Assembly (NCBI RefSeq): GCF_001905005.1
Contig: NZ_LWKZ01000025.1
Coordinates: 372,001 to 436,000 of the forward strand
Direction: 5' to 3'
Source of the DNA: Streptomyces sp. CB02923
Lineage (GTDB): Bacteria; Actinomycetota; Actinomycetes; Streptomycetales; Streptomycetaceae
Length of the DNA stretch: 64,000 bases
How positions within the stretch are numbered: position 1 is the stretch's first letter; the number at the start of each line of letters is the position of its first letter. Of this stretch, positions 1 through 64,000 are shown piece after piece. The notes under the pieces were generated by a model. The model had not been told where the DNA came from and did no database searches. It saw only the letters and a list, made by a program, of their open reading frames with translations. Position numbers and translations under genes: made by a program.

Positions 1-1768
1 CGATCCGCACGGCTCCCGCGGCTTCCCCGGCACCGATCCGCACGGCTCCCGCTCCGCCGCCCGGCCCGGCCTCCGCCGCGTGGCTCCGCACCACGCCGTC
101 GGCCGTATCCCCCGTACGGCCGGTACGGCTCACCGGTGCCCCCAGGCGCACCGTACGGTCCGCCACCGCGAGCAACGCGGGACGGTGGACGACCAGGAGC
201 ACCGTGCGTCCGGCCGCCAGGCGGCGTACCGCCTCGACGATGCCCTCCTCCGTCTCGCCGTCCAGGTTCGCGGTCGGCTCGTCGAGCAGCAGGATCGGGC
301 GGTCGGCGAGGAACGCGCGGGCCAGGGCCAGGCGTTGCCGCTGGCCCGCCGACAGGCCGGACCCGCCCTCGCCCAGCTCGGTCTCCGCGCCGTCGGGCAG
401 GGCGGAGACGAAGTCCAGAGCACCGGCGTCGCGGAGCGCGGCACGTACCGCGGCGTCGTCCGCGTCGGGGCGGGCCAGCCGCACGTTGTCGGCGATGGTG
501 CCCGCGAAGAGGTACGGGCGCTGCGCCACCCAGGCGATCCGCCGCCGCCAGTCCTCCGGGTCGATGGCCGCAAGGTCCCGGCCGCCTACCCGTACCCGTC
601 CCGCCGCGGGCGCGGCGAAGCCGAGGAGGACATTCAGCAAAGTTGTCTTGCCCGCGCCGGAGGGGCCGACGAGGGCCACCGTCTCGCCCGGCCTGACCTC
701 GAAAGACGTCTCGGGGAGCGAGGGTTCGCCGCGGCCGGGATGGCGTACGACGAGCCCCTCGACGGACAGCGCGGTGCTGTCGGGAGGGGGCTCGTCACCC
801 GTCGTACGCAGCGGTGTCTCCAGCACCGCGAAGATCTCTTCGGCTGCCGCCAGGCCCTCGGCCGCCGCGTGGTACTGCGCGCCGACCTGTCGCAGCGGGA
901 GGTACGCCTCGGGCGCCAGGATCAGCACCAGCAGGCCCGTGTACAGGTCCAGGTCCCCGTGCACGAGCCGCATCCCGATGCCGACCGCGACCAGCGCGAC
1001 CGAGATCGTGGCGAGCAGCTCCAGCGCGAAGGAGGACAGGAAGGCGATCCGCAGCGTACGCAGGGTGGCGCGGCGGTATTCACCGGTGATGGCGCGGATG
1101 GACGCCGCCTGCGCCTTGGCCCGGCCGAAGACCTTCAGTGTGGGCAGCCCGGCCACGACGTCCAGGAAGTGCCCCGACAGCCGCGACAGCAGCTGCCACT
1201 GACGCTCCATACGGTTCTGCGTGGCCCAGCCGATGAGGACCATGAACAGCGGGATCAGCGGCAGCGTCACGACGATCGTCGCGGCCGAGATCCAGTCGCC
1301 GGCGACGATCCGCGCCAGCACCGCGACGGGCACGACGACCGCCAGGCCCAGCTGTGGCAGGTAGCGCGCGAAGTAGTCGTCGAGGGCGTCGATCCCGCGG
1401 GTGGCCAGCGTGGTGAGTTCACCGGAACGCTGGGTGCTCAGCCACCCCGGTCCCAGGCCGGCCGCCGCCCGCGTCAGCAGCCGCGTCCGCAGCTCGGACT
1501 TGACCGCCGCGCTCGCCCGGTGCGCGGCCAGTTCCGTCAGCCAGGCCACCAGCCCCCGGCCTACGGAGACCAGCGCGAGCAGCAGTACGGGTGTGCTCAG
1601 GTCGCCGAGTCCGAGGTCGCGCTGGAAGGCACCGACGACGATATCGGCGATGAGCATGGCCTGGCCGATGACCAGGCCCGAGCCGGCCAGCCCGAGGACC
1701 ATCACCGCGGCGAGGAAGAAGCGGGTGGCGCGGGCGTGACGCAGCAGGCGCGGGTCGACGGGTTTCAC
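1..1768 (-). CDS. cydCD: CydCD ABC exporter (CydD half; partial at left edge)
   Basis: Heterodimer-type ABC exporter needed to assemble cytochrome bd oxidase (thiol export to the periplasmic side). The visible 589 residues form one CydD half: a hydrophobic N-terminal six-helix membrane region, then a nucleotide-binding domain with Walker A GPSGAGKT near residue 370, signature LSAGQ near 473 and Walker B ILLLDEP near 492. After the NBD comes an Ala/Gly-rich linker containing AGAVRI twice, as expected for Streptomyces genes that fuse CydD and CydC; the CydC half is beyond the window. The GTG start lies inside a parS palindrome (1762-1775). It follows cydB by about 70 bp and is probably co-transcribed with cydA-cydB. 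Assignment rests on domain order and the neighbouring cyd genes. Confidence 0.93.
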   Translation of the reverse strand, partial: MKPVDPRLLRHARATRFFLAAVMVLGLAGSGLVIGQAMLIADIVVGAFQRDLGLGDLSTPVLLLALVSVGRGLVAWLTELAAHRASAAVKSELRTRLLTRAAAGLGPGWLSTQRSGELTTLATRGIDALDDYFARYLPQLGLAVVVPVAVLARIVAGDWISAATIVVTLPLIPLFMVLIGWATQNRMERQWQLLSRLSGHFLDVVAGLPTLKVFGRAKAQAASIRAITGEYRRATLRTLRIAFLSSFALELLATISVALVAVGIGMRLVHGDLDLYTGLLVLILAPEAYLPLRQVGAQYHAAAEGLAAAEEIFAVLETPLRTTGDEPPPDSTALSVEGLVVRHPGRGEPSLPETSFEVRPGETVALVGPSGAGKTTLLNVLLGFAAPAAGRVRVGGRDLAAIDPEDWRRRIAWVAQRPYLFAGTIADNVRLARPDADDAAVRAALRDAGALDFVSALPDGAETELGEGGSGLSAGQRQRLALARAFLADRPILLLDEPTANLDGETEEGIVEAVRRLAAGRTVLLVVHRPALLAVADRTVRLGAPVSRTGRTGDTADGVVRSHAAEAGPGGGAGAVRIGAGEAAGAVRI

Positions 1769-1775
1769 GTGAAAC
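1762..1775. other. parS: parS centromere site 1
   Basis: Perfect GTTTCACGTGAAAC, the Streptomyces ParB-binding consensus. The GTG start codon of cydCD is formed by bases 1768-1766 of this palindrome on the minus strand, so bound ParB would cover the start of that gene. Confidence 0.93.
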
Positions 1776-1839
1776 AACCTCTCCCGGGCGGAAGTTGATC
1801 AGTGGGGCCCCGGCCGGGGCCCCACCGGGTGGAGCCTTC

Positions 1840-2841
1840 CTAGTGGGCGTCGGCGATGTGCTGCGTACCGATCCGCTTGCGGAAGACCCAGTAGGTCCAG
1901 CCCTGGTAGAGCAGGACGATCGGGGTGGCGATGCCCGCGCACCACGTCATGATCTTCAACGTGTACGCGCTGGACGAGGCGTTGGAGACCGTGAGGTTCC
2001 AGCTGTCGTTCAGCGAGGACGGCATCACGTTCGGGAACAGCGTCAGGAACAGCATCGCGACCACGGCGACGATGGTGACGCCGGAGAACGCGAACGACCA
2101 TCCCTCACGCCCGCGCTGGTTCATCACCAGCCCCGCGGCCAGTGCCACCACGGCGATGACCATCGCGACCAGGCTCTTCGTGTCGCCCTGGTCGAGCTGG
2201 GTCCAGCCCAGGAAGCCGAGCGCCAGCACGGCGGTGACCAGCCCCAGGACCGTCGCCGTCCGGCGGGCCCGGTCGCGGATGCCGCCCAGCGTCTTGAGCG
2301 AGGCGAACACCGCGCCGTGGAAGGTGAACAGGGTCAGCGTGACCAGGCCGCCGAGCAGCGCGTACGGGTTCAGCAGGTCGAGCACGCTGCCGACGTACTC
2401 CTTGTGCGCGTCGATCTGCACACCGCGCACGATGTTGCCGAAGGCCACGCCCCACAGGAACGCGGGGAGCAGCGAGCACCAGAAGATCGCGTGCTCCCAG
2501 TTGCGCTGCCAGCGCTCCTCGCTCCGCTTGACGCGGTACTCGAAGGCGACACCGCGCACGATCAGGCAGAGCAGGATGACCAGCAGCGGCAGGTAGAAGC
2601 CGGAGAAGAGGGTGGCGTACCACTCGGGGAAGGCGGCGAAGGTCGCACCGCCGGCGCTGAGCAGCCACACCTCGTTGCCGTCCCAGACCGGGCCGATCGT
2701 GTTGATCAGGACCCGCCGCTCGCTGCGGTCCCGGGCGAGCAGCTTGGTCAGGACGCCGATGCCGAAGTCGAATCCTTCGAGGAAGAAGTACCCGGTCCAC
2801 AGCACGGCGATGAGTACGAACCAGACGTCATGGAGTTCCAC
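1840..2841 (-). CDS. cydB: Cytochrome bd ubiquinol/menaquinol oxidase subunit II
   Basis: Subunit II of the cytochrome bd terminal oxidase, which reduces O2 to water with quinol electrons under low oxygen. It is 333 residues, the normal CydB length. The N-terminus MELHDVWFVLIAVLW is typical of the family and is followed by the conserved EGFDFG stretch near residues 23-28; the sequence carries about eight to nine hydrophobic segments. It begins 9 bp after the cydA stop, so translation is probably coupled. Expression should follow the Rex-controlled cydA promoter. Confidence 0.96.
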   Translation of the reverse strand: MELHDVWFVLIAVLWTGYFFLEGFDFGIGVLTKLLARDRSERRVLINTIGPVWDGNEVWLLSAGGATFAAFPEWYATLFSGFYLPLLVILLCLIVRGVAFEYRVKRSEERWQRNWEHAIFWCSLLPAFLWGVAFGNIVRGVQIDAHKEYVGSVLDLLNPYALLGGLVTLTLFTFHGAVFASLKTLGGIRDRARRTATVLGLVTAVLALGFLGWTQLDQGDTKSLVAMVIAVVALAAGLVMNQRGREGWSFAFSGVTIVAVVAMLFLTLFPNVMPSSLNDSWNLTVSNASSSAYTLKIMTWCAGIATPIVLLYQGWTYWVFRKRIGTQHIADAH

Positions 2842-2850
2842 GGTCGCCCC

Positions 2851-4359
2851 CTAGTACGAGAAGGCCATCGGCCGGTCGGCGTCCGCGTGGTCGCCGCCGA
2901 TCTTGGTGGGCGGATTGAGGTCGTCGTCCGTCAGCTCCGGCGGCCCGGCCTTGACGTACTTGACCAGCAGCCTCACCTCGATGACCGCGAGCACCGCGTA
3001 CAGCAGGGTGAAGACGGTCATCGACGTGAGCACCTCGCCCTGCGAGACGCCCGGGGAGACCGCGGAGGAGGTCTTCAGGACGCCGTACACGGCCCAGGGC
3101 TGGCGGCCCATCTCGGTGAAGATCCAGCCCCAGGAGTTGGCGATGAGCGGGAAGCCGAGCGTGACGAAGGCCAGGGACCAGTACGCCTTGCTCAGGCGGG
3201 CGCCGAGCACCTTGTTCTTGGTGAGCGCGAGGTTCGGTGGCTCCTCGTCCCCCGTACGCAGCCCCGGCGCGAGCCAGAACTTCTTCCGGGTGAGCCAGAG
3301 CCCGGCCACGCCGATGGCGAACGAGGCCATACCGAAGCCGATCATCCAGCGGAAGCCCCAGTAGGCGACCGGGATGTTGGGCCGGTAGTCACCGGGCCCG
3401 TACTTCTGCTGCTCGGCCTTGTTGACGTCGTTGATGCCGGGGACCGGCGTGGAGAAGTCGTTGTGGGCGAGGAAGGAGAGCAGCCCGGGGATCTCGATGG
3501 CGACCTTGTTGTGGCCCTTGTCCACGTCGCCGTAGGCGAAGACGGAGAACGGCGCGGGGCCTTCCTTGTCCCACAGCGCTTCGGCGGCGGCCATCTTCAT
3601 CGGCTGCTGCCGGAACATGACCTTGCCGAGCTGGTCGCCGCTGATCGCGGTGAGCGCGCCGGCGATGACCAGGGTGACCAGGCCGAGCCGCAGCGAGGTA
3701 CGCATCACCTTGACGTGCTTCTTGCGCATCAGGTGGTACGCGGCGATGCCGACCATGAACGCGGCGCCGGTCAGGAAGGCGGCGGTCAGCGTGTGGAAGA
3801 CGACGACGAGCGTGGTGTCCTGGGTCAGCACCTTCCAGAAGTCGGTCAGCTCGGCGCGGCCGTTGGCGGCGTTGTACTTGTAGCCGACCGGGTGCTGCAT
3901 CCAGGAGTTGGCGGCGAGGATGAAGTACGCCGACAGGATCGTGCCGATCGAGACCATCCACATGCAGAAGCAGTGGATCTTCTTCGGCAGCTTGTCCCAG
4001 CCGAAGATCCACAGTCCGATGAACGTGGACTCGAAGAAGAAGGCGATGAGCGCTTCGAATGCGAGCGGGGCGCCGAAGACGTCACCGACGAACCGCGAGT
4101 AGTCGGACCAGTTCATGCCGAACTGGAACTCCTGGACGATGCCGGTGACGACACCCATCGCGATGTTGATCAGGAAGAGCTTGCCCCAGAACTTGGTGGC
4201 CTTGAGGTACTGCTGCTTGCCCGTCCGCACCCATGCGGTCTCCAGCCCGGCCACCAGGGCGGCAAGGGAGATCGTGAGGGGGACGAAGAGGAAGTGGTAG
4301 ACGGTCGTGATGCCGAATTGCCATCGCGCCAGGGTCTCTGGCGCCAACGCCAGGTCCAC
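2851..4359 (-). CDS. cydA: Cytochrome bd oxidase subunit I
   Basis: Haem-bearing subunit I of cytochrome bd oxidase in the cell membrane. At 502 residues it is the short Q-loop form common in actinobacteria. The N-terminal segment RWQFGITTVYHFLFVPLTI holds the conserved haem-ligand histidine near residue 22, and the family hallmark GRQPW lies in the second half. It has about nine hydrophobic helices. It is the first gene of cydA-cydB-cydCD. A Rex operator sits about 90 bp upstream of the start, so expression is expected to rise when NADH/NAD is high (oxygen limitation), as established for S. coelicolor cydABCD. Confidence 0.97.
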   Translation of the reverse strand: MDLALAPETLARWQFGITTVYHFLFVPLTISLAALVAGLETAWVRTGKQQYLKATKFWGKLFLINIAMGVVTGIVQEFQFGMNWSDYSRFVGDVFGAPLAFEALIAFFFESTFIGLWIFGWDKLPKKIHCFCMWMVSIGTILSAYFILAANSWMQHPVGYKYNAANGRAELTDFWKVLTQDTTLVVVFHTLTAAFLTGAAFMVGIAAYHLMRKKHVKVMRTSLRLGLVTLVIAGALTAISGDQLGKVMFRQQPMKMAAAEALWDKEGPAPFSVFAYGDVDKGHNKVAIEIPGLLSFLAHNDFSTPVPGINDVNKAEQQKYGPGDYRPNIPVAYWGFRWMIGFGMASFAIGVAGLWLTRKKFWLAPGLRTGDEEPPNLALTKNKVLGARLSKAYWSLAFVTLGFPLIANSWGWIFTEMGRQPWAVYGVLKTSSAVSPGVSQGEVLTSMTVFTLLYAVLAVIEVRLLVKYVKAGPPELTDDDLNPPTKIGGDHADADRPMAFSY

Positions 4360-4447
4360 GTCGGGTCTCTCCTTACGTCGCCGTGTGCTGTCTACGGCTG
4401 CTTCGCCCTGGTTTGTCCCGATGGAAGCGGTACATAAAGGGCGGGCT

Positions 4448-4463
4448 TGTGAACGCGTTCACA
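4448..4463. promoter_or_regulatory. Rex operator (ROP) of the cyd operon
   Basis: TGTGAACGCGTTCACA is an exact match to the actinobacterial Rex consensus TGTGAAC-N-GTTCACA type. It lies 89 bp upstream of the cydA start, between cydA and the upstream region. It is embedded in a longer imperfect palindrome (CTTGTGAA ... TTCACAAG, 4446-4471), so a second overlapping half-site is present. Rex is the NADH-sensing repressor of cydABCD in S. coelicolor. Confidence 0.93.
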
Positions 4464-5013
4464 TTCACAAGCAATTATCACCCATGGCTGATTCCCGTCC
4501 TTGATGGGGGGTGCGTGATGGCGGTCACGCCCGGAAAAAGCACGCGCGGACTCTCCCCGCACGCTTCAACGAATTGTTGTATTCGGCGCCATGGAGATGC
4601 GTAGCCGCCTCTCGTGGCCCACCGGTCAGCTGACCGGCGCCCTCGGCGAGATCCCGCCCAGCCCCGCGCTCCCCTACGGCCCCACACCCATGTCGAGGGG
4701 GAGGCGAGTCCCGCCTCCCCCTGCAACGTGCTCGGCCGCCTGGACGGCGACCCGCGCGCGCTGGACACGGTGCGGGGCGGCGATCCCGTACGCGTCGAGC
4801 GCGCACGCGTCGAGCGCGCACGATTGCCGGACAGACGTGATCGCCGAACAGACGTGACCAATCAAGCGCGCGCCCCGCCGAGCAGGCGTGCCCCCGACCG
4901 CGCGCGATCCGCCGAGCGGGCTCACCCGCCCGCTCAGCTCACAGTTCCCCGCTGCTCACAAAACTGCTCACAAAGCTGCTCACAAACCCGTGCCGATCAC
5001 AGCTTCGCGCAGG
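4464..5013. other. Non-coding interval upstream of the cyd promoter
   Basis: Several short open frames cross this stretch on both strands, but none has a convincing ribosome site or protein-like composition. It contains the hairpin at 4696-4722, a 15-bp tandem duplication (4790-4819) and three copies of CTGCTCACAAA at an exact 12-bp spacing (4952-4962, 4964-4974, 4976-4986) directly after the aminotransferase stop. Confidence 0.6.
4696..4722. terminator. Hairpin between the aminotransferase gene and cydA
   Basis: Perfect 11-bp stem (AGGGGGAGGCG / CGCCTCCCCCT) with a 5-nt loop. It lies about 290 bp downstream of the minus-strand aminotransferase gene and could stop its transcription before the cyd promoter. 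No U-run is visible, which is usual in high-GC genomes. Confidence 0.6.
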
Positions 5014-6093
5014 TCACAGCTCCTTGCGGAACTGCTCGGCCGCCTGCAGGAACAGGTCCATCGCCGCCGTCTCGCCGATCGTCACACGCACACCCTCGCC
5101 CGGGAAGGGGCGCACCACCACGCCCGCCTTCTCGCACGCCGCCGCGAAGTCGACCGTACGGTCGCCGAGCCGCAGCCAGACGAAGTTCGCATGCGTCTCG
5201 GGGACCGTCCAGCCCTGCGCGGTCAGCGCCTCGCAGACCCGGGCCCGCTCCGTGACCAGCGCGTCCACCCGCTCCATCAGCGCGCCCTCGCTGCGCAGCG
5301 ACGCCACCGCCGCTTCCTGCGCGAGCTGGCTCACGCCGAACGGCACGGCCGTCTTGCGCAGCGCGGCCGCCACCGTCTCGTGGGCCACCGCGAAGCCGAT
5401 CCGCAGCCCGGCGAGCCCGTACGCCTTGGAGAAGGTCCGCAGCACACAGACGTTGGGGCGGTCCCGGTAGAGGTCCAGGCCGTTCGGCACGTCCGGGTCG
5501 CGGTTGAACTCCTGGTACGCCTCGTCCAGAACGATCAGGATGTCGCTCGGCACCCGGTCCAGGAACGCCTCCAGCTCCGCCCGGCGGACGACGGTGCCGG
5601 TGGGGTTGTTGGGGTTGCAGACGAATATCAGCCGGGTGCGGTCGGTTATCGCCGCGTACATGGCGTCCAGGTCGTGCACCTCACCGGAGGTCAGCGGCAC
5701 CCGGACGGACGTGGCGCCGGCGACCTGGGTGACGATCGGGTACGCCTCGAAGGAACGCCACGCGTAGATCACTTCGTCGCCGGGACCGGCCGTCGACTGC
5801 ACCAGCTGCTGGGCCACACCCACCGAACCGGTGCCCGTCGCCAGGTGCTCGACGGGCACCGAGAAGTGCTCCGACAGCTCCGCCATCAGCCCCGTACAGG
5901 CCATGTCCGGGTAACGGTTGAAGTCCCCGGCCGCGACCACCGCGCTCTCCAGGACGCCGGGCAGCGGCGGGTACGGGTTCTCGTTGGAGGACAGCTTGTA
6001 CGTGACGGGACCGCCCGTCGCAGCCGGCTTTCCGGGCTTGTAGGTGGGGATGCCGTCCAGCGCAGCGCGCAGCTTCGGGCTCTTCTCGCTCAC
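5014..6093 (-). CDS. pat: HisC-like aromatic amino acid / histidinol-phosphate aminotransferase
   Basis: Fold-type I PLP aminotransferase of the HisC family, 359 residues. It probably transaminates aromatic 2-oxo acids or histidinol phosphate. Visible motifs are SSNENPYPP at residues 35-43, CNPNNPTGT at 159-167 and the PLP lysine K223 in [12 protein letters not shown]. The GTG start ([10 protein letters not shown]) was chosen because GAGGAGGAA stands just upstream and the conserved family N-terminus begins there; the reading frame stays open further upstream but reads as non-family sequence. It is divergent from the LacI-family gene. Streptomyces carry the true hisC in the his operon, so this paralogue is better described as an aromatic aminotransferase. 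Confidence 0.85.
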
Positions 6094-6573
6094 CGCAGGT
6101 TCCTCCTCGACCGTGCCGTCCGTCTCCAATACTGCACACCTTATGAGGATTGCCCCGCCAGGCGTAGGCCCCGGCCGATACGGATGCCGCCGAGGGCCGT
6201 CCGAGAGCCGTCCCGGGGGCCTGCCGGGGGCCTGCCGGGGAAACTCCACAGCCTCACCGCACCACCCCGCCAGAAGATCGCCCAAGCCCTCTTCCGACCG
6301 CGCACAGCCCTTGGGGAGCGCTACTCCCTGCGTCACGCGCCGGTGGCTCGCGCCGTGGCGCGCATCCCTCGTGAAGGTGACTTGAGACCTCTTCGAGACC
6401 TGGACCAATCGGCAGGCGACTCCCAACGTTCCCCGACCACTCGCCGGTGCACCCACCCAACCCCCTTGTTTTCATAGGGATCAGGGGTCGATTTGCCATG
6501 CAGAAACGTGCCTTTCCACTCCTGCACGAAGCGCCCCGCGAAAGGACCGCCCGAGCCCTACTATCGGCTCGCC
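6094..6573. other. Divergent promoter region between pat and the LacI-family gene
   Basis: No gene recognised. It holds a direct duplication of GGGGGCCTGCC around 6224-6240 and, next to the LacI gene, a TACTAT hexamer (6559-6564) that fits a -10 box ending 9 nt before the ATG. Confidence 0.5.
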
Positions 6574-6574
6574 A
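6559..6574 (+). promoter_or_regulatory. Possible leaderless promoter of the LacI-family gene
   Basis: TACTAT resembles a primary-sigma -10 box. A start seven bases downstream would fall at about 6571-6574, on the ATG itself, and no Shine-Dalgarno sequence precedes the ATG. Leaderless messages are common in Streptomyces. No clear -35 box was found. Confidence 0.4.
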
Positions 6575-7674
6575 TGACAGCAGCAGGGAAGCACCAGGTG
6601 AGCCGGTCTACCGGTCGCCGGCTGGGGCGGGCAGGCATCCGGGACGTGGCCGCCGCAGCCGGGGTATCCATCACGACTGTCTCCGACGCGCTCAACGGCA
6701 AGGGCCGGCTTCCGGATGCCACCCGTCGCCACGTCCGCGAGGTGGCCGACCGGTTGGGCTACCGCCCTTCCGCCGCCGCCCGCACGCTCCGTACCGGCAA
6801 GTCAGGGCTCATCGGCCTGACCGTCACCACATACGGGGATGAACCTTTCACCTTCACCGAATTCGCGTACTTCGCGGAAATGGCCAGAGCCGCCACCTCG
6901 GCAGCCCTCGCCCGCGGGTACGCCCTCGTCATCCTGCCCGCGACCTCCCGCCACGACGTCTGGTCGAACGTCGCCCTCGACGGCACCGTCGTCATCGATC
7001 CGGCCGACGGCGATCCCGTCGTCACCGAGCTCGTACGGCACGGCATCCCCGTCGTCTCCGACGGCCGCCCCGGCGGAACCCTCCCCGTGATGGGCTGGGT
7101 CGACAACGATCACGAAGCGGCCGTCCTCGGCCTCCTCGACCACCTGGCCGACGCCGGCGCCCGCCGCATCGGCCTGCTCACCGGCACCACCACCGACACC
7201 TACACCCGGCTCTCCACCACCGCGTACCTGCGCTGGTGCGAGCGCGTCGGACAGGACCCGGTGTACGAGTCCTACCCCGCACACGACCCGTGTGCGGGCG
7301 CGGTGGCCGCCGACCGGCTGCTGGCGCGTCCGGACCGTCCGGACGCGGTGTACGGCCTGTTCGACCCGAACGGCACCGATCTGCTCGCGGCGGCCAGACG
7401 CTACGGGCTGCGCGTACCCGAGGACCTGCTGCTGGTCTGCTGCAGCGAGTCCACGGTCTACGCCACGACCGAGCCGCCGATCACCACCCTCTCGCTCAAG
7501 CCCCGCCGGATCGGCACCGCCGTCGTCCAGCTCCTCATCGACGCCATCGAAGGGCTGGACAGCGGGCGTCCGGTCGAGCAGGTGATACCGACGGATCTGA
7601 TCGTGCGGACCTCCTCCCAGCGCAGGTCCACACGGACGACCGTCAGTCCGCCGCGGGGACCGTCCGGGGCCTGA
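6574..7674 (+). CDS. LacI/GalR-family transcriptional regulator
   Basis: DNA-binding repressor of the LacI family, 366 residues. Residues about 20-65 form the LacI helix-turn-helix and hinge (IRDVAAAAGVSITTVSDALNG, followed by LGYRPSAAARTLRTG), and the rest is a periplasmic-binding-protein-like sensor domain with the family C-terminal TTLSLKPRRIG segment. The ATG at 6574 was preferred over upstream starts because conserved sequence begins only after it. No sugar gene adjoins it, so its target and ligand cannot be assigned. It is divergent from the aminotransferase and followed by a strong hairpin at 7721-7757. Confidence 0.9.
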   Translation: MTAAGKHQVSRSTGRRLGRAGIRDVAAAAGVSITTVSDALNGKGRLPDATRRHVREVADRLGYRPSAAARTLRTGKSGLIGLTVTTYGDEPFTFTEFAYFAEMARAATSAALARGYALVILPATSRHDVWSNVALDGTVVIDPADGDPVVTELVRHGIPVVSDGRPGGTLPVMGWVDNDHEAAVLGLLDHLADAGARRIGLLTGTTTDTYTRLSTTAYLRWCERVGQDPVYESYPAHDPCAGAVAADRLLARPDRPDAVYGLFDPNGTDLLAAARRYGLRVPEDLLLVCCSESTVYATTEPPITTLSLKPRRIGTAVVQLLIDAIEGLDSGRPVEQVIPTDLIVRTSSQRRSTRTTVSPPRGPSGA

Positions 7675-8107
7675 GGCCGCCGGTCCACCGGGCCCCCGGT
7701 CCGACCGTCACACGTTCGAGCGGCCGTGCGGACGCGTATATCGCGTCCGCACGGCCGGAGGCTTGTGGGGAGACGGCCGGCCCTCAGCAGCCCACCCCGC
7801 ACCAGGCCCCCTGGCCGCCCCACCCCCATCCAACCGACGCCACGCCGAAGCGCGCCCCAGGGCACTTCGTCACGTCGTACCGCCGACTGCCGTCGCCGTG
7901 CCGCCCGCACGGCATCCCGCACCCCGGGATAAAATCGGGTGGATCCCGGAGAAAACGGCAGCGAACACCGGGCGCCGAGCGATTGACCACCCCCGGGTGC
8001 GTCACAACCCGCGAGCGGCATTCCTATGATGGGCGCACGACACCACGGACCGCCGTCGACCAGGCAAGGTCCGCGAGGTGCACGGCGGCGCGATGGTGGA
8101 GGGGTCG
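7675..8107. other. Intergenic region before the metallophosphoesterase
   Basis: Contains the terminator at 7721-7757 and no credible gene. Near the downstream gene, TATGAT (about 8025-8030) preceded 18 nt upstream by GTCACA could be a weak promoter for the metallophosphoesterase. Confidence 0.5.
7721..7757. terminator. Terminator of the LacI-family gene
   Basis: Perfect 16-bp stem (CGGCCGTGCGGACGCG and its complement) around a 5-nt TATAT loop, 46 bp downstream of the LacI-family stop codon. Confidence 0.8.
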
Positions 8108-9286
8108 ATGACTCAGGGGGCCAGTGTGGGACCCATGGTGCGGACCATGCCGGCACAACCTCCGGCTCCGGCACGACCGCCTGCTCCGCCGGTGTTCCCG
8201 GCGCCCGCGGTCCCCCCGCAGCCGTCGGCGCCTCCGGCGTCCGTGGGTGCGCCTGCCGTCCCGCACGGCATGCCTCCCGAGTACACGCCCACCGAGCGTT
8301 CCCTCCCGGTCATCGGCGCCGGCGCCTCGGCCGGCGGCCCCGGCCGTACCGAGGGCCGTACGGACCTCCCGCCCGTCACCCGTACGGACACCCTCATCGA
8401 CCGCCCGACCGTCGACCTGGCGGCGGTCCCCGAGTCGGCCCTGCCGGTCTCCGAGCAGCAGGAGGGCGGCGGCCCGCTGTACGTCGTCGGTGACGTGCAC
8501 GGCTACTACGACGAGCTGCGCGACGCGCTCGCCGCCGAGGGCCTCATCGACGCCAACGGCCAGTGGTCCGCCGGCAACGCCCGCCTGTGGTTCCTCGGCG
8601 ACTTCACCGACCGCGGCCCGGACGGCATCGGCGTCATCGACCTCGTCATGCAGCTGTCCGCCGAGGCCGCCGCGGCCGGCGGCTACTGCAAGGCCCTCAT
8701 GGGCAACCACGAACTGCTGCTGCTCGGCGCCAAGCGGTTCGGCGACACCCCGGTCCAGTCCGGCGCCGGCACCGCGTCCTTCCAGGCGGCCTGGCTCCTC
8801 AACGGCGGCCAGAAGACCGACATGGACCGCCTCCAGGACCATCACCTTCAGTGGATGGCCCGATTGGACGCCGTCTCGGAGGAGGACGGGCACCTGCTCG
8901 TACACTCCGACACGACGGCCTACCTGGAGTACGGCGACTCCATCGAGGACGTCAACGACACCGTCCACGACGTCCTCACGCGCAGCGAGGCCGACGAGGT
9001 CTGGGACCTGTTCCGCAAGTTCACCAAGCGGTTCGCCTTCCGCGACGAGGAAGCGGGCCCGTTTGCCGTACGCGAACTCCTCGACACCTACGGCGGCGAG
9101 CGCGTCGTACACGGCCACAGCCCGATTCCGTACCTGCTCGGCGAGGTCGGCGGCGAGGACGACGAGGGGGAGGGCGTCGCCGTCGACGGCCCGCACGTCT
9201 ACGCGGACGGGCTGGCCATCGCCATGGACGGCGGGATCACCATGGCCGGAAAACTACTGGTCGTCCAACTCCCCCTGACTGCCTGA
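8108..9286 (+). CDS. Calcineurin-like metallophosphoesterase with proline-rich N-terminus
   Basis: Binuclear-metal phosphoesterase of the PPP/ApaH-like type, 392 residues, substrate unknown (protein phosphoserine/threonine or a nucleotide). Metal motifs are GDVHG at residues 128-132, GDFTDRG at 164-170 and GNHE at 199-202, followed by HSD and HGHSP in the C-terminal half. Residues 1-115 are a Pro/Ala-rich, probably unstructured arm not needed for catalysis. ATG 8108 was chosen because GGAGGGG stands 6-8 nt upstream; two in-frame starts lie 15 and 30 nt further upstream. It stands alone between two hairpin-bearing gaps. Confidence 0.85.
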   Translation: MTQGASVGPMVRTMPAQPPAPARPPAPPVFPAPAVPPQPSAPPASVGAPAVPHGMPPEYTPTERSLPVIGAGASAGGPGRTEGRTDLPPVTRTDTLIDRPTVDLAAVPESALPVSEQQEGGGPLYVVGDVHGYYDELRDALAAEGLIDANGQWSAGNARLWFLGDFTDRGPDGIGVIDLVMQLSAEAAAAGGYCKALMGNHELLLLGAKRFGDTPVQSGAGTASFQAAWLLNGGQKTDMDRLQDHHLQWMARLDAVSEEDGHLLVHSDTTAYLEYGDSIEDVNDTVHDVLTRSEADEVWDLFRKFTKRFAFRDEEAGPFAVRELLDTYGGERVVHGHSPIPYLLGEVGGEDDEGEGVAVDGPHVYADGLAIAMDGGITMAGKLLVVQLPLTA

Positions 9287-9496
9287 CCGTTATCCGGGCA
9301 GGGGTAGCGGCAGGTAGGGAAGTGGCGCAACGGGGCCTCAGCGGGGCAGGAGCGGTCCCTATTTCCGCAAACACCCTGTCACCCCGTGCCGGAGGCGCTC
9401 TACCATCGGTCTATCCGTAGCAGGCTCTCCTCCGTTTCCGCCCACTGCCCGGCCCACGCCGGCCTGTACGGCCCTACGGAGCATCGGGGGATGCAC

Positions 9497-10399
9497 ATGA
9501 ACAGCGCTCCGCACCTGCTGAGCGAGGATCGCGCGGAATTCGCGCGGCTCCTCGACGAGGCGCTGCGCACCGCGGAATACCGACCGGAAATGACCTCCGC
9601 GGCGGGTAAGCACCTCAACACCGAGCAGTTGCGCACCATGGCGCTCAGCGCCACATCGGCCATCGCCGCATGCGCGACGGCCGAATACCGACACTATGTA
9701 CGGCTCCGCGATGAGCTGCGCGCTCCGGCACCCGCACCGGACGCCGGCGGCGTGGAAGGCCGTGAGGAGAAAGGCGCTTCCGCGGGCGGCCCGGGGATCG
9801 ACCTCGCCACGACGATGAGCGAGGTCGCGGAACCGGCCGGTGCCGGACTGGCCGCGATGCTCGCGGTACTGGCCCCGGTACTGGCGGGGATCGCCGCGGT
9901 CCTGTTCCTGGCCATCGGGTACGTCCTGCGGACGGTCGGTACCGACCCGTCCGCCGCCCAGCCCATGATCAGCGTGGGCTGGGTCTTCGCGGCGATCACC
10001 GCCGCGGGGGCCCTCGTCGCCATGGCGAGCCTGGTCCTCGCGGCCTGGCGGAACGGCTCCACCTCGCTCCGCGCCCCACGCACCGGTGACGGCCGCAGCG
10101 GCCGGGCCCGGGAGGTGGACCTCGCCCGGGAGGCCTGGCGGCAGGCGCTCCTGGAGCGGGGCATACTGCCGTTCCTGCGCGAGGCGCTGGCCGACCCGGC
10201 GGGCGTCAACGGCCACGGCACCGCCCGGTACGTACCGGGCCGCGGTGTCGACGGCGGCAGCCGTATCCCGTCCCTGGGCTACTCACGGCCCGACTTCACC
10301 AGCCCGGACGGCGGCCCGCCCGCCGCTCCCCGACCCCGCTTCAGCAGCCCGGACTTCACCAGCCCCGACTACGGTGGCCCCGACCACCATCCTGAATAG
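9497..10399 (+). CDS. Two-helix membrane protein with SPD-repeat tail
   Basis: Not recognised as a named family; 300 residues. A soluble N-terminal part (MNSAPHLLSEDRAEF, helical, residues 1-80) is followed by a low-complexity linker, two strongly hydrophobic segments in the middle (AGLAAMLAVLAPVLAGIAAV and VGWVFAAITAAGALVAMASL) and a second soluble segment. The tail carries near-repeats of PDFTSPD / FSSPDFTSPDYGGPD. ATG 9497 gives the better spacing to GGGGG (9485-9490) than ATG 9491. It is probably a single-gene unit; a strong hairpin lies downstream at 10658-10704. Confidence 0.7.
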   Translation: MNSAPHLLSEDRAEFARLLDEALRTAEYRPEMTSAAGKHLNTEQLRTMALSATSAIAACATAEYRHYVRLRDELRAPAPAPDAGGVEGREEKGASAGGPGIDLATTMSEVAEPAGAGLAAMLAVLAPVLAGIAAVLFLAIGYVLRTVGTDPSAAQPMISVGWVFAAITAAGALVAMASLVLAAWRNGSTSLRAPRTGDGRSGRAREVDLAREAWRQALLERGILPFLREALADPAGVNGHGTARYVPGRGVDGGSRIPSLGYSRPDFTSPDGGPPAAPRPRFSSPDFTSPDYGGPDHHPE

Positions 10400-10872
10400 C
10401 GCCCGCATCACAGACATCACCCGCGTATGTGCCGCGGGGGTCCGGATACCGGGCCCTCGCGGTGCGTGCGTCCGGTACGCCCTGGTGGGGTGAAATCTGT
10501 TTATTGGGGCTGGGGTTGAGGATGGGGTTGGGGTGAGGCGGGACGTACGGTCGGCGGGCTGCGGGCTGCTCGAACGGGGATGAATCCGCCAAGTCGGCGT
10601 GGGCCCGAGGGAGCGCCGAGGTACGCATTGCATCGCTGACCCGCATGTCACCGCGCAGAGCGGGCCCGAAGTCGCAGGCAATGGCTGCGGCTTCGGGCCC
10701 GCTCGTCGCTGCACGGTAGCGCCGGAACCAAGGGGCGCGGGCGCACGCCGGAAGCCAGAGTTCCGGGCTCACGCCGGAAGCCAGGGTCCCGGGTATGCCG
10801 GCCCTTGTGGACAACCAGCGCGAGTTCCCGGGACTGCGCCGGGACGTCACAGTCCGATCATCACACCGGACC
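10400..10872. other. Intergenic region between the membrane protein and thiC (convergent)
   Basis: No gene recognised. It contains the hairpin at 10658-10704, a 15-bp direct repeat CACGCCGGAAGCCAG (10744-10758 and 10770-10784), and one perfect Streptomyces DnaA box TTGTCCACA on the minus strand (10806-10814). Confidence 0.55.
10658..10704. terminator. Bidirectional terminator hairpin
   Basis: Stem of 14 bp (GAGCGGGCCCGAAG / CTTCGGGCCCGCTC) extended by 5 bp after one mismatch, loop of about 7 nt. It lies between two convergent genes and can serve both. Confidence 0.75.
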
Positions 10873-12806
<1,934 letters not shown>

Positions 12807-12886
12807 ATTGCAAAGGTGCCACCACGGTAGCGGCCTGCGTGGCGCGGTGAACAGGGGGCCCTGCCAGTTCTTGCGATGATCGGGCG

Positions 12887-14386
12887 GTGACCAGCAACGA
12901 GCCTCCGCACTCCGCGCACACCTCTGCTTCCGGCCCGCCGGACGACCATGGCCGTAGCCACGGCCCCCTACACGGGCACGGCCCCGGAGACGGACACGAC
13001 CCTGCTCATGCCCGTGCCCACGAGCCCAGTCACGGGCACGGGCACAGCCATGGCCATGGGCACGGCCACGGCCCCGCAGCCCCCGTATCGCGGCATCTGC
13101 GCAAGGTGATCGCCGCGGTGCTGATCCCCTTCGCCGCCGCGGTCCTGGCCGGGCTGGTCGTGCTGTGGCCGGGCGGGGCGCCCGGCCACAAGCCGTCCGG
13201 TGTCGGCTTCGACCAGCCGACCGAGAAGGCGAAGGTGGTGAAGGTGGAGGAGGTGGACTGCGCGGACGTCCACGCCCAGCAGCAACAGCAACCGTCGCAG
13301 CAGCAACCGTCCTCCCCCACGGGCCCGCAGCAGCCCCAGCATTGCGAGCGGGCGGTCATCGAGGTGACCACCGGGAAGGACACGGGCCGGCGGTTCGAGT
13401 CGATCGTGACGCCCGACGCCACGCGGCACTACGAGGCCGGTCAGGGGGTCGTGGTCGCGTACGCGCCCAAGGCGCCCAAGGACCTGCAGTATTCGGTCGC
13501 CGATGTGGACCGGAGCTTCCCGATGTGGGTGCTCGCCGCGATCTTCGCCGCGGCGGTCGTCGTGGTCGGGCGACTGCGCGGGGTGCTCGCCCTGGTCGCG
13601 CTGGTCGTGAGCTTCGGGGTGCTGACGCTGTTCATCCTCCCCGCCATCCTCCAAGGGTCGAACCCCCTGGTGGTCGCCATCGTCGGGGGCAGCGCGATCA
13701 TGCTGGTGGCCCTCTACATGTGCCACGGCCTGACGGCGCGTACGTCCGTCGCCGTGCTGGGCACGCTCGCCTCACTGCTGCTGATCGGCCTGCTCGGCTC
13801 CCTCTTCATCGGGTGGGCGCTGCTGACCGGCAACACCGACGACCAGACCGGGCTGGTGCACGGCCTGTACCCCGACATCGAGATCCGGGGGCTGCTGCTG
13901 GCGGGCATCATCATCGGGTCGCTGGGCGTGCTCGACGATGTGACGGTCACCCAGACCGCCGCGGTCTGGGAGCTGAAGGAGGCCGACCCGACGGCGGGCC
14001 GGCGCAAGCTCTACACCTCGGCGATGCGGATCGGGCGCGATCACATCGCGTCCGTCGTCAACACGCTCGTGCTCGCCTATGCGGGCGCGGCACTGCCGCT
14101 GCTTTTGCTGTTCACCATCGCACAGAGCAGCGTGGGGACGGTCGCCACCAGCGAGGTCGTCGCCGAGGAGGTCGTACGGACGCTGGTGGGCAGCATCGGC
14201 CTGGTCGCGTCCGTACCGCTGACCACACTGCTGGCCACACTGGTCGTCTCCGCCGACCGGGACACGGGGAAGAGAGCGGAGACGGGGCGCGACACGGTCC
14301 GGAGCGACGGCCGTCGTACGGGGCGGAGCGCGGGACGGCGTGCGGGGCGGGGCGCCGGCAGCGGCAAGCGGCGCCGTAAGCGCTGA
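12887..14386 (+). CDS. YibE/F-like multipass membrane protein with His-rich N-terminus
   Basis: Integral membrane protein of the YibE/F-like family, 499 residues. Residues 1-65 are extremely rich in His and Gly (GHGHSHGHGHGHG), suggesting metal binding. One membrane anchor follows (about residues 70-95), then an extracytoplasmic Gln/Pro-rich domain, then seven to eight hydrophobic segments from about residue 205, including the conserved GVLDDVTVTQ segment. The C-terminus is Arg-rich. The GTG start is supported by the beginning of the frame just after the thiC promoter region. It faces ssgA with only 21 bp between stop codons. Transport substrate is unknown. Confidence 0.85.
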   Translation: MTSNEPPHSAHTSASGPPDDHGRSHGPLHGHGPGDGHDPAHARAHEPSHGHGHSHGHGHGHGPAAPVSRHLRKVIAAVLIPFAAAVLAGLVVLWPGGAPGHKPSGVGFDQPTEKAKVVKVEEVDCADVHAQQQQQPSQQQPSSPTGPQQPQHCERAVIEVTTGKDTGRRFESIVTPDATRHYEAGQGVVVAYAPKAPKDLQYSVADVDRSFPMWVLAAIFAAAVVVVGRLRGVLALVALVVSFGVLTLFILPAILQGSNPLVVAIVGGSAIMLVALYMCHGLTARTSVAVLGTLASLLLIGLLGSLFIGWALLTGNTDDQTGLVHGLYPDIEIRGLLLAGIIIGSLGVLDDVTVTQTAAVWELKEADPTAGRRKLYTSAMRIGRDHIASVVNTLVLAYAGAALPLLLLFTIAQSSVGTVATSEVVAEEVVRTLVGSIGLVASVPLTTLLATLVVSADRDTGKRAETGRDTVRSDGRRTGRSAGRRAGRGAGSGKRRRKR

Positions 14387-14407
14387 ACCGGCCGGAGCGG
14401 CCACCGT

Positions 14408-14833
14408 TCACCCCGCCTTCTGCGCCTCCGAAAGAATCCGGTCCAATGTCGAGTCGAGCGTGTCGCACACCTCTTCCTCCCCGATCGGTACGAGTCGGTC
14501 CGTACGGTCGAGGAAGGCCACCAGCGGCGCGGCACCGGCGCGGAACAGCGCGCGTTCATCGGCGACGTGGAGGCCGATGAAGACATCGCTGAGGTGCTCG
14601 GAGGAGGACGGCTCGATGCGCACATCGCCCTCACCGGACGGCTTGCTCAGCCCGTCCAGCAGCAGCTCCCGGCTGAACGCCCAGGTCACGGGCACATCGC
14701 CGGGAAGGTCGAAGGTGAAGCTGACCGCGTAGGGGTCCGCGCGGTCGAAGTACAGCTCCACCGGGATACGGAAGGCGAGCTCCTCGGACACGAGGAAGCT
14801 CATGATCACTTCTGCCTGAACTGTGTCGGTCAT
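14408..14833 (-). CDS. ssgA: Sporulation cell-division activator SsgA
   Basis: Founding member of the SsgA-like proteins, which control where sporulation septa form by guiding SsgB and FtsZ. At 141 residues it matches the family length. The sequence is clearly SsgA: VQAEVIMSFLVSEEL at the start, then PVTWAFSRELLLDGL and LFRAGAAPLVAFLDRTD. The ATG at 14833 was chosen because the conserved family N-terminus begins there, with AGAGG close upstream; the in-frame extension upstream is not family sequence. It is preceded by ssgR on the same strand, the activator of ssgA in S. coelicolor. Confidence 0.97.
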   Translation of the reverse strand: MTDTVQAEVIMSFLVSEELAFRIPVELYFDRADPYAVSFTFDLPGDVPVTWAFSRELLLDGLSKPSGEGDVRIEPSSSEHLSDVFIGLHVADERALFRAGAAPLVAFLDRTDRLVPIGEEEVCDTLDSTLDRILSEAQKAG

Positions 14834-14919
14834 CAACCTCTGCCCCGTACTTGGTCGGAGATGGCCAGGAATCGTCCCTCTTGGCCCCATTGACGCCATC
14901 GTCTGTCACGTGCAAGCGG

Positions 14920-14934
14920 ATCACAAGGAGTGAT
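14920..14934. promoter_or_regulatory. Inverted repeat upstream of ssgA (possible regulator site)
   Basis: ATCAC-AAGGA-GTGAT between ssgR and ssgA, 87 bp upstream of the ssgA start. Its position makes it a candidate SsgR or other regulator site; SsgR is known to activate ssgA directly, but this exact site is my inference. Confidence 0.35.
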
Positions 14935-14937
14935 TTT

Positions 14938-15708
14938 TCAGATACTGATAGAGAAAGCGAGTGTTGTCAGGGTCGCCTCCGCCATCCTGCGTAGTCGATC
15001 GGTAACGCAGTGTAGGCGCTGAGCGTCGCTCGCGGGAAGAGAAATCGCCACGGTCGCGGCCGCCGAGCCCACCTGGATCGGAATCGCCGAGCATACTGTG
15101 CCCAAGGCATATTCCTGTTGCTCATAGGCGACTTGGGCGCGGCGCACGGCGTCCAGGCGGTGCAGCAGGTCGTCCTCGCACCGCACCGAGTGCGGCGTCA
15201 GCGACCGCACCGGGTGACGGGCCAGGTGATCCTTCCTGGACTGCTCGTCGAGTTGTGCGAGCAGGCACTGCCCGATCGCGTGCGCGTGGGCGGTGGCCCG
15301 GAAGTCCACCCACTCCTCCACCGGCGGCCGTTGCGGATCCGCGGTGGCAGCCACCACCTCCACCTCGCCCTCACGGTAGACGGCGAAGTAGACCGCGGCG
15401 TCGATCCGTTTGCCCACGGAGGCCAGCGTGTCGCCCATCTCGGTACGGCGCAGACGTTCGGCGCCCGCACGCCCGATGGACCCGGCGGCCTCGCCGTAGA
15501 CGAACACCCCGTTCTCGCGCCGCAGGTAGCCCTCGTGTGTCAGCGTCCGCAGCAGGTGATACGTCGTCGGAAGCGGTAACCCCGCCTCCCTGGCCAGCTG
15601 TTTGGCGGGCGCGCCGGCGGAGTGCGAGCCCACCGCCTCCAGCAGCCGCAGCGCCCGCTGCACCGAGCCGATCAAAGTAGGGTGCGAAACGGATTCACCG
15701 TTCACCAT
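14938..15708 (-). CDS. ssgR: IclR-family activator SsgR
   Basis: IclR-family regulator, 256 residues. Residues about 12-75 form the winged helix (SVQRALRLLEAVGSHSAG, then AREAGLPLPTTYHLLRTL), followed by an IclR effector domain in which RATAHAHAIGQCLLA is the family signature region. It lies directly upstream of ssgA on the same strand, as in S. coelicolor, where SsgR is required for ssgA transcription. ATG 15708 was chosen; GTG 15705 and a further GTG upstream are also possible, the region being preceded by AGGGGGG. The end of the gene lies about 100 bp from the ssgA start. Confidence 0.93.
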   Translation of the reverse strand: MVNGESVSHPTLIGSVQRALRLLEAVGSHSAGAPAKQLAREAGLPLPTTYHLLRTLTHEGYLRRENGVFVYGEAAGSIGRAGAERLRRTEMGDTLASVGKRIDAAVYFAVYREGEVEVVAATADPQRPPVEEWVDFRATAHAHAIGQCLLAQLDEQSRKDHLARHPVRSLTPHSVRCEDDLLHRLDAVRRAQVAYEQQEYALGTVCSAIPIQVGSAAATVAISLPASDAQRLHCVTDRLRRMAEATLTTLAFSISI

Positions 15709-16201
15709 TGCCAACGCCAACCCCCCTGGTCGGGTCACCGGGGCGGGTCGGCCCCGGCGGCGGGAGCCGCTCCCGCTGCGCCCGCGTCTCCCAGGGGCCC
15801 CATCGTCGACGCCCGGCCCGGTCGTGCCCCACTCGGTATTTTCCGGAACGTCACCATCCGGAAGACGCCTGCGACCCGCACTCTAACTCGGCCGCTCGGG
15901 GCGGCAGGGGGTTCGGCAGGGAGTTCGGCAGTGCGAATGACGCGAGGAGCGGCAGGAGGAACGACGGGAGGAACGGCGGTCGGCGCGGCGGCAAAACGGT
16001 GACGCCCCGCTCCCTTTCGGGGCGGGGCGTCACCGGTGCCGGCCTACGCGAACGGCACTGCCGATCGTCCGAGGCAGGTAGCGCAAGTAGCTCATGTAGA
16101 GCGGGTAGCGCGGGCAGGAAGCCCGGACGGGCGGAGCGGAGGAACCGGGAAGGACAGCCGCGATCAGCAGGACCGGATCCGGGCTCCGGAGTACCGCTCG
16201 G
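15709..16201. other. Intergenic region upstream of ssgR
   Basis: No gene recognised. It carries the ssgR promoter region and the strong hairpin at 15997-16035 that ends the small membrane-protein gene at 16202-16426. Confidence 0.5.
15997..16035. terminator. Terminator hairpin downstream of the 74-residue membrane protein
   Basis: Perfect 14-bp stem (CGGTGACGCCCCGC and its complement) with an 11-nt loop. Confidence 0.75.
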
Positions 16202-16426
16202 TCACCAGTCGCTCCGCGACGAGGAGGACGAGGAGCCCTTGAGCCTGCGCGCCAGGTAGACGACACCGGCGATCAGTGCCACCGCTATCAGGACCTTGAA
16301 GAGCAGGCCGATCAGGAAGCCGACCGCGCTGGCGATCAGGCTGCCGAACACCACCAGGAGGACGACGGGCACCGCGACCCACGTCACCCACCACGGAAGT
16401 CCTGCGAACGTCCCCTTGCCGGCCAT
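16202..16426 (-). CDS. Small integral membrane protein (74 aa)
   Basis: Short protein with two adjacent hydrophobic helices (residues about 11-35 and 37-58), a following Arg/Lys cluster and a serine-rich tail ending in RSDW. The charge pattern suggests both ends are cytoplasmic. Function is unknown; a protein of this type occurs at the same place in other Streptomyces as far as I recall. It is a single-gene unit on the minus strand. Confidence 0.75.
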   Translation of the reverse strand: MAGKGTFAGLPWWVTWVAVPVVLLVVFGSLIASAVGFLIGLLFKVLIAVALIAGVVYLARRLKGSSSSSSRSDW

Positions 16427-16517
16427 TACTCTGCCCTGCTTTCTGCGTATTCTTCGCGTTTGCGGTCGTATGTCTATGTTGCGCCTTGATCACGCGGGTC
16501 GTGCGGATCGAACGGAT

Positions 16518-16553
16518 GGTGCTGGTGACGCCGGTGCTGGTGACGCCGGTGCT
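16518..16553. repeat. 15-bp tandem repeat
   Basis: GGTGCTGGTGACGCC is present twice (16518-16532, 16533-16547) followed by a partial copy, in the non-coding gap between the 74-aa membrane protein and the cupin gene. Confidence 0.7.
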
Positions 16554-16700
16554 GCTGGTCCTTCCCGGTGCCCCGGGCCCGGGGCCCGATGCTCCGTTCC
16601 CCCCTGCACCATCGATGCTAGGGCGGCGCACGGCGGAACGGGGGCCGCGCGGCCCCGGCCCTCCCCTGAACCGTCCCCTACGGGTCCGGAAGCGCGCGCC

Positions 16701-17018
16701 TCAGCTTTCGGGCGGAGAGAAGACCACCATGACCCGCAGGTCCTCGCTGATGTGGTGGAACTTGTGCGGCACTCCGGCGGGTACGTACACCACGCTGCCG
16801 CGCGCCACCGAGGTCGTCTCCATACCGACGGTGATCGCCGCCCGGCCGCTGACGACCAGGTACACCTCGTCCTGCTTGTGCGGCAGCTGCGGATCGGTGC
16901 TGCCGGCGTCGAGGGCGTAGAGCCCGACCGACATGTTCCGTTCCCGCAGGAACTGCAGATACGCGCCGTCGTTGGCGGCCCGCTCCGCCTCCAGTTCGTC
17001 GAGCCTGAAAGCCTTCAT
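16701..17018 (-). CDS. Small cupin-domain protein
   Basis: Single-domain cupin of 105 residues, a beta-barrel fold that usually binds a metal through His/Glu residues. The first cupin motif is seen around PQLPHKQDEVYLVVSGRAAI and the second around VVYVPAGVPHKFHHI. Substrate is unknown. The ATG at 17018 is the only start giving a compact cupin. It is divergent from the 126-aa membrane protein, whose start is 48 bp away. Confidence 0.85.
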   Translation of the reverse strand: MKAFRLDELEAERAANDGAYLQFLRERNMSVGLYALDAGSTDPQLPHKQDEVYLVVSGRAAITVGMETTSVARGSVVYVPAGVPHKFHHISEDLRVMVVFSPPES

Positions 17019-17066
17019 GCCGTTCGTGCCCCTCGGAGAGTCCGTATCGTCTGCGACGATCTCACC

Positions 17067-17447
17067 ATGAAGAATTTCGTGGTCAAGACGATCGCCAACG
17101 CCGCGGCGCTTGCCGTGGCCATCTGGCTGCTGAAGGACATCACGCTGACCGGTGAGAACACCGGCCGCAAGGCGCTGACGCTGGTACTGGTCGCGCTGAT
17201 CTTCGGTGTGGTGAACTTCGTCGTCAAACCCGTGGTCAAGCTGCTGTCCTTGCCGCTCTTCATCCTCACTCTCGGCCTCATCACGCTCGTCATCAACGCG
17301 CTGATGCTGCTGCTCACCTCGTGGCTCGCGGAGAAGTTCGACCTCGCCTTCCACGTGCAGGGCTTCTGGACCGCCGTACTGGGCGGCGTGATCATCTCGA
17401 TCGTCTCCTGGGCGATGCACATGGTGCTGCCCGACGACGAGGACTGA
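17067..17447 (+). CDS. Phage-holin-fold membrane protein (YvlD-like)
   Basis: Membrane protein of 126 residues with four hydrophobic helices, resembling the phage holin 4_2 / YvlD family. The conserved stretch FGVVNFVVKPVVKLLSLPL lies at about residues 50-70. Despite the family name these chromosomal proteins are not phage-associated; function unknown. It ends 3 bp before the GTG start of ptpA, so the two are very probably one transcript. Confidence 0.8.
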   Translation: MKNFVVKTIANAAALAVAIWLLKDITLTGENTGRKALTLVLVALIFGVVNFVVKPVVKLLSLPLFILTLGLITLVINALMLLLTSWLAEKFDLAFHVQGFWTAVLGGVIISIVSWAMHMVLPDDED

Positions 17448-17450
17448 CCG

Positions 17451-18128
17451 GTGCGCGCTGCGATACCGCGCCCGGCGCGCACGCGGGCTGCCGCCCCGTA
17501 CCGCGTCTGCTTCGTCTGCACCGGCAACATCTGCCGCTCGCCGATGGCCGAAGCCGTCTTCCGCGCCCGGGTCGAGGAGGCCGGCCTCGACGGGCTGGTC
17601 GTGGTGGACAGCGCCGGTACGGGCGGCTGGCACGAAGGCGACGGGGCCGACCCCCGGACCGTCGCCGTCCTCCGCGCCGCCGGGTACGAGGAGGACCACA
17701 CCGCCCGCCAGTTCCGTGCCGAGTGGTTCGACACCCTCGACCTGGTGATCGCGCTGGACGAAGGTCATCTGCGTGATCTGCGGCGGCTGGCGCCCACCGC
17801 GCGGGACGCCGACAAGGTGCGGCTGCTGCGCGCGTACGACGCGGCAGTGTCTCCGGGAGGAGTGTCTCCGGGAGGGGCCGTGCGCCTCGGCGCGATGGTG
17901 GCCACCGGTGACATAGGTGGCGTAAGTGATGTAACAGTGCCCTCCGGCGACATGCGTGTAGGGGCGCGCTCCCACGATTTGGACGTTCCCGACCCGTATT
18001 ACGGCGGTATGGCAGGGTTCGAGGAGTGTCTGGACATGGTCGAGGCCGCGAGCGATGGCCTGCTTACGGCGGTGCGGGCCGCCCTCGGTGCGGAGGGGGT
18101 CTTGCCGGAGGACAGTCCGCCGGCGTAG
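17451..18128 (+). CDS. ptpA: Low-molecular-weight protein tyrosine phosphatase with an internal insertion
   Basis: Removes phosphate from tyrosine in cytosolic proteins; S. coelicolor PtpA influences secondary metabolism. The catalytic loop CTGNICRS has Cys23 and Arg29, and the general acid Asp is in DPYYGG at about residue 181. The protein is 225 residues against about 160 for the family. The excess is an N-terminal extension of some 16 residues and an insertion at about residues 134-176 between RLLRAYD and DLDVPDPYY, encoded partly by a 15-bp tandem duplication (17847-17876). GTG start, 3 bp after the membrane gene. Confidence 0.9.
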   Translation: MRAAIPRPARTRAAAPYRVCFVCTGNICRSPMAEAVFRARVEEAGLDGLVVVDSAGTGGWHEGDGADPRTVAVLRAAGYEEDHTARQFRAEWFDTLDLVIALDEGHLRDLRRLAPTARDADKVRLLRAYDAAVSPGGVSPGGAVRLGAMVATGDIGGVSDVTVPSGDMRVGARSHDLDVPDPYYGGMAGFEECLDMVEAASDGLLTAVRAALGAEGVLPEDSPPA

Positions 18129-18249
18129 GGAAGGGCCGTCGCGGGCGGCTGGGGCCGCTTCGGCCCGGCCTTTGGCTTCCGGCCCGGTCCGAAGCGGGCC
18201 CCCGCCCACAGCCATGCCCCACGCCCGCATTCACCGAGGAGAGACCCGC

Positions 18250-19389
18250 ATGACAGGCGACAGCACACGGTCCGTACGCGCCGGTCTCCCGGCTGCCGAG
18301 GCCTACGAACCCTCCCTGCCCGGACCGGTCTTCGCCGCGCACTACCACCTGCCGGGCGACGCCACCGGCCCGTACACGTACGGACGCGAGTCCAACCCCA
18401 CCTGGACCCGGCTGGAAGCGGCCATCGGCGGCCTGGAGTCCCCGGACGAGCCCGCGCGGACCGTGACGTTCGCCTCCGGGATGGCCGCCGTCTCGGCCGT
18501 CCTTTTCGCCACCCTGCGCAGCGGCGACGCGGTCGTGCTCCCGAGCGACGGATACCAGCTGCTGCCCGCCGTCCGCGAGCGCCTGGAGAGCTACGGCATC
18601 GAGGTCCGTACGGCCCCCACCGCCGACGACGCACAGCTCGACGTGCTCGACGGCGCCCGGCTGCTGTGGATCGAGACGCCGTCCAACCCCGGCCTGGACG
18701 TCTGCGACATCCGGCGGCTGGCGGAGGCCGCGCACGCGCGCGGCGCCCTGGTCGCCGTCGACAACACCCTGGCCACACCGCTCGGCCAGCGCCCTCTGGA
18801 CCTCGGCGCCGACTTCTCCGTCGCCAGCGGCACCAAGGCGCTGACCGGCCACGGCGACGTACTCCTCGGTTACGTCACCACCCGCGACCCGGCACTCGCC
18901 GACTCCGTACGGATATGGCGCAAAACCGTCGGCGCGATCCCCGGCCCGATGGAGGCGTGGCTGGCCCACCGGTCGCTCGCCACGCTCGCCCTGCGCGTGC
19001 GCCAGCAGTCGGCCGGGGCACTCGCGCTCGCGTCGGCGCTGCGCGCGCGGCCCGAAGTGGCGGGCCTGCGGCACCCCGGCCTGCCGTCCGACCCCGCCCA
19101 TGAGGTCGCCGTACGGCAGATGCGCGAGGGCCGCTTCGGCAACGTGGTCTCCTTCACGCTGCCCGGCCGCGCGCACGCGGAACGCTTCCTGGAAGCCCTC
19201 ACGCTCGTCGACGACGCCACCAGCTTCGGCGGCGTACGGTCGACCGCCGAGCGGCGCGGCCGGTGGGGCGGCGACGCGGTGCCGGAAGGTTTCATCCGCT
19301 TCTCGGTCGGTGTGGAGGAGCCGGCGGACCTGATCGCGGACGTGACGAGGGCACTCGACGCGGCGCTCGCGGCGGGGGATGGCGGCTGA
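18250..19389 (+). CDS. Cystathionine gamma-lyase (Cys/Met metabolism PLP enzyme)
   Basis: PLP enzyme of the gamma-family, 379 residues. It probably cleaves cystathionine to cysteine, ammonia and 2-oxobutyrate. YTYGRESNPTW near residues 42-52 is the family phosphate-binding region, and the PLP lysine is K196 in SGTKALTGHGD. The C-terminal FIRFSVGVEEPADLI segment is typical. ATG 18250 follows GAGGAGAG at good spacing; the frame is open upstream but not conserved. Cystathionine gamma-synthase is the main alternative. A hairpin lies at 19520-19558. Confidence 0.88.
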   Translation: MTGDSTRSVRAGLPAAEAYEPSLPGPVFAAHYHLPGDATGPYTYGRESNPTWTRLEAAIGGLESPDEPARTVTFASGMAAVSAVLFATLRSGDAVVLPSDGYQLLPAVRERLESYGIEVRTAPTADDAQLDVLDGARLLWIETPSNPGLDVCDIRRLAEAAHARGALVAVDNTLATPLGQRPLDLGADFSVASGTKALTGHGDVLLGYVTTRDPALADSVRIWRKTVGAIPGPMEAWLAHRSLATLALRVRQQSAGALALASALRARPEVAGLRHPGLPSDPAHEVAVRQMREGRFGNVVSFTLPGRAHAERFLEALTLVDDATSFGGVRSTAERRGRWGGDAVPEGFIRFSVGVEEPADLIADVTRALDAALAAGDGG

Positions 19390-19519
19390 GGCTGAGGCTG
19401 CGGCTGCGGTCAAGGCCGGCCGGGCTGTCGTTGACGGCCGGTGGCACCGCCGCGTACCGGCCGCCCCGTACCGATGCCCTTCGACCGATACCCCTCTGCC
19501 GGTGCCCCCTACGTAAAGC

Positions 19520-19558
19520 GGGCTGGCAGGGTATCCCCCCTCGGCACCCTGCCAGCCC
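19520..19558. terminator. Terminator hairpin after the gamma-lyase gene
   Basis: Perfect 13-bp stem (GGGCTGGCAGGGT and its complement) with a 13-nt loop, 130 bp downstream of the stop codon. Confidence 0.7.
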
Positions 19559-19601
19559 CGGTTCGCAGCACTCCGAACCGCGCAGACAAGGCTAGTTGAC
19601 T

Positions 19602-19625
19602 CAGCGTCAGTGTCCAATCACGCTG
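19602..19625. promoter_or_regulatory. Candidate LysR-type box upstream of the LysR gene
   Basis: Inverted repeat CAGCGT-N12-ACGCTG, 71 bp upstream of the start codon. The size and position suit an autoregulatory LysR site; binding is inferred. Confidence 0.4.
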
Positions 19626-19695
19626 GCGACACAGCCCTATCGACAAATTTATAGTTGGGCGGTCGCCGACTTCGCGGGATCGGAGGGAGGTACGG

Positions 19696-20595
19696 ATGGA
19701 CCTCGCTTTATTACGCACGTTCGTCACGGTGCACCGAGCGGGTTCCTTCACCCGCGCCGCCGCGCTGCTGGGGCTCTCCCAGCCCGCCGTGACCAGCCAG
19801 ATACGCACCTTGGAGCGGCAGTTGGGTCGACCCCTCTTCCTCCGCAAGGCCCGCGGCGTCACCCCCACCACCGTCGGCGACGAGCTCGCCCACAAGGTGG
19901 CACCCCATCTGGACGCGCTGACCGAGATCACCGAAGCCGGACTCGACGAGGATTCCGCCATCCGCACCCTGCACCTCGCGGGTCCGCCGGAGTTCACCTC
20001 CCAGCGCGCGTTACCGGCCCTCGCGCCGCTCATAGACCAGGGCCTCTGCGTACGGACCGCCTTCGGCCCCGCCGACGAGCTGCTGTCCGGCCTCGCCGAC
20101 GGCCACCACGACCTCGCGATCACCACCACCAGGCCGCGCGGCGCCCTGCTCACCGCGACGCCGCTGTGCGACGAGGAGCACGTGTTGATAGCCGCTCCGC
20201 GGTGGGCGGCCCGGGTCGGCGGGCCCGCGGTCGTCCAGGCGTCGGGCGTGCGCGCACTCGCCCCCGTACCGCTCGTCGAGGTCCACGAGAGCCTTCCGCT
20301 GATCTCCCGGTACTGGTCCTCGGTCTTCGAGACACCGCCCGCCGCGGCCTCCGCCGCCGTCATCGCCTCGGACTTACGGGCAGTGCTGGCGTGCGTGACG
20401 GCGGGTGCCGGGCTGGCGGTGCTGCCGCGCTACCTGTGCGCCGAGGCGCTCGACAGCGGCGAGATCATCGCCCTGCTCGACCCTCCGGTGCCCCCTCTGC
20501 GTACGTACTTCCTGGTCACCCGCATGGGGACGCTCGCGCTGCCGCACATTGCCCGTACACATGAGTGGCTCTTGCGGGCCGCTGTGGATTGGTGA
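19696..20595 (+). CDS. LysR-family regulator containing four TTA codons
   Basis: LysR-type transcriptional regulator, 299 residues. The winged helix is at residues 1-60 (FVTVHRAGSFTRAAALLGLSQPAVTSQI), followed by a substrate-binding domain. Start ATG 19696 follows GGAGGGAGG. Four leucines use the rare TTA codon: residues 5 and 6 (19708-19713), 106 (20011-20013) and 227 (20374-20376). In Streptomyces TTA is read only by the developmentally regulated bldA tRNA, so translation should be delayed to late growth. The target genes are not apparent; the downstream Nudix gene is co-directional. Confidence 0.92.
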   Translation: MDLALLRTFVTVHRAGSFTRAAALLGLSQPAVTSQIRTLERQLGRPLFLRKARGVTPTTVGDELAHKVAPHLDALTEITEAGLDEDSAIRTLHLAGPPEFTSQRALPALAPLIDQGLCVRTAFGPADELLSGLADGHHDLAITTTRPRGALLTATPLCDEEHVLIAAPRWAARVGGPAVVQASGVRALAPVPLVEVHESLPLISRYWSSVFETPPAAASAAVIASDLRAVLACVTAGAGLAVLPRYLCAEALDSGEIIALLDPPVPPLRTYFLVTRMGTLALPHIARTHEWLLRAAVDW

Positions 20596-20621
20596 GGTTG
20601 AGGGGGCGCGGGGGCTCGCGG

Positions 20622-20688
20622 GGGGGGGCGTGCGTGCCGAGCGCCGCGGGGGTGAGGGGGGCGTGCGTGCCGGGTACCGCGGGGGTGA
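20622..20688. repeat. Two-copy G-rich direct repeat (about 33 bp)
   Basis: Two near-identical units starting GGGGGGCGTGCGTGCCG and ending CCGCGGGGGTGA stand in tandem between the LysR and Nudix genes. They lie in a frame open into the Nudix gene, where they would read as VRA-rich peptide. Confidence 0.6.
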
Positions 20689-20842
20689 AGGTGGGGCGGA
20701 CGTGCCGGATTCCGCACATCGGGAGAAACCGGAAGCCGAAGGTCCGGGGCTTCGGGGCGACCCGCGACGTGCCCCGGGGCGCGGCTCGACGGACTGGTGG
20801 GACGGTGGTTTCACGGAGCCCCTGCTGCGGCATCTGTCCCGT

Positions 20843-21322
20843 ATGACCGTACGGCCAGTCGTCAAACGCACCGCTCGCGCGATCCTGCTCGACGGTGCGG
20901 ACATCGTCCTGATCAAGCGCACCAAGCCGGGCCGGGCCCCGTACTGGATCACTCCCGGCGGCGGCGTCGAGCCCGAGGACGCCACGGTCGTGGACGCCCT
21001 GCACCGCGAACTCCACGAAGAACTGGGCGCCAAGGTCACCGATGTCGTCCCGGTCTTCGTGGACACCGTCGAGCACATCAGCGACGGCGGCGTGGACGGG
21101 GTGAAGGTGCAGCACTTCTTCGTCTGCACCCTGGAGTCGATGGACCCCTCCCTGCGGCACGGGCCGGAGGTCGAGGAACCCTGCGGCCAGTACGAGATCG
21201 TGCGCGTGCCGTTCACGCGGGTGGGGATCGCCACGGCCGAGGTCGTCCCCCTGTCCTTGCGCCACTACCTCGACGGCAACATCGAGGGCGTACGGGCGAT
21301 GCACGCGCCTGACCTGGGGTGA
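20843..21322 (+). CDS. Nudix hydrolase
   Basis: Nudix-fold pyrophosphohydrolase of 159 residues, which probably cleaves a nucleoside-diphosphate-linked substrate. The Nudix box is recognisable: GGGVEPEDA followed by RELHEELG at about residues 35-58. An Arg/Lys-rich start (MTVRPVVKRTARAILL) is typical of the first strand. ATG 20843 lacks a clear ribosome site; the frame is open far upstream through a Gly/Arg-rich repeat region, so a longer form cannot be excluded. It is convergent with the PNPOx-fold gene. Confidence 0.85.
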   Translation: MTVRPVVKRTARAILLDGADIVLIKRTKPGRAPYWITPGGGVEPEDATVVDALHRELHEELGAKVTDVVPVFVDTVEHISDGGVDGVKVQHFFVCTLESMDPSLRHGPEVEEPCGQYEIVRVPFTRVGIATAEVVPLSLRHYLDGNIEGVRAMHAPDLG

Positions 21323-21435
21323 GAGGGTGCCGAGCCGGGCCGGCGTACCGGCGCGCCGTGCCGAGTCGAGCCGTGCTGTGCCGGGCCGGGCTGTGCCGGG
21401 CCGTTCGGCGTACCGTCGGCCGCCCGCTTAGCGCC

Positions 21436-22740
21436 TTACCCGAACCAGCCCCGGAACTCACCCGGTTCGGCACCCGCCGGCCCCCGCGACTGAGCACGCG
21501 CGAGCACCCGCTCGACCTCGCGTTCCACTTGTTCCCGCACCTCACGGGTCTGCGGGCGGGGGGCGGTTTCCTGGCGGGAGACGACCTCCTGACAGGAGAC
21601 GGCATCCTGGCAAGAGACGGCTTCCCGACGGACGCCGGGTTCCGGGCGGGGTACGGGGTCCAGGGCCCGGGCGGGTTCCAGGGCCGGGGCGGGGTCCAAG
21701 CCCCGGGCGGGTTCCGAGCCGGCCCCCGAACCGGAGACAGGCTCCCAGCTTTCCCGGCGCTCCCCGACCTCCCGGCCCTCCCCGTCCTCCCGACGTGCGT
21801 CGTCCTCGCGGCGCGAAGCGGCCTCCGCCGCAGCGCCGAAGAAGTCTCCTCCCTTGCGCTTGGCGTCGTCCGTACCCCAGGCTCGCGAATTACTCGCCTG
21901 CCGGGGCACCTTCTGCAGGTGCGGAATGTGCTTGGCGCAGTGGATATACGTTTCCTCAACCGCGACTTCCACCCACAGCTGCGCACGTCGGCCGGGTATC
22001 GGGTCGACGGGCAGGTCCGGATGCCGCGCCCGCATCTCGTCATCCACGACGACCCGCGCCCGTCCGTTGACGTGCAGTCCGATGCGGTCGCGCATGAAGT
22101 CGATCATCAAGATGCCGAGATGCGGGTTCTCGGAGAGGTTTCCGACGGACGCCATGACGCCGTTGCCACGGTATTCCGGGTACGCGAGCGTACGCTCGTC
22201 CAGGACCTGGAGGAACCCGGGCGGCCCGGCCCGGAACGTGGAGTCGCACTCGCCGTGCCGGTCGGCCGTCGCCAGGAAGAACATCTCCTGGCGGCCCACG
22301 AACTCCCGCATTCGCTCGTTGAGATGGTCCAGCACCTGGTCGTCGTAGAACCGGTCGGCGCGTTCGGTCGTACCCAGCCGCTGCTGCACCAGGTGCTCAC
22401 CGTCGCTGCCCGGCCGTTCCTCCCGCACATCCGTCCCGGCCCCCGCGCCACCACCGGGCCCCACCAACCCGTACGCATCAGATGCCGCCGGAGCATCAGG
22501 CACATCACATGCCGCAGTCACACGGGACGCACCGGATACGCGGGACGCGCCGGGCGCACCGGATACGCGGGACGCGCCGCCGGGTGCCTCAGCCGTACGT
22601 GAAGTCCCGGCCGTCCTGGAGACCTCGGCCGCACCGGAGGCTGCGGATGTTCCAAAGGCCCCGGATGCGCCGAGCTCGCCATATGCCGTCAAGCCATCTC
22701 CACCATGTGCCGCCAAGCCGTGATCACTATGTGTCGTCAA
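21436..22740 (-). CDS. PNPOx-fold flavin-nucleotide-binding protein
   Basis: Member of the split-barrel pyridoxamine-phosphate-oxidase-like group (COG3576 type), 434 residues as drawn. The core is at about residues 130-310: MREFVGRQEMFFLATADRHG, then PEYRGNGVMASVGNLSENPHL and DRIGLHVNGRARVVVDD. Residues 1-110 (Ala/Ser/Gly-rich, with a duplicated ASRVSGA-type unit) and the last 100 (Glu/Arg/Pro-rich) are low complexity. The TTG at 22740 is 3 bp after the stop of the globin gene, which implies translational coupling, but a start nearer residue 115 is possible. Likely a redox partner of the globin; substrate unknown. Confidence 0.8.
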   Translation of the reverse strand: MTTHSDHGLAAHGGDGLTAYGELGASGAFGTSAASGAAEVSRTAGTSRTAEAPGGASRVSGAPGASRVSGASRVTAACDVPDAPAASDAYGLVGPGGGAGAGTDVREERPGSDGEHLVQQRLGTTERADRFYDDQVLDHLNERMREFVGRQEMFFLATADRHGECDSTFRAGPPGFLQVLDERTLAYPEYRGNGVMASVGNLSENPHLGILMIDFMRDRIGLHVNGRARVVVDDEMRARHPDLPVDPIPGRRAQLWVEVAVEETYIHCAKHIPHLQKVPRQASNSRAWGTDDAKRKGGDFFGAAAEAASRREDDARREDGEGREVGERRESWEPVSGSGAGSEPARGLDPAPALEPARALDPVPRPEPGVRREAVSCQDAVSCQEVVSRQETAPRPQTREVREQVEREVERVLARAQSRGPAGAEPGEFRGWFG

Positions 22741-22743
22741 TGC

Positions 22744-25251
22744 TCAATCTCCCGCCGCGACCAGCTCTTCCACGGAGTCGTGCCGTATGCGGTCGGAGGG
22801 AATGCCGACCCCCACCAAGGCGTCCACGCCGTTGCGTATCATTCCGGGCGGCCCGGACAAGTAGGCGTCATATTCTCTCCAGGGCCCGTACTGTCGCACG
22901 GCGTCCGGGAGTTGGCCACTGAGGCTGTTGGCCGGGCCGCCGGGCCGTCCGGTGGCGACGACCGGGCGTACGGACAGCCACGGGTGGCTCTGCTCCAGCC
23001 TCAGCAGGGTGTCGAGGTCGTAGAGGTCGTGGCCGCTGCGGGCGCCGTAGAAGACCTCCATCGGGCGCCTGCGTCCACGCTCGGCGACGTCTTCGACCAG
23101 GGCCTTGATCGGCGCGATGCCCGTACCGCCGCCGAGGCACAACAGCCCGTTGTCAGTGGTGTGGTCTACGGTCATGGAACCGGATGGGGAACCGAGCCGG
23201 ATGACATCGCCGGGGCGGGCTCGATGGACCATGGCGTTGGAAACCCAGCCGGCCGGTACGGCTTTCACGTGGAAGGAGAGCAGGCCGTCGGAGCGGGGCG
23301 CCGCGGCGAAGGAGTAGTGCCGCCAGATGCGCGGCCACCAGGGGGTTTCCACGCTGGTGTACTGACCGGCCAGGAAGGGATAAGGCTGGTCGGGCCGGAC
23401 GGTGACCACGGCGATGTCGGGCGTACGCAGCTCGTGCGAGACAACCTCGGCCTGCCACCAGGCGGGGGCCACCGCCTCGTTCTCGGCGGCAGCGTCGATC
23501 ATGATCTGCGAAATGGTGGTGTACGCCCGCACCCACGCGGCTTCGGCTTCCGGGTGCCAGGTTCCGGGGGCGTAACGGGCGAGCGCGGTCAGCAGGCACT
23601 CGCCGACGGCAGGGTAGTGCTCGGGCAGAGTGCCGTACTTGCGGTGCCCGCGCCCGAGGTGTGAGAGGTACTCGGTGAGGTAGTCCGTGTCGTCGACGTT
23701 CTTGACGGAGGTGAGCAACGCCTTGAACAACCGGTCGCGCTGGGTGTCCATCGCGGCAGGAAAGAGCGCCCGCAGATCGGGATGGTGCACGAAGAGCAGC
23801 GCGTAGAAGTACGAGGTGACCTTGTCCGCCACAGGCTCGATCTCTTCCAGAGTCTGCCGGATGAGCTTCGCGTCGGGGGACACGTCGAGAGACTCACCGA
23901 CGGACGATCGCGTATCACCGAACAGGGGGGCGGCCGAGGGCTCTGGGGCGAGGATTCGGCTTGTGGGTGAGGGGGTTCGGCTTGCGGGCTCGGTGATCCC
24001 AGCTGTGGGTCCGTCGGTTGGGTTTGCGGGCGCGGTGACCCCGGCTGTGGGCGCGTCGGTTCGGCTTGCAGGCGCGGAGACGCCAGCTGCGGGCGCGGTG
24101 GTTCGGTTTGCGGGCGCGGTGACCCCGGCTGCGGGCGCATCGGTTCGGCTTGCGGGCGTGGTGGATTGGCCCGCGGGTGCTGTCCCCTGCCCTGAGGGCG
24201 CGGAGGCCTCAGTCGTCGGCGCTGAGGTGGCGCTCGTCGGCGCTGTGGCGGCGCTCGCCGGGCCTGAGGTGGTGCTGGTCGGTCCTGGGGTGGGCCTTGT
24301 CGACCCTGGGGTAGCTGAGGCGGTGGAGGAGGCGGGCGGGTGGGTGGGGGGAGAGGGGGAAAGAGACCCGGGCCCATCCCCCTCCACAGCTCCACCCTGT
24401 ACGGGCTCGCCTGCCACGGGCCCCGCCCCATGCCCGGGAGCGCCTTCACGTCCTGGCGCGCGCCCGAACCCCGGCACGCCTTCACGCTCTGACGTCTGCT
24501 CGCGCTCGGCCTGCTGCTGAAACTCTGGCGTGCGCCCAGGCTCGGGCACGCGCCCAAACTCAGGCGCGTGTCCAGGCCCAGGCACGTATCCAAGCTCAGG
24601 CGTGCGCCCAGGCTCAGGCGTGTGTCCGGGCCCAGGCACGTATCCAAGCTCAGGCGTGCGTCCGCCTTCGGGTGCCCGTTCACGTTCCGCAGCCGTACCT
24701 ACGGGCCTTATGGAACTGACCGGCCGACTGGGTGCCCCTGTCCGGTCGTACCCGTCGCCCCGGTCACCAGGCCGCAGTCCGTAACCGCGCTGCGACTCCC
24801 GCCCATCGCGCCCCCCAGCATCGGTACGCCCGCCGCTCTCGGCATGGGCGCCGATTCCAGTACGGCCGTCGGCTCCGGTATGGGTGCTGGCTCCGGTACG
24901 GAGGCCACCTTCGGTACGGGCGCCACCTTCGGCACGAGCGTTCACTTCGGCACGGCCACCGGGAACATCAGGTCCGCCGGGAGCATCGCCGGCGTTACGG
25001 CCACCCCCGCCGTTCAGCTCGGCATGACCGCCATGGCCGCCTTGGTTGCCCCGGCCGCCTTGGATGCCATTGCCGCCTCGACCGTGCTCTTCACCGTGCT
25101 CTTCACCGTTCTCGCCATCGCGTTCGTCACGGTCGCCCGCGGGCCCCTGCTGATCTTCGGAGGACTTCTTCGACGGAGTGAACCATCCCCAATCGCCACT
25201 ACTGCCGCCAGAAGAGCCGTCATCGGCTGTCGTGGTGGTCGGAGCGTCCAT
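22744..25251 (-). CDS. Globin-ferredoxin-reductase protein with long disordered N-terminal arm
   Basis: Flavohaemoglobin-like protein, 835 residues; flavohaemoglobins detoxify nitric oxide. The globin domain begins at about residue 455: the B10-type tyrosine is in SYFYALLFVHHPDL and the probable proximal His in GRGHRKYG. The reductase domain follows, with the FAD motif RHYS and the NAD(P) motif GGGTGIAP. Residues 1-442, more than half of the protein, are disordered: a Gly/Glu/Asp-rich part, PGPGHTPEPGRTPELGYVP-type repeats, then Pro/Thr/Ala repeats of the APANRT/APAAGV kind. AGGCAGACC precedes the ATG. It is the first gene of a pair with the PNPOx-fold protein. Confidence 0.88.
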   Translation of the reverse strand: MDAPTTTTADDGSSGGSSGDWGWFTPSKKSSEDQQGPAGDRDERDGENGEEHGEEHGRGGNGIQGGRGNQGGHGGHAELNGGGGRNAGDAPGGPDVPGGRAEVNARAEGGARTEGGLRTGASTHTGADGRTGIGAHAESGGRTDAGGRDGRESQRGYGLRPGDRGDGYDRTGAPSRPVSSIRPVGTAAERERAPEGGRTPELGYVPGPGHTPEPGRTPELGYVPGPGHAPEFGRVPEPGRTPEFQQQAEREQTSEREGVPGFGRAPGREGAPGHGAGPVAGEPVQGGAVEGDGPGSLSPSPPTHPPASSTASATPGSTRPTPGPTSTTSGPASAATAPTSATSAPTTEASAPSGQGTAPAGQSTTPASRTDAPAAGVTAPANRTTAPAAGVSAPASRTDAPTAGVTAPANPTDGPTAGITEPASRTPSPTSRILAPEPSAAPLFGDTRSSVGESLDVSPDAKLIRQTLEEIEPVADKVTSYFYALLFVHHPDLRALFPAAMDTQRDRLFKALLTSVKNVDDTDYLTEYLSHLGRGHRKYGTLPEHYPAVGECLLTALARYAPGTWHPEAEAAWVRAYTTISQIMIDAAAENEAVAPAWWQAEVVSHELRTPDIAVVTVRPDQPYPFLAGQYTSVETPWWPRIWRHYSFAAAPRSDGLLSFHVKAVPAGWVSNAMVHRARPGDVIRLGSPSGSMTVDHTTDNGLLCLGGGTGIAPIKALVEDVAERGRRRPMEVFYGARSGHDLYDLDTLLRLEQSHPWLSVRPVVATGRPGGPANSLSGQLPDAVRQYGPWREYDAYLSGPPGMIRNGVDALVGVGIPSDRIRHDSVEELVAAGD

Positions 25252-25712
25252 GGTCTGCCTCGCCTCGAACGTCTTTCGATCGTCTTCGCACTTCCGCAGT
25301 TCGGAATGTGCCCGGAATTCCCCCGAACCGCTTCGGAATTCTTAATCGATCAGAGCTATCCCGGCAACACCCTCCAAAGTGGACACATCTCACGTTCGTC
25401 CGGCCACCGCGCGCGGACTCCTTCTCCGCAGCGTGCCACCAGGGCCTGCCGCACCGGACCGACACGCGGAAGTCCAGGCGCCACAGGCCGCATTGCCGCT
25501 AGGCTGACGGGCTTCATGCCCGGCTCCGCCGCATGGTTCCAGTGGGCCGGAAGCACTCATCCGGCTCGACCGGACTAGACCATACCCGCAGTAGTTGAAT
25601 CCACAACCCCTGAACTGACTACTCTTCCGCCGGGCACGCCGATTTCCGTGACCCTTCCCACAGAACGCAATTCATCGGGCATGAAGTACCAAACGGCCGC
25701 AGGCAGCCGGAA
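25252..25712. other. Intergenic region upstream of the globin gene
   Basis: Neither strand shows a convincing gene. It contains two direct copies of CGGAATTC (around 25314 and 25340). On the minus strand, TTGCCG followed 16 nt later by TTAAGA could be the globin promoter. No NsrR-like palindrome was seen. Confidence 0.45.
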
Positions 25713-26345
25713 TTACCCGGCGGCCCGCACGAGTTCGTACGCCTCGCGCAGGTCACGGCCGTCGTACGCGTATGAGGCCAGGCCACTGACATGGTGGTCC
25801 GCATTCACGGCCACGGAAGCGGGAACGGCCGCGAACAGGGCAGTGTCGGACATGGAATCGCCGTACGCCACACAGTCGGCCCGGCCGAGCCCGAACTCGG
25901 CGCACAGTTCATCCGCAATCCTCACCTTTGCAGACGCGGAAAGTATCCCTCTCGGTTCCACCGGTTCCCGGAAAGGCAGCGCGGGCCAGCGCGAGCCGTG
26001 CGCGGCATCCGCTCCCCAGCCCGTCAACCGCTCCACGAAGAACCCCGGTGACATGGAGATCACCGCGCACCGCTCTCCCCGCTGCCGGATATCGGCCCAC
26101 ACCTCCCGGATGCCGGACAGCCACGGCGCGCCGTCGAAGGCCGCCGTCACCAGTTCCTCGGTCAGCTCGGACCACAGTTCGCACGCCAGCTCCGCGAAGC
26201 GGACCGGTGTCACCTCGCCGGCGATGAAGGCACGCTCCAGCTCGGCGATCTCCCGGTCCAGCCCGAGCTGCCGGGATATCTCGACGGAGGCTGCCGAACC
26301 GTAGAGCAGCGTTCCGTCCATGTCGAAAAGATGTAGCTTCCCCAT
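25713..26345 (-). CDS. HAD-family phosphatase
   Basis: Haloacid-dehalogenase-superfamily hydrolase (HAD-IB-like), 210 residues. Motif I is HLFDMDGTLL with the nucleophile Asp8; motif II is in AVISMSPGFF; motif IV is GDSMSD near residue 177. The fold resembles phosphoserine phosphatase-like enzymes, but the substrate is unknown. ATG 26345 places motif I at the normal distance from the N-terminus; a ribosome site is not obvious, so the message may be leaderless or weakly translated. It is divergent from the following membrane-protein gene. Confidence 0.85.
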   Translation of the reverse strand: MGKLHLFDMDGTLLYGSAASVEISRQLGLDREIAELERAFIAGEVTPVRFAELACELWSELTEELVTAAFDGAPWLSGIREVWADIRQRGERCAVISMSPGFFVERLTGWGADAAHGSRWPALPFREPVEPRGILSASAKVRIADELCAEFGLGRADCVAYGDSMSDTALFAAVPASVAVNADHHVSGLASYAYDGRDLREAYELVRAAG

Positions 26346-26415
26346 ATCAGGGAGCGTAGGACCGACCGGACGGTCGCGTCTCGCACGTCGCACCGGTCAC
26401 TTTGGTCTCTCAGGT

Positions 26416-26508
26416 CACTCAGCACTCAGCACTCAGCACTCACAGCGCACCCGACACCCAGGTACGCAGCACACCGGTAGCGCTTCGCTGTCGCTGTCGC
26501 TATCGCTG
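26416..26508. repeat. Two microsatellites upstream of the membrane-protein gene
   Basis: CACTCAG occurs three times plus one variant in tandem (26416-26443), and a TCGCTG hexamer repeats about four times (26485-26508). Both are in the non-coding leader between the HAD gene and the gene at 26582. Confidence 0.75.
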
Positions 26509-26581
26509 CTCAACCGCGCGTACGGCCGGATACTCCCGCCGTCAGATGCCATGCGGCCCGCCGGACGCGACCGTGGACCTC

Positions 26582-27130
26582 ATGAAACAGCTCAGCCGAC
26601 GCGCGCGCCGCGCCACCCTCGTCGTCCATGTCGCGGTCTCCGTCGGCTGGCTCGGACTCACGCTCGGCCTGCTCACGCTCAGCGTCGCCGGATACACCTC
26701 AAAGTCACTGGACACCACTGTGGCCGCCTACCGCGCGATGAAGATCTTCAGCGACTGGCTGATCCTTCCCGTGGCACTGTCGGCGCTGATCAGCGGGCTG
26801 GTGCTGTCCTTCGGTACGCCTTGGGGCCTGGTCCGCCACCGCTGGGTCGTCGTCAAGTTCTGGCTGACGCTGGCGACCGTACTGCTGACGGCCTTCTCTC
26901 TCCGTCCGGGCATCGACCGACTCGCGGCCGATGCCGTGGCCGGCTCCCCGGACACCGGCCTGAGCATGGTGTCCGCCCCTTCCGTGGCGACGGCCACGTA
27001 CCTCTTCGTCACCGCCGTCTCCGTGCTCAAGCCCTGGGGCCCCACCGAACGCGGCGGCCGACTGCGCGCTGCACAGTCGGCCGGGGTCCGCGATCGGGCA
27101 CGTAAGCGCCCGAGTGATGTCGTCAGTTGA
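26582..27130 (+). CDS. Four-helix integral membrane protein
   Basis: Membrane protein of 182 residues with about four hydrophobic helices. It resembles the DUF2269-type integral membrane proteins (conserved SVGWLGLTLGLL near the start, then YRAMKIFSDWLILPVAL). A charged tail follows the last helix. GTG 26573 is an alternative start. Its last 8 bp overlap the 3' end of the convergent GlcG/HbpS-like gene. Function unknown. Confidence 0.75.
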   Translation: MKQLSRRARRATLVVHVAVSVGWLGLTLGLLTLSVAGYTSKSLDTTVAAYRAMKIFSDWLILPVALSALISGLVLSFGTPWGLVRHRWVVVKFWLTLATVLLTAFSLRPGIDRLAADAVAGSPDTGLSMVSAPSVATATYLFVTAVSVLKPWGPTERGGRLRAAQSAGVRDRARKRPSDVVS

Positions 27131-27551
27131 GGCCTGCCGCTTCGATGGCGGTACGGGCGATGCGGTCGTCCTGTTCCGGAGCCCCGCCGCCGACGCCGAT
27201 CGCGCCGATCAGACGGCCGTCCCGGTGGACCGGCACGCCGCCCGCGATGAACAGCAGCGGGCGGTCGAGAGCGGTGGGCAGGGTGTGGAAGAGGCCGTCG
27301 GGCCGTACGGCGTCGACGAGATCGGCGGTCGGCGCGTCCAGCTGCAGAGCGGTGTACGCCTTACGGGTACTGGTTTCGCCCGAGATCAGTACGGCGGTGT
27401 CGTCGCGCCGGAACGCGAGCAGGTGACCGCCCGCGTCCAGGACGGTGACGCTGCCCCGCACACCGATGTCGGCAGCGGCAACACGGGCGGCCTCGATCAG
27501 GGCGTCCGCGTCGTGGGTGGTGAGGGGGCGGACGGTGGGGGTGGTGCTCAT
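27123..27551 (-). CDS. GlcG/HbpS-family haem-binding-like protein
   Basis: Small alpha/beta protein of 142 residues in the GlcG/HbpS family, whose members bind haem or act as sensor-associated proteins. Typical stretches are VTVLDAGGHLLAFRRDD, STRKAYTALQ and GAIGVGGGAPEQDD at the C-terminal end. No signal peptide is visible, unlike secreted HbpS of S. reticuli, so this one is probably cytosolic. It overlaps the convergent membrane-protein gene by 8 bp. Exact function cannot be assigned. Confidence 0.85.
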   Translation of the reverse strand: MSTTPTVRPLTTHDADALIEAARVAAADIGVRGSVTVLDAGGHLLAFRRDDTAVLISGETSTRKAYTALQLDAPTADLVDAVRPDGLFHTLPTALDRPLLFIAGGVPVHRDGRLIGAIGVGGGAPEQDDRIARTAIEAAGLN

Positions 27552-27978
27552 GAGTGGGGCTCCTATGTGTGTGGGTGTGCAGGAGTATGTGCGGGAATGT
27601 GCAGGTATTGCTCGGTTGTATAGATGAGGCGGGGTTTGGTCACGTGGAGAAGTCGCGGGCGGCCCCGCTTGTGCACGGGTGGGTGGGGTCGTAGGTGTGG
27701 GCGTGATGGGTGGTGACGCCGGGTTGTGGTTCCGGTCTGGGTTTCCGGTGAGGGTCCCGGCCCGAGATTCCGGCCTGGGGTTCCGACCTGAGGCGCGTGA
27801 TTGGTGCTGTGCGCCGGGCGCTTCGTGCCTCATCGACCGGCTTCAAGCACGTAGCCGTACGCGTAGCCGTAGGGGAGCGCGGCCCAGGGTCAGACGCCCG
27901 AGCCGGACGCCGCCCACTTCAGCCACTCATCTCAATCGCTCGCCTCAGCCACTCGCCTCAACCGCGCAACCACTCACC
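27552..27978. other. Repetitive intergenic region
   Basis: No gene supported. It includes imperfect repeats of TTCCGGTCTGGG type (27725-27790) and CACTCGCCTCA-type units (27920-27980). Open frames run through it on both strands but read as low-complexity sequence. Confidence 0.5.
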
Positions 27979-29268
27979 TCAGCCGCGCCCGGCCGCCGCA
28001 GCCTCCGCCTCAGCGCTGCCGACGCCATCGCCTCCTGAACCTCCCCGGCCTCCCAGACCTCTCAGACCTCCCGAAGCGACGACCCGACCGCTCTGATCCA
28101 CCCGTCCGTTCCGGCTCTCCCGACGGCTCCTGCGCTCAAGCGCTCCCGCGATGACCGCGACGCCCAGTGCCAGGACGGTCATCCCCACGCCGACCCAGTT
28201 CGGTGCGGTCAGTCCCAGCCCGGCCGAGATGACGAGTCCGCCGAGCCAGGCGGCCAGCGCGTTACCGAAGTTGAAGGCCGCGATGTTGCCGACCGAGGCG
28301 AGGGTGGGGGCGGCCGCCGCCTGGTCCATGATCCGCTTCTGCAGCGGCGGTACGGTCGCGAAACCGAAGGCACCGATGAGGGCGATGGTGAGGGTTGCGG
28401 CAGCCTTGTCGTGCGCTGCGAAGCTGAATGCGGCCAGCGAGGCCGCGAGCCCGACCAGCGACACGTACAGCATCGGCATCATGTGGCGGTCGGTGAACCG
28501 TCCGGAAACCAGGTTGCCGGCCACCATTCCCAGACCGAAGACGGCCGTGAGCCAGATGACGGACGACGGTGCAAAACCGGCGACCTCGGTCATCATCGAG
28601 GCGAGGTAGGTGACGGCGGCGAAGACGCCGCCGAAGCCGAGGATCGTCATCAGCATCGCCAGCCCGACCTGGGGGTTACGGAAGACGGCGATCTCCTGGC
28701 CGATCGGGGAGGACGCCTTCACGCGCTGGGCAGGGACCAGCTTGGCGACACCGAGCAGGCCGAGCACGCCCAGGATCGCGATGGCGACGAAGGTGGCACG
28801 CCAGTTGATCTGCTGGGCGAGCAGGGTTCCGAACGGTACGCCCACGACGTTGGCGACGGTCAGTCCGGCGAACATCATCGAGATGGCTCCGGCCCGCTTG
28901 TGCGACGCGACGAGGTCGGCGGCCACCAGCGACCCGATGCCGAAGAACGCGCCGTGGGCAAAGGACGAAACGATCCGTCCGGCCAGCATCAACGCGAAGG
29001 TCGGCGCCACAGCGGTGAGCAGGTTGCCCACCACGAACAGGCCCATCAGCAACATCAGCATCTGCTTACGGGTCATGCGGGCGCCGAGGACGGTCATCAG
29101 CGGGGCGCCGACGACGACACCGAGCGCGTACAGGGTGGTCGCGTACCCGGCCAGGGGGATGGAGACACCGAAGCCCGCGGCCACATCGGGCAGCAGCCCC
29201 ATCACCGCGAACTCGGTCATCCCGATCCCGAAGGCGCCGATGGTGAGCGCCAGAAGAGCGAGCGGCAT
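27979..29268 (-). CDS. MFS drug/metabolite exporter (DHA1-like)
   Basis: Major-facilitator transporter of 429 residues with twelve predicted helices, AraJ/DHA1-like. The N-terminus MPLALLALTIGAFGIGMTEF and the loop GARMTRKQMLML (motif A region) are characteristic. About 45 C-terminal residues are Gly/Ala/Glu-rich and probably cytoplasmic. AAGGGA stands 6 nt before the ATG at 29268. It is divergent from a MarR-family gene across a 134-bp gap, the usual layout for a repressor and its exporter. Substrate unknown. Confidence 0.9.
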   Translation of the reverse strand: MPLALLALTIGAFGIGMTEFAVMGLLPDVAAGFGVSIPLAGYATTLYALGVVVGAPLMTVLGARMTRKQMLMLLMGLFVVGNLLTAVAPTFALMLAGRIVSSFAHGAFFGIGSLVAADLVASHKRAGAISMMFAGLTVANVVGVPFGTLLAQQINWRATFVAIAILGVLGLLGVAKLVPAQRVKASSPIGQEIAVFRNPQVGLAMLMTILGFGGVFAAVTYLASMMTEVAGFAPSSVIWLTAVFGLGMVAGNLVSGRFTDRHMMPMLYVSLVGLAASLAAFSFAAHDKAAATLTIALIGAFGFATVPPLQKRIMDQAAAAPTLASVGNIAAFNFGNALAAWLGGLVISAGLGLTAPNWVGVGMTVLALGVAVIAGALERRSRRESRNGRVDQSGRVVASGGLRGLGGRGGSGGDGVGSAEAEAAAAGRG

Positions 29269-29402
29269 GACGGATCCCTTCGAATGATTGCATTGAGCTT
29301 TAACGAGCGTCGACAATAATTGCAGACGCGGGTTACTTGCAAGCGCGGGCTATTTCGAAAGTGTCCTATCCTGGTTCGTACGACCTGTAAGGAGGTCCCT
29401 CG
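29269..29402. promoter_or_regulatory. Shared MFS/MarR control region
   Basis: This gap is AT-richer than its surroundings. It holds ATTGCA (around 29287), AATTGCAG (around 29319) and the palindrome CTTGCAAG (29336-29343), candidate half-sites for the MarR protein. AAGGAGGT precedes the MarR start. Confidence 0.45.
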
Positions 29403-30041
29403 ATGACGCAGCAGACCCGGCGGGCGCCGCGGCAGGACGGGCAGCGGACGGGGCAGGACGGGCAGCGCCGCCAGGAGCGGGCAGCGACCGGGAGCACGGC
29501 CGCGGACGCGACCACGCGCGCGAGCAAGCACACAAGCCCGGCCAAGGACAGGCACACGGCCACGGAGGAGCCGGGCCAGGGCTGCCCGGCCGGCGTCGGC
29601 TCGGCCCCGGCCCTCGCCCAGGGCTGGTGCGCCCTCTCCGCTCTGCACGGCCGCATCGAGTCGCACATCGAGCGCGCGCTGCAGACCCGGCACGACCTGA
29701 GCGTCCGGGAGTTCTCCGTACTGAACGTGCTCAGCGAGCAGCACGACGGCCCGGGCGGCCACCTCCGGATGCACCAGGTCGCCGACTCGGTCGTACTCAG
29801 CCAGAGCGCCACCACCCGCCTGGTCACCCGGCTGGAAGAGCGTCGGCTGCTCTCCCGGTACCTGTGCCCCGACGACCGGCGCGGCATCTACACCAACGTC
29901 ACCGACGAGGGACGCCAACTTCTCGAAGAGGCCCGGCCCACGCACGACGCGGCGCTGCGCGAAGCACTCCAGGACGCCGCAAAGCGCCCCGAACTGGCCC
30001 CTCTGGTGACCGCGGTGGAAACCCTCGCCCCGCCCGCCTGA
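29403..30041 (+). CDS. MarR-family regulator with long N-terminal extension
   Basis: MarR winged-helix repressor of 212 residues. The DNA-binding core is at about residues 95-165 (REFSVLNVLSEQHDG, then LSQSATTRLVTRLEERRLL and the wing with DRRGIYTNVT). The first 65 residues are Gln/Arg/Ala-rich and outside the usual MarR fold. The start is well supported by AAGGAGGT 6 nt upstream. It probably represses the divergent MFS exporter and itself in the absence of a phenolic or drug ligand. Confidence 0.9.
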   Translation: MTQQTRRAPRQDGQRTGQDGQRRQERAATGSTAADATTRASKHTSPAKDRHTATEEPGQGCPAGVGSAPALAQGWCALSALHGRIESHIERALQTRHDLSVREFSVLNVLSEQHDGPGGHLRMHQVADSVVLSQSATTRLVTRLEERRLLSRYLCPDDRRGIYTNVTDEGRQLLEEARPTHDAALREALQDAAKRPELAPLVTAVETLAPPA

Positions 30042-30065
30042 ACAGGGGTGCGTAGGGTCCCGCTC

Positions 30066-30518
30066 ATGAGCGACATCGAGATCCGTCCCGCGACCGAGGA
30101 CGACCTTCCGGCCATCGTCGCGATGCTGGCCGACGACGCCCTGGGCGCCACCCGCGAGAGCCCGGACGACCTGGCCCCGTACCGTGCGGCGTACGAGCTG
30201 CTGGCCACCGACCCCAACCAGCACCTGGTCGTCGCCGTCCGCGGCGACCGCCCGGTGGGAACGCTCCAGCTCACGGTCGTTCCGGGGCTCTCCCGGCGGG
30301 GCAGCAGCCGCTCGATCATCGAGGCGGTACGCGTGCACGCCGACGAGCGGGGCGACGGTCTGGGTTCCCGGATGATCGAGTGGGCGATCACCGAGTCACG
30401 CACCCTCGGCTGCCAACTGGTGCAGCTCACCTCCGACGCGACGCGCATCGACGCCCACCGCTTCTATGAACGCCTCGGCTTCGAGGCCTCCCACCTGGGC
30501 TTCAAGCTCCAGCTCTGA
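30066..30518 (+). CDS. GNAT acetyltransferase
   Basis: GCN5-related N-acetyltransferase of 150 residues. The acetyl-CoA loop is in VHADERGDGLGSRMIEW at about residues 95-112, and the C-terminal RFYERLGFEASHLGFK is typical. It starts 24 bp after the MarR stop on the same strand, so the two may form one transcript. Substrate unknown (small amine or antibiotic). ATG 30066 gives the normal family length. Confidence 0.88.
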   Translation: MSDIEIRPATEDDLPAIVAMLADDALGATRESPDDLAPYRAAYELLATDPNQHLVVAVRGDRPVGTLQLTVVPGLSRRGSSRSIIEAVRVHADERGDGLGSRMIEWAITESRTLGCQLVQLTSDATRIDAHRFYERLGFEASHLGFKLQL

Positions 30519-30716
30519 CTTGGCGGCTCCTGCCCGGCCGCCCTCACACCCGCCCGCCCCCGGGCACCCGCTCAATCACACCCCGGGGGCCCGAGGCCCA
30601 AAAGCCCAGGCACCCGGCCCCAACCAGCACCAGCAGCACCAGGGCCAGGACCGACAGCGAGTCGGTGCAGCCCAGCACCACCGCTGCTCCCCGCTGCTCC
30701 CCGCCGTTTCCCGCCC

Positions 30717-31463
30717 TCACTCCTCGCCACCACGGTTACGCGCCCGCGCCCTGATCCGGTGCGCCTTCTGCCTGCAAGCCCCACCACAGAACCGCGCCGG
30801 CCGCCCCGTACGCGCGGGAGCGACGGAGCCCCCACACACCTCACACCGACTTTCGTTACGACCCGACACATGGTGCGGCAGTTTCGTCACACCCTTACCG
30901 TTCCGCAACCCGTCGCACATCAACGCCGTCATCCGCCCCTGCGGCGCCCCCGACGACATCTGCCGTTGCTCCATCGAAAGGCATCCGACCAGTAGCGTCA
31001 GGACATCCGCGAGGACGACGTCTTTCCTTACGCCGCCCGCCTCTTGAGCGCGCGCGAGCAGCACGCCCAGGGCGTCGCTGAAGGCGCGTTCGGTATGCGG
31101 TGAGGGCTCGTAGTTACCTTCGCCGGCCGCTTCCAGCGCGTCACACAGCGCCTTGTTACGTGACGCCAGCCGCACCACCGCGGCAAGGAACCGGAAGAAG
31201 ACGGCTACGGGATCCTCAGCATCCGCCAAGTCGTGGGCAGTGTCGGTGAACAGCCTCACCCGGTCGGCGACCGTGGCCCTGAACAGCGCTTCCTTCGACG
31301 GGAAATGGCGATAGACCGTGCCCGCGCCAACACCGGCACGTCGAGCGATCTCTCCGAGCGGAACCCCCAACCCCTGTTCCTCGAAGGCAGATCGGGCCGC
31401 CTGCAGCACCAGCTCCCTGTTACGCCGCGCGTCCGCCCGCGCAGGGGCAAGCCCCTCGCTCAT
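30717..31463 (-). CDS. TetR-family regulator with a C-terminal zinc-ribbon-like module
   Basis: TetR repressor, 248 residues. Residues about 12-60 form the helix-turn-helix (ARSAFEEQGLGVPLGEIARRAG, then TVYRHFPSKEALF). The ligand domain ends near residue 195. It is followed by CEVCG...RFCGGACRQKAHR, a four-cysteine pattern like the zinc-binding FCxxxCRQ modules found in small Streptomyces proteins. Such a tail is not part of ordinary TetR proteins. GGAGG stands 10 nt before ATG 31463; GTG 31466 is also possible. Targets unknown; a small divergent frame starts 95 bp away. Confidence 0.87.
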   Translation of the reverse strand: MSEGLAPARADARRNRELVLQAARSAFEEQGLGVPLGEIARRAGVGAGTVYRHFPSKEALFRATVADRVRLFTDTAHDLADAEDPVAVFFRFLAAVVRLASRNKALCDALEAAGEGNYEPSPHTERAFSDALGVLLARAQEAGGVRKDVVLADVLTLLVGCLSMEQRQMSSGAPQGRMTALMCDGLRNGKGVTKLPHHVSGRNESRCEVCGGSVAPARTGRPARFCGGACRQKAHRIRARARNRGGEE

Positions 31464-31558
31464 CACCACCAGGCCTCCTGAGAACCGTGGACTTCCGGAC
31501 CGAGCATTCCGCACCTCAAAACGGGTTGCTCATTCCGATTCTACGGGGGCCTCAAATC

Positions 31559-31771
31559 ATGATCACGAAAGGCCGCGTCATCGCGATGGCCGGAGCGGCG
31601 GGGCAGCAGGGCGGCGCGGTGGATCGCCCGCTGCCGACGGACGGCCGGTCGGCACGGGCCGCTAACACGGCCGACTCGGCCTCACTGGGCGCCGCCATCG
31701 AGGGGACGTATAGGCGTTTCAGCCTCCAGCCTGACCCCGGCTCCCCCGCCCTGCCACCGGAGTACGACTGA
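31559..31771 (+). CDS. Possible small protein (70 aa), unrecognised
   Basis: Open frame with GGGGG 9 nt before the ATG and divergent from the TetR gene. The product (ends FSLQPDPGSPALPPEYD) has no recognised domain or membrane segment. Composition is compatible with a real Streptomyces protein but does not prove it. Confidence 0.3.
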   Translation: MITKGRVIAMAGAAGQQGGAVDRPLPTDGRSARAANTADSASLGAAIEGTYRRFSLQPDPGSPALPPEYD

Positions 31772-32094
31772 ATGGAGTAGCCCCGCCAAGGCTGCAACGC
31801 CGCAGAGACGGCGGGCGCTCAACTCATAGTTCTGATAGGGGCGTTGGAGACCGAACGACCCACGGAAGAGCAATAGCCGATCGCCCTGGAGGGCATCGCC
31901 GCTGCGACCACCCTGGCCTTCCTGGCCTTCACCGATACTGAACAGCTCGCCGGCCAGGCTCTGAAGCTGGGCCCTGGCCTACTGCCCCCCGATACGACTG
32001 CGTCACGGCGGGGCCGCCGCCCTGAAGGGCCCGCTCGACAAGCTCGCCCGGGGAAGTGCCACTGCCCTAGATTTCGCGACGGCCTGTGGAATCC
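31772..32094. other. Stretch with possible gene remnant
   Basis: No intact gene. On the plus strand, about 31886-31996 reads as IALEGIAAATTLAFLAF followed by TDTEQLAGQALKLG with GC-rich third positions, but it lacks a start and is preceded in frame by a TAG (about 31874). This may be a decayed gene. Confidence 0.35.
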
Positions 32095-32108
32095 GTTTCA
32101 CGTGAAAC
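32095..32108. other. parS: parS centromere site 2
   Basis: Perfect GTTTCACGTGAAAC in a non-coding gap, 27 bp from site 3. Confidence 0.93.
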
Positions 32109-32135
32109 AGAGCCATGCCAACGAAGTTGGGGGCC

Positions 32136-32149
32136 GTTTCACGTGAAAC
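32136..32149. other. parS: parS centromere site 3, inside a 28-bp palindrome
   Basis: Perfect GTTTCACGTGAAAC extended by GGGGGCC on the left and GGCCCCC on the right (32129-32156). The long stem could also act as a terminator for the aminotransferase gene that ends at 32259. Confidence 0.92.
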
Positions 32150-32258
32150 GGCCCCCTTGCGCTGTACGGCAGAGGTGCTGCACAGCAGATGCGCTGTGCG
32201 GCAGATGCGCTGCGACGCCACACGTCGCGATGTGATGCGACGCGATTCGTCGGAACCC

Positions 32259-33413
32259 TCAGCCCGTGATGGCGTCATCCCAAGCCGCACCCGCCGCCGC
32301 GACCGCCCCGTCACCGTCCACCGCTACGTCGAGCGTCCGCAGGCCCGCCGCCAGGGCAGCGAGGGAAGCCAGCACCACACCGCGCTCCGCTGCCCGCCCA
32401 TAGTGGTTCACCCGGATCATCTCCTTGGCGAGCGCCCCCGCCGCGGCCTGTACGGGCACCGCGACCGTGCCGTCCGCCGCGTCCAGCGCAGCGGAGACGA
32501 TCTCGCGGGCGTCCATGTCCGCGGGCGCACGCAGCGTCGTGGCAGCCGGGGCCGCGTCCTCGTCATGCAGCACGTACGGGGACAGGGCACCAAGGGCGCG
32601 CGCCCCTGCGCGTACTGCTGCGGCAGCCGCCCGGTGCCGGGTGATGACCATGTCGAGGCCCTCTCCGTCGACACGGTCCACGGCCTGCTCCAGAGCGAGC
32701 ATCTCCAGCTGCGCCGGGGCGTGCGGCAGCGCGGTACGACCACCGTCGATCCAGCGCTCCTTCCAGTCCAGCAGCGAGAGGTAGGAACGACGGGGAGCCT
32801 GTTCGTTGGCCTCGATGCGCTCCCAGGCCCGGGGGCTCACCGAGACGGCCGAGACGCCCGCCGGCCCCGCCAGCGCCTTCTGCCCACCGATCACGCACAG
32901 GTCGACGCCCCACTCGTCGGTGAGCAGCGGCTCGGCGCCCACCGAGGCGACGGCGTCCAGCATCAGCAGCGCACCGTGCTCCCGCACCACGGCGCCGATC
33001 TCGGCGACGGGGTTGGTGTTGCCGGTCGCAGCTTCGGCGTGCACCAGGCTCACGAAGTCGATGGCGGGGTGTTCACGCAGCGCTTCCGCCACCTGCTCCG
33101 GGCGTACGGCCCCCGTGAACGGCGCGCTGATCGTGACGACCTCGGCTCCGCAGGACCGCAGCCAGCCGCCGAAGGTCTCGCCGTAAGGTCCGGTCACGAT
33201 GTTGAGTGCGGTGCTGCCGGGGCCCACTGCGGAACGGATGCACGCCTCCAGCGGGAGCAGCGCTTCGCCCTGGGTGGCCACCACATCGGCCCGGGTACGC
33301 ATCAACGCTGCGACCTTGTCCTCGATCCGCGCGAAGTGTCCGGCGGTGAGCGGCGGCAGGTCGAGCAGGTCCGGAGCGTCGGAGGTCGTGTTCACGGCGG
33401 TCGCGTCAGTCAC
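32259..33413 (-). CDS. Class V PLP aminotransferase (alanine-glyoxylate type)
   Basis: Fold-type I aminotransferase of the class V group (COG0075-like), 384 residues. The PLP lysine is K179 in CVIGGQKALAGPAGV, and the cofactor pocket HAEAATGNTNP is at about residues 126-136. It may transaminate alanine or serine with glyoxylate or an ureido-acid. GTG 33413 follows GGAAGG at 5 nt; the in-frame upstream extension is Arg/Pro-rich and not conserved. It is on the same strand as the beta-lactamase-fold gene 158 bp upstream. Confidence 0.85.
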   Translation of the reverse strand: MTDATAVNTTSDAPDLLDLPPLTAGHFARIEDKVAALMRTRADVVATQGEALLPLEACIRSAVGPGSTALNIVTGPYGETFGGWLRSCGAEVVTISAPFTGAVRPEQVAEALREHPAIDFVSLVHAEAATGNTNPVAEIGAVVREHGALLMLDAVASVGAEPLLTDEWGVDLCVIGGQKALAGPAGVSAVSVSPRAWERIEANEQAPRRSYLSLLDWKERWIDGGRTALPHAPAQLEMLALEQAVDRVDGEGLDMVITRHRAAAAAVRAGARALGALSPYVLHDEDAAPAATTLRAPADMDAREIVSAALDAADGTVAVPVQAAAGALAKEMIRVNHYGRAAERGVVLASLAALAAGLRTLDVAVDGDGAVAAAGAAWDDAITG

Positions 33414-33571
33414 GGTGGCCTTCCAGCGGTAGCGGGCCGCGGTGCGGCGCCTCCTGATATCTGGCTCGACTGTACGTCCGGGTCGGCAGCCCCTGCCGTA
33501 CGGGCTCGGTGCACGCTCGCCAGGCCTGCCCGCAGGACCGACTGTCCCTGCGGGCGGCCCCGACGTCACCA

Positions 33572-35083
33572 TCAGCGCCCGCGCCAGCCCCCTTGATCGA
33601 CCCCACCCGGCACCGGTTCAGCGGGCTCGTACGGGCCCCGGGTGAACACGAAGGTGCCTACGTCCAGGTGACTGACCGAGCCGTCCTCGGTACGGACGAT
33701 GCGCAGCCTCTCGCCCGTGAAGTAACCGTCCAGGCCGGTCCACGTGCCGTCGGGCTCCGCACGGAATCGCGAGCTGCGGCCTCCTGGACCCGACATGAGC
33801 GAGAGCTCCAGGGCTCGATCGGCGCCCAGCCGCAGCACATGCGGATTCGCGCCCCAGTACCACGGCCCGGTGAGCGCCAGCAGGTCCTCGTCCAGCGGGC
33901 CCGCCAGAGGGCGCCAGGGCTCGGGGATCCGCGGCTCCCGCTCCGCGACGATTCCTGCCAAGTCGACGGCGATGGCGCTGATGGCCGGGCCCGACGTGCA
34001 GTTCGCCAACGCGATACCTGCGACGTCCTCGGCCGCGTCGATCCACAAGGAAGCCAGGAACCCGGGCATGGACCCGCTGTGGCCGAACAGCAGGCGCCCG
34101 TTCCACCGCGCGAGCTGGAGACCGAGCCCGAAGCCGGCACTCCACTCCGCGCCCTCTGGCGGCACGGCCGGAGTGCGCATCTCGCTGAGGGTCGTGGCGC
34201 TGAGCACCCGGTCGTCGCCGCGGGCCAGGAATCCCGCCCATCGGCCCAGGTCCTCGGCCGTGGACCACAGCTGTCCGGCCGGGCTCATCAGACCGGTGTC
34301 CTGGGCGGGCTCCGGCAGCAGTACGTCCGCCCAGGGGTGTACCGCCCAGCCGTCGGCGTGCGGAGCCTGCGGCTGAAGCGTCGTACGGTTCATGCCCAGC
34401 GGCTCCAGCACCTCGCGACGCAGTACCTCTCCCCAGGGCTGCCCATCACGAAGGTGCTCGATGAGGGAGCCCAGCAGGGCGTAACCCGGGTTGGAGTAGT
34501 GGAACCCCCGTCCGGCGGGCAGGCGGCGCGGGTCCCCCTCGAAGAGGTCGCCGGGCCCCTGCCGCAATGTTCCGGGCGTCCGCTCCCACCAAGGCCCGCG
34601 GGCTTCGGCCGACAGCCCGGAGCTGTGCGAGAGGAGCTGGGCGATCGTCACCTCCGGAGTCGCGCTGCCCGGCACATGCTTGTCGAGCGGATCCTCCAGG
34701 GTGAGCAGCCCCTCGTCACGCAGCCGCAGTACCAGCACCGCGACGAACGTCTTGGTGATCGACCCGATCCGGTACTGGACATCCACCCCGCCGGCGGAAC
34801 TTCCGTCGGCCGCACTCCCGTCGGTGACGCCCCCATCGGTGGCGTCGGCAGTGGCCCCGCAGGACCCTGCCCACGCCACCTCCCCGCCCCGTATCACCGC
34901 TCCCGTCAGCGACGGCGCACGTCCGTCGGCCTGGCCGATCGCCAGCCGCCGCAGCAGCGCCCGATTCGTCTCCGGCAACAGCGCTCCGAACTGCTCCGCA
35001 CCGTGCTTTCCCGGGCCGCCTGAGCCCTCGTGCGGAACCAGCGGAACCAACTTCTGGGGCACATCGGACGATTTCGCGCTCAT
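33572..35083 (-). CDS. Serine beta-lactamase-fold hydrolase
   Basis: Penicillin-binding/class C beta-lactamase-related hydrolase, 503 residues. The nucleophile motif is S108-ITK in RIGSITKTF, and the YSN motif (196-198) is in FHYSNPGYALL. Further on are GHSGSMPGF and a C-terminal beta-rich domain of about 130 residues. No signal peptide or lipobox is evident, so it is probably cytosolic. ATG 35083 follows AGGAG at 5 nt. Esterase or peptidase activity is more likely than antibiotic resistance. It is divergent from the MerR gene. Confidence 0.87.
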   Translation of the reverse strand: MSAKSSDVPQKLVPLVPHEGSGGPGKHGAEQFGALLPETNRALLRRLAIGQADGRAPSLTGAVIRGGEVAWAGSCGATADATDGGVTDGSAADGSSAGGVDVQYRIGSITKTFVAVLVLRLRDEGLLTLEDPLDKHVPGSATPEVTIAQLLSHSSGLSAEARGPWWERTPGTLRQGPGDLFEGDPRRLPAGRGFHYSNPGYALLGSLIEHLRDGQPWGEVLRREVLEPLGMNRTTLQPQAPHADGWAVHPWADVLLPEPAQDTGLMSPAGQLWSTAEDLGRWAGFLARGDDRVLSATTLSEMRTPAVPPEGAEWSAGFGLGLQLARWNGRLLFGHSGSMPGFLASLWIDAAEDVAGIALANCTSGPAISAIAVDLAGIVAEREPRIPEPWRPLAGPLDEDLLALTGPWYWGANPHVLRLGADRALELSLMSGPGGRSSRFRAEPDGTWTGLDGYFTGERLRIVRTEDGSVSHLDVGTFVFTRGPYEPAEPVPGGVDQGGWRGR

Positions 35084-35195
35084 GGCACTCCTCGACAGAT
35101 CAATAACCGCGGTAAGAGCAAGAATGAGGCCCATCCCATCACCACTCCGCCGGAGTCGACCGATGCCCCCGGAGGGCGTCGCCCTGAACGTGACG

Positions 35196-35209
35196 TGACG
35201 TCGGCGTCA
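35196..35209. promoter_or_regulatory. Inverted repeat between serine hydrolase and MerR genes
   Basis: TGACG-TCGG-CGTCA lies 62 bp before the MerR start, in the divergent gap, with further GTGACGTGACG upstream. It is a candidate MerR operator. Confidence 0.4.
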
Positions 35210-35270
35210 ACGGCTACCGTCGTCGTGGCGCCCGGGAATAGCACCCGAGCCGGGCCGGACGGGGGCGGAC

Positions 35271-35699
35271 ATGCGGATCGGAGAACTGGCCGAGCGAGCG
35301 GGGACCACCACTCGCGCCCTCCGGTACTACGAGGCGCGCGGACTGCTCCATGCCGAGCGCACGGCCAACGGCCACCGTATCTACAGCGAAGCGGACCTGC
35401 GCCTGCTCCAGCAGATCCAGATGCTGCAGCGCTTCGGCTTCGAGCTGGAAGAGACCCGGCCCTTCGTGGAGTGCTTGCGCGCCGGCCACCCCGCGGGTGA
35501 CGCCTGCCCCGCCGCACTCCAGGTCTACCGCCACAAACTGGCCGAGCTGGACGCCTGCATCACCCAACTCCAGGACGTACGGGAACAGGTCGGCAGCCAA
35601 TTGGGCCGCGCCGAACAGGCCCTGAGCGCATTGGCGAACGCGTCCGCCCAGCCCGGCGGCCCCCATCCGCGATGCGAACTGAGCCGCCCCGACAGCTGA
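35271..35699 (+). CDS. MerR-family regulator
   Basis: MerR-type regulator of 142 residues. The winged helix is MRIGELAERAGTTTRALRYYEARGLL; a long dimerisation helix follows from about residue 80. The C-terminal part has two cysteines (DACPAAL, LDACITQ) that might bind a ligand, but the pattern does not match CueR or ZntR. GGGGGCGGAC precedes the ATG. It may control itself or the divergent serine hydrolase. Confidence 0.9.
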   Translation: MRIGELAERAGTTTRALRYYEARGLLHAERTANGHRIYSEADLRLLQQIQMLQRFGFELEETRPFVECLRAGHPAGDACPAALQVYRHKLAELDACITQLQDVREQVGSQLGRAEQALSALANASAQPGGPHPRCELSRPDS

Positions 35700-35731
35700 C
35701 CCCGGCCGACGCCGCCTTCAGTTCGCCCCCT

Positions 35732-36409
35732 TCACCCCAGCATCGCGATGGCTCTGCCGAGGCTGTCCTGCTCTTCCTCCGGGAGCCATCGCGCCGCATG
35801 AACTATGTGCAGCGCCGAGCGGAGCCGGGTTCGGTCCTCTTCGGAGCCGAGATCGCCCAGATACGCGGGCAGGATCAGCCCCAACGCCTTGAGATCGCGA
35901 CGCGCGCACAGCTTGGCCAGCAGCTCTGCCAGCAACGCGCTCACAGCTCCGAATGCCTCCCGCCCTCCCCGCGACTCGTCGTCCGCCGGTGCGGCAGCCG
36001 TCTCCCGCAGCCCTTCCGCGATGGCGAACCGGTTCCATGCCCCGTAGTCGCCGCCGGGCGCGCCCCGTACCTCCTCTGCGGCCCGGGTGAAGTACCCGTG
36101 TGCCAGAGCCGTATCGCCCAGCTCTCGGTGGGCACGCGCCATGTTCGCGTACAGAGAGGCGTAGAACCCGCTGACGCGTTCGTCACCCACCCGGTCCGCG
36201 CGGTCCAGGCACTCCTGGTTCCACCGGAGTGTGTCCTCCGGCGTGTCCTGATGCCGGGCCACGTAATGAGCAGCGATACACGCTTCGTAGTCGTCGCCCG
36301 CGTCCTGCCAGGCCGACAAGAACAGCCGACGTGCTGCGTCGTCCTCGCCGCGTGCCTCGGCTTCCATTCCTCGTACGCACAGCCGCACCACATGGTTCGC
36401 CGCATCCAC
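35732..36409 (-). CDS. Helical-repeat (TPR-like) protein downstream of the MerR-clamp gene
   Basis: Mostly alpha-helical protein of 225 residues with TPR-like segments (DYEACIAAHYVARHQ, LYANMARAHRELGDTALAHGYF). No catalytic motif seen. GTG 36409 is chosen because GGGGGAG stands 8 nt upstream; GTG 36436, within a parS site, would also be in frame. It begins 13 bp after the stop of the MerR-clamp gene, so both are very probably one transcript and the proteins may act together. Function unknown. Confidence 0.72.
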   Translation of the reverse strand: MDAANHVVRLCVRGMEAEARGEDDAARRLFLSAWQDAGDDYEACIAAHYVARHQDTPEDTLRWNQECLDRADRVGDERVSGFYASLYANMARAHRELGDTALAHGYFTRAAEEVRGAPGGDYGAWNRFAIAEGLRETAAAPADDESRGGREAFGAVSALLAELLAKLCARRDLKALGLILPAYLGDLGSEEDRTRLRSALHIVHAARWLPEEEQDSLGRAIAMLG

Positions 36410-36422
36410 GTCCCGCTCCCCC

Positions 36423-37538
36423 TCAGTCTGTTTCACGTGAAACAAGCTCCTGCACCGGCATGACCAGAGTCGTGAAGCTGCCTTGGTCAGCGGAACGCAC
36501 GACCACCGGCTCCCTACCGGACGCGATCTCCAGCAACACGTCGGGCCCCACACTCGCGTCCAGAGCAGGGACGAGCACCGCCGGATCGAAGGCCACGCGC
36601 AGCGACGGCCCCGTACAGACCGCGCCCATCACGGCCGGAGGTCCCCCGCCACCACTGACGACGACCTCTTGAGCTCCGGCTCGCGCCGTGAGCACGGCGC
36701 CTCTTCCGCGCTCGGCGAAGGCTTCGCGGAGCGCCGCCCGGTCCACGATGACGCGATGCCGAGCGTCCCCCAGTACGTCCAGCACCACCTGGTAATCGGG
36801 AAACGTCCCCGCACAGCTCGCGAAAGCGCGGCGCTCCCCGCCCTCCCCGACCAGGCGCCCTTTCCCGACCAGGCACCCTTTATCGCCGTCCACCTCGATG
36901 TCGATGTGCGGCTGTCGTACCGCCCACGCCGCCATGCCCGCCAGTTCCCCGGCTTCGACAAGAACCCGGCACGGTTCACCGCCTGCCGACCCCGCCCGCA
37001 GCACCCGAACCGCCAACCGGTACCGGTCGGTGGCCACCAACCGCACTTCACCGTCGCCGAGTTCGAGGAGCACGCAGCCGAGGACCGGGAACTCCGCACG
37101 GGTCTCGGCCTCCGCGACCGCTGGTCCCACCTGCCGTACTGCGCTGGCCAGCTCCGCACCCCCGACACCCGCCCATCCGCGGGGCTGCTGCGGAGCCTCC
37201 GCCGGAAGCTCACGCAGCATTTCCTCGACCAACGCCCGTGCAGCATCCGCTGTCTGCCGAGTCCGCTCCAGGTGCGCGCGGAGCACCGTACGAGCCTCCG
37301 CCTCACCCCCGTCGAGTACGACCCCGGCGTCCACCAGTGGCAGCCCCGCCTCCCGCAGCCTGCGAAGCCGTACGGCACGGGTCTCCTGCTCCACTCCGTA
37401 GAACCGGTAGCCGCTCGCCGGATCGACCCTGACGGGACGCAGGACGCCGCAGTCGTCGTAGAAGCGCAGCGCGCTCGGCGCCAGGCCCACCCGCCGAGCG
37501 AACGCCCCGATGCCCAGCAGCTCTTGGCTTTCGTCCAT
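36423..37538 (-). CDS. MerR regulator fused to DNA polymerase III beta-clamp-like domains
   Basis: Unusual fusion, 371 residues. Residues 1-75 are a MerR winged helix (IGAFARRVGLAPSALRFYDD) and 75-115 a helix. Residues about 125-371 resemble clamp domains II and III: GAELASAVRQVGPAVA, then the DnaN hallmark LVATDRYRLAVRV, FPDYQVVLDVL, and a C-terminal FTTLVMPVQ like the LLMPVRL end of DnaN. Clamp domain I appears replaced by the MerR part. The last codons (VSRETD) are written over a parS site. Downstream is the TPR-like gene; upstream, 69 bp away, a YunG-like gene on the same strand. Role unknown. Confidence 0.85.
   Translation of the reverse strand: MDESQELLGIGAFARRVGLAPSALRFYDDCGVLRPVRVDPASGYRFYGVEQETRAVRLRRLREAGLPLVDAGVVLDGGEAEARTVLRAHLERTRQTADAARALVEEMLRELPAEAPQQPRGWAGVGGAELASAVRQVGPAVAEAETRAEFPVLGCVLLELGDGEVRLVATDRYRLAVRVLRAGSAGGEPCRVLVEAGELAGMAAWAVRQPHIDIEVDGDKGCLVGKGRLVGEGGERRAFASCAGTFPDYQVVLDVLGDARHRVIVDRAALREAFAERGRGAVLTARAGAQEVVVSGGGGPPAVMGAVCTGPSLRVAFDPAVLVPALDASVGPDVLLEIASGREPVVVRSADQGSFTTLVMPVQELVSRETD
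36430..36443. other. parS: parS centromere site 4
   Basis: Perfect GTTTCACGTGAAAC that encodes the last residues (VSRET) of the MerR-clamp fusion and lies 21 bp before the likely start of the TPR-like gene. Confidence 0.93.
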
Positions 37539-37607
37539 GCCCGCGATTGTGGGACTTCGAGCAACTCGAAGGTCAAAACCGACCCAGTGGAGCTACGCCT
37601 TCACCAC

Positions 37608-38006
37608 CTACACAGGTGTCCGTCCGAGCGCACTCCAGACGCGTCCGCGCAGGAGTTCGTACTCCTCGCCCCGACGCGGCAGCCGGCCTGTCGGCCGGGG
37701 TACGGCCCGACCGTCGGACACCACCTGGCCCCGCCGGAACTGCTCTCGGGTGAGGTCGATCTCGATGCCGCTGGAGAGCCGGTTCCACCAGTGGTGACCG
37801 TGCTGTTCCCCGTGGAGATGCACTTCACCGACCATGAGTTCACCGCAGAAGAAGTCGTGCACGACGAGAGCGGTGATGTCGCAGTGGCCCCAAGCGGGAT
37901 TGTCGACGGTCCAGGGGGCACGGGCGACATCGTCGGCGGAACACGTGTCCGCGGCCCAGCCCGCGCGCACCGCCTTCGTGATGTCGGTAAGCGTCCAAGG
38001 AATCAT
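37608..38006 (-). CDS. YunG-like protein
   Basis: Small protein of about 132 residues resembling the YunG family: an N-terminal segment DITKAVRAGWAADTCSADD, then WGHCDITALVVHDFFCGEL with a conserved Cys/His, and HHWWNRLSSGIEIDLTREQF. The Cys-His-Asp pattern is reminiscent of NlpC/transglutaminase-like folds, but activity is unknown. ATG 38006 is a provisional start; ATG 38018 is equally possible. It is in the same orientation as the MerR-clamp gene 69 bp downstream. Confidence 0.72.
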   Translation of the reverse strand: MIPWTLTDITKAVRAGWAADTCSADDVARAPWTVDNPAWGHCDITALVVHDFFCGELMVGEVHLHGEQHGHHWWNRLSSGIEIDLTREQFRRGQVVSDGRAVPRPTGRLPRRGEEYELLRGRVWSALGRTPV

Positions 38007-38082
38007 GCGGTGCAGCATTCCAGCGACCACTGACAACACCGTCCAGCGGAGGAGTGGCCAGGCGATCAGCTCAGTGGGACGC

Positions 38083-38661
38083 CTATGCCGCCCCGGTGGC
38101 CTCCCAGGCCGCCTCGATCATCTGGAAGATTTCGTCCACGGCGGCGTCCGGGTCGTCCGCCTCACGGGCCAGCGAAAAGGCGTCGACCACGAACCTCGCG
38201 AGGGTCCGGCCGGCCATTGCGGTCCGGGACAGGCCGGGGTCGGCGGCGATGGCCGCCGCCAGTGCTTCCGCGTGGCGCAGCCGCATCGACTCCTCGTAGG
38301 CCCGCAGGGCGGGTGAGGAATCGATCATGTGCCAGATCGGGGCGGCGCCTTCCGCCGTGCAATGCCGTACCAGGGCGAGGGTTTCGCGGCGCAGCGCGGG
38401 GATGAGCGGCTCGCCGGGTGCCCGGTCGGTGACCGCCTGGGTGAGGCGTTGCTCGAAGTTCTGGTCCTGCTCGAAGACCAGGGCCTCTTTCGAGGCGAAG
38501 TGGGAGAAGAGCGTGGTGACGGCCACGTCGGCCTCGGCGGCCACCTCGCGGATGCCCACCGTGTCGTATCCGCGCTCCAGGAAGAGCCGCAGGGCGGTCT
38601 CCGCGATCTTCTGGCGGGTCGCGGCCTTCTTACGTTCACGGCGTCCGGGCGGCACGGTCAT
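38083..38661 (-). CDS. TetR-family repressor
   Basis: TetR regulator of 192 residues. The helix-turn-helix is ALRLFLERGYDTVGIREVAAEADV followed by VTTLFSHFASKEALV. It is divergent from an oxidoreductase gene across a 70-bp gap that carries a perfect 19-bp palindrome (38701-38719). It probably represses the oxidoreductase and itself, with release by a quinone-like or aromatic ligand. Confidence 0.92.
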   Translation of the reverse strand: MTVPPGRRERKKAATRQKIAETALRLFLERGYDTVGIREVAAEADVAVTTLFSHFASKEALVFEQDQNFEQRLTQAVTDRAPGEPLIPALRRETLALVRHCTAEGAAPIWHMIDSSPALRAYEESMRLRHAEALAAAIAADPGLSRTAMAGRTLARFVVDAFSLAREADDPDAAVDEIFQMIEAAWEATGAA

Positions 38662-38700
38662 ACCCTCACGCTACCAGCAACAAATCCGTACTTGTTCTAA

Positions 38701-38719
38701 AACACTAACGGTTAGTGTT
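38701..38719. promoter_or_regulatory. TetR operator
   Basis: AACACTAAC-G-GTTAGTGTT, a perfect palindrome in the divergent gap between the TetR and oxidoreductase genes, 12 bp before the oxidoreductase ATG. Confidence 0.8.
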
Positions 38720-38731
38720 ACGGTCGTCGGC

Positions 38732-39625
38732 ATGAAGACAGTGAACTTCGCCGAGTTCGGCGGTCCGGACGTTCTGCGCCTCATAGACGCCGAGGAGCCC
38801 CACGCGGGCCCCGGCCGGATACGCATCGCCGTACGCGCGGCGGGCGTCAACCCCGTCGACTGGCGGCTCCGTGAAGGCCAGGTCCTGGGGGCCCACCCGC
38901 TCGAACTGCCGTCCGGAGTAGGGCTGGACGCCTCCGGCGTGGTGGACGAGGTCGGCGAGGGCGTCGAAGGGATCGCGGTCGGCGACCACGTGTTCGGCGA
39001 AGGATCGAGCACGTACGCCGAGTTCGCGGTGCTGTCGGCCTGGGCCCGTATGCCCGAAAACCTGACGTTCGAAGAGGCTGCCGGGTACCCCTCCGTGGTG
39101 GAGACCGCGCTGCGCATCATCCGCGAGGTCGGTGTGCTCCCCGGACAGACGCTGCTGGTGAGCGGTGCGTCCGGAGGGGTCGGATCGGCGGTGCTCCAGA
39201 TCGCCCGCGACCGCGGCATCACGGTGATCGGCACGGCCGGTGCCGCAAACCAGGACTATCTGCGCGGCCTGGGCGCCCTCGCCACCACCTACGGCCAGGG
39301 CTGGGCCGAGCGGGTGCGGCAGCTCGGCCACATCGACGCCGCCCTGGACCTGGCCGGCTCGGGCGTGATCCGCGAGCTCATCGAACTGACCGGCGACCCG
39401 CAGAAAGTGATCTCCATCGCCGACCTCGGTGCGCCCAAGCTCGGTGTCCGGTTCTCCGGCGTGGCCGGAAGCGTGCCGGATGCACTCGCCCAGGCCGCCG
39501 ACCTCATATCGCGAGGAAAGCTCCACATCCCTGTCGAGAAGTCCTATCCGCTCGCCGACGCCGCGGCGGCGCACACCGACAGCCAGGCCGGTCACACACG
39601 CGGGCGCCGCGTCATCGTCATCTGA
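38732..39625 (+). CDS. Zinc-independent NADPH:quinone oxidoreductase-like protein
   Basis: Medium-chain dehydrogenase/reductase of the QOR type, 297 residues. Visible are the GroES-like N-terminus (GVNPVDWRLREGQ) and the nucleotide-binding SGASGGVGSAVLQIA loop near residue 145. Cysteine and histidine ligands for catalytic zinc are absent. The ATG lies directly after the TetR operator. The FAD monooxygenase gene follows 98 bp downstream on the same strand, so the TetR protein may control both. Substrate unknown. Confidence 0.9.
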   Translation: MKTVNFAEFGGPDVLRLIDAEEPHAGPGRIRIAVRAAGVNPVDWRLREGQVLGAHPLELPSGVGLDASGVVDEVGEGVEGIAVGDHVFGEGSSTYAEFAVLSAWARMPENLTFEEAAGYPSVVETALRIIREVGVLPGQTLLVSGASGGVGSAVLQIARDRGITVIGTAGAANQDYLRGLGALATTYGQGWAERVRQLGHIDAALDLAGSGVIRELIELTGDPQKVISIADLGAPKLGVRFSGVAGSVPDALAQAADLISRGKLHIPVEKSYPLADAAAAHTDSQAGHTRGRRVIVI

Positions 39626-39723
39626 CCGAAGCCACCGCCATCGCACCACCCGGCAAGCCGGATCCCTCCCTGAGAACCTGCCGGGGCCCACCCGGCAGGT
39701 GTGCGACACGCAAGGAGCCCCCC

Positions 39724-40845
39724 GTGCACACCCCTGTCACGATCATCGGCGCGGGCCTCGGCGGCCTCGTGCTGGCCCGCGTCCTGCACGTCCACGGCAT
39801 CCCGGCCGCGGTCTACGAGGCGGAGCCCTCCCCGACGGCGCGTTCGCAGGGCGGGATGCTCGACATCCACGACCACAGCGGCCAACTCGCCCTCAGGGCG
39901 GCCGGCCTGACGGACGCGTTCCACGACATCGTCCTGGAGGGCCGCCAGGCGATACGACTCCTCCACAGGGACGGAACGGTCCTGTTCGACAAGGCCGACG
40001 ACGGCACCGGTGGAAGCCCCGAGGTACAGCGCGGCGAGCTGCGGCAGGTCCTGCTCGACTCGCTCCCCGCAGGCACCGTCCGGTGGGGCCGCAAGGCCAC
40101 CGGCGTCCGCGCCCTCGCCGAGGGCCGCCACGAGGTGGCCTTCGCCGACGGCACCACCACCGTCACGAGCCTGCTGGTCGGCGCGGACGGCGCCTGGTCA
40201 CGCGTCCGACCGCTGCTCTCCGACGCCCTGCCCCAATACGTGGGCCGGTCCTTCGTCGAGACCTGCCTGTACGACGCCGACACCCTGCACCCGGCCACCG
40301 CGAAAGCGGTCGGCGGCGGGACGCTCGGGGCAGTCGACCCGGACGAGCACGGGAAGTGGTTCGTAGCGCACCGGGAGAAGGACGGAACTCTCCACGCCTA
40401 CGTCACCCTGGCCAAGCCGCAGGACTGGTTCACCACCATCGACTTCACCGATGCCGCCGCGGCCGCCGCGCGGATCGCGGAGGAGTACGACGGCTGGGCA
40501 CCGGAACTGACCACCCTGATCACCGGCGGCGGAACCGCACCGATCCTGCGCCCCCTCTACACCCTCCCGAACGGACACTCCTGGGACCGGGTACCGGGGG
40601 TGACCCTGCTCGGCGACGCCGCCCACCTCACGACTCCCAACGGCGAAGGCGCCAACCTCGCCATGCAGGACGGCGCTGAGCTCGGCTTGGCCCTCGCCGC
40701 ACACCCCGACGACATCGAGGCCGCCCTCACCTCATACGAACAAGCGCTGTTCCCGCGCAGCGCCGTGGCCGCCACCGTGGTCGGCCACAACCCCACGCCC
40801 CAGGAGGTAATCAGCTTCTTCACCCAGGCCGAGCGGGCCGGATGA
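39724..40845 (+). CDS. FAD-dependent monooxygenase (TetX/aromatic hydroxylase type)
   Basis: Class A flavoprotein monooxygenase of 373 residues. The Rossmann motif GAGLGGLVLARVL is at residues 9-21, the DG motif GADGAWSRVR in the middle, and GDAAHLTTPNGEGAN near residue 300. The sequence resembles TetX-like and related antibiotic or aromatic hydroxylases; substrate cannot be set from sequence. GTG 39724 follows AAGGAG at 6 nt. It probably belongs to the TetR-controlled unit with the quinone oxidoreductase. Confidence 0.88.
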   Translation: MHTPVTIIGAGLGGLVLARVLHVHGIPAAVYEAEPSPTARSQGGMLDIHDHSGQLALRAAGLTDAFHDIVLEGRQAIRLLHRDGTVLFDKADDGTGGSPEVQRGELRQVLLDSLPAGTVRWGRKATGVRALAEGRHEVAFADGTTTVTSLLVGADGAWSRVRPLLSDALPQYVGRSFVETCLYDADTLHPATAKAVGGGTLGAVDPDEHGKWFVAHREKDGTLHAYVTLAKPQDWFTTIDFTDAAAAAARIAEEYDGWAPELTTLITGGGTAPILRPLYTLPNGHSWDRVPGVTLLGDAAHLTTPNGEGANLAMQDGAELGLALAAHPDDIEAALTSYEQALFPRSAVAATVVGHNPTPQEVISFFTQAERAG

Positions 40846-40939
40846 GCTGCCGAATGCGTCACGGGGCGTGCGGGCCCAGGGGCAGACGGGCCCGACTCGG
40901 CCCGACGAAAGTCGCGCCGCGCGCCCACCGCAGGTGAGA

Positions 40940-40963
40940 GGTGGCACCCGGTCGGGTGCCACC
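40940..40963. terminator. Terminator between the monooxygenase and dnaB (convergent)
   Basis: Perfect 10-bp stem GGTGGCACCC / GGGTGCCACC with a GGTC loop, 7 bp from the dnaB stop and 95 bp from the monooxygenase stop. Confidence 0.8.
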
Positions 40964-40970
40964 GGACCGA

Positions 40971-42452
40971 TCAGGTCTGCGCCATGTCCACGAACCGCGA
41001 GTAGTGGCCCTGGAAGGCCACCGTGATGGTCGCTGTCGGGCCGTTACGGTGCTTGGCCACGATCAGGTCGGCCTCGCCGGCGCGGGGCGACTCCTTCTCG
41101 TACGCGTCCTCACGGTGCAGCAGGATGACCATGTCCGCGTCCTGCTCGATGGAACCCGACTCACGCAGGTCCGAGACCATCGGCTTCTTGTCGGTGCGCT
41201 GCTCGGGGCCACGGTTGAGCTGTGAGAGCGCGATGACCGGCAGTTCCAGCTCCTTGGCCAGCAGCTTGAGGTTACGGGACATGTCCGACACCTCCTGCTG
41301 GCGGCTCTCGGCGCGCTTGGAGCCGCCGGACTGCATCAGCTGGAGGTAGTCGATGACCACCAGCTTCAGCTCGTTGCGCTGCTTGAGGCGGCGGCACTTG
41401 GCGCGGATCTCCATCATCGACAGGTTCGGTGAGTCGTCGATGTAGAGCGGCGCGGCCGAGACGTCCGGCATCCGGCGGGCGAGCCGGGTCCAGTCCTCGT
41501 CCGTCATGGAGCCGGACCGCATGTGGTGCAGGGCCACCCGCGCCTCGGCGGACAGCAGACGCATCGCGATCTCGTTGCGCCCCATTTCGAGCGAGAAGAT
41601 CACGCTCGGCAGGTTGCTCTTGATGGAGCACGCACGGGCGAAGTCCAGGGCGAGCGTGGACTTACCCATCGCCGGGCGGGCCGCGATGACGATCATCTGG
41701 CCGGGGTGCAGGCCGTTGGTCAGGGAGTCCAGGTCCGTGAAGCCGGTGGGTACGCCGGTCATCTGGCCCTGGCGGGAGCCGATCGCCTCGATCTCGTCGA
41801 GCGCGCCTTCCATGATGTCGCCGAGCGGCAGGTAGTCCTCGCTGGTGCGCTGCTCGGTGACGGCGTAGATCTCCGCCTGGGCGCTGTTGACGATCTCGTC
41901 GACGTCGCCGTCGGCCGCGTATCCCATCTGCGTGATGCGGGTGCCGGCCTCGACGAGCCGACGCAGGACCGCCCGTTCGTGGACGATCTCGGCGTAGTAC
42001 TCCGCGTTGGCCGCCGTCGGCACGGACTGGACCAGGGTGTGCAGATAGGACGCGCCGCCCACCCGGGCGATCTCTCCGCGCTTGGTCAGCTCGGCGGCGA
42101 TCGTGATCGGGTCGGCCGGCTCGCCCTTCGCATACAGGTCGAGGATCGCCTGGTAGATCAGTTCGTGGGCCGGCCGGTAGAAGTCGTGGCCCTTGAGGAC
42201 CTCGACGACGTCCGCGATGGCGTCCTTGGACAGCAGCATGCCGCCGAGCACGGACTGCTCGGCGTCCAGGTCCTGGGGCGGTACGCGCTCGAAGCCGCCG
42301 GAGGACCAGCCGCCCTCCTCGTCACCACCACGGTCGCGGCGGTCGTCACGGCCGCGGCCCTTGCCTTCGCCCCGACGGGAGCGCGCGGCGGGCAGCCGGT
42401 CACTGGGGCCGGCGTCCGCCCAGGGGTCGTCCACGGGCTCGGGCATACTCAC
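40971..42452 (-). CDS. dnaB: Replicative DNA helicase DnaB
   Basis: Hexameric 5'-3' helicase of the replication fork, 493 residues with no intein. The N-terminal domain begins at PPQDLDAEQSVLGGMLLS (about residue 58) and the RecA-like domain has Walker A ARPAMGKST near residue 235. Later motifs are VVIDYLQLM, ALSQLNRG and KHRNGPTA. The first 55 residues are a charged, probably flexible extension. GTG 42452 follows GGAGG at 7-8 nt. It is transcribed towards the terminator at 40940-40963, from an intergenic region rich in DnaA boxes. Confidence 0.97.
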   Translation of the reverse strand: MSMPEPVDDPWADAGPSDRLPAARSRRGEGKGRGRDDRRDRGGDEEGGWSSGGFERVPPQDLDAEQSVLGGMLLSKDAIADVVEVLKGHDFYRPAHELIYQAILDLYAKGEPADPITIAAELTKRGEIARVGGASYLHTLVQSVPTAANAEYYAEIVHERAVLRRLVEAGTRITQMGYAADGDVDEIVNSAQAEIYAVTEQRTSEDYLPLGDIMEGALDEIEAIGSRQGQMTGVPTGFTDLDSLTNGLHPGQMIVIAARPAMGKSTLALDFARACSIKSNLPSVIFSLEMGRNEIAMRLLSAEARVALHHMRSGSMTDEDWTRLARRMPDVSAAPLYIDDSPNLSMMEIRAKCRRLKQRNELKLVVIDYLQLMQSGGSKRAESRQQEVSDMSRNLKLLAKELELPVIALSQLNRGPEQRTDKKPMVSDLRESGSIEQDADMVILLHREDAYEKESPRAGEADLIVAKHRNGPTATITVAFQGHYSRFVDMAQT

Positions 42453-42910
42453 CCCGGCACCTCCTCCCGTCCGCGGCGCGGACCTTGCTGTGCCCTTCTT
42501 TCTTACGGCACGGCTCTGACAAACGAGACGCCCGACTCCGGTTACGGCGCGTCGAGTTCGGATGGGTTCTCAGACCGGAACAGGGGCCAGGCGCCGGACT
42601 ACGGTAGGCCCGTCTGCACCGTCCGCCAATCTGGTTATCCACAGGCCATGTGGACGATGGACCCGTTCCTGTGGAGAAGTGCGCCGAACCTGTGCACGGC
42701 ACGGGGGACACTGCTGTGGACAAACACACAATCAGCCGACCTCACCCATCCTGACCTGCGACTTTCTCATCCATAGGCTGTGGGGGAGAAAAACTTCGGC
42801 AACCTGTTCATGATCGGGCCAAACGGCGCGGAGGAGAGCACTCCAGTGGGCGCGGAGTAATGATTGCTCAACGGTTGTGGCACTTACCTGTGGAAGATTA
42901 GATTGGCAGC
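42453..42910. other. Intergenic region between dnaB and the MATE gene
   Basis: No gene recognised. It is divergent promoter territory and contains the DnaA-box cluster at 42635-42897. Confidence 0.6.
42635..42897. promoter_or_regulatory. Cluster of DnaA boxes
   Basis: Five nonamers fit or nearly fit the DnaA consensus: TTATCCACA (42635-42643, plus), TCGTCCACA (42649-42657, minus), TTCTCCACA (42670-42678, minus), TTGTCCACA (42715-42723, minus, the preferred Streptomyces form) and TCTTCCACA (42889-42897, minus). This is not oriC, which lies beside dnaA, but could bind DnaA to control dnaB or titrate it. Confidence 0.65.
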
Positions 42911-44248
42911 ATGACACAGGCTCCCGCGACGCCGCGGCGCACCGACCGCCGCCACGACCGCGAGATCATCTCGCTCGCTCTGCCCGCCTTCGGCGCGCTC
43001 GTCGCGGAACCGCTCTTCCTCATGGTCGACAGCGCCGTCATCGGCCACCTCGGCACCCGGCAGCTCGCCGGGCTCGGCGTCGCCGGTCCGCTGCTGACGA
43101 CCGCGGTCTCGGTCTTCGTCTTCCTCGCGTACGCCACCACGGCCGCTGTCGCGCGGCGGGTCGGAGCCGGCGACCGCTCCGCCGCCATCCGGCAGGGCAT
43201 GGACGGTATCTGGCTCGCCCTGCTGCTGGGCGCCGCCGTACTCGCCGCCGTCCTGCCCACCGCACCCTGGCTCGTCGACCTCTTCGGCGCCTCCGCCACC
43301 GCCGCCCCGCACGCCATCACCTACCTGCGCATCAGCGCCCTCGGCATTCCGGCGATGCTCGTGGTGCTCGCGGCCACCGGCGTACTGCGCGGCCTCCAGG
43401 ACACCCGTACGCCGCTGTACGTCGCGATCGGCGGCTTCTCCGTCAACGCGGTTCTGAACGTCGCACTGGTCTACGGCGCCGGGCTCGGCATCGCCGGCTC
43501 CGCCTGGGGAACGGTCATCGCCCAGTGCGGCATGGCCGCCGTCTACCTGGTCGTCGTGGTGCGGGGCGCACGCCGGCACGGCGCTTCCCTCCGGCCGGAC
43601 GTCGCCGGAATCCGTGCCTGTGCCCAGGCCGGCGTGCCGCTGCTGGTACGTACGCTCTCGCTGCGCGCCGTCCTGATGATCGCGACCGCCGTCGCCGCCC
43701 GCCTCGGCGACGCGGAGGTGGCCGCCCACCAGGTCGTCATCACCCTATGGTCCCTGCTGGCCTTCGCCCTGGACGCCATCGCCATCGCCGGTCAGGCGAT
43801 CATCGGCCGCTACCTGGGCGCCGACGACGTGGCGGGCGCCAAGGCGGCCTGCCGCCGCATGGTGCAGTGGGGCATCGCCTCCGGCCTGGTCCTCGGCCTG
43901 CTCGTCGTGCTCACGCGGCCGCTGTTCATGCCACTGTTCACCGCCGACCCGGCCGTCAAGGACGCGCTGCTGCCCGCGCTCCTGGTCGTCGCCCTCACCC
44001 AGCCGGTCGCCGGCATCGTCTTCGTCCTCGACGGTGTGCTCATGGGCGCCGGCGACGGCCCCTACCTGGCCTGGGCGATGCTCGTGACGCTGGCTCTCTT
44101 CGCCCCCGCCGCGCTGCTGGTACCGGTCTTCGGCGGCGGCCTCACCGCCCTGTGGTGGGCCATGGCCCTGATGATGACCGTGCGGATGGTGACATTGTGG
44201 GCACGCACCCGGTCGGGCCGATGGATTGTGACCGGAGCCTCGCGTTGA
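42911..44248 (+). CDS. MATE-family efflux transporter (DinF-like)
   Basis: Multidrug and toxic-compound extrusion protein, 445 residues, twelve hydrophobic helices. Family stretches are LALPAFGALVAEPLFLMVDSAVIGHLG near the start and VLRGLQDTRTPLYV in the middle, with the second half repeating the first. It should exchange cationic or other drugs for H+ or Na+. The ATG follows the last DnaA-like box. It is the gene neighbouring dnaB and rplI in S. coelicolor as well. Confidence 0.92.
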   Translation: MTQAPATPRRTDRRHDREIISLALPAFGALVAEPLFLMVDSAVIGHLGTRQLAGLGVAGPLLTTAVSVFVFLAYATTAAVARRVGAGDRSAAIRQGMDGIWLALLLGAAVLAAVLPTAPWLVDLFGASATAAPHAITYLRISALGIPAMLVVLAATGVLRGLQDTRTPLYVAIGGFSVNAVLNVALVYGAGLGIAGSAWGTVIAQCGMAAVYLVVVVRGARRHGASLRPDVAGIRACAQAGVPLLVRTLSLRAVLMIATAVAARLGDAEVAAHQVVITLWSLLAFALDAIAIAGQAIIGRYLGADDVAGAKAACRRMVQWGIASGLVLGLLVVLTRPLFMPLFTADPAVKDALLPALLVVALTQPVAGIVFVLDGVLMGAGDGPYLAWAMLVTLALFAPAALLVPVFGGGLTALWWAMALMMTVRMVTLWARTRSGRWIVTGASR

Positions 44249-44287
44249 AGGCACCCGAAACAACGGCCCCGTGTTGATAATGACCCT

Positions 44288-45166
44288 GTGCGCCCGCTTG
44301 CCAGGAAGATCGTCCTGCCCCTGACGCTGACCGTCATCGGGGCCGGCCTCATAGTGGGTTACGCCTCCCAGGAAGCCGACACCAGCAGCCGTGCCAACGG
44401 CACCGTCAGAAGCGGGTTCGGCAAGTCGGGGGAGGCGGGCCAGGATCCCCAGGACCAGGACCCGTCCGCCACAGCACCCGCCGACGACGGGAGCGCGTAC
44501 ACCCCGCGCAGCACCGAGCAGAACGCCCGGGTGGGCGCGATCTTCGAGAAGGACGACTCCGGCGACCACTTCTGCACCGCCAGCGTCGTGCAGAGCCCCG
44601 GCCGGAACATGCTGATCACCGCGGCACACTGCGCCTTCGACGCCGAGACCGGCGGCCCCGTGAACGACCTCGTCTTCGCGCCCGACTACCGCGACGGCAA
44701 AGAGCCGAACGGTCTGTGGAAAGTCGAAAAGGTCGTCGTCGACGAGCGCTGGGCCAAGTCCCAGGACGAGGACATGGACGTCGCCTTCCTCGTCCTCAGC
44801 AGCAAGGACGGCAAACAGATCCAGGATGTGCTGGGCGGCAACACACTCGGCATCGATCCGGGATTCGACAATGAAGTCAAGATCACCGGCTACCCCACCA
44901 GCAGCGAGACACCGATCTCCTGCCAGAACCGCGCCACGAGGTTCAGCGACACCCAGATGCGCGTCCAGTGCACCGACTTCGCGGGCGGCACGAGCGGCAG
45001 CCCCTGGCTCGCCGACTACGACCCCAAGAGCCACACCGGGACCGTGATCGGTGTCCTGGGCGGGCATCTGGGCGGCGGTGACGAGGACGACGTCTCCTAC
45101 GCCGCATACTTCGGCGACGCGGTCGCCGACCTGTACAAGCGGGCTCAGGACGAGGACGAGGGCTGA
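44288..45166 (+). CDS. Trypsin-like serine protease, secreted or membrane-anchored
   Basis: S1/V8-type protease, 292 residues. A signal or anchor segment lies at residues 6-26 (ARKIVLPLTLTVIGAGLIVG), followed by an Asp/Gln/Pro-rich linker. The catalytic triad is H114 (ITAAHC), D164 (DEDMDVAFL) and S236 (GGTSGSPW). It ends in an acidic tail. GTG start 39 bp after the MATE stop, so both may be co-transcribed. No propeptide of the alpha-lytic type is present. Targets unknown. Confidence 0.9.
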   Translation: MRPLARKIVLPLTLTVIGAGLIVGYASQEADTSSRANGTVRSGFGKSGEAGQDPQDQDPSATAPADDGSAYTPRSTEQNARVGAIFEKDDSGDHFCTASVVQSPGRNMLITAAHCAFDAETGGPVNDLVFAPDYRDGKEPNGLWKVEKVVVDERWAKSQDEDMDVAFLVLSSKDGKQIQDVLGGNTLGIDPGFDNEVKITGYPTSSETPISCQNRATRFSDTQMRVQCTDFAGGTSGSPWLADYDPKSHTGTVIGVLGGHLGGGDEDDVSYAAYFGDAVADLYKRAQDEDEG

Positions 45167-45180
45167 GACGGCACGCACGA

Positions 45181-45216
45181 AAGGGCCGCACTCCGTTTCC
45201 GGAGTGCGGCCCTTTG
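45181..45216. terminator. Terminator between the protease and rplI (convergent)
   Basis: Perfect 16-bp stem (AAAGGGCCGCACTCCG and its complement) with a TTTC loop; runs of A and T flank the stem, so it can work in both directions. Confidence 0.9.
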
Positions 45217-45237
45217 CGTGGTGCTATGTCGCTGCTA

Positions 45238-45684
45238 TCAGGCGGCGACGACCTCGACGCCCAGCTTCGCGACAACGTCGCTGTGCAGGCGCACGGACAC
45301 CTGGTGCGCGCCCAGGGTCTTGATCGGCGAGCCGAGCTCGACGCGGCGCTTGTCCACGTCGGGGCCACCGGCAGCCTTGATCGCCGAGGCGACGTCGGCC
45401 GGCGTGACGGAGCCGAACAGGCGGCCGGCGTCGCCGGCGCGCACGGCCAGCTTCACCTTGACGCCCTCGAGCTGACCCTTGACCTCGTTGGCCTGCTCGA
45501 CCGACGCGATCTCGCGGATCTTGCGACCGCGACGGATCTGCTCGACGTCCTTCTCGCCACCCTTGGTCCAGCGGATCGCGAAACCACGCGGGACCAGGTA
45601 GTTACGTGCGTAACCGTCGCGGACGTCGACGACGTCGCCGGCGGTGCCGAGGCCGGAGACCTCGTGGGTGAGGATGATCTTCAT
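45238..45684 (-). CDS. rplI: 50S ribosomal protein L9
   Basis: L9 of the large subunit, 148 residues. It shows the N-terminal [21 protein letters not shown] motif, [13 protein letters not shown] and the long linking helix. Last gene of the rpsF-ssb-rpsR-rplI operon, 18 bp after rpsR. Confidence 0.98.
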
Positions 45685-45702
45685 GTGTCGGTCACCCTTC
45701 CC

Positions 45703-45939
45703 TTATCGCGCGGTGGAGGTGTAGGGCAGCAGCGCCATCTCACGGCTGTTCTTCACAGCCGTGGCGACGTCACGCTGGTGCTGGGTGCAGTTGCCGGTCA
45801 CCCGGCGGGCACGGATCTTGCCGCGGTCGGAGATGAACTTCCGCAGCAGGTTCGTGTCCTTGTAGTCGACGTAGGAGATCTTCTCCTTGCAGAACACGCA
45901 AACCTTCTTCTTAGGCTTGCGAGCAGGCGGCTTCGCCAT
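45703..45939 (-). CDS. rpsR: 30S ribosomal protein S18
   Basis: S18 of the small subunit, 78 residues. It has the core [17 protein letters not shown] followed by [25 protein letters not shown]. The N-terminal CVFC pair plus a later Cys and His suggest the zinc-binding form; zinc-free paralogues exist in Streptomyces for zinc starvation. Third gene of the operon. Confidence 0.97.
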
Positions 45940-46004
45940 TGTCTCTCTCCAGTGAGTTCAAGAAGTTTGTGCTGACGCCCTCAGGCCCCCGGTCGTTTCA
46001 CGCT

Positions 46005-46018
46005 GTTTCACGTGAAAC
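46005..46018. other. parS: parS centromere site 5
   Basis: Perfect GTTTCACGTGAAAC in the gap between ssb and rpsR, within a slightly longer palindrome (GCTG ... CAGC). A partial copy GTTTCACG stands 10 bp to the left. Confidence 0.93.
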
Positions 46019-46045
46019 AGCGTGCGTACGTGCCGGTCGTCGGAC

Positions 46046-46636
46046 CTAGAAGGGCGGCTCGTCCGAGTAGCCGCCGCCGGAGCCGCCGCCCCAGCCACCA
46101 CCGCCGCCGCCACCCTGCTGGCCGCCGCCTGCAGGGGCACCGGTCGCCCACGGGTCGTCGGCGGGAGCGCCGCCGCCCTGCTGGCCGCCGCCGGGGCCGC
46201 CGCCCCAGCCGCCGCCACCCTGGCCACCGCCCTGCTGGCCGCCGCCGAAGCCGCCGCCCTGGCCACCGCGGCCCGAGGTCTTGGTGACCTTGGCCGTGGC
46301 GTTGCGCAGGCTGGCGCCGACCTCGTCGACGTCGAGCTCGTAGACCGTGCGCTTGACGCCCTCGCGGTCCTCGTACGACCGCTGCTTCAGCCGGCCCTGC
46401 ACGATCACGCGAGTACCCCGCGTGAGGGACTCGGCGACGTTCTCCGCCGCCTGCCGCCACACCGAGCAGGTCAGGAACAGGCTCTCGCCGTCCTTCCACT
46501 CGTTGGTCTGGCGGTCGAAGGTGCGGGGGGTGGACGCGACGCGGAACTTCGCGACCGCCGCACCGGACGGGGTGAAGCGCAGCTCGGGGTCGTCGACAAG
46601 ATTGCCGACGACCGTGATGACGGTCTCGCCTGCCAT
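46046..46636 (-). CDS. ssb: Single-stranded DNA-binding protein
   Basis: SSB of 196 residues. The OB fold is at residues 1-112 ([18 protein letters not shown], then [20 protein letters not shown]). A Gly/Gln-rich linker of about 65 residues follows, ending with the acidic partner-binding tip SDEPPF. It is the second gene of the rpsF operon, 81 bp after rpsF, and is the main replicative SSB. A parS site separates it from rpsR. Confidence 0.98.
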
Positions 46637-46717
46637 TAGGGGAACCTCTCGGCGGGTGTGCTGCTGGCTGCTGGTGTTGCTGCTACTCGAACCCGGTTAC
46701 CGCTGACGCTGATGCGT

Positions 46718-47008
46718 TCAGTGGGTCTCGGGACGGAGGACCTTGGTCCGGAGGACCGACTCGTTCAGGTTCATCTGACGGTCGAGTTCCTTGACGACCG
46801 CAGGCTCGGCCTGCAGGTCGATGACCGAGTAGATGCCCTCGGGCTTCTTGTTGATCTCGTACGAGAGACGACGACGGCCCCAGGTGTCGACCTTCTCGAC
46901 CTTTCCGTTGCCCTCACGGACGACGGAGAGGAAGTTCTCGATCAGCGGGGAGACAGCGCGCTCCTCGAGATCGGGGTCGAGGATGACCATCACCTCGTAG
47001 TGACGCAT
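46718..47008 (-). CDS. rpsF: 30S ribosomal protein S6
   Basis: S6 of the small subunit, 96 residues. Start [17 protein letters not shown] follows GGAGGTGGG; an upstream in-frame ATG (47041) would add 11 unconserved residues. First gene of the rpsF-ssb-rpsR-rplI operon. Confidence 0.98.
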
Positions 47009-47238
47009 GTAGAACCCACCTCCTTTGGACTCAGCGGCCACGGTCGTTCCGTGGCAGGAGGGTCATGATGCGTTCCGCGCCCGGCCCGGCCAGGAGACCT
47101 GGGCAGACGTGGGCGCAGACTGTACAGAGTACCTGCCTCCGGGCTTCCGGTTGAAATCCGGCCGCCGATCCCCCCAATCTGGAACACAACGGGTGTGAGC
47201 GGCGTTACAGTTCGCCGCCCTGTCATCGGAGGTGCCGC

Positions 47239-47556
47239 ATGGCACAGGCAGTCCGGCCGCAGCACGGCCTCCTCTCTCATCTGAACAGCGACGGCAAGGC
47301 CCATCCCGTCGAGAACACCTTCGTCGCCGCGACGCTGGTACTCGGTGTGATCGCCTTCATCACCGCCCACTTCCACCACCTTCACCTGCTGAGTTCCTGG
47401 ACGGGACTGATCGGCATCGGCACCGGCGCATGGGGACAGTTCATCTCCGCCACGACCGGCGAGCGCTTCCTGCTGATCATCGGCCTCGGAGCCGCCGCGG
47501 TCGGGTTCTTCCTGGGCATGGCACACGGCGGTCTCTTCGGCGGGCTGCTCGGCTAG
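47239..47556 (+). CDS. Small integral membrane protein (105 aa)
   Basis: Membrane protein with about three hydrophobic segments (residues 27-45, 52-66, 77-97) and a His-rich loop FHHLHLL. The start follows GGAGGTGCCGC. It is divergent from rpsF. Function unknown; a similar gene holds the same place in other Streptomyces as I recall. Confidence 0.8.
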   Translation: MAQAVRPQHGLLSHLNSDGKAHPVENTFVAATLVLGVIAFITAHFHHLHLLSSWTGLIGIGTGAWGQFISATTGERFLLIIGLGAAAVGFFLGMAHGGLFGGLLG

Positions 47557-47676
47557 CCGGGCGGCCGGGGGCTCCACACCCCTTCGCCCAAACGGGGCGC
47601 TCCTTTGTCGCAGTAGGCTTCGGCGCGAGAGCCGGAGCCCCGACCCTGGGGACAAACCTGCCGAGGAGCGCCCCGC

Positions 47677-48795
47677 ATGAGCCTGACCCTGAGGACCATC
47701 AGCCGAGAGCAGCATCTGGCGTACATCCAGAGCCTGCCTTCGGCGAGCCACATGCAGGTCCCGGCCTGGGCCGATGTGAAGTCCGAATGGCGCTCGGAGA
47801 ACCTGGGCTGGTTCGACGCGAGCGGTCAGCTGGTCGGCGCGGGCCTGGTCCTCTACCGCCAGCTGCCGAAGATCAAGCGCTACCTCGCCTACATGCCCGA
47901 GGGGCCGGTCATCAACTGGTTCGCGCCGAACCTGGAGGACTGGCTCAAGCCCATGCTGGCGCACCTGAAGCAGCAGGGTGCCTTCTCGGTGAAGATGGGC
48001 CCGCCGGTGATCATCCGGCGCTGGGACTCCGCGGCGATCAAGTCCGGGATCCAGGACCCGGACGTCAAGCGGCTCCGCGACATCCAGGCCACCCACATCG
48101 AGCCGCGCGCCTTCGAGGTGTCCGACAAGCTGCGTCGCATGGGCTGGCAGCAGGGCGAGGACGGCGGGGCCGGCTTCGGTGACGTCCAGCCGCGGTACGT
48201 CTTCCAGGTGCCGCTGGAGAACCGCTCGCTGGAGGACGTCCACAAGGGCTTCAACCAGCTGTGGCGCCGCAACATCAAGAAGGCCGAGAAGGCCGGCGTC
48301 GAGGTCGTCCAGGGTCGCTACGAAGACCTCGCGGAGTGGCAGCGGCTGTACGAGATCACCGCGGTGCGCGACCACTTCCGGCCGCGTCCGCTCGGCTACT
48401 TCCAGCGGATGTGGGCGGCCCTCAACACCGAGGACCCCAACCGCATGCGGCTGTACTTCGCCCGGCACAACGGCGTGAATCTCTCCGCCGCGACGATGCT
48501 CGTCGTCGGCGGCCACGTCTGGTACTCCTACGGCGCCTCGGACAACATCGGCCGTGAGGTCCGGCCGTCCAACGCCATGCAGTGGCGGATGCTGCGCGAC
48601 GCCTACGCGCTGGGCGCCACCGTCTACGACCTGCGCGGCATCAGCGACTCGCTCGACGAGAACGACCCCCTCTTCGGCCTCATCCAGTTCAAGGTGGGCA
48701 CGGGCGGGCAGGCGGCCGAGTACCTGGGCGAGTGGGACTTCCCGCTCAACAAGCTCCTGCACAAGGCGCTCGACATGTACATGTCGCGCCGCTGA
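47677..48795 (+). CDS. femX: FemX-type peptidoglycan bridge aminoacyltransferase
   Basis: Fem-family tRNA-dependent aminoacyltransferase, 372 residues. In Streptomyces FemX adds the first glycine to lipid-linked peptidoglycan precursors with LL-diaminopimelate. It has twin GNAT-like domains: ASHMQVPAWADVKSEW near the start and WRRNIKKAEKAGVEV with HNGVNLSAATMLVV in the second half, ending in the family FKVGTGGQAAEYLGEWDF. It is followed 56 bp downstream by the alanine-racemase-fold gene, likely one transcript. Confidence 0.92.
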   Translation: MSLTLRTISREQHLAYIQSLPSASHMQVPAWADVKSEWRSENLGWFDASGQLVGAGLVLYRQLPKIKRYLAYMPEGPVINWFAPNLEDWLKPMLAHLKQQGAFSVKMGPPVIIRRWDSAAIKSGIQDPDVKRLRDIQATHIEPRAFEVSDKLRRMGWQQGEDGGAGFGDVQPRYVFQVPLENRSLEDVHKGFNQLWRRNIKKAEKAGVEVVQGRYEDLAEWQRLYEITAVRDHFRPRPLGYFQRMWAALNTEDPNRMRLYFARHNGVNLSAATMLVVGGHVWYSYGASDNIGREVRPSNAMQWRMLRDAYALGATVYDLRGISDSLDENDPLFGLIQFKVGTGGQAAEYLGEWDFPLNKLLHKALDMYMSRR

Positions 48796-48851
48796 CCGCC
48801 ACATCCCTGTTCGACTGCAACGCAGCCACGAGAAAGGTTCCGGGCCCGGCC

Positions 48852-49883
48852 ATGGCGCTCACCCTCTACGTCGACACCGCGCGCTGGCGGGCACACCAGC
48901 AGAGCGTTCTGCAGCAGTTCCCGGGGCTCGTCCCGGTCTGCAAAGGCAATGGTTACGGCTTCGGCCACGAGCGCCTCGCCGAGGAGACGACCCGCTTCGG
49001 TGCCGACCTCCTCGCTGTGGGAACGACGTACGAAGCGGCCCGCATGAAGGACTACTTCAGCGGTGACCTGCTCGTGCTGACCCCCTTCCGGCACGGTGAG
49101 GAACCGGTTCCGCTGCCGGACCGCGCCATCCGTTCGGTCTCCTCGGTGGAGGGCGTCGGCGGCTTGGTGGGCGCCCGGGTGGTCATCGAGGTCATGAGCA
49201 GCATGAAGCGCCACGGTGTGCTGCCCGAGGACCTCCCGAAGCTGGCCGCGGCCATAGAGGACGTACGGCTGGAGGGCTTTGCCCTTCACCTCCCGCTGGA
49301 CCGTGCCGACGGCTCCGACGCGGTGGAGGAGGTCATCGGCTGGATGGACCGGCTGCGGGCCGCCCGCCTGCCGCTGCACACGATGTTCGTGAGCCACCTC
49401 AAGGCCGACGAGCTCCACCGCCTCCAGCAGCAGTTCCCGCAGACGCGGTTCCGCGCGCGGATCGGTACGCGCCTGTGGCTCGGTGACCACGAGGCCACCG
49501 AGTACCGCGGCTCGGTCCTGGACGTTACCCGGGTCGGCAAGGGCGACCGCTTCGGCTACCGCCAGCAGAAGGCCGCCTCGGACGGTTACCTGGTCGTGGT
49601 GGCCGGCGGCACGTCGCACGGCGTGGGCCTGGAGTCGCCCAAGGCGCTGCACGGTGTGATGCCCCGCGCCAAGGGCGTGGCGCGCGCCGGTCTCGCCACC
49701 GTCAACCGCAACCTCTCGCCCTACGTGTGGGCGGGCAAGCAGCGGTGGTTCGCGGAGCCTCCGCACATGCAGGTCTCCATCCTCTTCGTGCCGGGCGACG
49801 CCCCCGAGCCCCAGGTCGGTGAGGAACTGGTGGCGCATCTGCGGCACACCACGACGCAGTACGACCGCATCGTGGACCGCTGA
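48852..49883 (+). CDS. Alanine-racemase-fold PLP protein
   Basis: 343 residues with an alanine racemase N-terminal barrel; the PLP lysine is K31 in VPVCKGNGYGFGHER. The family barrel continues (MSSMKRHGV, RARIGTRLWLG). The C-terminal beta domain is shorter and different from canonical Alr, and the racemase catalytic tyrosine region is not clearly seen. It may act on another amino acid or on cell-wall precursors; its position behind femX suggests envelope work. A strong terminator follows. Confidence 0.85.
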   Translation: MALTLYVDTARWRAHQQSVLQQFPGLVPVCKGNGYGFGHERLAEETTRFGADLLAVGTTYEAARMKDYFSGDLLVLTPFRHGEEPVPLPDRAIRSVSSVEGVGGLVGARVVIEVMSSMKRHGVLPEDLPKLAAAIEDVRLEGFALHLPLDRADGSDAVEEVIGWMDRLRAARLPLHTMFVSHLKADELHRLQQQFPQTRFRARIGTRLWLGDHEATEYRGSVLDVTRVGKGDRFGYRQQKAASDGYLVVVAGGTSHGVGLESPKALHGVMPRAKGVARAGLATVNRNLSPYVWAGKQRWFAEPPHMQVSILFVPGDAPEPQVGEELVAHLRHTTTQYDRIVDR

Positions 49884-49911
49884 GCCGCGGCCGCTTTCCA
49901 CAGCACAGCGT

Positions 49912-49952
49912 CGGGCCCGGGGCCGCAGAGCAGATCTGCGGCCCCGGGCCCG
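49912..49952. terminator. Terminator after the alanine-racemase-fold gene
   Basis: Perfect 18-bp stem (CGGGCCCGGGGCCGCAGA and its complement) with a 5-nt GCAGA loop, serving the convergent glycosyltransferase gene as well. Confidence 0.9.
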
Positions 49953-49966
49953 TTCCGTGCTGGTGA

Positions 49967-51460
49967 CTACCGGCGCAATGAGTCCCGGGCCATTCCCCAG
50001 CGCACCTGCGGGGCCCCCTCGAACTGCACGGCATGCCGTGGGTGATGATGCGCGTTCCCCAGCACGAAGGCGTCCGGTGCGTGGTCCAGCACGCCACCCG
50101 ACGGATCGTCGTCACCGTCCCTGCGTACGACGTCCCGCTCCGGCAGGAACACATCGCGTACCACCACGGCACACAGGTACAGCGTCCCCAGCAGGTGAAG
50201 GACTATGGCCAGCTGGTAGCCCTCCAGCGGCAGGCCCTGGTGTTTGTCGCCGTTGCCGGTATAGGCGAGGTACAGCCAGATGCCGAGGAAGTACATGACC
50301 TCGCACGCCTGCCAGATCAGGAAGTCCCGCCAGCGTGGGCGTGCGAGGGCGGCGAGCGGGATCAGCCACAGCACGTACTGGGGCGAGTAGACCTTGTTGG
50401 TGAGGATGAACAGCGCCACGACCAGGAAGGCGAGCTGCGCGAACCGCGGCCGGCGCGGCGCGTAGAAGGTGAGCAGCGCCAGGGCGCCACATCCCAGGAT
50501 CATCAGCAGCGTCGCGTAGGTGTTCGCGTCCTCCAGCGGGTTGCCGGTGCGCTGGGAGATGAGCAACCAGATCGATCCGAAGTCGATGGGCCGCTCCTGG
50601 CTGAAGGTGTAGAACTTCGCCCATCCCTCCCGGATGTGGAATCCGGACGCATCGTGCGTGATCATCACCGGCACGTTGACCACCAGCCACGCGGCCACGG
50701 CCCCGGCCACGGCCTTGCCGTAGGCACGCCACTGCCCGGCCCGCCAGCACAACACGAGCAGCGGCCCGAGCAGCAGTACCGGGTACAGCTTCGCGGCGGT
50801 TGCCAGCCCGATGAACACGCCTGCCGCGACGGAACGGCTGCGCGACCACATCAGCATCCCGGCAGCGGTCAGCGCGACGGCCAGAAGGTCCCAGTTGATG
50901 GTGGCGGTGAGCGCGAGGGCAGGTGCGAGGGCCACCAGAAGCCCGTCCCAGGGGCGTCGGCGGTGTGTGCGGGCCACGCATACGGCGAGGGCCGCCGCGC
51001 AGGCCATCAGCATGCCGGCGTTGACCAGCCAGTAGATCTGTTCACGGTCCTGGATGGAGCCGCCGTGCGGGGTCAACCAGGAGGCCACCTCCATGAACAC
51101 GCCGGTCAGCACCGGGTATTCGAGGTAGTCCATGTCGCCGGGCAGTTTGTCGAAGTACGGGATCAAACCGTCCGCGAACCCGCGGCCCGCGTACAGGTGT
51201 GGGATGTCGGAGTAGCAGGCGTGGGTGTACTGGCTGGTGGCACCGAAGAACCACCCGCTTTCGTAGCACGGCAGCTTCTGGACCATGCCGAGTGCGAACA
51301 TCCCGATGACGACGAGCGCGATGACGCGTACCGGAGTCCACCAGCCCGTACCGAAGAGCGCGCGCCGCCCGGCAGGGCCGCCGACCAGCTCGCTTCCGGC
51401 CGCCGCCACCTCGTCCCGTCGCGTCGGCGGTACGGGCTCGTCCTGTCGCACGCTCGTCAT
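49967..51460 (-). CDS. GT87-like polyprenol-phosphate-sugar-dependent mannosyltransferase
   Basis: Integral membrane glycosyltransferase of the DUF2029/GT87 type, 497 residues, about ten hydrophobic helices. Family features are YSDIPHLYAGRGFADGLIPYF after the first helix with DYLEYPV, a likely catalytic Asp loop. It should use a polyprenyl-phospho-mannose donor in the outer face of the membrane. ATG 51460 (MTSVRQDEP) is the likely start; the upstream extension is Arg-rich. A terminator and parS site separate it from the class A PBP gene upstream on the same strand. Confidence 0.85.
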   Translation of the reverse strand: MTSVRQDEPVPPTRRDEVAAAGSELVGGPAGRRALFGTGWWTPVRVIALVVIGMFALGMVQKLPCYESGWFFGATSQYTHACYSDIPHLYAGRGFADGLIPYFDKLPGDMDYLEYPVLTGVFMEVASWLTPHGGSIQDREQIYWLVNAGMLMACAAALAVCVARTHRRRPWDGLLVALAPALALTATINWDLLAVALTAAGMLMWSRSRSVAAGVFIGLATAAKLYPVLLLGPLLVLCWRAGQWRAYGKAVAGAVAAWLVVNVPVMITHDASGFHIREGWAKFYTFSQERPIDFGSIWLLISQRTGNPLEDANTYATLLMILGCGALALLTFYAPRRPRFAQLAFLVVALFILTNKVYSPQYVLWLIPLAALARPRWRDFLIWQACEVMYFLGIWLYLAYTGNGDKHQGLPLEGYQLAIVLHLLGTLYLCAVVVRDVFLPERDVVRRDGDDDPSGGVLDHAPDAFVLGNAHHHPRHAVQFEGAPQVRWGMARDSLRR

Positions 51461-51495
51461 GCGCCCATCCTGCCGTACGGCCCTGGGCCGAACGC

Positions 51496-51538
51496 GGAGA
51501 AGCCCCCGGCCCGTATCCACGGGTCCGGGGGCTTCTCC
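51496..51538. terminator. Terminator after the PBP gene
   Basis: 14-bp stem (GGAGAAGCCCCCGG and its complement) with an additional small CCCG/CGGG stem in the loop, 29 bp downstream of the PBP stop on the minus strand. Confidence 0.85.
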
Positions 51539-51543
51539 GTCAC

Positions 51544-51557
51544 GTTTCACGTGAAAC
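51544..51557. other. parS: parS centromere site 6
   Basis: Perfect GTTTCACGTGAAAC, 9 bp downstream of the PBP stop codon and next to its terminator. Confidence 0.93.
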
Positions 51558-51566
51558 AGTCACCGG

Positions 51567-54278
51567 TCAATCGCGTCGTCCACCCGACGCTCCGCCGGCC
51601 GGGTGACCGAAGATGCCACCCTCGTCGCCTCCGGGGCCTCCGGTGCTCGGGTCGGGCGACGTGGTGGTGCCGCCGGAATCCCCGCCACCCGGGCGTCCGC
51701 CGGTGTCCCCACCGCCGGTCGCTCCGCCGTTGTTCTGGCAGCTGAGGTCCCAGTCCGCGCAGGTTTCGGTCGGCTTGGAGCTGGGCGGAGGGGTGGTCGG
51801 TGCGCTCTTGGTGGGGGTGGGGGTCGGCGAGTGCGGCGGGGGAGCGGTCGGAGTGATCTTCGGCGACGGGCTCATGCCCTCTCCGTAGACCGTCTGACCG
51901 ATCGTCCCGGGCTTCGGGAAGGGGTCGAGCTTCTTCCCCTTCATCGCCTGCGCCATGTAGTCCGCCCAGATGCGGGCCGGGAACGACGCACCGTGGATCT
52001 TCTTCTCACCACCGACGCCGTACATCTTCTCGAATTTCTGCTGCTTCGCCTGGTCGTCCACCCGCCACATGCCGATCGTGGTGGCCAGCTGCTTGGTGTA
52101 CCCGGCGAACCAGGCCGACTTGTTGTCGTCGGTGGTGCCCGTCTTGCCTGCTGCCTGGCGCCCGTCGGGCAGCTTCGCAGCCGTACCGGTGCCCTTGTCC
52201 ACCACGGTCTTCAGGATGTCCGTCACGTTGTCCGCGACCGCCGCGCTGAAGCCCGTCTTGGGCTTCTTGGTGTGCTCGTACCTGGTCTGGCCGTCCTTCT
52301 CGACGGACTCCACCGAATACGGGTCGTCCTGCTGCCCGCTGGCGGCGAAGGTGGCGTACGCGCCGGCCAGCCGGATCGCGCTCGGTGCCGAGGTTCCCAG
52401 CGAATAGGTCGGGGTGGTCTTCGCCATGCTCTGGTCGTCGCGGAGCCCCGCGGCGATGGCTGCTTCCTTCACCTTGTCACGGCCGACGTCCATGCCGAGC
52501 TGGATGTAGGGGGTGTTCACCGAGAACTGCATGGCGGTGCGGAGAGAGACCTTCCCGTGGTCCTCGTTGCCGTCGTTCGCCTGGTGCCACTCCTTGCCGT
52601 CCTTGTCGTGCCAGACGGACCCGTCGTAGTTGAGCAGCTTCACCTTGTTGTCACCGTTGTAGATGCTGTTCGGTGAGACACGCGTGCGCCGTTCGGGATC
52701 GGTCCGACTCCGTACGCCGTCACTCATCGCCGCTGCCAGCACGAACGGCTTGAACGTCGAACCGACCTGGACACCGGTGTAGTCGGCGTTGTTCGTGTAG
52801 TGCTGGGTCGCGTCCTTGCCGCCGTAGATGGCGACGATCTTGCCTGTTCCCGGTTCGACCGAGGCACCGCCGAACTGGACGTACTTGTCCACCTCGCGCT
52901 TCTCCGGCTTGATGTGCTCCTTGGTCACCTTCTCCACGGACGCCGCGAGCTCGTTGACCTGCTTCTCGTCGAAGGTGGTGTGGATCTCGTAGCCACCCTT
53001 CTTCAGCATGGTGTCCGAGATCTTGCTGTTCGCGGTGATGTAGTTGTTGGCGAGGTCGACCAGGTAGCCCTTCTGGCCGCGGAGGTCCATGGCCTTCTTG
53101 GGCTTCCGGGGCATCGGGAATTCCTTGAACTGAGCCCGCTCCTCCTTGGGCATCCGCTTGACCTCGACCTCACGGTCCAGCGTCCACTTCCAGCGGGCCT
53201 CGGCGCGCTTGAGGTTCGCGCCCTTGGTCTCCGTGGTGATGTACGGGTCGTAGAGGTTGGGGCCGTTGAGCAGCGAGGCCAGGAACGCGCCCTCGCTCGG
53301 TGTGAGCTTGTCGCAGTCCTTGCCGTAGTACGCACGCGACGCCGCCTGGATACCGTAGGCACCTCGTCCGTAATAAGCGGTATTGAGGTAACCAGCCAGG
53401 ATCGTGGACTTCTTCTCCTTGATGCCCACCTTTATGGAGATGAACAGCTCGGTGAGCTTGCGCTTGAGAGTCTGCGACTGGTCGAGGTAGGTGTTCTTCA
53501 CGTACTGCTGGGTGATGGTGGAGCCACTCTGGGTCTCACCGCCCTTGGCCATGTTGAAGACCGCGCGGGCGATACCCATCGGGTCGACACCCGAGTCCTG
53601 GTCGAACGAGGCGTTCTCGGCGGAGATCACGGCATTCTGCATCGACTTGGGGATCGACTCGATCGGCACGATCTGACGGTTGAGCTCACCACCGCCGGCG
53701 ACCACCATCGGCTTGCCGTTGGACCAGTAGTAGACGTTCTTCTGCAGCTGCGAGGCGTGCTGCACATCGGGGATGTCCACGTAGGCGAGTGCGAGGCCGG
53801 CCGCGCCGACGATCAGCGCGAGAACGCCGATGCAGGTACTGAGGATCTGCTTCCAGGAGGGCACGAACCGGCGCCAGCCGTCCTTGCCCGCACGCGGATA
53901 GTCGATGAACCGCTTCTTGCCGGGGCTGCCCGCTCCCCGTCCCCGGCCGCGTCCGCGACCGCGACCGCCGCCATCGTCGCCACCGCCGCCGCCGGAACGA
54001 CGACCACTGCCGCGGCCGCCATGACCACTGCCCGAGGCCATCGCCGCCGTGTCGGAAGCACGTCGCCGGCCGCCGCGTTGTGCGGCGCGCCGGGCTTCGG
54101 CTCTGCCGCCGGCCGGCCGTTCCTGCCCGTACGCTCCGGGATCGGGGCCAGGACCGGGGGTGGGGTCGGAGCCGCGGGTGGGCGCGGCACGGCGCCCAGG
54201 TGGTTGTTGTGCGGCTCGTCGGGCCGCAGCACGTCCGCCGCCCTGCGGCTCGGGCGGTTTGCGACGGTGCTCGCTCAT
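51567..54278 (-). CDS. Class A penicillin-binding protein
   Basis: Bifunctional transglycosylase/transpeptidase of peptidoglycan synthesis, 903 residues. A Gly/Arg-rich cytoplasmic arm (1-140) and one membrane helix (about 145-166) precede the GT51 domain. That domain has the catalytic Glu221 in SAENASFDQDSG; most GT51 enzymes read ED here, so the N is unusual. The transpeptidase domain has S507-TFK, S586-VN and K712-TG. The last 130 residues are Pro/Thr- and Gly-rich and extracellular. It is divergent from the PadR gene. Confidence 0.95.
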   Translation of the reverse strand: MSEHRRKPPEPQGGGRAAARRAAQQPPGRRAAPTRGSDPTPGPGPDPGAYGQERPAGGRAEARRAAQRGGRRRASDTAAMASGSGHGGRGSGRRSGGGGGDDGGGRGRGRGRGRGAGSPGKKRFIDYPRAGKDGWRRFVPSWKQILSTCIGVLALIVGAAGLALAYVDIPDVQHASQLQKNVYYWSNGKPMVVAGGGELNRQIVPIESIPKSMQNAVISAENASFDQDSGVDPMGIARAVFNMAKGGETQSGSTITQQYVKNTYLDQSQTLKRKLTELFISIKVGIKEKKSTILAGYLNTAYYGRGAYGIQAASRAYYGKDCDKLTPSEGAFLASLLNGPNLYDPYITTETKGANLKRAEARWKWTLDREVEVKRMPKEERAQFKEFPMPRKPKKAMDLRGQKGYLVDLANNYITANSKISDTMLKKGGYEIHTTFDEKQVNELAASVEKVTKEHIKPEKREVDKYVQFGGASVEPGTGKIVAIYGGKDATQHYTNNADYTGVQVGSTFKPFVLAAAMSDGVRSRTDPERRTRVSPNSIYNGDNKVKLLNYDGSVWHDKDGKEWHQANDGNEDHGKVSLRTAMQFSVNTPYIQLGMDVGRDKVKEAAIAAGLRDDQSMAKTTPTYSLGTSAPSAIRLAGAYATFAASGQQDDPYSVESVEKDGQTRYEHTKKPKTGFSAAVADNVTDILKTVVDKGTGTAAKLPDGRQAAGKTGTTDDNKSAWFAGYTKQLATTIGMWRVDDQAKQQKFEKMYGVGGEKKIHGASFPARIWADYMAQAMKGKKLDPFPKPGTIGQTVYGEGMSPSPKITPTAPPPHSPTPTPTKSAPTTPPPSSKPTETCADWDLSCQNNGGATGGGDTGGRPGGGDSGGTTTSPDPSTGGPGGDEGGIFGHPAGGASGGRRD

Positions 54279-54643
54279 GGAACGAATACTCCTCGGGCAG
54301 GCGCGCTATCTATCTCGTCGCCTGAAGGCGGCAGTTGGCTTCAGGTCCCCCCGACGTACGGCACCCATATGGCGCATGGGGTCGCACTACACCGGGGACG
54401 GGGACGTCGTGTTCCGCCCCATGGTTCCCGGCAGTCTGCATGGCGCACAGACTACGCACGGCCAAAACCTGCCCACTGTTGAAATTCACTCCAAATCAGT
54501 CAGGTTGGGTAGAACGAAACGGTGATGTGACGGCGTTCACCGTCCCCCCTCTTGTTCCTCTCCTGGGCCCGATCTATCGTCTGGATGTATCGACTCGATA
54601 CATCAGCTCGGCATAAAGAACGCACGAGACCAAGGAGGCGGGC
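54279..54643. other. Divergent gap between the PBP and PadR genes
   Basis: No gene recognised. It holds the PadR operator at 54584-54604 and the PBP promoter region. Confidence 0.5.
54584..54604. promoter_or_regulatory. PadR operator
   Basis: Perfect palindrome: GATGTATCGA and TCGATACATC around one central base, 40 bp upstream of the PadR start. The ATGT/ACAT ends fit known PadR sites. Confidence 0.75.
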
Positions 54644-55321
54644 ATGAGCAGGCGGTCCGGCATCCTTGAGTTCGCTGTCCTCGGACTGCTCCGCGAGTCC
54701 CCCATGCACGGCTACGAGCTGCGCAAACGGCTCAACACCTCGCTGGGGGTCTTCCGTGCGTTCAGCTACGGCACCCTCTACCCCTGCCTGAAGTCGCTGG
54801 TCGTCAACGGCTGGCTGACCGAGGAGACGGGCGGTTCCCCGGAACCCGCGTCCGCGTCCCTCACGGGCCGCCGGGCGAAGATCGTCTACCGGCTGACGAC
54901 TGAGGGAAAAGGCCACTTCGAGGAGTTGCTCGCCCACTCCGGCCCGGACGCGTGGGAGGACGAGCACTTCGGCGTCCGCTTCGCCTTCTTCGGGCAGACC
55001 TCGCGCGACGTACGGATGCGGGTCCTGGAAGGCCGCCGCAGCCGGCTGGAGGAGCGCCTCGAGAAGATGCGCACTTCCCTGTCACGTTCGCGCGAGCGGC
55101 TGGACGATTACACCCTCGAACTGCAGCGGCACGGCATGGAGTCCGTGGAACGCGAGGTCCGGTGGCTCAACGAGCTGATCGAGAGCGAACGCGCCGGACG
55201 CGACCAACGCGCCGTGGACCCCGCTGAGCAGGGCCAGAAGGACACGTCAGGAGATACGGGCGGCCTGCCCCGGCGTCGGGGTGGTACCCGGCCGGATCCG
55301 TCCGATGACACCACCACATGA
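54644..55321 (+). CDS. PadR-family regulator
   Basis: PadR regulator of 225 residues. The N-terminal winged helix reads [23 protein letters not shown] and [12 protein letters not shown]; a C-terminal coiled coil ([26 protein letters not shown]) gives dimerisation, and the tail is Gly/Asp-rich. AAGGAGG precedes the ATG. It is followed 49 bp later by ino1 on the same strand; it likely controls itself and possibly ino1. Confidence 0.92.
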
Positions 55322-55370
55322 GGACCCCGCAGTCCGCGGGACCTTGTCGAGATCACAGGGAGCAACCGGA

Positions 55371-56453
55371 ATGGGTTCGGTTCGCGTAGCCATCGTCGGC
55401 GTGGGCAACTGCGCCGCCTCGCTGGTACAAGGCGTCGAGTACTACAAGGACGCAGACCCGGACAGCCGCGTGCCCGGCCTGATGCACGTGCAGTTCGGCG
55501 ACTACCACGTGCGTGACGTCGAGTTCGTCGCCGCTTTCGACGTCGACGCCAAGAAGGTCGGCCTCGACCTGGCGGACGCCATCGGCGCCAGCGAGAACAA
55601 CACCATCAAGATCTGTGACGTGCCGAACTCCGGTGTGACCGTCCAGCGCGGACACACCCTCGACGGTCTGGGCAAGTACTACCGCCAGACCATCGAGGAG
55701 TCCGACGAGGCACCGGTGGACGTCGTCCAGGTGCTCAAGGACCAGCAGGTCGACGTTCTGGTGTGCTACCTGCCCGTCGGCTCCGAGGACGCCGCGAAGT
55801 TCTACGCCCAGTGCGCCATCGACGCCAAGGTCGCCTTCGTCAACGCCCTCCCGGTCTTCATCGCCGGCACCAAGGAGTGGGCGGACAAGTTCACCGAGGC
55901 GGGCGTGCCGATCGTCGGTGACGACATCAAGTCCCAGGTCGGCGCCACCATCACGCACCGCGTGATGGCCAAGCTCTTCGAGGACCGGGGCGTCGTCCTG
56001 GACCGCACGATGCAGCTGAACGTCGGCGGCAACATGGACTTCAAGAACATGCTGGAGCGTGAGCGCCTGGAGTCCAAGAAGATCTCCAAGACCCAGGCCG
56101 TCACCTCGCAGATCCGCGACCGCGAGCTGGGCGAGGACAACGTCCACATCGGCCCGTCCGACTTCGTCGCCTGGCTGGACGACCGCAAGTGGGCCTACGT
56201 GCGCCTGGAGGGCCGTGCCTTCGGTGACGTCCCGCTGAACCTGGAGTACAAGCTGGAGGTCTGGGACTCCCCGAACTCCGCCGGTGTCATCATCGACGCC
56301 CTGCGCGCCGCGAAGATCGCCAAGGACCGCGGCATCGGTGGCCCGGTGCTCTCCGCGTCCTCGTACTTCATGAAGTCGCCGCCGGTCCAGTACTTCGACG
56401 ACGAGGCCCACGCGAACGTCGAGAAGTTCATCAAGGGCGAGGTCGAGCGCTAA
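55371..56453 (+). CDS. ino1: Inositol-3-phosphate synthase
   Basis: Converts glucose 6-phosphate to 1L-myo-inositol 1-phosphate for phosphatidylinositol and mycothiol; cytosolic, NAD-dependent. 360 residues is normal for the short actinobacterial form. It shows the NAD loop [16 protein letters not shown] at the start, [25 protein letters not shown] and [19 protein letters not shown]. Start ATG 55371 follows GGGAG. It probably shares transcription with the PadR gene. Confidence 0.97.
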
Positions 56454-56475
56454 GCACCGCGCCCGTCCCCCGTGC

Positions 56476-56512
56476 ACACAGGCCCCCGGAAATTCGGCCC
56501 GGGGGCCTGTGT
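56476..56512. terminator. Terminator after ino1
   Basis: Perfect 14-bp stem (ACACAGGCCCCCGG and its complement) with a 9-nt loop, 22 bp after the ino1 stop and just before the MFS gene. Confidence 0.88.
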
Positions 56513-56532
56513 GCTGTGTGAGGCTGGGCCTC

Positions 56533-57792
56533 ATGCCCGTTGTGCGTGACCTCCGCGTACTGCTCCAGCTGCGCGACTTCCGCTCCCTGCTGGCCGTACG
56601 GCTCCTCTCCCAGGCCGCCGACGGTGTCTACCAGGTCGCGCTCGCCACGTACGTCGTCTTCTCCCCCGAGAAACAGGCATCTCCCGCGGCCATCGCCTCC
56701 GCCATGGCGGTGCTGCTGCTTCCGTATTCGCTCCTCGGCCCCTTCGCAGGCGTCCTCCTCGACCGCTGGCGCCGTCGTCAGGTGCTGCTGTACGGCAACC
56801 TGCTGCGCACCGCACTCGCCGCGGGCACCGCGGCCCTGATCACCGCGCAGGTTCCCGACTGGCTCTTCTACGCGTCCGCCCTATCCGTCATGGCGGTCAA
56901 CCGCTTCGTACTGGCCGGACTCTCGGCCGCCCTGCCTCGCGTGGTCGTCGGTACGGAGCAACTCGTGATGGCCAACTCCCTCTCCCCGACCGCGGGCACA
57001 CTCGCGACCACCGCGGGCGGCGGCCTCGCCTTCGCCGCCCGGTTGGCGGGCGTCGAGTCCAACTCGGTGGTCGTGGTGCTGGGTGCGGCGCTCTACCTCT
57101 GTGCCGCCGGTGTCTCTCTTCGGATGACCCCGGGGTTGCTCGGCCCCGAACCCTCGCAGCTTCAGTCGCGCTTGGGCGCCGCCTTGGCGAGCACCGCCCG
57201 CGGCCTGGTCGACGGACTGCGTCACCTCGCGGAGCGCCGCACTGCCGCGGCGGCACTGACAGCGATGACCGCGTTGCGCTTCTGCTACGGGGCGCTGACG
57301 GTGGCGGTGCTGATGCTGTGCCGGTACGCCTGGGCCGACAGCGAATCGGACGGACTGGCGCTTCTCGGGATCGCCGTCGGTGTGTCCGGAGCCGGTTTCT
57401 TCGCTGCCGCCGTCATCACACCGCAGGTTCTGGTCCGATTCAGGCCCCTGGTCTGGATGGCGTGCTGCGCGGGGCTGTCCGCCGTGCTGGCTCCGGCTCT
57501 CGGGCTGACCTTCGCGTACGGCCCGATGCTGGTCGCCGCCTTCGTGCTCGGCCTCAGCACTCAGGCCGCCAAGATTTCCACGGACACGGTGGTGCAGTCG
57601 TCCGTGGACGACGCCTTCCGCGGCCGGGTCTTCGCCGTCTACGACATGCTCTTCAACGTCGCCTACGTCGGTGCCGCGGCCGTGGCAGCGCTGATGCTGC
57701 CACCGGACGGCAGGTCGGGCCTGCTCGTTGTCTGCGTGGCCCTGCTCCACGCGGCGACCGCCACCGCGTTGATGCGCTTCGTGCGCCGCTAG
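56533..57792 (+). CDS. MFS transporter
   Basis: Major-facilitator protein of 419 residues with about twelve helices. It has RLLSQAADGVYQVALATYVVF near the start and the motif-A-like DRWRRRQVLLYGNLLR. It resembles the macrolide-type MFS exporters. ATG 56533 gives the normal N-terminus. Substrate unknown; the same gene follows ino1 in related genomes. Confidence 0.85.
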   Translation: MPVVRDLRVLLQLRDFRSLLAVRLLSQAADGVYQVALATYVVFSPEKQASPAAIASAMAVLLLPYSLLGPFAGVLLDRWRRRQVLLYGNLLRTALAAGTAALITAQVPDWLFYASALSVMAVNRFVLAGLSAALPRVVVGTEQLVMANSLSPTAGTLATTAGGGLAFAARLAGVESNSVVVVLGAALYLCAAGVSLRMTPGLLGPEPSQLQSRLGAALASTARGLVDGLRHLAERRTAAAALTAMTALRFCYGALTVAVLMLCRYAWADSESDGLALLGIAVGVSGAGFFAAAVITPQVLVRFRPLVWMACCAGLSAVLAPALGLTFAYGPMLVAAFVLGLSTQAAKISTDTVVQSSVDDAFRGRVFAVYDMLFNVAYVGAAAVAALMLPPDGRSGLLVVCVALLHAATATALMRFVRR

Positions 57793-57903
57793 GACCCCCG
57801 GCTCCGGCCCCTGACACCCCGACAGCAACAGGGCCACCGCACGACCCGATACGTTACGTGCTTCCACCACACACCGTGACGCATGAACTTCAGGGGGACC
57901 TTC

Positions 57904-58554
57904 ATGACCATGCCGCCGCCGGGCCAGAACCCATACGGCCAGAACCCATACGGCCAGAACCCGTACCCGCAGGCTCCGAACGCGCCTTACGGGCAGCCGC
58001 CGCAGGGACCGAACCCGTACGGGCAGCCGCCGCAAGGACAGAATCCGTACGGGCAGCCCCCGCAGGCCCCCCAGGCGCCATACGGCCAGCCTCAGGGCGG
58101 TTACGCGCATCCGCCGCAGGCGCCGCAGCAGCAAGGCGCCCCCTGGCCGCAGACGGCTCCCCCGCAGCAGCCTTACGGCGCGCCGCCCCAGGGTCCGCCG
58201 CCGAGGCCGCAGCGACCGGACACCGCGGGCCGGAAGGTCACCCGTGTCGTCATGACTCTCGTCGTGCTGGGCCTGGTTCTCGGGGGACTCGCGGCCTTCA
58301 GTTCCTTCTTCGGTTCCGACGCCAAGAAGGCCGCCGTCGGTGACTGCATGAAGAACAACGGCACAACGATCCGGCCGGACCTGGAGACCGTGGACTGCAC
58401 CGCCTCCGACGCCGCCTTCAAGGTCGCCGAGGTGCACGACAACACCACCGACGAGAAGCTCTGCGACCTGACGAAGTACAACGCCTATTCGGAGGCGACC
58501 GGGCGCAGGCACCGCAGCAAGGTTTTGCTCTGCCTTGAGGACATCAAGAAGTAG
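57904..58554 (+). CDS. LppU/SCO3897-family membrane protein
   Basis: 216 residues. Residues 1-105 are Pro/Gln/Tyr/Gly repeats ([19 protein letters not shown]), followed by one membrane helix (about 112-135) and an extracytoplasmic LppU-like domain of about 80 residues with three cysteines ([20 protein letters not shown] and LLCLED). AGGGGG lies 8 nt before ATG 57904. Function unknown. Twin parS sites lie just downstream. Confidence 0.87.
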
Positions 58555-58563
58555 CAACGGCTG

Positions 58564-58577
58564 GTTTCACGTGAAAC
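58564..58577. other. parS: parS centromere site 7
   Basis: Perfect GTTTCACGTGAAAC, 9 bp after the LppU-like gene; 22 bp from site 8. Confidence 0.93.
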
Positions 58578-58599
58578 ACGTCGGCACCTCCGCCGTCGT

Positions 58600-58613
58600 G
58601 TTTCACGTGAAAC
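58600..58613. other. parS: parS centromere site 8
   Basis: Perfect GTTTCACGTGAAAC, 36 bp centre-to-centre from site 7, between the convergent LppU-like and cca genes. Confidence 0.93.
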
Positions 58614-58620
58614 AACGGGC

Positions 58621-60096
58621 TCAGCTCTGCGCGGCCCACCACTCCTGCAAGGCCGCGACAGCTACGTCCCGCTCCATCGGGCCATGTTCCAGGCGCAGTT
58701 CGAGCAGGTGCTTGTACGCCTTGCCGACCGCCGGGCCGGGCGCGACGCCGAGGATCTGCATGATGTCGTTGCCGTCCAGGTCCGGCCGGATCGAGTCCAG
58801 CTCCTCCTGCTCCTGCAGCCGCGCGATCCGCTCCTCCAGCCCGTCATAGGCACGGGAGAGCGCGTTGGCCTTGCGCTTGTTGCGAGTCGTGCAGTCCGAA
58901 CGCGTCAGCTTGTGCAGTCGCTTCAGCTGCGGGCCCGCGTCCCGCACGTACCGACGGACCGCGGAGTCGGTCCACTCGCCCGTCCCGTAGCCGTGGAAGC
59001 GCAGGTGCAGCTCCACCAGAAGCGAGACATCTTTGATCATGTCGTTGGAGTACTTCAGCGCGGTCATCCGCTTCTTGGTCATCTTCGCGCCCACCACCTC
59101 GTGGTGGTGGAAGGAGACCCTGCCGTCGTTCTCGAAACGCCGTGTCTTCGGCTTGCCGATGTCGTGCAGCAGCGCCGCCAGCCGCAGCACCAGGTCCGGG
59201 CCGTCCTCTTCGAGGTCGATGGCCTGCTCCAGCACCGTCAGCGAGTGCTCATAGACGTCCTTGTGGCGGTGATGTTCGTCACGTTCCAGCCGCAGGGCGG
59301 GCAGCTCCGGCAGCACCCGGTCGGCGATCTCCGTGTCGACCAGCAGCTTGAGGCCTTCCCGCGGGTGGGCCCCCAGCAGCAGCTTGTTCAGCTCGTCCCG
59401 CACCCGCTCGGCGGAGACGATGTCGATGCGCTCTGCCATGGCCTTCATGGCGGAGACGACGTCCTCGGCCACCTCGAAATCCAGCTGGGCCGCGAACCGG
59501 GCAGCCCGCATCATCCGCAGCGGGTCGTCGGAGAACGACTCCTCCGGCGTCCCCGGCGTCCGCAGGACACGCGCCGCCAGGTCCTCAAGCCCGTTGTGCG
59601 GGTCGATGAACTCCTTCTGCGGCAGCGCCACCGCCATGGCGTTCACCGTGAAGTCCCGGCGCACCAGATCCTGCTCGATGGAGTCGCCGTAGGACACCTC
59701 GGGCTTGCGCGAGGTCCGGTCGTACGCCTCGGAGCGGTACGTGGTGACCTCGATGTCGAACGAGTCCTTCTTGCAGCCGACCGTGCCGAAGGCGATCCCG
59801 ACCTCCCACACCGCATCCGCCCACGGCCGGACGATCCGCAGTACGTCCTCGGGGCGGGCATCGGTGGTGAAGTCCAGGTCGTTGCCGAGCCGGCCGAGCA
59901 GGGCATCCCGCACCGAGCCGCCGACCAGGGCAAGCGTGAACCCGGCCTCCTGGAAGCGGCGAGCCAGGTCGTCCGCGACGGGGGACACCCGCAACAGTTC
60001 GCCGACGGCACGGCGCTGCACCTGGCTCAGCGCGTTCGTCGACTGCGGGGTCCGCTCGGACTGCGGGGCGAGGAAGTCATTGTTGGCGTTCGGCAC
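58621..60096 (-). CDS. cca: CCA-adding tRNA nucleotidyltransferase
   Basis: Adds CCA to tRNA 3' ends; 491 residues. The nucleotidyltransferase fold shows LVGGSVRDALLGR and DLDFTTDARPED near residues 60-85, then RRDFTVNAMAV. An HD phosphohydrolase domain (ALLHDIGKPKTR, FHHHEVVGA) follows, as in actinobacterial Cca. The GTG start (VPNANNDFLAP) at 60096 was chosen for the family N-terminus; upstream in-frame codons are Arg-rich. It is divergent from the DUF6049 gene. Confidence 0.95.
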   Translation of the reverse strand: MPNANNDFLAPQSERTPQSTNALSQVQRRAVGELLRVSPVADDLARRFQEAGFTLALVGGSVRDALLGRLGNDLDFTTDARPEDVLRIVRPWADAVWEVGIAFGTVGCKKDSFDIEVTTYRSEAYDRTSRKPEVSYGDSIEQDLVRRDFTVNAMAVALPQKEFIDPHNGLEDLAARVLRTPGTPEESFSDDPLRMMRAARFAAQLDFEVAEDVVSAMKAMAERIDIVSAERVRDELNKLLLGAHPREGLKLLVDTEIADRVLPELPALRLERDEHHRHKDVYEHSLTVLEQAIDLEEDGPDLVLRLAALLHDIGKPKTRRFENDGRVSFHHHEVVGAKMTKKRMTALKYSNDMIKDVSLLVELHLRFHGYGTGEWTDSAVRRYVRDAGPQLKRLHKLTRSDCTTRNKRKANALSRAYDGLEERIARLQEQEELDSIRPDLDGNDIMQILGVAPGPAVGKAYKHLLELRLEHGPMERDVAVAALQEWWAAQS

Positions 60097-60306
60097 AACA
60101 GAACAGGGTACGTGGCCGCGTCCGGCGAAGCGCCCCGTCGCCCGCCTCAACGGGCATCCCCACGGAAAGGGGACAAGGCCCTCGTACGGCCGGTCTACAG
60201 GCGATCTTGTGGAGCAGTCCCCAGCACTTCACCACAGCAGGTCTCGTTACCATGCGTGGACGCACATTCCGACGACCACTGACGACGACGAGGGACGGGC
60301 GAACGC

Positions 60307-62619
60307 GTGGCCGAGGCGGCAGGGTTCCAGGGGAGTGAACGGCCGCGCGGTCGGTGGTTGCGCCGGGCCACGGCGCTGATCACCGGAGTGCCGTTGCTGG
60401 TGGCGATGCTGCAGTTCCCGGCCGCCCCCGAAGCCCGTGCCGCAGGCCCCCGCACCGTCGATGTCTCCATCGACGCGCTCACGCCCACCACGCCGAAGAA
60501 GGACGACACCCTCACCGTCTCCGGCACGCTCACCAACCGGGGTGACTCCGCGGTCACCGACGCGCATGTGGGCCTGCGACGAGGGCCTGCCCTCAGCAGC
60601 CGCAGCGCCATCGACACGGTCGCCAAGCGCACCGGCTTCTCGCCCGGCGCGGACGGTCAGGAGATCGAGAACCGCACCCAGAAGATCGACAAGCTGGAAC
60701 CGGGCGTCAGCCGCACCTTCACCCTCCACGTGCCGGTCAAGGACCTCGACCTGGGGGACGACGGCGTCTACCAGCTCGGAGTCTCCCTGTCCGGCCGGTC
60801 CGGGAGCGCCCCGTACGAGCAGGTGCTCGGCGTCAAACGGACATTCCTGCCCTGGCAGTCCTCCGACGTGGCGAAGAAGACCCAGCTCACGTACCTGTGG
60901 CCGCTGATCTCCTCGACGCACCTCACCGCGGAGACCGATGCGGACGCGGAGCAGACCCCCGTATTCCGCAACGACAACCTGGCCGCGGAGATCGCCCCGG
61001 GCGGGCGGCTCCAGCAGCTCGTGGCACTCGGCAAGGACCTCCCCGTCACCTTCGTCATCGACCCCGACGTACTCGCCTCGGTCGACGCGATGACCAAGAC
61101 CTACAAGGTCGAAGGGCCGAACGGTCCCACGGCCGGCAAGAACCAGGCGGTCGCCAAGCAGTGGCTGAGCCAGGTGGAGGAGGCCGTGAAGACCCACGAG
61201 GTCGTCGCTCTCCCCTTCGGCGACCCCGACCTGGCCTCCCTCGCCCACCGTGGCAAAGAGGTGCCCAGCGCCCTCGGTCACCTCGGCCCCGCCACCACGC
61301 TGGCGGCCAAGACCGTGGAGACGATCCTGGGCGTCAAGCCCCGTACCGACTTCGCCTGGCCCGCCGAGGGCGCCGTCGACTCCTCGATCGTCGATGTGGC
61401 CACTTCCGGCGGCGCCCACAACATCATCGCCCGCAGCGACAGCCTCCAGGAGAACGGGCTCTCCTACAGTCCGACGGCGGCCCGTCCCATCGGCGGCGGG
61501 AACACCGCCGTCGTCGCGGACGCACGGCTGTCCACCGCCTTCCAGGGCGACCTGTCCAAGGCCGAGAACTCCACTCTCTCCATCCAGCAGTTCCTCGCCC
61601 AGAGCCTGATGGTCAACGCCCAGGAGCCCGAGCGGCAGCGCAACATCGTCGTCGCCCCGCAGCGCACGCCCTCGGTCAGCCAGGCCCAGGCGATGGCCGC
61701 CGGCGTGAAGAGCCTGACACCGGGCCGCTGGGCCGAGCCGCTGAACCTGGCGGGCGCCGCCAAGGCCACTCCCGACCCCGCCGCCAACCGCGAGGTACCC
61801 GGGAGCTCCGAATACCCGGCCTCGCTGCGCCGGCAGGAACTGCCGACCGAAGCCTTCGAGGACATCCAGGGCACCCAGAGCTCGCTGGACGACTTCAAGG
61901 TCGTCCTGGCCCAGCCCCCGCGCGTGGTGACGCCGTTCGGCAACGCCATCATGCGGGAGATGTCGACCGAGTGGCGCGGCGACGAGGCGGGCGCCGAGGC
62001 GTTCCGCGGCTCCGTGCGCACCTATCTCGAGGGTCTGACGAGAAACGTGCAGCTGATCCAGAAGTCGGACGCGACGCTCTCCGGGCGCAGCGCGACCATT
62101 CCGGTGACGGTGCAGAACAACCTGGTCCAGGGCGTGCGGAATCTGACGCTGGAACTCACGTCCTCGCAGCCCAACCGCCTCGACGCGGGCGAGCCGCAGG
62201 AGATCACGGTCGACGGCGGGCACAGCCAGTCGTTCAAGTTCGACACGACGGCGAACGCCAACGGTCCGGTGCAGGTGACGGCACAGCTCTACACCGCCGA
62301 GGGCAAGCCGTACGGTCGGCCGATGACCTTCCAGGTCAATGTCACCGAGATCACCTCGACGATCATGCTCGTCATCGCGGGCGGTGTGCTGCTGCTCGTC
62401 CTCGCCGGTGTGCGCATCTACCTCCAGCGCAAGCGTGCCGGATCCCGGCACGACGGGGAGGGGACCGACGGTGGCGAAGGGGCCGAAGGGCCCGGCGGCG
62501 GCAGCGGGGACGGCGGCGGTACGGACGGTGACGAGCCGGTGCAGCCGGGTGACCCCGGGCCGGACACCGGTTCGGAAAGCACGGACGCGTCCGGCTCAGG
62601 TGAGAAAGTGGACCGTTGA
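60307..62619 (+). CDS. DUF6049-type secreted, C-terminally anchored protein
   Basis: 770 residues. A signal peptide (RRATALITGVPLLVAMLQFPAAPEARA, about 20-46) leads to a large extracellular part with an Ig-like N-terminal domain (VDVSIDALTPTTPKKDDTLTVSG). A hydrophobic helix is near 680-705 (ITSTIMLVIAGGVLLLVLAG), then a short basic and acidic tail. GTG start. It lies directly before murJ (46 bp) in one likely transcript, in line with a role in envelope assembly; exact function unknown. Confidence 0.88.
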   Translation: MAEAAGFQGSERPRGRWLRRATALITGVPLLVAMLQFPAAPEARAAGPRTVDVSIDALTPTTPKKDDTLTVSGTLTNRGDSAVTDAHVGLRRGPALSSRSAIDTVAKRTGFSPGADGQEIENRTQKIDKLEPGVSRTFTLHVPVKDLDLGDDGVYQLGVSLSGRSGSAPYEQVLGVKRTFLPWQSSDVAKKTQLTYLWPLISSTHLTAETDADAEQTPVFRNDNLAAEIAPGGRLQQLVALGKDLPVTFVIDPDVLASVDAMTKTYKVEGPNGPTAGKNQAVAKQWLSQVEEAVKTHEVVALPFGDPDLASLAHRGKEVPSALGHLGPATTLAAKTVETILGVKPRTDFAWPAEGAVDSSIVDVATSGGAHNIIARSDSLQENGLSYSPTAARPIGGGNTAVVADARLSTAFQGDLSKAENSTLSIQQFLAQSLMVNAQEPERQRNIVVAPQRTPSVSQAQAMAAGVKSLTPGRWAEPLNLAGAAKATPDPAANREVPGSSEYPASLRRQELPTEAFEDIQGTQSSLDDFKVVLAQPPRVVTPFGNAIMREMSTEWRGDEAGAEAFRGSVRTYLEGLTRNVQLIQKSDATLSGRSATIPVTVQNNLVQGVRNLTLELTSSQPNRLDAGEPQEITVDGGHSQSFKFDTTANANGPVQVTAQLYTAEGKPYGRPMTFQVNVTEITSTIMLVIAGGVLLLVLAGVRIYLQRKRAGSRHDGEGTDGGEGAEGPGGGSGDGGGTDGDEPVQPGDPGPDTGSESTDASGSGEKVDR

Positions 62620-62665
62620 TAGATGGCGGGGCCGGATGGCCGGCGACGGATGAGGTGGGGCAGCG

Positions 62666-64000
62666 ATGAATGCGCCGTACGACGGTGACCGCGGCAGGGG
62701 TGCGCGCGGCACCCCCGCGGGTCAGGGACCGCCGACGCCCCAGGGGCAACCGCCCCAGGACCCGTACATGCAGGACGCGTACGCCAACGACCCGTACCGG
62801 TCCCAGGACCCCACGACCCAGGACCCGGTCAACGATGTCTTCTACGACCGGTCTGCCCACCCCCCGCCCCCTCCCGGCCAGGCCCCGAACCCGCTCTACC
62901 AGCAGCCGCCCGCGCCGCAGCACACGCCCGACCCCCAGGTGTGGGCCCCGCCGCCGCCTCCCGAGCCCCAGGGACCGACCCGGCACCTGCCGTACGGTGA
63001 CGACGCCGCCAAGACGCAGTTCGTGGGGGTGGACGACCTCATCACGCAGGCCTCCGACGAGCGCCCGGAGCCGGACGCCTTCGCGCACCTGTACCGGGAC
63101 CAGCAGCAGCCGTACGAGCCCCAGCGGTCCTATGCACCGCAGCAGTCGTACGAGCCCCAGCGGCCGTACGAACCGCAACAGCCGATGGCACCGCAGCAGC
63201 CCATGGCGCCGCAGCAGGAGCCCGTTCCGCAGGTTGCCGCCGTGCCGGAGCAGCCGCCGGCACCCGCCCCGGAGCCCGCCAAGCGCTCCGGCGGGCGTGC
63301 CTCGGGACTGCTGAAGTCCAGCGCGGTCATGGCCGCCGGCACGTTGGTCTCCCGGATCCTGGGCTTCGTCCGCAACCTCGTCATCGCCGCGGCGATCGGC
63401 GTCGGCACCCTCAACGACTCGTACCAGGTCGCCAACACCCTGCCGACGATGATCTACATCCTCGTCGGTGGCGGCGCCCTGAACGCCGTGTTCATCCCGC
63501 AGCTGGTGCGGGCCATGAAGGACGACGAGGACGGCGGCGAGGCGTACGCCAACCGCCTCCTGACCCTGGTCACCGTGCTGATGGCGGGTATCACCACGGT
63601 CTGTGTGCTGGCGGCTCCGATCTTCATCAGCATGATGTCGCCGAAGATCGCCTCCGATCCCGAGCAGATGGAGGTAGCGGTCGCCTTCGCCCGCTACTGC
63701 CTGCCGACCATGTTCTTCATGGGTGTGCACGTCGTGCTGGGGCAGATCCTCAACGCCCGTGGCCGGTTCGGCGCGATGATGTGGACCCCGGTCCTCAACA
63801 ACGTCATCGTGATCGCCACCTTCGGCGCGTTCATCTGGGTCTTCGGCCGCTTCTCGCAGAGCGGCGTGGGCGCGGGCAACGTCTCCGCCGACGCGATCCG
63901 GCTGCTGGGCATCGGCACGCTGCTCGGGCTGACCGTGCAGGCGCTCGCCATGTTCCCCTACCTCCGTGACGCCGGTTTCCGGCTCCGCCCCCGCTTCGAC
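62666..64000 (+). CDS. murJ: Lipid II flippase MurJ (MviN), partial at right edge
   Basis: Start of a MurJ/MviN-type flippase that moves lipid II across the membrane; 445 residues are visible. Residues 1-215 are a Pro/Gln-rich cytoplasmic arm with PYEPQ/PMAPQ repeats, typical for actinobacterial MurJ. The membrane core begins at SSAVMAAGTLVSRILGFVRN and continues with NTLPTMIYILVGGGALNAVFIPQLVRA. GAGGTGGGG precedes ATG 62666. The gene runs past the window. Confidence 0.95.
   Translation, partial: MNAPYDGDRGRGARGTPAGQGPPTPQGQPPQDPYMQDAYANDPYRSQDPTTQDPVNDVFYDRSAHPPPPPGQAPNPLYQQPPAPQHTPDPQVWAPPPPPEPQGPTRHLPYGDDAAKTQFVGVDDLITQASDERPEPDAFAHLYRDQQQPYEPQRSYAPQQSYEPQRPYEPQQPMAPQQPMAPQQEPVPQVAAVPEQPPAPAPEPAKRSGGRASGLLKSSAVMAAGTLVSRILGFVRNLVIAAAIGVGTLNDSYQVANTLPTMIYILVGGGALNAVFIPQLVRAMKDDEDGGEAYANRLLTLVTVLMAGITTVCVLAAPIFISMMSPKIASDPEQMEVAVAFARYCLPTMFFMGVHVVLGQILNARGRFGAMMWTPVLNNVIVIATFGAFIWVFGRFSQSGVGAGNVSADAIRLLGIGTLLGLTVQALAMFPYLRDAGFRLRPRFD

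Follow-up and report, generated by a model that had tools for sequence, protein, structure and literature searches.

A MerR-family regulator fused to beta-clamp domains II and III in Streptomyces: a possible autoregulated sensor of clamp-binding ligands

Regulators of the TipA class are transcribed from an autogenous promoter, and TipA also gives rise to a product consisting of the ligand domain alone, which traps the drug, as described in the available portions of PMC7762955 and PMC6078987; the ligand domains TipAS and AlbAS are helical according to the accessible part of the latter. A spacer of 19-20 bp that contains a palindrome is given as the hallmark of MerR target promoters in the accessible text of PMC9909328. 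Griselimycin and mycoplanecin bind the pocket of the beta clamp DnaN, and their clusters carry the extra dnaN genes griR and mypR (PMC10817943, in the sections available). Full-text literature searches returned no title or abstract opening in which we recognised a MerR-clamp fusion, or a transcription factor that senses through a fragment of the replication clamp. Here we describe a gene whose product joins a MerR head to two domains of a beta clamp. It lies in a window of 64,000 nucleotides, the whole stretch of DNA that was analysed, from Streptomyces sp. CB02923 (contig NZ_LWKZ01000025.1, positions 372,001 to 436,000).

Architecture and predicted fold

The gene and the parts of its product are as follows.

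36423..37538, minus strand: MerR/beta-clamp fusion gene, 371 amino acids, subfamily A (open reading frame, Pfam, TIGR00663, phmmer, AlphaFold, VIA-align)
37323..37514, minus strand: MerR winged helix-turn-helix, residues 9-72 (Pfam MerR_1, 5e-10)
37212..37304, minus strand: predicted MerR dimerisation helix, residues 79-109 (AlphaFold secondary structure)
36447..37184, minus strand: beta-clamp domains II and III, residues 119-364 (VIA-align Z 28.4, pocket mapping)

The initial annotation had proposed that a MerR helix-turn-helix is fused here to DnaN-like domains II and III, and this is borne out by Pfam, TIGR00663, AlphaFold and VIA-align. At the N-terminus the Pfam profiles MerR_1 and MerR score 39.7 and 34.3 bits against cut-offs of 21.6 and 28.2 respectively. 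DNA_pol3_beta_2 matches residues 127-194 (1e-6, 29.5 bits, cut-off 27), and the match of DNA_pol3_beta_3 to the C-terminus is weak (0.012) and under its cut-off. The dnaN profile TIGR00663 aligns its positions 133-366 of 367 with residues 128-362 (4e-11), at a score so far under the equivalog cut-off that the protein is to be regarded as a clamp relative and not as DnaN. A phmmer search of the PDB finds beta clamps at 1e-9. The same genome has a separate dnaN-like match at C25:452706-453428, which is 29% identical over fusion residues 109-348; its own dnaN lies some 17 kb past the right end of the window.

The AlphaFold model, for which 66 family sequences (alignment A1) served as input, has a pLDDT of 91.7, and Foldseek ranks clamps first when queried with it (3p16, 1.7e-19). 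In the best VIA-align row, residues 119-364 superimpose on clamp residues 133-400 with Z 28.4 and an rmsd of 2.0 Å over 230 aligned residues, so that the comparison with DnaN called for at the outset ends in a match to clamp domains II and III and not in an unrelated fold. This ligand-domain region is strand-rich in the model. Clamp domain I is absent, with the MerR part in its place in both the TIGR00663 alignment and VIA-align, and the fusion is thus without the three clamp domains per chain that DnaN has. Dimerisation of the MerR type, likewise suggested initially, is supported by the helix predicted at residues 79-109, which is presumably the MerR dimerisation helix. Homologues of the same architecture occur in many genomes, and the fusion is therefore not an assembly artefact.

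Family, promoter and neighbouring genes

Matches at E≤1e-20 were found in 65 of 150 sampled Streptomyces genomes, a few of them fragments or the MerR part alone. At the level of the order 86 of 197 genomes match at E≤1e-15, with many weaker matches spanning the MerR part only, and at the level of the class a profile cut of 1e-60 retains 27 of 296 genomes and 11 of 114 genera. A contig scan for close relatives returned one, from S. xanthophaeus. The family falls into three subfamilies: A, which includes the window gene and is 50-79% identical to the window protein, B (35-40%) and C (32-37%). In a tree built from 46 clamp parts, A groups with B (100/99) and the C members with each other (100/99), and 13 DnaN all fall to the same side of a branch (82/68); a single fusion event would be compatible with this tree, at weak support. 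Over 12 pairs the clamp part has a dN/dS of 0.21-0.48, above that of the MerR part in every pair. Broken or shortened fusion or partner genes are seen at L023, L076 and L099, which suggests decay of the module in some genomes.

Two paralogues in the same genome (L002, L003) were rejected as family members, their MerR parts being followed, by eye, by PP2C-like and GyrI-like tails and no clamp. A search of viral sequences gave 11 IMG/VR loci and 4 phage records as relatives. The one viral locus that was read, L196, was rejected as a viral fusion since by eye it encodes a three-domain clamp, in a full-length gene at 2769-3905 with the pocket motif TDRYR.

Upstream of the fusion gene are two predicted control elements.

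37546..37576, minus strand: predicted MerR-type promoter, with TTGACC at 37571-37576, a 19-bp spacer and CACAAT at 37546-37551, 7 nt before the ATG
37555..37571, minus strand: dyad CTTCGAG-TTG-CTCGAAG, predicted to be the fusion protein's operator (sequence pattern)

The same arrangement of TTGACC, dyad-bearing 19-bp spacer and -10-like hexamer precedes the fusion gene in A, B and C, and members outside Streptomyces also carry the promoter motif; an autogenous promoter as in the TipA class is present by motif. TTGAC[CT][CT]TC occurs near the fusion start at 81 of 84 loci, the misses being a one-base variant (L076), a broken gene (L023) and a locus where the motif is visible outside the scanned stretch (L166). 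It ends 8-17 nt ahead of the first matched codon in 32 genomes out of 36 and 37-111 nt ahead of it in the other four, in which the match starts within the protein or the gene start is uncertain. The dyad reads CTTCRAG/CTTGAAG in A and B and CCTCGAC/GTCGAGG in C. It scores at least 5 of 7 at 21/28 A, 16/20 B and 20/20 C loci and, outside Streptomyces, at 5/5 C-like, 1/7 B-like and 0/1 A-like loci; 561 of 5000 random windows reach that score.

When 36 genomes (12 A, 12 B and 12 C) were searched with the pattern of their own subfamily, allowing up to 2 mismatches, 36 of the 37 sites returned were at the fusion's own promoter. The patterns were built from these promoters, so the finding lies in the near-absence of other sites and not in the promoter match itself, and weaker or different targets would escape them. 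Reversed-pattern controls gave 0 sites in the same 36 genomes. On this pattern evidence the fusion seems to control mainly its own operon. The sole operator-like site away from a fusion promoter is at G111:C45:28063-28093, with 2 mismatches.

Two further features lie at the 3' end of the gene.

35732..36409, minus strand: TPR-like partner gene, 225 amino acids from an inferred GTG start, which follows the stop codon of the fusion by 13 nt
36430..36443, no strand assigned: parS site GTTTCACGTGAAAC inside the last codons of the fusion gene, an exact match, probably incidental

The existence of the coupled TPR-like gene reported downstream is confirmed, and subfamilies A and B, though not C, conserve the coupling. 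Counted as an open frame on the same strand that overlaps the end of the fusion gene or lies at most 134 nt from it, the partner was found at 20/20 B, 23/30 A and 0/20 C loci, and outside Streptomyces at 7/8 A- or B-like and 0/6 C-like loci. The profile was built from 21 proteins of the same loci (12 B, 8 A and the window); with those loci left out, the partner is present at 8/8 B and 14/21 A loci. Among the B partners, L094 matched only at 7e-4 and L099 in pieces, and the profile search gave no match at the A loci L067, L068, L069, L070, L082, L052 and L053. The model of the partner is helical and TPR-like (pLDDT 91.6); a comparison of its fold with the PDB gave nothing at E≤0.001, the weaker matches being mostly TPR or other helical repeats, and no clamp-binding motif was seen in it by eye. 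Nine matches come from plasmids. The three plasmid copies examined all carry fusion, partner and operator, and the annotation of the fusion says no more than 'MerR family transcriptional regulator'; one copy sits between transposase genes.

The parS site said to encode the C-terminus is indeed exact, but it is not conserved. An exact parS starting 18 nt before the stop codon occurs in 3 of 70 genes scanned (the window gene, L065 and L066), or 2 of the 69 others; it probably reflects no more than a region rich in parS, and was rejected as a part of the system. There are eight exact parS sites in the window (at 1762, 32095, 32136, 36430, 46005, 51544, 58564 and 58600), with an expectation of 0.08 at up to 2 mismatches, and two pairs are only 36-41 bp apart. 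L075, L051 and L054 have exact parS inside the fusion gene at other positions, with two sites each in L051 and L054.

Around the module, an ordinary MerR regulator (Pfam MerR_1 and MerR-DNA-bind; 35271-35699, plus strand) converges on the TPR-like gene about 30 bases from its end, and a YunG-like gene (Pfam YunG, 7e-37; 37608-38039, minus strand) lies directly upstream of the fusion promoter. The window's oriC-proximal neighbours, dnaB-like by eye, are common to 10-11 of 22 compared A stretches. A 445-residue frame, MATE-like by eye (window 42911-44248), recurs near 10 A loci, 3.4-7.6 kb from the fusion and on the opposite strand, probably through shared synteny. Neighbour clustering gave no broad shared neighbourhood for B and C loci at the threshold used, and no cluster besides the fusion itself in more than 4 of 20 C loci. 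Compared mainly by clustering, the neighbours brought to light no link to a clamp-targeting compound or a resistance gene, and no gene cluster of the griselimycin or mycoplanecin kind was identified beside the fusion. PADLOC made no convincing defence assignment, with weak matches to window proteins; one C member matches mad1 (1e-8) over residues 1-50, which are its helix-turn-helix.

Pocket, ring interface and internal start

Pocket and interface residues were taken from the available part of PMC11139829 and mapped through an alignment to E. coli DnaN (L146) that also took in the genome's own DnaN and 11 actinobacterial DnaN. In E. coli numbering, L155, T172, R176, P242, M362 and P363 are present in 100% of A, B and C, and Y175 and L360 are retained across the family at 0.92 and 0.85. 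The window protein keeps L153, T170, Y173, R174, P247, L358 and M360 of subsite I and P361 of subsite II. R152 and R246 are altered in the fusions and likewise in the genome's own DnaN, with R at 246 in C, and position 247 is variable among the fusions. Subsite II is mostly kept in C and altered in A and B: N320 is D in A, mostly E in B and 89% N in C; Y323 is V in A, T in B and F or Y in C; and R365 is 84% R in C. Canonical clamp motifs may therefore bind poorly to A and B.

Entropy over the 12 columns of subsite I is 0.71, against 1.84 for 235 ungapped clamp columns (permutation p 5e-5). In a baseline-controlled comparison of 55 positions that are fixed in at least 11 of 12 DnaN, retention is 0.69 over the 14 pocket positions and 0.50 over the 41 others (p 0.04), 7 of the 14 being kept under 90%. 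At this p value the claim is a moderate one, and we conclude, with moderate confidence, that subsite I of the partner pocket appears largely kept in the fusion family.

The ring interface presents a different picture from DnaN. Eight positions of domain III, seven named in the available part of PMC11139829 and position 269 added by us, have 4% identity to the actinobacterial DnaN consensus and 37% gaps, in an alignment that is uncertain near the shortened segment and at positions that also vary among DnaN. Around E. coli I272/L273 the fusions have a shorter stretch or a gap, with gaps spanning about E. coli 270-277. Residues matching E. coli K198, R205 and R269, which are presumably DNA-facing channel residues, are changed in the fusions. 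The DnaN consensus is basic at 23 non-pocket positions, some of them presumably DNA-facing, and 5 of the 23 are retained at ≥0.67; mean similarity at the 23 is 0.30, compared with 0.42 for all ungapped columns (p 0.036). The missing domain I, the changed interface and the loss of basic positions argue against a ring without proving the point, and the clamp ring was probably lost in the fusion.

At the MerR/clamp junction, 18 of 20 subfamily C genes have a Shine-Dalgarno sequence with an ATG or GTG, from which a clamp-only protein of 229-257 residues would be made. The Shine-Dalgarno codon is AGG in 15 of these 18, CGG in 2 and AAG in 1; the C rows are related, so the 15 are not independent events. 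AGG makes up 3.4% of Arg codons elsewhere in the same genes. The signal is missing from L109, which has a GTG further downstream, and from L124. Five C-like loci outside Streptomyces were scanned, with the signal in L168 alone and none in L150/L134, L165, L166 and L167. No conserved internal start was found in A or B, the window gene included. The nearest predicted downstream gene is on the opposite strand at 12 of 20 C loci.

Possible function and comparison with described systems

Sequence and prediction support the architecture, the kept subsite I, the changed ring interface, the form of the promoter and its near-uniqueness in each genome, the TPR coupling and the internal start signal of C, whereas operator binding, ligand, activation, sequestration and the part played by the TPR-like protein are inferred. 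The TipA precedent, taken with the binding of griselimycin and mycoplanecin in the DnaN pocket, points to a sensor of clamp ligands that in C would double as a sponge. We lean, with some reserve, towards a TipA-like autoregulated sensor whose ligands would bind the clamp, for example antibiotics of the griselimycin type or foreign peptides; in C the protein would probably also act as a sponge. Such a MerR-family autoregulator would use the beta-clamp II-III module as its ligand-binding domain and would sit as a dimer on the dyad in its own promoter, within the 19-bp spacer. Entry of a ligand into the pocket, be it a peptide that binds clamps or a natural product resembling griselimycin, would set off the distortion usual for MerR proteins and turn the operon on, and the extra fusion protein would titrate the ligand by binding it and thereby shield the real DnaN, in the way that TipAL/TipAS acts on thiopeptides. 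The clamp-only form from the internal start would be the titrating product in C, and the usually co-encoded TPR-like protein could be a second output in A and B. A phage protein or a peptide of the cell would be an equally plausible ligand. If the ligand reading is true, the module offers a ready-made reporter for clamp-targeting antibiotics and is a natural case of a drug target turned into a resistance sensor; it opens the testable question of which natural molecules threaten the clamp.

Other readings draw on the same observations. It is possible, and we suggest it tentatively, that the module is a target-mimic defence switch, in which a copy of the pocket on a DNA-binding head detects clamp-attacking antibiotics or phage proteins and then floods the cell with decoy pieces of the clamp; this would add the TPR-like protein as an effector in A and B, with copies of the module on plasmids. 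A sensor of replication state, with the pocket binding clamp motifs of the cell's own replisome and repair proteins and the level of free partner setting operon expression, would suit a canonical pocket core that is kept in all subfamilies, a subsite II that is mostly kept in C, and oriC-proximal neighbours shared by about half of the A loci (10-11/22). We nevertheless think it unlikely, because the patchy presence (65/150) and the plasmid copies better fit an accessory trait, B and C show no broad shared neighbourhood at the threshold used, and subsite II has drifted in A and B.

We give little credence to the clamp module being a dedicated protein-protein site for the TPR partner, as co-regulator or anti-activator: the coupled gene is conserved in A, B and three plasmid copies, yet it has no match at 20/20 C and 7/30 A loci, and it is C that keeps the pocket best. 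Still less credible is the view that the clamp fragment just serves as a scaffold in an otherwise ordinary MerR regulator, with the true ligand bound at another site. The higher dN/dS of the clamp part in 12/12 pairs would fit this reading, but conservation concentrates in subsite I, and the internal start of C would keep the clamp part as a separate product. The trimeric or DNA-encircling ring raised in the initial annotation finds no support in the sequence. Two clamp domains per chain, as in PCNA, in a model of pLDDT 91.7 could suggest a clamp-like ring or trimer on DNA, but domain I is absent, the interface stretch is shortened and changed, several basic residues are lost and the MerR part predicts a dimer on the operator, and we regard a ring as highly improbable.

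Compared with TipA of Streptomyces lividans (TipAL/TipAS), as portrayed in the available literature excerpts, the fusion has the same plan of an N-terminal MerR helix-turn-helix, a C-terminal ligand domain and an autogenous promoter. In subfamily C alone the likeness would extend to an internal start giving the ligand domain by itself, on the strength of the sequence signal. It differs in that its ligand domain is a strand-rich beta-clamp II-III module and not the helical TipAS, and in that A and B usually co-encode a TPR-like protein. With BmrR-type MerR proteins, which have a GyrI-like ligand domain, it shares the MerR part and a promoter with a dyad in a 19-bp spacer (PMC9909328, in the part available); in contrast, its ligand domain has the clamp fold, and the patterns used brought up no recurrent target other than its own promoter. 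DnaN and the fusion have in common domains II and III, pocket subsite I and a C-terminal MP motif, whereas the fusion has MerR in place of domain I and ring-interface residues that are changed or missing. GriR and MypR, finally, are like the fusion in being extra clamp-derived proteins plausibly linked to clamp-targeting compounds (PMC10817943, in the sections available); they are DnaN proteins, however, and the fusion is a regulator with two clamp domains.
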